IMG/VR virus record: IMGVR_UViG_3300045996_001539 | Span: 1 to 25,848 of that record | DNA length: 25,848 bases | Origin: a virus | Reading direction: 5' to 3' (one strand) | Shown: positions 1-25,848 of the stretch, in pieces | Numbering within the stretch: position 1 is the first letter of the stretch | Layout of the letters: every line of letters starts with the position of its first letter | Notes under the pieces: generated by a model | Told to the model about the DNA's origin: nothing | The model's database searches: none | The model's input: only the letters and a program-made list of their open reading frames with translations | Program-made: the position numbers and the translations under genes

Positions 1-2
1 AC

Positions 3-2084
3 GTCCTGCTATCAGAAGCTACCGCGGTTGCCCGAGCGCTGCACAACCGCGATCTGACAAACGCCGTCTGGACAAAGACGAACTGCGCAGCAGTCAAGGA
101 TGTTGCCGGGATCGCCGGGGTCGCGAACAGCGCTAGTCGTCTCACGGCATCCGCGACCGGTGCGGTCTGTTCGCAAGCTATCACTGACGCCTCTTCGCGG
201 GCGCGGATCTTCTCGCCATTCGTCAAGCGCATCTCGGGCACCGGGACTGTCGAGATTTCGGTCGACGGCGGTACGATCTATTATGACGTTACGGAGAGTT
301 TAAGCACGGATGTCTGGACCCGTGTGAACACGACGGTTCAGACGCTTACCAATCCGAACGTACGCTTCCGGCTTGGCACGTCGGGAGATGTGATCGGGGT
401 CGATCTCGCCGGGTGCGTCGATGAGAGCAAGGTCAGCTCTCCGATCACGACCGCCGCCGCGACGGTTACACGTGCCAATGACGGGAACAACCTCCCGTTT
501 ACGTCGCTTCCGTGGTCGCCGGTCAGCGAAGGAACGCTGATCGTTACATGCAGCCGCCTAAATAGAACGCTGAACCTCCCTTTGTTCCGTATCGACGACA
601 CAACCGCAAACGAGCGTATTCAGCTTCTTAACGGGAGCAGCGGGGCGCTCGAATACAACGTTATAGATGGTGGCGTAACGTTGGCGACTGCTACTACGGC
701 GGCCGCCCCGGGCGAAGGTGTTATGTTCCGCGCCGCTATAACGTGGAAGTTGAACGACACTCGAATGGCTCTTAATGGTGTCTCTACGGCGAGAGATACT
801 GCCGTCACTATGCCAGCAACAACCAGGCTGCGGATTAATCCCGAAACTGGCCCTCTTAGAGTGAAGAGCATTGTGCTCTTACCAATATGGCTTGATAGCG
901 CACCACTGGCCGCGGCTACAGACTTCCCGTCAACCGGCCCTTTTGACGCAATCTCTACGACGGGCACGCCGACGCCCGTCATTGACTTGGGGACCGGCGA
1001 TTACGTCTTGGGCGGAGTTTCGTCAGACGGGCACATTGCGACGGCCGATTACGATGGGACAACTTACACCCGAGGAATCATCCAGTCCGCTTTCCAGCGC
1101 GACACTCATGCCTTTCCAGGTTTGCTGAGGCGTGCATCGGACGGAAAACTCATAGCCTCCTACTCGCAGCATAACGACAGCGCCAAGTATGTAGCGATCT
1201 CGACCAACGCTGATAGCGGAGCATTGTGGGGCACTCCGGCAAACGTGGATTCCCAACTCGGGCAATCAAACTACACATATACGTTCCTGCACCAAGTCGC
1301 CAGCGGCCGAATTTATATGTTCTACCGCGCTACGAACGCGGGGACAACGGACTGGACAACTCACTACAGCTATTCAGATGACAGCGGCGCCACTTGGAGT
1401 ACGGGTGTTCAAGTTCTGTGGGATGACCGCCCCTACATTATGACCCGGAAGACCGGCGCCAATCGGATCGACTTTATCGCCACCACCGGCCATCCGGATG
1501 CAGCAGTCAACGATCTCTATCACTTCTATATGGTGGACACGGCCGGCACGATCACTTGGCACGGAACGGACGGAACCTCTCTCGGAGCGCTCCCCCTCGC
1601 GGTGACCGCACCAACGAAAGTCTATGACGCTTCCGACAACGGTAATGTGGATGCCAATATCGCCTATGTCATGCGCGACGGCAGCGACAATCCGGTTGCT
1701 GGGTTCATTCGATATGTGAGCGGCAATACCCGGTTTTGTCAGGCCCGCTGGAACGGGACGGCTTGGGAATGGAAGCAAATAGCTGAGCAAGGGAATGTTG
1801 TCGGGCGGGCCACGCCAGATCCGAATGATCCAGATATTGCTTATTTCACTCGGCAGGTTGATGGGGCGGGGGCATTAGATACCGTCAGCGGCGTCGAGCA
1901 TATCTTCAAGGCTGCGATTAGTTGGACACCAGGAACTGCGGTACTTACCCAACTGACATCCGGCGCCACTCTTTGCATGATGCCGTATGTTCCAGAGGGC
2001 ACTGCGGAGAAATTGTTTTATACGACTGGCGTATTTAATAGCTCATCAAACTTCGACACTACAATAGTGGCGATGGATATCTGA
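3..2084 (+). CDS. Tail/receptor-binding protein with BNR (Asp-box) propeller, 5' end outside window
   Basis: The frame is open from the left edge to TGA 2082-2084, so the GTG at 324 is an internal codon and the true start lies outside the window. The first ~110 visible residues (LTNAVWTKTN, then SRARIFSPFVKR and GTVEISVDGG) look like the beta-sandwich carbohydrate-binding module common in phage tail proteins. A second beta-rich, LamG-like stretch follows (about nt 450-900). From about nt 1000 the pattern fits a BNR/sialidase-type propeller, with one good Asp-box (SDDSGATW, nt 1374-1397) and a degenerate one (NADSGALW, about nt 1206-1229). Likely role: binding or cutting surface glycans from the tail. 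The catalytic residues of true sialidases cannot be established, so enzymatic activity is an inference. The next gene starts 1 nt after the stop. Confidence 0.75.
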   Translation, partial: VLLSEATAVARALHNRDLTNAVWTKTNCAAVKDVAGIAGVANSASRLTASATGAVCSQAITDASSRARIFSPFVKRISGTGTVEISVDGGTIYYDVTESLSTDVWTRVNTTVQTLTNPNVRFRLGTSGDVIGVDLAGCVDESKVSSPITTAAATVTRANDGNNLPFTSLPWSPVSEGTLIVTCSRLNRTLNLPLFRIDDTTANERIQLLNGSSGALEYNVIDGGVTLATATTAAAPGEGVMFRAAITWKLNDTRMALNGVSTARDTAVTMPATTRLRINPETGPLRVKSIVLLPIWLDSAPLAAATDFPSTGPFDAISTTGTPTPVIDLGTGDYVLGGVSSDGHIATADYDGTTYTRGIIQSAFQRDTHAFPGLLRRASDGKLIASYSQHNDSAKYVAISTNADSGALWGTPANVDSQLGQSNYTYTFLHQVASGRIYMFYRATNAGTTDWTTHYSYSDDSGATWSTGVQVLWDDRPYIMTRKTGANRIDFIATTGHPDAAVNDLYHFYMVDTAGTITWHGTDGTSLGALPLAVTAPTKVYDASDNGNVDANIAYVMRDGSDNPVAGFIRYVSGNTRFCQARWNGTAWEWKQIAEQGNVVGRATPDPNDPDIAYFTRQVDGAGALDTVSGVEHIFKAAISWTPGTAVLTQLTSGATLCMMPYVPEGTAEKLFYTTGVFNSSSNFDTTIVAMDI

Positions 2085-2085
2085 G

Positions 2086-4104
2086 ATGGCCTACCCTACC
2101 GTTCGAGATCTGGAACACAGCTACACGGCGAACGAAGCGCCCGACGCCGACTTCCCGGGGACAGAGCTCGATAACGACCTGTTTAACGTCCTCACGACGT
2201 TGCAGGAGATCCGCGATTATCTTGAGCTGATCGGCACGTCAGAAGGACGAGTACGTGCTGCGGCAGTTCCTGACCTCCCCGCTGATATCGAAGACATCAT
2301 CGCCGAGATGGAAGCGCTTTTGGCAGCGACCGAGCTCGCCCGGGATGAGGCAGAAGCAGCTGCGGCTCCGATCAATGTAGCGACGGAAGCTGAAATCCTC
2401 GCCGCTGCAGATAACGCTAAACGCGTGACGCCGCTTGCGTTGACTTACATCCGATTACCGAAGCTGCCCGAAGCGTTCGGCTGGACAAGTGGCGGTTCAT
2501 TGGCGGCGCGTACAACCGCGATGAAGCTATGGGCGGCTGATAGCAGTCCAGCCCGGTTGCGGGCTAACACCGATTACACGATCGATATTTCCGGTGGCGG
2601 GCTGCTGGTCGCGGCCGGCAAAATTATCGAAGGCAATGGCGCTTGGGTGATTGACCAGACGAACCATGGGAAACTTGTCACGCTCGTTCCCGGCAGCGTC
2701 GATGGCGAGAGCGGCTATCTTCGTGGAGGCTGGAAAATCCACGGATTGAACCTGCGAGGCGCTCGGGCTGGAACAACCTACAACTCGGCTGGATACGGGA
2801 TTTATGTGTCGGGCACAGATAATGTGGGGGCAGGCACAGCCCCTACCTTTGTTAGCGAGTTCTGGCTGGACGATATTCGAATCGAGGATGTTGGTTTCGC
2901 TGGTTTGTGGGCGTTGTACCTTGCGGATACCAAACTAAATAACGTTAGAGTTAACGACGTTGGGTACGCCGGGAATATGTTTGTTTCTTGCTTTGGCGTC
3001 CGTTACACCCAACTACACGTTCAGGACATAGGCCCCGGTTCAGAAGCGCCTTCAACTCCTTCGACCTCTTACGGGTGTGCCGTAACGAAGTTTCCGAGTG
3101 GGGTTAGCGGGTACACCATCACAAGTGCTCCAGTTTCCACTGACTGTGTATTTGACGGTTGGCGAGTGCTGAACAACCCCTACTATACGGCAATGGACAC
3201 CCACGCAGGAGACTCGATAAAATTCCTTAACGGATACGCTTACAACGTTCATAAAGGAATTAACGTCGGGTACGATGTAGATAGTGCCGATGCTACGGGT
3301 GGCCGTGATTGTGTTGTAGCGAATAACTACGTTGAAGGCACCCTTAGCGCCAACAATTCCGGACTTATAAACGTTGGCTATGCGGGTGCTGCAAACGGTT
3401 ACGCCAGGAACAACAAATTCATCGGAAACACTGTAGTAAACTTCGGGTCTTTAACCACAGGGGGTGGTGGAGTATTCCTCCAGGGTACTCGTGGCGCTTT
3501 GATTGATGGAAACACTTGTCGAAATAGTCGTAGCCGGGGGATCATCGGGAATGGTGATAACCTCGATTGCGCAATTATCAACAACTACATTGACGAAGTT
3601 ACCGACAACGATGTCGATTACACTGCTATAGGTATTTCGGTTGATGCGGCTAATCACACCGGGGTCTTCGGTGGAAATAAATTCAAGAGAACTGGTGCGG
3701 CGTCTACAAGTATGAGCATCGCTTATAATATCGACAATTGGACAGGTGTTGAAGCCACATTCCTGGGTGGTGACGTGTTCAACGGAACGATGACTAAGTA
3801 CATTAAGGGGTCTAATGCAGTTTTTAAGAATAGTCCTCTTCAACAGGAGGGATCAGCTACATTAGCTGCGCTTACTGCAAATAACTTGGTTCAAGGTGTA
3901 GTTACATTCCCCGTTGCATTTTCCGTAGCTCCAAAAGTAATTGTAACCGGGCAAGGTCTCTTCAATAGCAAGGTGATCGTCATTAGCTGTGACCCAGCAA
4001 GTACGACTACCACGCAATGCACCATTATTGCTCGTACCGCCGATGCCACTACGTTTGGTGCGAACGGAAATATATCTGTGAACTGGATAGCAAGCGGCTA
4101 TTAG
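2086..4104 (+). CDS. Tailspike with adaptor, beta-helix and lectin-like C-terminus
   Basis: 672 residues. The ATG lies 1 nt after the preceding stop with no clear Shine-Dalgarno, so translational coupling is likely. Domains: residues 1-75 are an adaptor (MAYPTV, FPGTELDND, YLELIGTSEG) shared with the next gene. Residues ~78-125 are an Ala/Glu-rich coiled segment ending in NAKRVTPLAL, a motif frequent in phage tail proteins. Residues ~150-560 are rich in Asn, Gly and Val with short beta-strand periodicity, as in a right-handed parallel beta-helix. The last ~85 residues (VVTFPVAFSVAPKVIV ... VNWIASGY) resemble an H-type lectin domain. Probably a trimeric receptor-binding or polysaccharide-depolymerising spike; no catalytic residues can be assigned. 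The helix region is clearly richer in A+T than the flanking genes, which suggests acquisition from another source. Confidence 0.75.
   Translation: MAYPTVRDLEHSYTANEAPDADFPGTELDNDLFNVLTTLQEIRDYLELIGTSEGRVRAAAVPDLPADIEDIIAEMEALLAATELARDEAEAAAAPINVATEAEILAAADNAKRVTPLALTYIRLPKLPEAFGWTSGGSLAARTTAMKLWAADSSPARLRANTDYTIDISGGGLLVAAGKIIEGNGAWVIDQTNHGKLVTLVPGSVDGESGYLRGGWKIHGLNLRGARAGTTYNSAGYGIYVSGTDNVGAGTAPTFVSEFWLDDIRIEDVGFAGLWALYLADTKLNNVRVNDVGYAGNMFVSCFGVRYTQLHVQDIGPGSEAPSTPSTSYGCAVTKFPSGVSGYTITSAPVSTDCVFDGWRVLNNPYYTAMDTHAGDSIKFLNGYAYNVHKGINVGYDVDSADATGGRDCVVANNYVEGTLSANNSGLINVGYAGAANGYARNNKFIGNTVVNFGSLTTGGGGVFLQGTRGALIDGNTCRNSRSRGIIGNGDNLDCAIINNYIDEVTDNDVDYTAIGISVDAANHTGVFGGNKFKRTGAASTSMSIAYNIDNWTGVEATFLGGDVFNGTMTKYIKGSNAVFKNSPLQQEGSATLAALTANNLVQGVVTFPVAFSVAPKVIVTGQGLFNSKVIVISCDPASTTTTQCTIIARTADATTFGANGNISVNWIASGY
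2211..2247 (+). repeat. Near-identical 37-bp block, copy 1 (tailspike adaptor)
   Basis: This stretch encodes the RDYLELIGTSEG part of the adaptor and matches 4249-4285 at 36 of 37 bases; the only difference is T2223 versus C4261. Flanking adaptor DNA is much less conserved. The match points to recent duplication, gene conversion or recombination at the adaptor, which would allow spike bodies to be swapped. Confidence 0.85.
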
Positions 4105-4108
4105 GAGG
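4103..4108 (+). promoter_or_regulatory. Strong Shine-Dalgarno deciding a TTG start
   Basis: AGGAGG overlaps the stop codon (TAG 4102-4104) of the upstream spike gene and sits 9 nt before TTG 4118. No ATG or GTG is available in frame near it, and the protein begun at this TTG (AYPTV...) aligns from its first residue with the paralogous upstream spike. Confidence 0.85.
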
Positions 4109-4117
4109 TATATAGCT

Positions 4118-6337
4118 TTGGCTTATCCCACCGTCCCTAATGCTGATTACAGCTATCAGCAGTTCCAGCAGGCTCAGCAGGATAATGATTTTCCTGGGAC
4201 CGAGTTGGACAATGATCTGGCGAACCTCATCAACGCCTTGCAAGAGGTCCGCGATTATCTCGAGCTGATCGGCACGTCAGAAGGAAAGGTCCGGGCTTCG
4301 GCCGTTCCTAATCTCAGTGCTGAGATCGAAGCCGCTCTCGTGGATCTCAATACGGCTATCGCCACCGCCGAGGCGCTTCTGTCTCAGGTCGAGGCGACCG
4401 CCTCGCAGGCCGAAGCCGAGGCCGGCACAGATAACTTCAAGCGAATGACGCCTTTGCGGACCAAACAGGCTATCCAGCTTCGGGTTCGTAGCGTCACCGA
4501 TTTCGGCATCGCCAAGGACGGTACAGGGAACAGCCTCGCGACAGTTACGCAGCTGAACGAGGACGTAGCCTCCGGTGACGTGCCGAACCTCTACTGGCCG
4601 CCTGGCGATTACCTCTTCGATGATGGCGCTATTGATTTCAACGAAGCCCCGAACGGTCTGACTCTTTGGGGTGAAGGGCGTGAGCTGACTGAGATCACGC
4701 TCGCCGATGGCGCAGGTCAGAATGCGTTTGTGATTCGTAACACTGATTACATCCACGTTCGGGGGATCAAGTTCCGGAGCACTGCACCGGCTGCGGATTA
4801 TCAGCATACCTTCCAACTTATGAACTGCAATTATTCCGTGACGGAATGGTGCGAGTTCGACGGCGCCGGGGGCTACGGTTGGGGTTGCTACGAGGATACG
4901 GTTGCAAATCCCGATGTTGAAGCGGTATGTAATTACAACACTGTGCGACATAACATCATAAGGGACGCCAGCCAATATGGAGTTCAACACTTCCCGAAGG
5001 TGCGCTCTTCCGGGTTTTGGTGTCACGATAACCTTCTGATAAATTGCGGGCACAATGCACAGGGGCTCGTTGTTCCTACGGCCATACTGCCGTCAGCTAT
5101 CAAAGGGGGCCAGGCAACTGACAATTCATACGTTTATAACAATGTTATTTTCGCCGCTGAAAACGCGGCCGGATTGGATTACGGGAACTTTGAGGACCTG
5201 TGGTCTGATAACAATACGGTATATAATTGCGAACAGCAGTTCATGGCTATCTCGATCGGCGAGCACCCGAGCCTATTACCGTACGTAGCCTCGCATCGTC
5301 GCCTCGTTTCTCGTGGTGATCGCTTTATCATGGAGCCGGGAGCCGGGACTCGCGTCGTACCCGCGATCACCATCTCCCAGGATGCCACCACATCATGCGA
5401 TCTTGTCCGGATCGAACGTCCTTACATCGAAGGCGACAACTACACGAATTCCATCCTAGCCAACCCGTCAGGAACGTTGCCGCGAGTAGAAATCATTGAG
5501 CCCACGATCGTCGGCGATTTCCCTGCAGCTTCGATCGTCATTTGGGCTAACTGCGATGAGAACAGCGGCGACATCACCGGGCTGATCATCAAAGACCCGA
5601 CGATCATTCATACGGGCGCGACAGCTCGCTCTGTCCTACGAGCGATCCAGCTGCAGAGCTGTGATGACGCCCGCTTGCTCGGTGGCTATTTCAAGGACAT
5701 GGGCGAGAATGTCCTAGACATCCGGACGAGTCCGCGGGCGTTCGTGAAGGGGGCGACCTTCGACGGCTACAACCGTGTGAACACGGCTGGGGTCGCGGCG
5801 ATTGCGATAACAGATACAATCGCGAATGAGTATTTCGTCGAGGATTGCAGCCTGTTGGAAAACGACGGCAATCCGAAGGGGCTCGTCTCGGCTTCGACGG
5901 CGACGCCTGAAATCCATCTCGGCAACAATCTATTGCCTGTCGGCGTATCGGAATATCTAGGTACGACGAACGTTGTACGGAATACTCCGGGGGTGCAGAC
6001 GACGGGCACATTAACAACGGCTCCGACCTCCGGAACCGGGACGCTTACAACGGCGTCCATGTCAATGAAGTGGACTAAGCTCGGACGGCTCGTGCATTTC
6101 GATGCAAATATAACAATCACGACTCGGGGCACAGGAACCGGGAATCTTATTCTGGCACTGCCTTTTACACCGGCGGAGCAGTTCACGGCTATGGGTCGCC
6201 AAAATTCTGCTGGGTTTGAGGTTGTGGCGATTTCCTCTCTGAGCACGCTTCTTGTGCGCAAAACGGACGAAACCACTGCGCTGACCGCCGATGGAATAAC
6301 CTTAACGGTGAGCGGCGACTACGTGACCGCGGCTTAG
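4118..6337 (+). CDS. Second tailspike, paralogous adaptor, beta-helix body
   Basis: 739 residues, started by TTG 4118 behind AGGAGG. Residues 1-75 repeat the adaptor of the preceding gene (MAYPTV ... FPGTELDNDLANL ... YLELIGTSEGKVRASAVP). An Ala/Glu coiled linker and NFKRMTPLRTKQAI follow. Residues ~130-600 show beta-helix features: strand-turn repeats with Asn ladders, such as LWGEGRELTEITLADG, YIHVRGIKF and YNTVRHNIIRDAS. The last ~110 residues are Thr/Gly-rich and contain MKWTKLGRLVHFDANI, like C-terminal beta-sandwich or trimerisation domains of phage spikes. Likely role: a second host-surface polysaccharide binder or depolymerase attached through the same tail adaptor. The stop codon overlaps the stop of the convergent polymerase gene. 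Confidence 0.75.
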   Translation: MAYPTVPNADYSYQQFQQAQQDNDFPGTELDNDLANLINALQEVRDYLELIGTSEGKVRASAVPNLSAEIEAALVDLNTAIATAEALLSQVEATASQAEAEAGTDNFKRMTPLRTKQAIQLRVRSVTDFGIAKDGTGNSLATVTQLNEDVASGDVPNLYWPPGDYLFDDGAIDFNEAPNGLTLWGEGRELTEITLADGAGQNAFVIRNTDYIHVRGIKFRSTAPAADYQHTFQLMNCNYSVTEWCEFDGAGGYGWGCYEDTVANPDVEAVCNYNTVRHNIIRDASQYGVQHFPKVRSSGFWCHDNLLINCGHNAQGLVVPTAILPSAIKGGQATDNSYVYNNVIFAAENAAGLDYGNFEDLWSDNNTVYNCEQQFMAISIGEHPSLLPYVASHRRLVSRGDRFIMEPGAGTRVVPAITISQDATTSCDLVRIERPYIEGDNYTNSILANPSGTLPRVEIIEPTIVGDFPAASIVIWANCDENSGDITGLIIKDPTIIHTGATARSVLRAIQLQSCDDARLLGGYFKDMGENVLDIRTSPRAFVKGATFDGYNRVNTAGVAAIAITDTIANEYFVEDCSLLENDGNPKGLVSASTATPEIHLGNNLLPVGVSEYLGTTNVVRNTPGVQTTGTLTTAPTSGTGTLTTASMSMKWTKLGRLVHFDANITITTRGTGTGNLILALPFTPAEQFTAMGRQNSAGFEVVAISSLSTLLVRKTDETTALTADGITLTVSGDYVTAA
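4249..4285 (+). repeat. Near-identical 37-bp block, copy 2 (tailspike adaptor)
   Basis: Second copy of the block at 2211-2247, with 36 of 37 bases identical, at the equivalent codons of the paralogous spike. Confidence 0.85.
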
Positions 6338-8097
6338 TCTTTTCGGTAGCGCTTTCCGCGCCATCCTGACGCTGTGAGCGGCAATCCGTCTGCCCAGGCA
6401 GGCAGCTCGCAGATCAGCCGTTCGAATGTCCCTACGTCGCCCCAGCCGCGCGGTACTTCGGTTATGATCTCGTCGTGGACGTGGCCGATGACCGGATAGC
6501 CGGCCGCTTCCGCTTTTCGGATGCCATTGGCGAGAAGATCCCGGGCGATCGCCTGAACGATGTTCTCGAAAGCCAAGCCGCCGTAGAGGGCGAAGCGCTC
6601 CCACTTCTTCGTCACGCTGTTGACGCCTAGCGCCGTTGGCATCGGACGCCGCTCTCTTTTGTCCTCATCCTCTTCCGGATCGGCCCACGGCACGATCATC
6701 TCCCGGATCGCAGGCTTTCCGTAGGCCAGGCATCGGCCAGACGGAAGCCGGCACCACAGGAAGCCATTCTTGACGAGATAGGCGGCCCGGAGCACGTCGA
6801 TCTTCTGTCCTGGGTTGAGGATCGCTTCCCAGATCGCCCCTTCGAGTAGCTTCCAGGAAGCGGCGATCGCCGGGTTGGTGGCGCGCCAGCCGACCTTGAC
6901 GAGCTCGGCCGCCAGCCATGCTTCTCGGGAGAGATGTTGTGCAGCCATTTCGTTACGGGCGAAGCACTCATCGTAGCGATCTTCGGCTCGTTCACAGCGG
7001 TCTGGTATGGCGGCATCCCAGATGGAATCGAATATCTCATCGAGATCCAGACCGTAAGCCTGGGCGAATTTAAGCATGGCACCAACACCGCCTTGGTACC
7101 CAAATGCGAGCTCGGCGACTTTACCGACCTGTCGGCGGTTATCTTTTTTCGATATTCTGTCAGCCGAGATGCCGTAGATTCCGGCAGCGGTACGACGATA
7201 CATGTCTGGAAGGGTCGGATCGGCGAGGACACCGAACATCGCGTCCAGCTTCCATTGCTCGCCGGCGAACCAAGCTTGAACGGCGCCTTCGATGCCGGTG
7301 TAATCTGCTACAAGCAGGTCATGGCCCGGGGCCGCCCAAATGAACCCGCGGATGGCGTCGGCGAGCAGATGGAGGGTTTTACCGATTTCATCACCGTAGA
7401 GGAATTTGAGCCATTCGGGATCGGCCAACCGAATGGCTTGGAATAGTGTTCGGGCGTCAAGGTGTGCGTCAGAGAACTGCTTACGGGGTCGGGGCAGGTT
7501 GTGGAGCTGGGCGCCCACACTGCTCCAACGGCCAGTGCCAGCAGCACTAAAAAGAAAAGCGCCCCTAATGCGGCCGTCTTTGCTGCATCGATCCAAGAAG
7601 GTTTGGAGTTTCGAGACCGAAGTTTTTGCGGCTTCCTGACGGAGTTCGATGGCGCGCTGGACATGTTCGGGTATCCTTTCTTTCAGTATGGCATCGACAT
7701 CAGCTTTGGCGAGAGACGGCAGTCGGATATTCTCTCCTCGTATCCATGCAGTTAGCTGCTCGACCGCCGTGTAGGTGTCTATGGCGTGACCGGTGACGCG
7801 ATACAGACTGTCATTTAGCTTCGCTCTCGCCTTCTCGGCGAGTTCGATAGCGGCAAATGCTGACTTGATGTCGATCCGGATGCCGCGGTCATTGATGCGC
7901 TGATCGAGAACGAAGAGTTCCTGCTCCTCAGTGGAGAGTGGGATCATCCGGCGATGCGCTTCGACCTCTGTGCGAACGTCGTCGTCGCAGTAGTCGTGGA
8001 AGCGCTCGAAATCCTCCGGGAAATCTTCCGGTGAATTCCAATGAAGGGTCACTATTATATTATTCCCATGTAGCGCCAACAGGCCGCTATTATACAC
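6334..8097 (-). CDS. Family A DNA polymerase, polymerase part plus Exo III motif (split gene)
   Basis: Replicative DNA polymerase of the Pol I family. In the 587-residue reading from GTG 8097: Exo III motif Y36-x3-D40 (DYCDDDV), motif A D265-YTGI-E270, motif B R322...K326 with ELAFGYQGG, and motif C H541-D542-E543 (GHVHDEI). All polymerase catalytic residues are therefore present. The Exo I and Exo II motifs are missing here and sit in the separate upstream ORF 8135-8593, so the proofreading site is divided between two frames. The frame is open only back to 8121 (TAG at 8122-8124). Possible starts are GTG 8097, TTG 8079 and GTG 8052, none with a good Shine-Dalgarno (GGGA lies 11 nt before 8052). 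Homology to other polymerases appears to begin near SPEDFPEDF, about nt 8037. The TAA overlaps the stop of the convergent spike gene. Confidence 0.88.
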   Translation of the reverse strand: MYNSGLLALHGNNIIVTLHWNSPEDFPEDFERFHDYCDDDVRTEVEAHRRMIPLSTEEQELFVLDQRINDRGIRIDIKSAFAAIELAEKARAKLNDSLYRVTGHAIDTYTAVEQLTAWIRGENIRLPSLAKADVDAILKERIPEHVQRAIELRQEAAKTSVSKLQTFLDRCSKDGRIRGAFLFSAAGTGRWSSVGAQLHNLPRPRKQFSDAHLDARTLFQAIRLADPEWLKFLYGDEIGKTLHLLADAIRGFIWAAPGHDLLVADYTGIEGAVQAWFAGEQWKLDAMFGVLADPTLPDMYRRTAAGIYGISADRISKKDNRRQVGKVAELAFGYQGGVGAMLKFAQAYGLDLDEIFDSIWDAAIPDRCERAEDRYDECFARNEMAAQHLSREAWLAAELVKVGWRATNPAIAASWKLLEGAIWEAILNPGQKIDVLRAAYLVKNGFLWCRLPSGRCLAYGKPAIREMIVPWADPEEDEDKRERRPMPTALGVNSVTKKWERFALYGGLAFENIVQAIARDLLANGIRKAEAAGYPVIGHVHDEIITEVPRGWGDVGTFERLICELPAWADGLPLTASGWRGKRYRKD

Positions 8098-8134
8098 CCA
8101 CAGGTAAATCCAAACACGAGTCTATCAAAAGTGT
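8038..8134 (-). other. AT-rich insert separating exonuclease and polymerase ORFs
   Basis: On the minus strand, the ~95 nt after the exonuclease stop are AT-rich and unlike the GC-rich flanks. They hold two copies of TATAATAG (8094-8087 and 8059-8052), 35 bp apart, and between them a short hairpin (AGCGGCC-TGTT-GGCGCT, one bulged G). The exonuclease frame closes with TGA 8137 and again with TAA 8092. The polymerase frame is closed by TAG 8124. The ORFs are in different frames, so suppression of the first stop cannot join them. The TATAAT boxes could act as -10 elements, but no -35 box at normal spacing is visible. The nature of the insert (new promoter/leader, bypass or spliced element, or simple lesion) is open. 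Confidence 0.6.
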
Positions 8135-8593
8135 TCACGACTTATCCTTTCGTGATTTTCTTGGCGCCCTCGGCGTATATGGCATCGAGAACTTCTTGAT
8201 TAATGCTGCCCCTCGCTTGTCTTTCTGGACAGGTAGGTCGAGCGCTGAGCCCAGCCCAAAAAGATTGCGCGGCAGTGACAGGGCCGCAGCGGTCGCAGCT
8301 GTGCAGACGAACTGCTCGGTTTTGGCTTCCGGCCAGCCGTAGCGGGGCGTCAGGATCATCTGCCAGAGCAGACGCTCGAACTGCGCATTGTGGGCGGTGA
8401 TCGTGCCGCCGCTCTCGACGTGTGCTCGGATGTCATCCGGACAGGGGTCCGGTGGGCGCCAGCGGCGGATCTCGCCGTCGATGATGTAGGAAGCCATCAG
8501 GGGGCGGGTGTGCGGCGACTCGAAATAGACGTAGGCGCCGCGCCGACGGATATCGACATCGGAGGTCGTTTCGAAATCGATATGGAGCGTCAT
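8135..8593 (-). CDS. 3'-5' exonuclease part of DNA polymerase (Exo I and Exo II motifs), truncated domain
   Basis: 152 residues matching the start of phage family A polymerases. Exo I is D6-F7-E8 (HIDFET). Exo II is around H68-N69 with E73 (TAHNAQFER; Glu at the usual Asp position, as I recall from related phage enzymes). It ends just after the KDKRGAALIKKFSMP segment, where relatives continue into the Exo III motif. Exo III lies in the downstream polymerase ORF, so this protein alone lacks one catalytic metal ligand. The basic tail (PRAPRKSRKDKS) leads straight into TGA. The ATG 8593 overlaps the methyltransferase stop (ATGA), so it is translated as part of the operon. It may re-associate with the polymerase fragment or be fused to it by an unusual decoding or RNA event. 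Confidence 0.85.
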   Translation of the reverse strand: MTLHIDFETTSDVDIRRRGAYVYFESPHTRPLMASYIIDGEIRRWRPPDPCPDDIRAHVESGGTITAHNAQFERLLWQMILTPRYGWPEAKTEQFVCTAATAAALSLPRNLFGLGSALDLPVQKDKRGAALIKKFSMPYTPRAPRKSRKDKS

Positions 8594-9645
8594 GCGAATA
8601 TGTCGGTCGTCATTCCGGACGGTTCGGTCAGTCGAATATCGACGTAGGTCGCGATGAACTCCGCCGCGACTTGCGGGACGATCGCGTTGCCGTAGGCGCG
8701 CAGGCGTCCCACTCGGGCGGGAGCCCCATGAGCCAGCGGGAATGTGCCGGGTTCAACTGGCCGGAGCTTGCCGTCTCGGCAGGGGATCCAATCGGCCCCT
8801 TCATCGATCCATGGGCGTCTGGAAAGCCCCACTTGTTGGCCCGTGGTGTGCTCCAGAATGTCAACATGGATATTTGATCTGGAAGAAAATATTTCCCTGG
8901 ATTTCTCCGACAGTTCCCGCTCGGCGAAAGTCCTCCCTTCCAATCGTGTGCACGGGGTGTCGTCCAACCGGCGAGTGTCTGCAGTTTTCGACCCGTCTTG
9001 CCGTTCGGCTCCGGTCCGCTCGTTCCGTCCGTTGAATTTGGCGTCGGCCAGCCTGTCATTCGCGCCGCATCGTTGATTGTGAAAGATCGAGATGGGTTGA
9101 TCCGGTCCGGGTGTTGGCCAAAGCGATCTCCCGCATTTGCATCTGGTGTCGGCCACGAACCATAATCTGTGCCGTCCGTGCGGCGCGCCGACGCCCGCAG
9201 CAGGGAGAACGACTGGCCCGCAGGCGTAACTTGCTCCTTCCAGGTCAGCTTGAACAAGGTCGAGCCAGCCGTAGCCAGCCGGACTCGCAACCTGCTCGCC
9301 AAAGACGATTGCAGGGCGGCACTCTCGGATGAGATGGTGCCAAGCGGGCCATAGGTGCCGCTCGTCATCAAACCCGCCTCTGCGGCCTGCCGCGGAGAAA
9401 GGTTGGCAGGGACAGCTCCCGGTCCAGACAGGCCGGTTGTCGGGCCATTCTGCGAGCCGGAGGGCGTAACTCCATCCGCCGAGGCCGGCGAAGAAGTGGC
9501 ATTGGGTATATCCGGCCAGATCGGACGGTAGAACGTCACGAATGTCCCTTTCGTCGACATCGCCGGGCGCGATATGGCCGGCAACGATCAGGTTGCGCAG
9601 CCATTCAGCGCAGAATGGCTCGATCTCGTTATAATAGGCCGTCAT
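8590..9645 (-). CDS. DNA (cytosine-5) methyltransferase
   Basis: 351 residues with the ordered C5-methylase motifs: motif I F52-AGLGGW (SAM binding), motif IV P79-C80-Q81 (catalytic Cys80), motif VI G116-E117-Q118-V119, motif VIII GAPHGRHRLWFVA (R158, R160) and motif X Y318-G319-N320-A321. Residues ~168-290 form the variable target-recognition region; it is hydrophilic and contains ADTR/ADAK-type repeats. The protein would methylate cytosine in a short site that cannot be predicted, probably protecting phage DNA from host restriction or altering its expression. No cognate endonuclease is adjacent, so it looks like an orphan methylase. ATG 9645 overlaps the preceding gene's stop (ATGA), and its own stop overlaps the exonuclease ATG. 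Most of the gene is also open in the +1 frame (8628-9584). Confidence 0.93.
   Translation of the reverse strand: MTAYYNEIEPFCAEWLRNLIVAGHIAPGDVDERDIRDVLPSDLAGYTQCHFFAGLGGWSYALRLAEWPDNRPVWTGSCPCQPFSAAGRRGGFDDERHLWPAWHHLIRECRPAIVFGEQVASPAGYGWLDLVQADLEGASYACGPVVLPAAGVGAPHGRHRLWFVADTRCKCGRSLWPTPGPDQPISIFHNQRCGANDRLADAKFNGRNERTGAERQDGSKTADTRRLDDTPCTRLEGRTFAERELSEKSREIFSSRSNIHVDILEHTTGQQVGLSRRPWIDEGADWIPCRDGKLRPVEPGTFPLAHGAPARVGRLRAYGNAIVPQVAAEFIATYVDIRLTEPSGMTTDIFA
8628..9584 (-). CDS. Overlapping second frame in the methyltransferase, WPTP-repeat protein (coding status uncertain)
   Basis: A 318-codon open frame, +1 relative to the methyltransferase and covering nearly all of it. It begins at TTG 9584; ATG 9560 or the internal ATG at MTSGTYGP could also start it. 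It carries four diverged repeats with a Trp-x-Thr-Pro core (SWPTPDANAGD, GWPTPNSTDG, GWTTPRAHDWKGG, FWSTPRANKWG) and ends with LNPAHSRWLMGLPPEW, which resembles the LNPxxxxWLMGFP segment of other C5 methylases. From memory, proteins with this MTSGTYG...WPTP...NPAHSRWLMG layout recur in proteobacterial phages at methylase loci. Each WPTP core is the same DNA as an LADA/VADT-type motif in the methylase frame. No good ribosome binding site is seen. It could be a second protein, a frameshift product, or a conserved shadow. Confidence 0.4.
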   Translation of the reverse strand: MPAISRPAMSTKGTFVTFYRPIWPDIPNATSSPASADGVTPSGSQNGPTTGLSGPGAVPANLSPRQAAEAGLMTSGTYGPLGTISSESAALQSSLASRLRVRLATAGSTLFKLTWKEQVTPAGQSFSLLRASARRTDGTDYGSWPTPDANAGDRFGQHPDRINPSRSFTINDAARMTGWPTPNSTDGTSGPEPNGKTGRKLQTLAGWTTPRAHDWKGGLSPSGNCRRNPGKYFLPDQISMLTFWSTPRANKWGFPDAHGSMKGPIGSPAETASSGQLNPAHSRWLMGLPPEWDACAPTATRSSRKSRRSSSRPTSIFD

Positions 9646-9971
9646 GCCGCCCCCAAGTCCCGCAGGATCAGGTTGCGGACGTAGCCGCTTATGCTCATTC
9701 CGCGCTGGTGTGCCCGGCCGCTCACTCGTTGCCTGGTTCCCTCATCCACGAACACGTAAAGGAAGTTGGTTGTCCTGACGCCTTTTTGCTTGCGCGCCGG
9801 CCAGCCTTCCGGGTCCTTCGCCCTCTCGATTTCGATCTGATAACGGACCTGTGCATCCGTACGGCCGAGCGTATGAGCCATCGATTTGTAGCTGACGCCG
9901 CGGAGAAAGTCCGTATGAAGCCGGGCGATCTCCGCGGCCGTCCAGAGAGGTTGAGCTCTCTTACCGCGCAT
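9642..9971 (-). CDS. Small DNA-binding protein: N-terminal HTH/Myb-like, C-terminal ribbon-helix-helix-like
   Basis: 109 residues from ATG 9971 (GTG 9974 is one codon upstream; the preceding stop overlaps both). Residues ~8-47 (PLWTAAEIARLHTDFLRG ... SMAHTLGRTDAQVRYQI) resemble a SANT/Myb-type helix-turn-helix in which the last helix is the recognition helix. Residues ~65-108 (NFLYVFVDEGTRQRV ... MSISGYVRNLILRD) follow the strand-helix-helix pattern of ribbon-helix-helix repressors. Likely a transcription regulator or DNA-binding accessory. It lies directly before the methyltransferase and is coupled to it by ATGA, so it may control that unit. No specific family name is recognised. Confidence 0.7.
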   Translation of the reverse strand: MRGKRAQPLWTAAEIARLHTDFLRGVSYKSMAHTLGRTDAQVRYQIEIERAKDPEGWPARKQKGVRTTNFLYVFVDEGTRQRVSGRAHQRGMSISGYVRNLILRDLGAA

Positions 9972-10504
9972 CACGCCGCCTGCGTCTGTGCGGTGTAGAT
10001 ATCAAATGCCGCCATGAACTGCTGCTTGGCGTAGCCGGGCGGCCAGCAAGGCAGGATGTTGATATCGAGCGGCGGCAGTGGCAGGTTCCAGGCTGCCGGC
10101 GCCGGCCCCATCAGCTTGTCCTTCTCGTCGGCAAGGATGCGCGTATCGAGATCGTGGACTTCAGCCGGCCAGGGGTAAGTCAGTCCGAAGCGTCGGGCGA
10201 CGGCACGGTCGATCATTTCCTCGATCGCGTAGTAGCCCGGCAGATGCGGCTTGATCGGTCGCGGCACGTCAGCAAGGTAGGCTTCGCTGGCGTCGTGCAG
10301 CAGAGCTGTCAGGCGGTTCTCTGGGGAGGCGTGGCGAGCCACAAAGACCGAATGCTCGGCCACGCTGTAGAAGCGCTTCGTGTGCCCGCCGTACCGGCAC
10401 TTGTGAGCGAGGGCATGGGCAATGTCCTCAATCTCGATGTCGTCGGCCTGCGGGGCAAGCGGGGTGAACCGCTTGCCGAGGTAAGTTTGGATCCAAGCGG
10501 TCAT
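9971..10504 (-). CDS. HD-domain phosphohydrolase (YfbR/5'-deoxynucleotidase-like)
   Basis: 177 residues from ATG 10504, chosen because it forms an ATGA overlap with the 25-aa ORF upstream and gives the usual N-terminus ([13 protein letters not shown]). HD-superfamily features are YSVAEHS (H51), the metal-binding pair H70-D71 in LLHDASEAYLADVPRP, and a distal HDLDTRILADE segment. Family members dephosphorylate deoxynucleoside monophosphates or triphosphates, so this enzyme probably adjusts the dNTP pool during replication. Related phage HD enzymes include dATP-specific hydrolases of viruses with modified adenine; nothing here proves that specificity, and no PurZ-type gene is in the window. It sits between the GapR-like gene and the DNA-binding/methylase pair in the overlapping operon. 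Confidence 0.85.
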   Translation of the reverse strand: MTAWIQTYLGKRFTPLAPQADDIEIEDIAHALAHKCRYGGHTKRFYSVAEHSVFVARHASPENRLTALLHDASEAYLADVPRPIKPHLPGYYAIEEMIDRAVARRFGLTYPWPAEVHDLDTRILADEKDKLMGPAPAAWNLPLPPLDINILPCWPPGYAKQQFMAAFDIYTAQTQAA

Positions 10505-10578
10505 CTGAACAGCACCCATAGGATAAGAGCCCAGGCACATAGACCGCCGACTGCTGCGAATGCTTCAGGCCAGCTCAT
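10501..10578 (-). CDS. 25-aa single-span membrane peptide
   Basis: ATG 10578 overlaps the stop of the GapR-like gene (ATGA), and its TGA overlaps the ATG of the HD hydrolase (ATGA), so it fills exactly the gap between the two. After a short MSWPEAFA start the peptide is one hydrophobic helix ([15 protein letters not shown]) ending in Arg, which suggests N-out/C-in insertion. Both perfect couplings and the hydrophobic composition support it as a real gene, although it is very small. Function unknown; a membrane-targeted early phage peptide is possible. Confidence 0.6.
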
Positions 10579-10832
10579 CCGAAGATCCCCAATGCGTGAG
10601 CGTAAAGGTCGAAGGTCGCCTCTTCCTCGGCGCGCTTGTTGGCGTCTTTTTTCCGCTCACGGACGATCCGGCGCATGACTTTCACGTCGAAGCCGGAACC
10701 CTTGGCTTCGGCGTAAACGCTTCGGATGTCGTCGGTGTATTCCTTCCGCTCTTCCTCGAGCCGCTCTACGCGCTCGATGAACGATCGGAGCTGATCGCCG
10801 GCGATGCCGGAGTTGTGACCGATTTCAGTCAT
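10575..10832 (-). CDS. gapR: GapR-like (DUF2312) DNA-binding protein
   Basis: 85 residues from ATG 10832, which has GAGGAG 8 nt upstream and overlaps the stop of the 32-aa ORF (ATGA). The sequence matches the DUF2312/GapR family end to end: [18 protein letters not shown], then [15 protein letters not shown], the [18 protein letters not shown] helix and a final DLYAHALG. Host GapR in Alphaproteobacteria is a nucleoid protein that encircles overtwisted DNA and helps topoisomerases remove positive supercoils ahead of replication forks and RNA polymerase. A phage copy in a replication operon probably serves phage DNA replication or transcription, or competes with the host protein. The full family length is present, with no sign of decay. 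Confidence 0.92.
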
Positions 10833-10927
10833 GGAAGATTCTCCTCGTCGTAATACATCGAAACGCCAATCCCGACGAAGATGAGGATCACACCGATAAC
10901 CAACGCGATGTCTATTGCCCACAGCAT
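10829..10927 (-). CDS. 32-aa single-span membrane peptide
   Basis: ATG 10927 has an excellent Shine-Dalgarno (AAGGAG, 7 nt spacing) and the TGA overlaps the ATG of the GapR-like gene. The peptide starts MLWAID, continues as one long hydrophobic segment ([18 protein letters not shown]) and ends in an acidic tail (YYDEENLP). The start signal and stop coupling make it a convincing gene. Function is unknown; it may anchor or modify something at the membrane early in infection. Confidence 0.7.
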
Positions 10928-10959
10928 GTCAGGTCTCCTTGGTCGTGATTTCAGACAGA

Positions 10960-11589
10960 TCAGCCGAACAGACCGCTTGCCCCGGCCCCGTTGCGGGTTT
11001 CAGGAGGCGCTTCGCCGGCGTCCTCGATCTTCTCGTGCCACTTCTCGGGGTTGATCGGGCCGCCCCCGCCAAGCCGCTCGCCGTCAGATTTCTTCTGGAA
11101 CATCTTGATCCCGAAGCTCACGCCGTCGCCGGATTGGCTGTTGTTCCAGGCGAAGGCGTTCAGCACGGCGAAGCCGTAGCAGCCGGAATAGACCTCTTCC
11201 TCAGTCGCCGGGATATTCGGCGAACGGTAGAGGACGATCGGCGGATAATCGACGGTGGCCGATGGCCGGATGAAAAACACATCCGGTCCCATACCAGGCT
11301 GGAATTCGCCGGTCTCTTTGTTCCTGCCCTCTTTGCCGGCACCGTCGAGGAACGGCGACTTAATCAGTCCGTCCTTAGCGCGCTGCAAACCTTTCTCGCC
11401 CCAGGTCTCGACAATGCAAAACCGTACGGCAGCATCAAGCAGCCTTCTATCGACGTTCTTCTCAAAAATCAGTGTGCAGCCGTACTTCTCTGCCCCGCCT
11501 GACACCGAACGCGGCTTGAAGAGACTCTGGGCGAACGAGAGCCGGCAGGGTGGGCTCTTGAAGTCCTCTGAACGTGCGTATTTGGGCAT
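10960..11589 (-). CDS. DUF2815 single-stranded DNA-binding protein
   Basis: 209 residues from ATG 11589, preceded by AAGGAG with 6 nt spacing, 11 nt after the nuclease stop. Family pattern of DUF2815 (Enc34-type phage SSB): an early CRLSFAQSLFKPRSVSGG strand, EKYGCTLIFEK, a central insert with KSPFLDG, DVFFIRPS, then the hallmark VYSGCYGFAVLNAFAWNN and a final GVSFGIKMFQKKSDGERLGGG. The fold is an OB-like barrel that coats ssDNA at replication and recombination intermediates. It lies directly after the DUF2800 nuclease, a pairing I recall from many phages. The C-terminus is Gly/Ala-rich and ends GLFG instead of in a strongly acidic tail. Confidence 0.88.
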   Translation of the reverse strand: MPKYARSEDFKSPPCRLSFAQSLFKPRSVSGGAEKYGCTLIFEKNVDRRLLDAAVRFCIVETWGEKGLQRAKDGLIKSPFLDGAGKEGRNKETGEFQPGMGPDVFFIRPSATVDYPPIVLYRSPNIPATEEEVYSGCYGFAVLNAFAWNNSQSGDGVSFGIKMFQKKSDGERLGGGGPINPEKWHEKIEDAGEAPPETRNGAGASGLFG

Positions 11590-11600
11590 TTCTTTCTCCT

Positions 11601-12857
11601 TCAGTTAACGGTTTCAAAGTACCGCTCGGCCGTGCTCTTCGTCGGCTCGCGCGTGGTTTTGTCAGCAGCGACAAGGTTGGTGCCGCGGACAGGGCGTTCG
11701 ACCAGATCAGCGATCAGGTCTTTGCGTTTGGAGCCGAGGAGCTTCTCGGCTTGGGCTGGTGATACGAGCTTGCGTGTGTAGAGCTGATCGACCGATAGAT
11801 CGTGGTGCCCGGTAAGCATTTGGCTCACTACAGTAGCTTCATCGACCTTCCATGCCCGATGGCCGATCTTGTCGACCAGGACGTAGCCCGGGATGATGAC
11901 GCCGCTCTCGGCTTGCTGGTGGGCGAAGGCGCGGACAGCATTGATCCACTCCCCGATCACATCAGCAGCATTGAGCGCCTGGGCGAGCTCCTCTGGGCTC
12001 ATTGCGTCCGGCGAGTTGGAGATGCGTGGCTGATCGCTGTCGTCAAACCAGACGCCGGCGGCATCTAGCGCCTGTTGGCGCAAGGCAGGACAGAAGCCGG
12101 CAGCGGGGCAGAACTTGCAGTGATCGCCGGCACGGAGCCAATCACGCGCCCAAATTGGATCGATGGGCATGTCGTTATAGGGCGACGCTAACAACATCGC
12201 GTGACGTGATTGCTGCATTGCCTTAACAAGATCGGCCGTCCACTCGACGAGATCGACGACATGGAACGTTTCGGAACGGATCCGGCCATCCTTGTGCGGG
12301 GCGCGCGGCTGGATGATTGTCACCATTACCTGCTCCACGTCGAGGCCAGGGTGGGCGAGCATGGCGCCAAGAGCGTAGGTTCGCAGCTGGTCGTTACCGA
12401 CCGCCTCGACAACAACACCCCGGCCTGCTTTCAAGTCGATAACTTCGATCCGCTTCTTCTCTGGATCATAGATAACAGCGTCACATGTCCCACCAGCGTC
12501 GAACGGCGGATTGAGATCGGCGAGGGAGAAGTGCTCCTCGATCCAAAGTTTGATCCCGACATAGTTGGTGCGGTTACGTACGTAGTCGACGAATACCCGG
12601 GTCGTCTCGACCATTTCCTCATCGAATTCAAAAGACCGTTTTCCTACTTCGACAGTCTCCCCCAGAAAATCGCTGGGATCACGTCCGCGTAGGCATTGCT
12701 CAGCCACCTGGTGGCACGCTGTGCCCCAAGCCGCGGCCTCGCTGGTGCGGACTGCCTTGACCCGGCTCGCCAGCGTCAGCGAGCCGGGGCAGGCTATGTT
12801 CCGCGCCGTCGCCGACGCGGACCAGGTTGCGTGACTACGGGCGCCGTGGTCGCTCAC
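11601..12857 (-). CDS. DUF2800 PD-(D/E)XK nuclease with probable Fe-S cluster
   Basis: 418 residues. GTG 12857 overlaps the upstream stop (GTGA) and has AGGAAGG about 8 nt before it. Nuclease core of the RecB/Cas4 type: H49 in GTACHQVAEQ, D126 in GGTCDAVIYD, D141-L-K143 in IEVIDLKAGRG, and Q157...Y161. Four cysteines, C23 (ACPGS) and C247/C250/C256 (CKFCPAAGFC), are placed as in Cas4/AddB-like enzymes that hold a 4Fe-4S cluster. It probably resects DNA ends for recombination-dependent replication together with the adjacent SSB. All active-site positions are intact. The C-terminal ~100 residues (SPAQAEKLLGSKRKDLIADLV) are typical of DUF2800. Confidence 0.88.
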   Translation of the reverse strand: MSDHGARSHATWSASATARNIACPGSLTLASRVKAVRTSEAAAWGTACHQVAEQCLRGRDPSDFLGETVEVGKRSFEFDEEMVETTRVFVDYVRNRTNYVGIKLWIEEHFSLADLNPPFDAGGTCDAVIYDPEKKRIEVIDLKAGRGVVVEAVGNDQLRTYALGAMLAHPGLDVEQVMVTIIQPRAPHKDGRIRSETFHVVDLVEWTADLVKAMQQSRHAMLLASPYNDMPIDPIWARDWLRAGDHCKFCPAAGFCPALRQQALDAAGVWFDDSDQPRISNSPDAMSPEELAQALNAADVIGEWINAVRAFAHQQAESGVIIPGYVLVDKIGHRAWKVDEATVVSQMLTGHHDLSVDQLYTRKLVSPAQAEKLLGSKRKDLIADLVERPVRGTNLVAADKTTREPTKSTAERYFETVN

Positions 12858-13459
12858 GACACGGCCTTCCTCTCGAATGGGTTCTTCTCGATCATCTCTT
12901 TCACGCCCCAGAGGGCGTTCGTGAGCGACTGTTGATCGTTCGGAATCTCGCTGATCTTCTCGACTTTGACCGAGTCGAACACTTGCGCGAAGAGCTTCTG
13001 ACCGTCCTCCTGTGCCGCCGCCATGCCGTAGCGATTCACGTACTGCCCGAAGGCGTTGCGGATGTCGTCGTGCGTCAGCTCGGGCGGGCGGGTTGCCTCA
13101 CTCTCGGCCTGTTCGTCGGCATCGTCCTGCGGGTCATCCTCCGGCCCGACGCGGGCCTCTGGAGCGGTGCTGATCTGCGGCTCTGACTTCGCCTGCTCGG
13201 CGGCACGGGCCGCCTCCATCTCGGCCTTGGTGCGGCGCCCACGGCGTTTTGGCTGCTCGACAATGGCAGCGTTCTGATTCTCACCGGAAGGAGAAGGGGT
13301 TGTTGCAGTTACTTGTTCGCTTTCTGTCGGTTCCTGTTCGGGCTCCTCTTTAGGTACGGCACTGATAGCGAAGCTCATCACTTCTCGACCAAGCAGACGA
13401 TCCATTTCAGCACGAACGGCTTTGGCGTCTTCGCCGACTATCTCGATTCTCACCGTCAT
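12854..13459 (-). CDS. Hypothetical phage protein with two small domains joined by a charged linker
   Basis: 201 residues from ATG 13459, which overlaps the helicase stop (ATGA); a longer reading from 13540 would run deep into the helicase gene and is not favoured. Residues 1-40 form a compact beta-alpha unit (MTVRIEIVGEDAKAVRAEMD). Residues ~45-125 are low-complexity, Glu/Ala/Pro-rich and include a basic patch (QPKRRGRRTKAEMEAA) that could touch DNA. Residues ~127-201 form a second unit (LTHDDIRNAFGQYVNRYG, then ALWGVKEMIEKNPF). Its position between an SNF2-type helicase and the DUF2800 nuclease suggests a replication or recombination accessory. No family is recognised. Confidence 0.7.
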   Translation of the reverse strand: MTVRIEIVGEDAKAVRAEMDRLLGREVMSFAISAVPKEEPEQEPTESEQVTATTPSPSGENQNAAIVEQPKRRGRRTKAEMEAARAAEQAKSEPQISTAPEARVGPEDDPQDDADEQAESEATRPPELTHDDIRNAFGQYVNRYGMAAAQEDGQKLFAQVFDSVKVEKISEIPNDQQSLTNALWGVKEMIEKNPFERKAVS

Positions 13460-14754
13460 CGTATGACCTCTCTGATTGCGCTCCACTTCCGGAGCAGGAT
13501 TCGCTCCACGGCCTCGTCGATCGAGCCGTCGAGCACGCACACACGCACAATTGCTTGGCGCGATTGGTTAACGTTGGTGATCCGCAGCGCGGCTTGCTGC
13601 ATGTCTTTCGGCACGAAGCTCGTCTCTACGAACCAGAGCATCGCCGTGGCGCTGAGATCGATCGCTTCGCCGGCGGCCTGAATCTGCCCCACGAAGACGC
13701 GGGTCTTCGGGTCGTCGCGGAAGCGATCCTGGGCGGTCTGTCTGTCTTTGGCCGACGTAGAGCCGTCAATCCCGACAACGCCAAAACGCGAAAGCCCTTC
13801 CCGCAGGATGCGGCCAGTGTCCGTGTGCCAGTGCATCAGGGCGATCTTGTCGAGCCCGCACTCGAACTCGTCCTTCAGCGCTTCGACGACGGCCAGGGCT
13901 TTGATCCGGCCGGTGACGCGACGGAGCTTACCGAGATGCAGTTCCAGGTCTTTTGTCGAGCCGTCCTTCGCCGCGGCGAGGACCGTCCTGGTATCAACGC
14001 CACGTTCGACCTCGGCGCGTACGGTTTCTGAGACGAGCAGTGGGTAGGTCTCATAGATCGGCGGCCGGATCCCGACATCCTCCTGTGTGCGCCGCAGCCA
14101 GAAACCGTCTAAGCGCTGCCGGAGCTCGGGGAGGTTCTTGCCGCCTATGACGACAGGGATCGACCGAAAATTAGAGATCTTCTTCATCCGCACGACGCAG
14201 TAGCGGTGCATGAAGTCGTCGTAGTCCATACCCTCTAGCCGCTCAGGAGCAAGGGCGTTCAGCATCGGCCATAGATCGTTGGGGGCGTTTGGCATTGGGG
14301 TGCCTGTGAGGCACCACACTACGTCGGCTTTTTTCGCAAGCGCGCTTACAGGACCGTACACAGCTTGTGTCCGCTTAGCGTCGGGGTTTTTCGCGTAGTG
14401 GCTCTCGTCGAGGATCAGGATATCCCATGACTGCTGGAGCAATCGGTTCCGGAGGGTCGGTTCGCTGACGGAACCCCATCCGACAATAACTGTGTTCGTC
14501 CTGGGGTCGAGTATATCGCTCGGCGTGAGCACTTGAACCTGGCGAGGGAAGGCCGACCAATCGGCAAAGCCGCGTTTCCAGACCGCTCGGCCCGAGGCCG
14601 TGGTGACGACGAGGATACGATCGGCCCAGCAATAATCAGCGGCGATGATCGCGGCGCCCGTCTTCCCGACCCGGGGAGCATCCGCCAAGAGCGCGGCCTG
14701 CCGAGAGGCTAAGAATTCGGCTCCGGATAGCTGGGTCGGCAGAGGAACAGGCAA
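13456..14754 (-). CDS. SNF2-type (superfamily 2) DNA helicase/translocase
   Basis: 432 residues. Start TTG 14754 is the only start before an in-frame TGA and gives the expected N-terminus (PLPTQLSGAEFLASRQAALLADA); the ribosome binding site is weak. Motif I is A26-PRVG-K31-T32, motif II D116-E117-S118-H119, motif III L149-TGTPMPN, and the C-terminal RecA lobe carries VGIDGSTSAKDRQTAQDRF and GEAIDLSATAM. The motif VI region reads Q387-AALR391-ITN394-VNQ397: the second Arg expected in QAxxRxxRxGQ is Asn. Such phage proteins are ATP-driven dsDNA translocases used in replication or recombination. It lies upstream of, and coupled to, the 201-aa protein, 52 nt after DUF6378. Confidence 0.88.
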   Translation of the reverse strand: MPVPLPTQLSGAEFLASRQAALLADAPRVGKTGAAIIAADYCWADRILVVTTASGRAVWKRGFADWSAFPRQVQVLTPSDILDPRTNTVIVGWGSVSEPTLRNRLLQQSWDILILDESHYAKNPDAKRTQAVYGPVSALAKKADVVWCLTGTPMPNAPNDLWPMLNALAPERLEGMDYDDFMHRYCVVRMKKISNFRSIPVVIGGKNLPELRQRLDGFWLRRTQEDVGIRPPIYETYPLLVSETVRAEVERGVDTRTVLAAAKDGSTKDLELHLGKLRRVTGRIKALAVVEALKDEFECGLDKIALMHWHTDTGRILREGLSRFGVVGIDGSTSAKDRQTAQDRFRDDPKTRVFVGQIQAAGEAIDLSATAMLWFVETSFVPKDMQQAALRITNVNQSRQAIVRVCVLDGSIDEAVERILLRKWSAIREVIR

Positions 14755-14806
14755 GCGGGTCTCGATTATTCAGGAAAGCAGGTAATCAGGTGTATGTCGC
14801 AATAAC

Positions 14807-15193
14807 CTACATTTCCGACAGCCTGTCAAGCGCGTTGTCCGACCAATCGAAGTTATTTTTTCCTCCGTTCCGCCAGAGCGAATACGGTGAACGCTCGATG
14901 ACGGGTTCCTCGGTAGGTCGATCGAATATGTCGGCGCCGCAGGCCGCATAGCCGGCGATGTCGGTCCAGCTGTCCAGATGGTTAGGGGTGTTCTGGAGTC
15001 GAGCAATCTTTATCAACACCATCATCTGCGCCACGTCGGCTGCAGTGAGGCGCGCTGACTGGTGCTTCCGGTTGCGGAGATGCACTTCCCAGAGGTCGGC
15101 GATCCGCCCGAAATTATCTTCCGGGCTCCCGTAATCCAGACCACGATCGGCGACGGCGGCCTTGGCGGCGTCGAGGAGCTCAGCCTTGTTCAC
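14807..15193 (-). CDS. DUF6378 family protein
   Basis: 128 residues from GTG 15193 with AAGGAGG 6 nt upstream. The start lies inside the 3' end of the 58-aa ORF, so the two are coupled. Family features: ELLDAAKAAVADRGLDYGSPEDNFGRIADLW, broken by LTAADVAQMMVLIKIARL and the signature HLDSWTDIAGYAACGADI. The all-helical pattern recalls small MazG/dUTPase-like nucleotide hydrolases, but no metal-binding EExxE set is clear, so the activity is not assigned. The last ~35 residues (SLWRNGGKNNFDWSDNA) are an extension beyond the conserved core. Common in phage replication operons. Confidence 0.78.
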   Translation of the reverse strand: MNKAELLDAAKAAVADRGLDYGSPEDNFGRIADLWEVHLRNRKHQSARLTAADVAQMMVLIKIARLQNTPNHLDSWTDIAGYAACGADIFDRPTEEPVIERSPYSLWRNGGKNNFDWSDNALDRLSEM

Positions 15194-15356
15194 CGAATTC
15201 CTCCTTAAGGAAGTCTATGGTCCGAACTGACGCCTGCGATAGTATAGAATTCGCTTCGTCGTCGTTAAATTCGTCCATCATTATCCCCATGATGACTATT
15301 TGATTTTGTAAGATTAAATTAATACCACGAGATATTACGTCCTCTGCGTTGTTCAT
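15180..15356 (-). CDS. Small AT-rich ORF (58 aa) between RusA and DUF6378
   Basis: ATG 15356 overlaps the RusA stop (ATGA), with GAGGGG about 8 nt before it. The ORF ends at TGA 15180-15182, 14 nt inside DUF6378, and its last codons contain the DUF6378 Shine-Dalgarno. The peptide has a hydrophobic helix (GINLILQNQIVIMGIMM) followed by an acidic, soluble C-terminus (DEFNDDEAN ... FLKEEFGEQG). The codons are much richer in A+T than the neighbours, so it may be a recent arrival. No family is recognised. Coupling at both ends supports translation. Confidence 0.6.
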   Translation of the reverse strand: MNNAEDVISRGINLILQNQIVIMGIMMDEFNDDEANSILSQASVRTIDFLKEEFGEQG

Positions 15357-15808
15357 GCGAAGATCCCCTCTGCTGGATTTTGCCGAACCTCGACGAAGAG
15401 GCCAGGCTTGTCGGAATAGAACTTCCGCTGCCGGTTATCGACGATCTGTCGGTCGTCAACCCAGACAACTAAATTGAGCGCATCACATATTTTTGAGAAA
15501 TTATCACAATCCGGTTTGACGGTCGGGCGGAGGGCGCCGGAGCGGGCCGCCTCTTGCCGTTTCTTCGGCCAGGATTGCGGAATCGGAAGGTGAATTAGTA
15601 TGTCGACCCATAACGGCCCATCGAGCGGCGGAAGATCGCCCATCACTTGCTCGGCGACGTAGCGTAGGGCGCCCATGTAGTCTCGCGTCTGTTCCGGGAG
15701 ATAATGATGTGCGCTGTCGCGAGTGCTGCTCATAGCCTGCTTGCCGCGAGGACGGCCGAGAAGAGCAAGTCTGATTACGTTTCCGTGTCTGCCGGAAAAA
15801 ATCTCCAT
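15353..15808 (-). CDS. rusA: RusA-type Holliday junction resolvase
   Basis: 151 residues, first gene of the minus-strand operon. RusA family signs: LLGRPRGKQA near the N-terminus, YLPEQTRDYM, and the metal-binding core RPTVKP-D100-x-D102-N103-xx-K106 with DALN and V117-D118-D119-RQIVDNRQRKFY. Family members are homodimeric nucleases that cut four-way junctions symmetrically and thereby resolve recombination or replication intermediates before packaging. ATG 15808 has no clear ribosome binding site; the family's usual start lies near VIRLALLG, 10 residues further in, where no standard start codon exists, so 15808 is kept. The upstream 108 bp hold the divergent control region. Confidence 0.88.
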   Translation of the reverse strand: MEIFSGRHGNVIRLALLGRPRGKQAMSSTRDSAHHYLPEQTRDYMGALRYVAEQVMGDLPPLDGPLWVDILIHLPIPQSWPKKRQEAARSGALRPTVKPDCDNFSKICDALNLVVWVDDRQIVDNRQRKFYSDKPGLFVEVRQNPAEGIFA

Positions 15809-15839
15809 AGCGCAATTACTGACGCGGTTTGAATCGGTT

Positions 15840-15869
15840 CGTCAATCCCCTTGACGTCGTATATCGTCA
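15840..15869. promoter_or_regulatory. Divergent control region with overlapping inverted repeats
   Basis: CGTCAA-TCCCC-TTGACG (15840-15856) is a perfect 6-bp inverted repeat. Its arms read TTGACG outward on both strands, like two back-to-back -35 boxes. A second inverted repeat, TGACG-N8-CGTCA (15852-15869), overlaps it. On the plus strand a weak -10 (TACCTT, 15875-15880) lies 18 bp from the right box. On the minus strand only poor -10 candidates (AGTAAT) are present at 19 bp. The region lies between RusA and the lone plus-strand gene and is a plausible promoter/operator. Inferred from spacing and symmetry only. Confidence 0.4.
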
Positions 15870-15916
15870 TGGACTACCTTGGCGAAGCTGATCAAAGGAG
15901 CGTTGGAGGCAGCATA

Positions 15917-16177
15917 ATGATCCATCTACCGGACCCTAAAGATCTTGCTACAGCCCTCGAAACCTCAAATTGGAAAGGCGTTTCCATAGGCAACAAGGTG
16001 TTGATCAAAGCTGCTATCGAATGGCTCCGGTATATGAGCGAATCGATGGGCACGAGTGCCCAAAATGAACGTTTTTTGTCGGCCGACACGCCCTACACTG
16101 ATCCGAAAATACCCGGTCCTGTCTTCGGCGAATCGACTAACTGCTTGCCGGTCAACACTCTGGACAAACCCGACTAA
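15917..16177 (+). CDS. Hypothetical 86-aa protein, lone plus-strand gene
   Basis: ATG 15917 has GGAGG (15905-15909) at 7 nt spacing and is preferred over an in-frame TTG at 15851, which lies within the inverted-repeat region. Visible features are a central helix (GNKVLIKAAIEWLRYMSES) and a Pro/Asp-rich C-terminal tail without obvious structure. There is no clear helix-turn-helix or membrane segment, and no family is recognised. It stands alone, divergent from the early operon and convergent with the late operon (18 nt to the transglycosylase stop), and has lower GC than its neighbours. The position is typical of a phage regulator or accessory gene, but the sequence does not prove this. Confidence 0.6.
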   Translation: MIHLPDPKDLATALETSNWKGVSIGNKVLIKAAIEWLRYMSESMGTSAQNERFLSADTPYTDPKIPGPVFGESTNCLPVNTLDKPD

Positions 16178-16194
16178 ACGGTCTTGGTAAGCGA

Positions 16195-16833
16195 CTAGCC
16201 GAACGAGCTCGGCCCGCTGAATAGCGCCAGCCGTCGCGCCCGATCGGCCGCCGCACGCTCTGCCTGCGCTTCGGCCACCACGTTAACCATCGGAGTGTTT
16301 GCATCCGGCACGAAGGCAGGTTCCGGAGTGAGGAACAGTGAGGCGATCGGCGAAGGGGCGGGAACCGGCGTCGTGGCGGGGGTCTGTGCCACGACTGCCG
16401 GCCCGGAGCGCCCGAGCAAAGCAGCCGCCTTTGCCCGATGCGCGTCCATCTGATTGAGCACCTTGTCTCTTACCGTGCCTGGGGCGCCGCCGGCGGCCGT
16501 ATCGGAAGCGCCGTAGCGTCCGACCTTCCCGGCGTTGATAGCCGAGTAAACGTCGAGCAGACCGTGCCCGGGGCGCACGCCGGCTTTGCGCAGATACTTC
16601 TCCACAGCCCGCAGTTGATCGGCTACCGGCATACCTTGCCGGACGCCATACTCAGCTCGCTGAGGCTCGCCCCACTGGATCAAGCCGCGATGCTGGCCCC
16701 ACTTCGTCGTCGGCCCGGCTTTCCAGGGATCGAATGTCCCGGCCGTCTCATAGGAGATCGCCGTCGCCAGGTCGACCGGATCGATGCCGAGATTTTCGGA
16801 GGAAGCGAGGATTGCCGCGGCGAGATCATCCAT
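16195..16833 (-). CDS. Lytic transglycosylase-like virion/lysis enzyme
   Basis: 212 residues from ATG 16833, in a TGATG overlap with the 100-aa gene. Residues ~1-125 fit an SLT/lysozyme-like fold: DDLAAAILASSENLGIDP, the catalytic-Glu segment AISYE29TAGTFDP, KWGQHRGLIQWGEPQR and VEKYLRKAGVRPGHGLLDVYSAINAG. The following ~90 residues are Pro/Ala-rich and disordered and end in an Ala/Arg helix. It cleaves peptidoglycan glycan strands. Being last in the ejection-protein operon, it more likely opens the wall during DNA entry than at final lysis, though it could do both. No signal peptide is seen. Confidence 0.78.
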   Translation of the reverse strand: MDDLAAAILASSENLGIDPVDLATAISYETAGTFDPWKAGPTTKWGQHRGLIQWGEPQRAEYGVRQGMPVADQLRAVEKYLRKAGVRPGHGLLDVYSAINAGKVGRYGASDTAAGGAPGTVRDKVLNQMDAHRAKAAALLGRSGPAVVAQTPATTPVPAPSPIASLFLTPEPAFVPDANTPMVNVVAEAQAERAAADRARRLALFSGPSSFG

Positions 16834-17135
16834 CAGCGACCGCCAAATAGCCGTGCTATCAAGCTGGGCATCATATCTGGTCGAACCTGAGCGAATGTGT
16901 CGTCGACCGTCTCCTGAAGATTGCCGTAAGTTCTTTTCGGCCATTGCTCTATCTCAAAGAGCTTATCCTGCAAGATCATTGCGGCGCGTTCTTCAGGAGA
17001 CGCGCGCACGAAATCCGCATCTCTCTGACCCCAGAAGGAATCGTAGCCCTGCTTCCAACTCAGACTATGCGGGTGCATATTTTGCAGCTTTCGCCGCGCT
17101 GTACCTTCTGGGCTGAACAGATCTGCTAAAGTCAT
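16833..17135 (-). CDS. Hypothetical 100-aa phage protein
   Basis: ATG 17135 overlaps the stop of the 937-aa gene (ATGA), and its own TGA shares a base with the transglycosylase ATG. A soluble, mostly helical protein rich in Arg, Gln and Trp (WKQGYDSFWGQRDADF, EERAAMILQDKLFEIEQWP) ending MPSLIARLFGGR. No known domain is recognised. Position and coupling suggest a small virion component or a chaperone for the ejection proteins. Confidence 0.7.
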   Translation of the reverse strand: MTLADLFSPEGTARRKLQNMHPHSLSWKQGYDSFWGQRDADFVRASPEERAAMILQDKLFEIEQWPKRTYGNLQETVDDTFAQVRPDMMPSLIARLFGGR

Positions 17136-19945
17136 CGCGTTGCTGCCTTTACGACCGGATCCTCGTCGTCATCGTCTTCGTTCATAATCTCGAGGATCGT
17201 CGCCGCCTCGTTGCCGAACCAGTTCTTCGCTTTACGGCCGAGCGCGGCTCGGTTGGCGGGGTTGTTCTGCTTCAGGAGCATTGCCGCCTGCTCTGGATCA
17301 GTTAGGGCATTGTCGAGCAGCCGATGAACGGCGTTCTGTCTGGCCCGACTGACGGCCCGACGAGCCGTTACGGCGCCGATGCTGGTGATCAGGAACGAGC
17401 CGCTGATTCGGCCGCTCAGATAGGCGTACCAGCGCGATTGCAGGTTCTCCGGCGTGAGCAGCGGATTAACTCCCATCGCTGTGCCGGAGGCGCTCGGGGG
17501 GCGCGCCCTGTTACGCAGATTTACGTTCTGGAGCGTCTCGGCGATCAATTTAATGTTATCGAGATGCGCCGGATCATCTCGCCACAGGCGTTCGGCGACG
17601 GCTTGCTTGGCTGGGTCATCCAGGAACCGCATCAATCGCGCCGGCATCCAAGGCTGCACACCGCCAGTAGTGGAGGTCGTCTCGCCTTTGCTGCGAGAAG
17701 ATCGCTCCATGATATCCCAGAACACTTTACGAGCGCCCTGCACAGCATCCGGAGCGTCATCGACGAAGGTCAGGAGTTCGTCAGCCGCTCTGGCAGGATC
17801 CTTGGCCGCGAGCACACTCTCCATCGCTTTACGAGCGTTCTCGTTGCCGTAGCGCAGATATTCGGCGACGGTGCCTTTTCCTTTTTCGCCGATCTGACTG
17901 ACGACCCCTCTCTCATTTTCTCGAGCAACTCGCTCAGCGCCACGAGCACGCAGCGCGGCGTCCAGTTCATCTTGAAGCCCCGGGAAGCGTGAAATCTGCT
18001 CTGCGTGATCCGCCATAAAACGCTGAACCCCTTCGACCGTGCTAGTATCGGCCTGAGCGAGAAGCTCATCTTCGATGGCGGCACGAACCTGCGGTGTATC
18101 GGCTTGGGCAAATAGCCGGTCCATCGCCTGCGGATTTACAAACGCGGAAGCAACGCGCTCGTCCCGCATACGGGGCTGACCGCCCTCGTATCGAGCCAGC
18201 GCCGCGGAAACCGGATCCCCGGCCCGGGTAAACGCTTCGGCCTCTTCCAACTTGGCGCCGCGGGCCGTTTCGACCGCTTCTATCTGCTCCGGTGTAAGTT
18301 GACTGTTAACAAAGTTATCCACAGCTTGCAGATAGCGCTGTGCTACCCGAGCAGCGTTCCGACCACCGCGTTCAGCCTTTGGATCAGCGAGGGCAGCTCG
18401 CCTGAACCGCTTTAGCTCCGATTGAAGATCGGTCACTTCTTTCAGCGGGACAGGCTCAAGCGGAGCAGGTGGGCGAGTAATAGGGCGACCGGACATATCC
18501 ACTACGCCGGTTTCGACCGGAGCCTCTTCAGCTCGCCGTCCGAGTGCTGCTACACGGTCGATGATACCTTGCGGAACAAGACCTCTCTCAATCGCTGTAA
18601 GCCCCTCCTCCACGTTCTGCAGCATGTCGCGGACCTGGACCGGATCGATTGGAATGCCGTCGATATCGGCCGCGCCGTAAGCCTCTTCGGTCCGCAGCTG
18701 TGCTGCCTCGCGAGCGTCTTCCAAAGCTGTACGGACAATCTCGCCTCGAGCCGCTGGCGTTCCTTGCGGACGAATGACTTCCGTGGCCTCCCGCGCTGCG
18801 TCCTCCGCTTCACGAACGCGCCTGTTCGCTTCACCGATTCGCATATCGCGTTCATCGCTCAATGCGGTCCGGAGAGCGCCAGGCTGCCCCTCCGGTTCGA
18901 GTTGCCGGAGCGCTGCATCGACGGCCTCGATATTCTCTTTGTTGCGTTGGGTGAAGCCGCCGCGGCTCTGCAGACCGTATTCCAGAGCGGCGAGCCCCGG
19001 GTTTCCGGTGCGATCGGCCAAACTCTCCTGGAAGCCCGGAACTATGCCGGATACACGCGGACCACGTTCGATTGCTTCGATGAGTGGCTGCACATCGATT
19101 GCATCGCGCGGAGTGGCTGGGGTGAGCCCGGCGTTCTCGGCTAGCGTATCAGTCACAACCTGACGCACAACGTCGTCGGAGTAGGTCTTCGATCCTGTTA
19201 TAGCTAAACCGATCTCACCGGCCTTCTTGGCTGTGTTGGCTGCTAAACCGTAGCCTGTCGCGCCGGCGATTGCGCCGAGCACATCGGCGATCTGCCCTTT
19301 CGTCGTCTCTGGATCGACCATCTCATTGGCTGTAGCGGCGCCTGCTCCAGCAGCAGTCGCTACGGCTCCTTCCCTCGCCAAGTAGCGCGGCGCGTTGACC
19401 GCTGCGGGCTCAATGAACATTCTAGCGAGTCCCGGCAACTTTCGCGCGCCCTCGACGCCCAGCTTACCGGCAATACCCAAGGCAGCACCGGTTGGCACAG
19501 CGAAGGCTCCGAGCTCTTCGCCGATACGGCGTGCAAAACGTTCGGGGCCGGTTTGCGGCTCGATATTGTCGACCCCGATGACCTGCTGCATCTCTTCCGC
19601 GCTGGGGAGAGCCGTGGCGAAGGGAGTAAGCGCCTCGATGGCAGGATCCACCCAATCGGGCGCACCGAGCTTATTCGCTCCGAATTGAAGCGCGCTGCGA
19701 GTCATCTGCGAAGATGCCTGCGGCAGACCGAGGATATTGGTTACGCCGGCCGCGGCGCCCCGAACTGCTTGCTCGCCTATGCCCATAGCGCCGGAGCCGA
19801 GCCGCTCCCAGATCGACGCTTCTTCCTCGGCGGGAACGGCAGCAGCTTTCTCCACGGTCGACATATCGACCGTTTTGAACTTTGCCCACGGATCAGCGCC
19901 AGTCCCGGGATCGATGACTTTGAAACCAGCCCACGGATCGGCCAT
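17132..19945 (-). CDS. Large internal virion (ejection) protein
   Basis: 937 residues. ATG 19945 shares its A with the upstream TAA. The N-terminus carries two tandem copies of DPWAxFK (residues 3-9 and 18-24: DPWAGFKVID, DPWAKFKTVD), a motif I associate with podophage ejection proteins. Residues ~40-250 are Ala/Gly-rich with amphipathic stretches (GAAAGVTNILGLP, VLGAIAGATGYGLAA) that could insert in a membrane. Residues ~330-720 are highly charged and helical with coiled-coil character (RRVREAEDAAREATE, EAREAAQLRTEEA). The C-terminus has a hydrophobic helix (SGSFLITSIGAVTA) and an acidic end. No enzymatic motif is seen. Likely part of the channel or cargo injected with the DNA. Confidence 0.65.
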   Translation of the reverse strand: MADPWAGFKVIDPGTGADPWAKFKTVDMSTVEKAAAVPAEEEASIWERLGSGAMGIGEQAVRGAAAGVTNILGLPQASSQMTRSALQFGANKLGAPDWVDPAIEALTPFATALPSAEEMQQVIGVDNIEPQTGPERFARRIGEELGAFAVPTGAALGIAGKLGVEGARKLPGLARMFIEPAAVNAPRYLAREGAVATAAGAGAATANEMVDPETTKGQIADVLGAIAGATGYGLAANTAKKAGEIGLAITGSKTYSDDVVRQVVTDTLAENAGLTPATPRDAIDVQPLIEAIERGPRVSGIVPGFQESLADRTGNPGLAALEYGLQSRGGFTQRNKENIEAVDAALRQLEPEGQPGALRTALSDERDMRIGEANRRVREAEDAAREATEVIRPQGTPAARGEIVRTALEDAREAAQLRTEEAYGAADIDGIPIDPVQVRDMLQNVEEGLTAIERGLVPQGIIDRVAALGRRAEEAPVETGVVDMSGRPITRPPAPLEPVPLKEVTDLQSELKRFRRAALADPKAERGGRNAARVAQRYLQAVDNFVNSQLTPEQIEAVETARGAKLEEAEAFTRAGDPVSAALARYEGGQPRMRDERVASAFVNPQAMDRLFAQADTPQVRAAIEDELLAQADTSTVEGVQRFMADHAEQISRFPGLQDELDAALRARGAERVARENERGVVSQIGEKGKGTVAEYLRYGNENARKAMESVLAAKDPARAADELLTFVDDAPDAVQGARKVFWDIMERSSRSKGETTSTTGGVQPWMPARLMRFLDDPAKQAVAERLWRDDPAHLDNIKLIAETLQNVNLRNRARPPSASGTAMGVNPLLTPENLQSRWYAYLSGRISGSFLITSIGAVTARRAVSRARQNAVHRLLDNALTDPEQAAMLLKQNNPANRAALGRKAKNWFGNEAATILEIMNEDDDDEDPVVKAATR

Positions 19946-21366
19946 TACGGAACCTCTAGTACACGGCCATCGGGCGTCTTAAAGCGCGTTCCGCTCGGCA
20001 AAGCGCTCGCCTGCTCCGGTGTCGCCATAACTGGTAGCTCACCCGTAGTAGTCGTCCCATTGGCTACCGCAGTAGCCGAAGTGCCTCCGCCAGTACCAAG
20101 ACCGTTCCCCAAAATGTCGGCGAGGATCTGCTCCTGACTTTCGATACGCTCAATAGCCTGGTTGAGTCGGGCGATCGACGACGCTTGGTTAGCTGTCAAG
20201 CCGTCCAAGCCCAGCGCGGTCTTTGTCGTCCGTAGCATTTCGTTGGACAAACGCTCTCCGGTAGTGGTTTTTGCGTATTGGAACGCCAGCAGATTAGAGA
20301 GCATCTCGATTGCCGGGATATTCACGTCGAACGATCCCGCTAGATCGGCGTCGGCAAGACCGGAAGCGATAGCGTTGTTCACATCCGCAACACCCCCGCC
20401 GAAATACGTACCGAGCTCGCCACCGGTCTGAATGACATTCTGCGCCGTACCACGAAGCCAGCCGACGGCGCCCTGCGAAGCAGGCGACTCTGCAATCTTG
20501 TTGCGAAGTGTCGTGGCGGTATCCTTCGCTAACCTAATATCGATCAATCGCTTCTGGACGTCATTCTGTGCCGGCTTCCCGAGGCCAATCTCCTCAGCCG
20601 TGCCCTGTGGCTTCGGAATGTCATAGACCGGGATGCCGGCCGGAATCGGCGTTCCTGTTTGCGCCTCTACCCAGCTATTGTCAGGGCGTTGTACCACGGC
20701 AACCTGCTGGCCGTTGATCACCGCTAGGCCGTTCGTCGGCTTCGCCTCGGCGCCTTGGTTGAAATACCGCTCCAGCCCTTCAGAGTTCGCCTCCATCGCA
20801 ATCCGCGGACCTTCTGGCGTAACGACATCGGTCCAATCAACATCAGACAACGCCGCCGCCCGCTGTTCCTCCGGCGGGAGTCCGCTGAGGATAATCGCCT
20901 TCATCTCCGTTTCCGAAAGGGGCTTCGGCGCTCCGAAAAGAGTAGGAGCCAACCCCGTGCCAGCCGAAGTTTGCGCCGGGAGATGCGCCAACTGACCTGG
21001 ATCCAAGATCACTGGTTCAGCAATTTGCCGAGCGAAAGCTCCCTGCTCTTGCAATCGACGTTCAGCCAGAGCAGTCTCGGCGTCAGTCTGAATATCGAAG
21101 CGCTTCGTAGCGTCTTCGGTCCGCAGCGCCTCAAAACTCTGCGTAGGCGCATAGTTCCCAACCGCAATGTTGCGTTTATCGAAGAGGGGATCGTTAGGGT
21201 TGGCAAAGAGCTGTGCGAGCTGATCTATCTTCTGCTTCCGTTCGGCCGCCAGGGCGTAATTCGCCGCATCCGCTGCGCTCGGCGGAGCGAACAACGAGGC
21301 GACGTTCATAGCCGTCTGTGCCCAGGCAGGGTCGTTAAAACGATTCGTCTTAATGCCGCTCGGCAT
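19945..21366 (-). CDS. Internal virion (ejection) protein
   Basis: 473 residues from ATG 21366 with AGGAG 6 nt upstream, starting 2 nt after the stop of the preceding gene. The N-terminal third is helical (DPAWAQTAMNVASLFAPP, AANYALAAERKQKIDQLAQLF) and contains NPNDPLFDKRNIAVGNYAP, a segment I have seen in podophage internal virion proteins. The middle carries Gln/Glu-rich helices and a short beta-rich unit (NGLAVINGQQVAVVQRP). The C-terminal part is helical with an Asn/Ile-rich SNLLAFQYAKTTTGERLSNE segment and ends with a Gly/Thr linker and GTRFKTPDGRVLEVP. No catalytic motif is seen. Assigned mainly from neighbours and composition. Confidence 0.65.
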   Translation of the reverse strand: MPSGIKTNRFNDPAWAQTAMNVASLFAPPSAADAANYALAAERKQKIDQLAQLFANPNDPLFDKRNIAVGNYAPTQSFEALRTEDATKRFDIQTDAETALAERRLQEQGAFARQIAEPVILDPGQLAHLPAQTSAGTGLAPTLFGAPKPLSETEMKAIILSGLPPEEQRAAALSDVDWTDVVTPEGPRIAMEANSEGLERYFNQGAEAKPTNGLAVINGQQVAVVQRPDNSWVEAQTGTPIPAGIPVYDIPKPQGTAEEIGLGKPAQNDVQKRLIDIRLAKDTATTLRNKIAESPASQGAVGWLRGTAQNVIQTGGELGTYFGGGVADVNNAIASGLADADLAGSFDVNIPAIEMLSNLLAFQYAKTTTGERLSNEMLRTTKTALGLDGLTANQASSIARLNQAIERIESQEQILADILGNGLGTGGGTSATAVANGTTTTGELPVMATPEQASALPSGTRFKTPDGRVLEVP

Positions 21367-21368
21367 CC

Positions 21369-22010
21369 CTATCTCCTGTTGAAGATGTCGCCGAAGCGAG
21401 CAGATACGCCCTGCTTCCCGAGTGCCGGGTTGCTGCCTATGTTGCCCGTCACTTGGCTCGCGGCAGCAAGAATGTCGGCAAGTGTTTGCAGTCCTTTACC
21501 GCGCTGTGCCGCCGCCTCTAGCTCGAATGGCAGGATACCCGTCGAAGCGCGCTTGAACCCGGCCAGCTGGCCGATCTGCGAAGCGTCTCGGCCCTGCTGC
21601 AATCCAATATCGCCGAGCAGATCACCGAACGCCCGCATCGTCCCGAGCGCTCTGCCCTGCTGCCCCACAAACTGTGCGGCGTCGGCCGAGCGATTCGCCG
21701 CCTCGCGGGTCACGATAGCGTTCCTAGATGGCGCCATGACATTCGGATCGGTCGGCCCGACTACCGATTGGGCAGCGAGATAGTCGCCGAGGCGCTTAGC
21801 TGTTTCGGCTTCCTGCCCGGCGAAATCCAAGTAGCGGTCCTGGCTGCGGGTGTTCAACCCGCCGATCTCACGATCGAAACCGGCTTGACGACGACGCTCG
21901 CCGCTGAGCGCGCTTCGACGGGCGCCCTCCTGTTTACGACGGGCGAGAGCGTTGGCTCCTGTCGACGCTGCCGACAAGAACATCGATGCGAGGAGCAGAG
22001 GTAGGGGCAT
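21369..22010 (-). CDS. Internal virion protein with hydrophobic N-terminus
   Basis: 213 residues. ATG 22010 shares a base with the upstream TGA (TGATG). The first ~20 residues are hydrophobic (MPLPLLLASMFLSAASTGAN) and are followed by a strongly basic, Gln-rich helix (ARRKQEGARRSALSGERRRQ). The rest is helical and Ala/Gly-rich (AANRSADAAQFVGQQGRALG). The general layout resembles small, membrane-interacting ejection proteins such as T7 gp14, but sequence similarity cannot be claimed. Together with the 212-aa neighbour it may form the first part of the trans-envelope channel. Confidence 0.6.
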   Translation of the reverse strand: MPLPLLLASMFLSAASTGANALARRKQEGARRSALSGERRRQAGFDREIGGLNTRSQDRYLDFAGQEAETAKRLGDYLAAQSVVGPTDPNVMAPSRNAIVTREAANRSADAAQFVGQQGRALGTMRAFGDLLGDIGLQQGRDASQIGQLAGFKRASTGILPFELEAAAQRGKGLQTLADILAAASQVTGNIGSNPALGKQGVSARFGDIFNRR

Positions 22011-22648
22011 CAGGTTGTCACCACAGTGCCACGGCGCTTCTGGAACAGTGCTGGGATAGGTCCGACCACGCCGCCCGCCTCGTACGCCTTCTGAGCCGCC
22101 TGCTGCGTGCCTAGGATGCCCGTGAAGTCGGCGAACATATTGGCGAGGGGCGAAAACTGCGGCTGCTGCGACAGGATCGAGGCTCGCCGAATTGCCTCTT
22201 GCGTAGCGCCTTCCACATCACCGGTCGAATTCAGCATCGAGACGAGACCGCCACGGGCATCCTCGATCGCGGCCCGGGAACGGTTTCCGAGATCCAATGC
22301 TTGATCGGCGAGCTTCTGCCGACCGAGCCCGTATGTCTTTTCCAACTCTGCGGCGAGGTCACCGCGAACCGAGCTCTCGGTGTTACCGCTCCTCGCTAAA
22401 GAAAACGCCAACTGTTTCTGAGCGTCCCGGTACTGGTCTTCCAGCTGCGGCGTGGCGTAGTCGAGATAACTCTGCCCTTGGCGAGTGAAGTAGTCCGGCG
22501 TGAATTGACCGAAGATGTCACCGATCCGCTGCGTACCGCCACGGATACGGTTCTGCCGAGCCCTTTCCTCGGCTCGGGCTCGATCGGCTTCCTTCTTAGC
22601 GTCGTTTCCTCCGCCGAAGAGGTTACCGATGAAACTGAAGAGACCCAT
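22010..22648 (-). CDS. Internal virion protein with Gly-Phe N-terminus
   Basis: 212 residues from ATG 22648 with AAGGAG 7 nt upstream; that site lies in a perfect hairpin (22652-22682). N-terminus MGLFSFIGNLFGGGND, then a charged coiled-coil (KKEADRARAEERARQNRI), a conserved-looking FTPDYFTRQGQSYLDYATPQLEDQY segment interrupted by short turns, and Ala/Leu helices (AELEKTYGLGRQKLADQAL). The GlnTyr-rich YxRQGQxYLDYxxPxL pattern is one I recall from podophage and N4-like structural genes next to the ejection proteins. No enzymatic motif. Probably an early ejected protein or a tail-inner-core component. Confidence 0.6.
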   Translation of the reverse strand: MGLFSFIGNLFGGGNDAKKEADRARAEERARQNRIRGGTQRIGDIFGQFTPDYFTRQGQSYLDYATPQLEDQYRDAQKQLAFSLARSGNTESSVRGDLAAELEKTYGLGRQKLADQALDLGNRSRAAIEDARGGLVSMLNSTGDVEGATQEAIRRASILSQQPQFSPLANMFADFTGILGTQQAAQKAYEAGGVVGPIPALFQKRRGTVVTT

Positions 22649-22651
22649 GCT

Positions 22652-22682
22652 GCACTCCTTGGCCCAGACGATCTAGGAGTGC
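22652..22682 (-). promoter_or_regulatory. Hairpin covering the ribosome binding site of the 212-aa gene
   Basis: GCACTCCT and AGGAGTGC form a perfect 8-bp inverted repeat with a 15-nt loop. The downstream arm is the AGGAG Shine-Dalgarno for ATG 22648, so the hairpin would hide it in RNA. A possible 13-codon leader (TTG 22714 to TAG 22673, preceded by AGGAG) ends exactly in the upstream arm, so a ribosome translating it would open the hairpin. The leader is speculative; the inverted repeat is directly visible. Confidence 0.55.
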
Positions 22683-22751
22683 GGGTTCCCGAGTTCCGCG
22701 CTTATCGGGGTCAATACGACTTTACTCCTAACCGCTTCGACGCGCTACCCC

Positions 22752-22862
22752 TCACTTGCCGCCTAACAAAAGGATGATCAGATAGACGAGAGTAGCTCCG
22801 ACAACGATTCCTAATACAAGCCCCAAAGCCACGCCGAGACCAACAAGGAAGCCCTCAATCAT
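22752..22862 (-). CDS. 36-aa single-span membrane peptide (late operon)
   Basis: ATG 22862 overlaps the stop of the nozzle gene (ATGA). After MIEG the peptide is almost wholly hydrophobic (FLVGLGVALGLVLGIVVG, then TLVYLIILLL) and ends GGK: one long or two short membrane spans with a glycine-rich face. It is the only ORF in the 210-nt gap before the next gene. Size and hydrophobicity would fit a very small holin-like or membrane-anchoring virion peptide, but no family is recognised. The remaining ~100 nt to the next gene hold the ribosome-binding-site hairpin and no clear terminator. Confidence 0.6.
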   Translation of the reverse strand: MIEGFLVGLGVALGLVLGIVVGATLVYLIILLLGGK

Positions 22863-24613
22863 CCTTCGTCGCCTCCACCCGAATAGTGAAGAACCACAGC
22901 GCTCAACCTCGCTTCGCCGTCATTGCTGCTCTCGAACCGCGGACTGAGATGCGTCGAGCTGCCGACACCAGGCACTCGCTGCGCGTTATAGGTCGTCGCT
23001 GCCAATGTCGCCACGAGATCGGACGTATCCAGGCTCGTCGGCTGCATCGCTGCACGCACTTCCCACGTTCCTTCCAGCGCGGCATCGATCCCCGACCATT
23101 CCTTCTGCTGCGTTGGCCTGTCGGCGTCGAAATAGGGTAGCCATGCGGTCGCTACTGTGGCGTCGTACGTTGGGGCCGCGTCGAGGCCGCCATAGACGAA
23201 TATCTGGTTTCCTGACCGAAGATAAACGCGCCGATTGAAGACAACCGCTTCCTCGATCTCGAATCCGATCGTCTCGTCGTCTTCCACGTAACTCGGCACG
23301 TACGTCGTCCATGCGCTCACCTTCGCGTTGGCGTAAAAAGAAAAAACAAAGACCATATCGATCATGCAGAGCCAAAAACGGCCGTCGATCGGGTTGATGA
23401 GGCCGAACACTTTCTCCCGCTCCTCGGCACTCAAACTCTGCAGTTTCTCGACGATCAGACTGTCGACCGGCACACCGATATCGGTCGTTGCCGCGGCGTT
23501 GGAGCTGTCACGGGCGCGGAGAGAGCGAAGTCCGCTCTCATCGAGATAGAAGATGTCGTTGTCGCCAAACTGCGTGACCGAGCGCGGCGAACCGGTGCCG
23601 GTGTTGTTCAAGACTTGGATGATTCGGTTGAGCGTCGGATCCGGGTCGACATACCAAATCTGCGTCACGCCTTCGGAGAAGACGGCGATGTAGCCCTGGT
23701 AAGTGGCAACCGCCTCAACCTCCTCGGCGCCGGAGGCGTTGGCCGACATATCGATGAAGCCAGCGCCGGTCACGTCGGTCGTAAATTGCGTCGGCTCACT
23801 GAGACCCGAAAAATGAAGATTTGGCCCGGAGGGGGCGTAAATCTTCCGATTGATCGTTCTGACGAACGGACCTGGCTGATACGTTACGGAGCTGTCTGCA
23901 CCGCCGGCGAGAACCAATCCGCTCGACGGGGAAACGACAAAACCAGACCCGGCAGTTGTCACTACGGCAAAGCCATTCGGACCCGTGCCAGGATCATCGG
24001 CAATAACCGTTACCGTATCGCCGAACGAAGTGGCCGTGTACTCCGGTGTGGAGGTATCGGCCACGATCGCCGCCGCGATAGCTGCTGCGGTAGCCGAATT
24101 GTTCGTCGTCCACGCTACCGGCGTCGAATTGATGACCGAGATGCCGTTCACAGTGAGCTCGGTCAGTTCCGATGATCCATCACCCCCAACGACTTGGAAC
24201 GTTGCCCTGGCACGTCCATCGAACCAATCTTCAATGAGTGTGCCGTCGTAGTAGTGGTTTAGCGTGCCGTCCGCGAATTCACCCACGACATAAGGCAGAC
24301 CGGCGAATAGATCGTATGAAGGAACTGCGACGAGTTGCTCACCGCCATGTGTCAGTTGTTGGAAATCAACGCCTGCTGGCGTGCCGGGATCGGCGCCGTG
24401 GCCGAAAACGAGAAGCGAGGTTCGGGTCGTAGCAAGGCCGACTGTGCCCGCCGGAAGCTCGTAGATAGGAATGAAAGCCGCACGCTTCTCGAACTCGCCG
24501 CCGCGAGTGATGTGCCCGTTCTCGCCCTTGATCAGAACGCCGCCTTGCGTCGTCTCAGGCATACGCCTGGTGTCGAGACCCCCAGCGAATTCACGGACCC
24601 AAATCGTGCCCAT
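22859..24613 (-). CDS. Tail nozzle/propeller-type virion protein
   Basis: 584 residues. ATG 24613 is chosen over an upstream in-frame start inside the preceding gene: it has GAGG 5-6 nt upstream, lies 7 nt after that gene's stop and gives the usual N-terminus MGTIWVREFAGGLDTRR. The sequence has repeated four-strand, WD/propeller-like units (GTVGLATTRTSLLVFG; VATYQGYIAVFSEGVTQIWYV; VTQFGDNDIFYLDESGLRSL; EEAVVFNRRVYLRSGNQIFVYGG). An extra Ala/Thr-rich beta domain (residues ~134-241: TELTVNGISVINS ... DTVTVIADDPGTGPNG) is inserted in the propeller. By position and fold it is comparable to the P22 gp10/T7 gp12-type tail tube or nozzle proteins that close the short tail. It is followed directly by a 36-aa membrane peptide. 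Confidence 0.65.
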   Translation of the reverse strand: MGTIWVREFAGGLDTRRMPETTQGGVLIKGENGHITRGGEFEKRAAFIPIYELPAGTVGLATTRTSLLVFGHGADPGTPAGVDFQQLTHGGEQLVAVPSYDLFAGLPYVVGEFADGTLNHYYDGTLIEDWFDGRARATFQVVGGDGSSELTELTVNGISVINSTPVAWTTNNSATAAAIAAAIVADTSTPEYTATSFGDTVTVIADDPGTGPNGFAVVTTAGSGFVVSPSSGLVLAGGADSSVTYQPGPFVRTINRKIYAPSGPNLHFSGLSEPTQFTTDVTGAGFIDMSANASGAEEVEAVATYQGYIAVFSEGVTQIWYVDPDPTLNRIIQVLNNTGTGSPRSVTQFGDNDIFYLDESGLRSLRARDSSNAAATTDIGVPVDSLIVEKLQSLSAEEREKVFGLINPIDGRFWLCMIDMVFVFSFYANAKVSAWTTYVPSYVEDDETIGFEIEEAVVFNRRVYLRSGNQIFVYGGLDAAPTYDATVATAWLPYFDADRPTQQKEWSGIDAALEGTWEVRAAMQPTSLDTSDLVATLAATTYNAQRVPGVGSSTHLSPRFESSNDGEARLSAVVLHYSGGGDEG

Positions 24614-24620
24614 CACAGCC

Positions 24621-25848
24621 TCATAGCTCGATCCACACGCCGTTACGCTTGGCGTAGGGGATCGCTTCATACCAAGTGCCGTTCAGCCTCCCCCAAGGTA
24701 GCACAGTTTGGAAACTTCCGTTGATATGTCCGTAGCGGTTGACCACATCTTCAGACGACGACGCGGCCCCGCCGATAGCTGAACCGATCATTGCGGCGAT
24801 TGCGCCAAGAGCTGCTGCTCCGCCTGTGGCCGCTCCGCCTATCACAGACCCAATAGCCGAAACTATCGCGCCAGAAGCGTTTCCATTCGGCGTAGTGCCT
24901 GTAGCTGTGCCACCGATCGCGGACATGACTGCCGTGACAGTCGCGCCATCAGCCGCGCTAGCCCCGCTCCCTGTTGCAGCGCCGCCAACAGCCGACATAA
25001 CCGCTGTAACAGTTGCACCAGACGCGTTACCATCTGGAGTGCTAGCCGCCCCGCCCACGGCCGACATAACGCCTGTAACGGTCGCCCCACCAGCCGAAGC
25101 CCCGCCCGTTGCGGCACCCCCGACCGCGGAGGCGACCGCAGATACTGTTGCACCAGCGGCCGTAACGCCGCCAGTTGCAGCACCGCCAAGTGCTGACCCA
25201 ACTGCCGAAACTGTCGCGCCGGCAGCGCTCGCCCCACCAGTAGCCGCACCGCCCACAGCCGAGCCGACAGCCGTGACCGTAGCTCCGGATGCGTTGGCAT
25301 CGCCACTAGCAGACTTAACCGCGATGACGATACGACCCTGACCAGAGCCAGTACCAGCCACAAGGTTAGCCGATGTTGTACCGATGGGACCGGCCGACGC
25401 CTTAACACCGGAAACAACTGTGAGGCCGCCACCATCACCGACATTCGTGCACGTATCTTGACGAGTCGTGATACTGGTGAGGTTTCCATTAGTCGGTGTG
25501 CCCGAAAGCCTAGCCGCGGTCGCTAGATCGTTGCCGGTCGCCAGACCAAGAAGGATTAAGCAGTCGGCAACTGTAGTAGTTACGGAAGGCCAGGTAACAG
25601 TTGTCGGATTAGACGTTTCCGCATCGCCACCGCTTATATTAATCGGACTGGTCGTATCAGCCCCAACAACGCCAACGATGTAGCAAATCTGGTGCGAACC
25701 AACATTGGGCGCGGACGGTGCGGTGTCCCCCGCGACTGCTTTCTTCCACCAAACGTTGATCTGTGTGGACGTTCCGCCGGGTGCGGCGCCGGCCGACTGA
25801 GGACAGCCGGTGACAAGAACCCAGGTCCCCGTTCCACCCGTGGGAGTG
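24621..25848 (-). CDS. Virion protein with Ala/Gly tandem repeats, 5' end outside window
   Basis: The frame stays open to the right edge, so the GTG at 25361 is internal and at least 408 residues are visible. The N-terminal visible part (TGTWVLVTGCPQSAG, INVWWKKAVAGDTAP, HQICYIVGVVG, TTVADCLILLGLATGND, ASAGPIGTTSANLVAG, GRIVIAVKSA) is a beta-sandwich of a kind I recall in phage structural proteins. Eight imperfect repeats (24747-25304) follow, then a C-terminal unit of three short motifs (RYGHINGSFQ, WGRLNGTWYEAIP, KRNGVWIEL). It probably lies on the virion or tail surface as a fibre or decoration protein. Gene order (first before the nozzle gene) supports a tail/head-neck role. No catalytic residues seen. 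Confidence 0.7.
   Translation of the reverse strand, partial: TPTGGTGTWVLVTGCPQSAGAAPGGTSTQINVWWKKAVAGDTAPSAPNVGSHQICYIVGVVGADTTSPINISGGDAETSNPTTVTWPSVTTTVADCLILLGLATGNDLATAARLSGTPTNGNLTSITTRQDTCTNVGDGGGLTVVSGVKASAGPIGTTSANLVAGTGSGQGRIVIAVKSASGDANASGATVTAVGSAVGGAATGGASAAGATVSAVGSALGGAATGGVTAAGATVSAVASAVGGAATGGASAGGATVTGVMSAVGGAASTPDGNASGATVTAVMSAVGGAATGSGASAADGATVTAVMSAIGGTATGTTPNGNASGAIVSAIGSVIGGAATGGAAALGAIAAMIGSAIGGAASSSEDVVNRYGHINGSFQTVLPWGRLNGTWYEAIPYAKRNGVWIEL
24747..25304 (-). repeat. Eight tandem Ala/Gly-rich protein repeats
   Basis: Eight units of about 21-26 residues sharing the pattern ASGATVTAV(G/M)SAVGGAATGG; units 4 to 8 diverge and carry short inserts such as STPDGN and TTPNGN. 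The DNA repeats imperfectly, so unit number may vary between relatives. The antisense strand also stays open across it because of the repeat, which explains a spurious 200-codon plus-strand ORF. Confidence 0.85.

Follow-up and report, generated by a model that had tools for sequence, protein, structure and literature searches.

Gene order, repeats and candidate promoters in front of the replication operon

The DNA analysed here (hereafter the window) is a linear record of 25,848 bases, IMGVR_UViG_3300045996_001539, examined over its whole length. Three tail-type genes precede a long array of minus-strand genes that runs rightwards from 6.3 kb, with a single exception, an 86-aa gene that is the sole plus-strand gene to the right of 6337 (Table 1). 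The order on the minus strand is DNA polymerase (in two pieces), DNA methyltransferase, nucleotide phosphatase, ssDNA-binding protein, exonuclease and SNF2 helicase, followed by a DUF6378 protein, RusA and then a lysozyme- or peptidase-like gene with virion genes. The 86-aa gene is located in the slot between rusA and the lysozyme-like gene, the latter being convergent with it and forming the other border of the slot. The G+C content of the slot is 50-51% (50% for the 86-aa gene) as compared with 58.6% for the whole window.

The DNA polymerase gene was found split in two frames over 6337-8593, with an exonuclease part at 8138-8593, a polymerase part at 6337-8097 and about 120 bases between the parts, which correspond to one continuous protein in the relatives. 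The split may be due to a frameshift, an insertion or a sequencing error.

Table 1. Features at and around the slot, with window coordinates and the evidence for each assignment
Feature	Position	Strand	Evidence or remark
Three tail-type genes	324-6337	+	
rusA-type Holliday junction resolvase, here first gene of the replication operon	15353-15808	-	ATG at 15808; Pfam PF05866, E 8e-29; phrog_140
Candidate -10 AGTAAT, 19 nt from the minus -35 (alternative CAGTAA at 18 nt)	15815-15820	-	Inferred
TGACG/CGTCA half-sites, n=4, alternating orientation (15820, 15840, 15852, 15865)	15820-15869		Weak against chance
Left repeat arm, candidate -35 TTGACG towards rusA	15840-15845	-	-10 score rank 4 of 34 TTGAC sites; rank 3 of 51,632 positions with spacer penalty
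Right repeat arm, candidate -35 TTGACG towards the 86-aa gene	15851-15856	+	Rank 1 among 34 TTGAC sites and among 51,632 positions
Candidate -10 TACCTT, 18 nt from the plus -35	15875-15880	+	
Shine-Dalgarno GGAGG, 7 nt before ATG 15917	15905-15909	+	
86-aa gene, in the slot of the relatives' integrase and repressor	15917-16177	+	
Helix-loop-helix module of the 86-aa protein, residues 9-39, ALE...W..VSIGNK..I.AAI..L	15941-16033	+	Alignment A4; AlphaFold helices
Lysozyme- or peptidase-like late gene	16195-16944	-	phrog_21656 peptidase, E 3e-7; phrog_4928; relatives

An earlier reading made from the letters of the sequence (the sequence-only reading) had described two overlapping inverted repeats in the 108-nt gap between rusA and the 86-aa gene. 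Both were confirmed as exact, CGTCAA-N5-TTGACG at 15840-15856 and TGACG-N8-CGTCA at 15852-15869, and an extra TGACG, absent from that description, was detected at 15820. A search for further copies returned the full pattern only once in the 25,848-base record. When the gap was shuffled by dinucleotides, 14% of the shuffles contained a perfect 6-bp inverted repeat with a 3-10 nt spacer, as did 196 of 954 phage segments of the same 108-nt length; since such repeats are so common in both, the inverted repeat is not significant as such, its candidacy as an outstanding regulator site by itself was rejected, and any meaning has to come from its context only. The occurrence of at least four TGACG/CGTCA half-sites within 108 nt was rare, being observed in 0.02% of the gap shuffles. 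Another cluster of four such half-sites, together with a GTCAA-N9-TTGAC pair, is present at 919-1026 inside a tail-type gene and was taken as chance. A minus-strand ORF of about 31 codons starting from an ATG at 15870 was also considered and rejected as a gene, neither length nor homology being in its favour; the ORF overlaps the candidate promoters.

The two arms of the first repeat had been proposed to resemble back-to-back -35 boxes. This proposal was evaluated with a promoter matrix built from those candidates of the related phages showing at least 3 of 6 matches in the -10 element (27 of 33, omitting the two L012 candidates, those on the early strand in L039, L042 and L052 and the one on the repressor strand in L055), the -35 element being fixed by choice as TTGAC. 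As the arms rank among the best promoter-like sites of the record under this matrix, the proposal appears to be a fair reading of the sequence. When the -10 score among TTGAC sites was considered, 9 of 300 shuffles produced a divergent pair scoring this well at any place in the 25.8 kb. The candidate minus promoter is weak, with a spacer of 18-19 nt and a poor -10, and a simple E. coli-type promoter scan found no promoter at the gap. The plus candidate predicts a leader of about 30 nt containing the GGAGG sequence.

The start of rusA was compared with that of six distinct relatives whose loci fitted the search expression. The homologous start codon is ATG, GTG or TTG in these relatives and GTA in the window, and translation must therefore begin upstream; the rusA frame here opens ten codons upstream, at 15808. 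The minus-strand transcription start is predicted to fall at or beside the A of this ATG, with no Shine-Dalgarno sequence ahead of it, a configuration that would make the rusA mRNA leaderless. A set of 171 mapped leaderless transcription starts, all with AUG, is given for S. meliloti in PMC3616915.

The 86-aa protein and its N-terminal module

The 86-aa ORF is preceded by the strong Shine-Dalgarno sequence attributed to it in the sequence-only reading, and, as that reading also stated, no fold was recognised in its product, here with the libraries searched. Neither Pfam, NCBIfam nor PADLOC returned a match, and PHROGs gave matches only at E 0.2. The AlphaFold model consists of two helices (residues 7-16 and 24-49) and a disordered tail, the mean pLDDT of blocks over residues 1-40 being 88-96. 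Fold searches with this model returned nothing at E <= 0.001, the best viral match being a protein without a name aligned over 33 columns with 45% identity and E 0.11, and three PDB matches of the sequence profile (E 0.1-0.3) were judged to be chance. The protein is acidic, with a pI of 5.0 and a charge of -3.4. A tblastn search of 50,697 phage records produced 10 records at E <= 1, with the best match in Escherichia phage AVIO78A (51% over 43 aa, E 3e-6). On the basis of this match and of the conserved module described below, we consider the 86-aa gene to be coding.

The part common to the protein and its relatives corresponds to its first 40 residues, and alignment A4, comprising 11 rows including the 86-aa protein, displayed 10 invariant columns. 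The protein conforms to the module pattern A-L-x4-W-x5-G-[ND]-K-x2-I-x-A-A-I-x2-L. The module occurs either at the N terminus or internally in proteins that are otherwise dissimilar, encoded by loci L118, L119, L121, L124 and L129-L131, by phages of Klebsiella, E. coli and Pseudomonas and by rhizobial phages or prophages; in the module protein of Pseudomonas phage SS2019XI the C-terminal part matches a Lar-like restriction alleviation family. Of the pattern matches, 5 of 40 in IMG/VR loci and 3 of 23 in genomes were confirmed, one of the latter being doubtful; 4 of 297 genomes belonging to the family of a Rhizobium also contained the module, as did 11 phage records when another member served as query. 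The genome match L125 was rejected as a module protein, no matching ORF being present. The conservation of the repeats and of the gene, on which the sequence-only reading had made its proposal depend, was thus divided: neither the exact repeat with its flank nor close homologues of the 86-aa protein were found in viral_contigs, whereas the N-terminal module is conserved.

No family corresponding to these residues was found in Pfam, PHROGs, NCBIfam or PADLOC; the results point to a module of about 35 residues that recurs among phage early proteins and is absent from these four libraries. AVIO78A_100, from Escherichia phage vB_EcoS_AVIO78A, and the Klebsiella, Pseudomonas and rhizobial phage or prophage proteins share with the 86-aa protein the signature ALE...W....GNK..I.AAI..L, while their C-terminal parts are unrelated to it. 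Moreover, genes of the AVIO78A_100 type lie inside operons of small early genes, whereas the 86-aa gene stands alone opposite rusA.

The corresponding slot in related phages

Related loci were collected via RusA, the lysozyme-like protein, an SNF2 alignment and an internal virion protein, with the addition of Rhizobium phage RHph_N65 (MN988536); a search of the literature on RHph_N65 and bean rhizobia phages returned nothing on RHph_N65. After removal of L047, L057 and L060 as duplicates, counts were made on 22 non-redundant loci carrying SNF2 and a Cro-like gene designated CRO80, the occurrence of CRO80 in 22 of 22 being a consequence of this choice. As CRO80 has no match to a Pfam family, and the same is true of the P105 protein, the term Cro-like is a reading from its place and look.

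RHph_N65 and the uncultured loci L009-L012 and L038-L060 share with the window the order SNF2 helicase, RusA, control slot and late genes, with divergent promoters proposed here at the slot. At this position, bordered by the lysozyme-like gene and the rusA operon, the relatives carry an integrase in 20 of 22 cases and a CI-like repressor in 18 of 22, both opposing the Cro-like early gene. L039 showed neither integrase nor repressor, L041 breaks off at the expected integrase, and L012, L046 and L053 have an integrase with no repressor match. In L046/L047 and L053, the region between the integrase and CRO80 contains no recognised repressor and the integrase lies directly at the divergent promoter. 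As L041, L043, L044 and L054 end before or inside the slot, their labelling as lacking an integrase in the tree reflects truncation. The SNF2 search (L038-L060, n=23) included three loci without CRO80, namely L043, L044 and L054, all ending before the slot, and L141, found via the internal virion protein, contained integrase, repressor, CRO80 and rusA.

Whole-record searches were carried out on 11 records, showing PF00589 in 9 and PF01381 in 8 of them; G305 (L047) had no HTH_3 match. The relatives searched in this way measure 40-53 kb, as compared with the 25.8-kb linear fragment examined here. Neither PF00589 nor PF01381 was detected in the window or in the whole record of L039, and the RHph_N65 repressor and integrase matched HTH_3 and Phage_integrase. 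Remnants of the integrase, repressor, CRO80, P105 and HNH proteins were searched for in the window by tblastn, and among the matches listed none was credible, these being scattered with a best E of 0.017.

Most relatives display TTGAC boxes on both strands between the repressor gene and CRO80, and GGACA-N3-TGTCC operators, counted at one mismatch at most, were found at the switch (within 550 nt) in 14 of 22. A wider region adds one operator-bearing relative, L051, and the number without an operator falls from 8 of 22 to seven. In L039 two perfect operators flank a TTGACT promoter (locus positions 5000-5800). The window contains no GGACA-N3-TGTCC within one mismatch and 12 within two, one of which lies at 15794-15806, at the start of rusA. 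The slot of the RHph_N65 type, with integrase, CI-like repressor, Cro-like gene and in most cases these operators, therefore differs from that of the window, where none of them was found in 25.8 kb. The sequence-only reading had considered the gap a divergent control point, and its location just ahead of the replication operon, in the same place as the lysogeny switch of the relatives, supports that view.

A tree was calculated from SNF2 and exonuclease sequences (27 taxa, 845 columns) and rooted on L062-L065. The phage of the window nests inside the integrase-bearing clade with support values of 0.974-0.994, and L039 is placed elsewhere in the same clade with L038 and L012 (support 0.995). 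L039, a 49-kb record (IMGVR_UViG_3300017432_000001) with neither integrase nor HTH_3 over its whole length, has kept the Cro-like gene and the operators. This nesting among integrase-bearing phages, taken with the lack of integrase, repressor, Cro-like gene and family operators in the window, suggests that a lysogeny module was probably lost, and two separate losses, one in L039 and one in the phage of the window, would be the simplest reading of the tree. The displaced start of rusA agrees with this direction of change, in which the switch module vanished from the slot.

A probable vacated slot and its counterparts

We favour, as a reasonably probable interpretation of these comparisons, that the ~390 bp separating rusA from the lysozyme-like gene once accommodated a lysogeny switch and are now its vacated slot. 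Like most of the relatives, the ancestor would have carried integrase and repressor genes in one direction and a Cro-like early gene in the other, with divergent promoters and with operators between or beside them. The integrase, repressor and Cro-like genes, the P105 gene that follows the last of these, and the operators would then have been lost, as far as the sequenced half of the genome shows, leaving a compact pair of divergent promoters whose -35 boxes are the repeat arms, 5 bp apart. The minus promoter would drive the replication operon, the rusA mRNA probably being leaderless and starting at about 15808, and the plus promoter would drive the 86-aa gene; as the two are so close, a polymerase on one should block the other. 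In the absence of operators the early operon would be switched on at once after infection and would be blind to the repressors of related prophages, and a phage with such an unrepressed operon should be obligately lytic. The presence in the slot of an intact foreign gene rather than a clean deletion counts against this interpretation. In a stronger form, which we regard as unlikely, the whole immunity switch has been replaced by the operator-free promoter pair, with polymerase occupancy alone setting the ratio between the replication operon and the small protein; the latter, endowed with an adaptor-like module common to many early effectors, would act almost alone on the host. Being blind to the immunity conferred by related prophages, such a phage would correspond in nature to a lambda vir mutant.

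The phage might instead still be temperate, although this is not the probable reading. Half of the genome is unseen and a repressor, with or without an integrase, could reside there, the TGACG/CGTCA cluster at 15820-15869 then being a new type of operator; its four half-sites overlap both -35 boxes, and the lack of the GGACA site at the switch of eight relatives indicates that operators vary within the group. However, each of the nine integrase-bearing relatives has one integrase match in its whole record, located at the slot in the loci retrieved, and the comparable cluster in the tail gene weakens the case for the half-sites as operators. Somewhat more doubtful is an artefact of assembly, a chimera, or a decaying 86-aa ORF left over with no function. 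No other record with this type of slot was found, so that a misassembly has to be weighed, and the record also carries an interrupted pol gene; nevertheless, the flanking genes keep the family order, and the 86-aa gene combines a good Shine-Dalgarno sequence with a module conserved at the protein level in unrelated phages.

The suggestion of the sequence-only reading that the 86-aa protein may itself be a new regulator of the divergent promoters has in its favour that the gene adjoins them on the opposite strand, where the relatives keep their repressor. We consider it very unlikely, as neither Pfam nor NCBIfam gave an HTH match and no other DNA-binding match emerged; moreover, the product is acidic and is modelled as two helices and a disordered tail, even if a model of this type might miss an unusual fold, and its kin belong to accessory early clusters of other phages, away from repressor operators. 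These features speak for a protein-contact module over a DNA-binding switch protein, and the most likely role of the 86-aa product is that of an accessory early protein, like those bearing the module elsewhere; the anti-host role also proposed for it is possible. The least probable reading is that lysogeny was gained by the relatives, the lineage of the window having lacked the module from the outset and its small gene and promoters representing the ancestral state. In its favour, the distant loci L061-L065 have no integrase or repressor match, but the phage of the window nests inside integrase-bearing lineages, and L039, in which neither integrase nor repressor is present, has retained the Cro-like gene and a pair of perfect operators.

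Under the vacated-slot interpretation, one control locus would occur in three states within one phage group, namely the full switch of most relatives, the state of L039, with operators and without integrase and repressor, and the state of the window, where the operators are gone too. It is predicted that lysogens of relatives with a matching repressor should block L039-like phages and should not block the phage described here. The latter has probably lost dormancy and would always kill its host, an instructive rather than an extraordinary case.

A precedent is mycobacteriophage D29, which, according to PMC5712189, is lytic and derives by deletion from a temperate parent of the L5 type; D29 retains functional integration genes as well as repressor-binding sites and is still homoimmune. 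D29 and the phage of the window would both be virulent relatives of temperate phages arisen through loss of the immunity region, and, as for D29, temperate-type relatives with the region intact were found here, with the phage placed among them in the tree. The two differ in that neither integrase nor operators were found in the 25.8 kb and that a foreign small gene occupies the slot. L039, in which operators are retained with no integrase or repressor, represents a D29-like state and, since it keeps its operators, is closer to D29 than the phage of the window.
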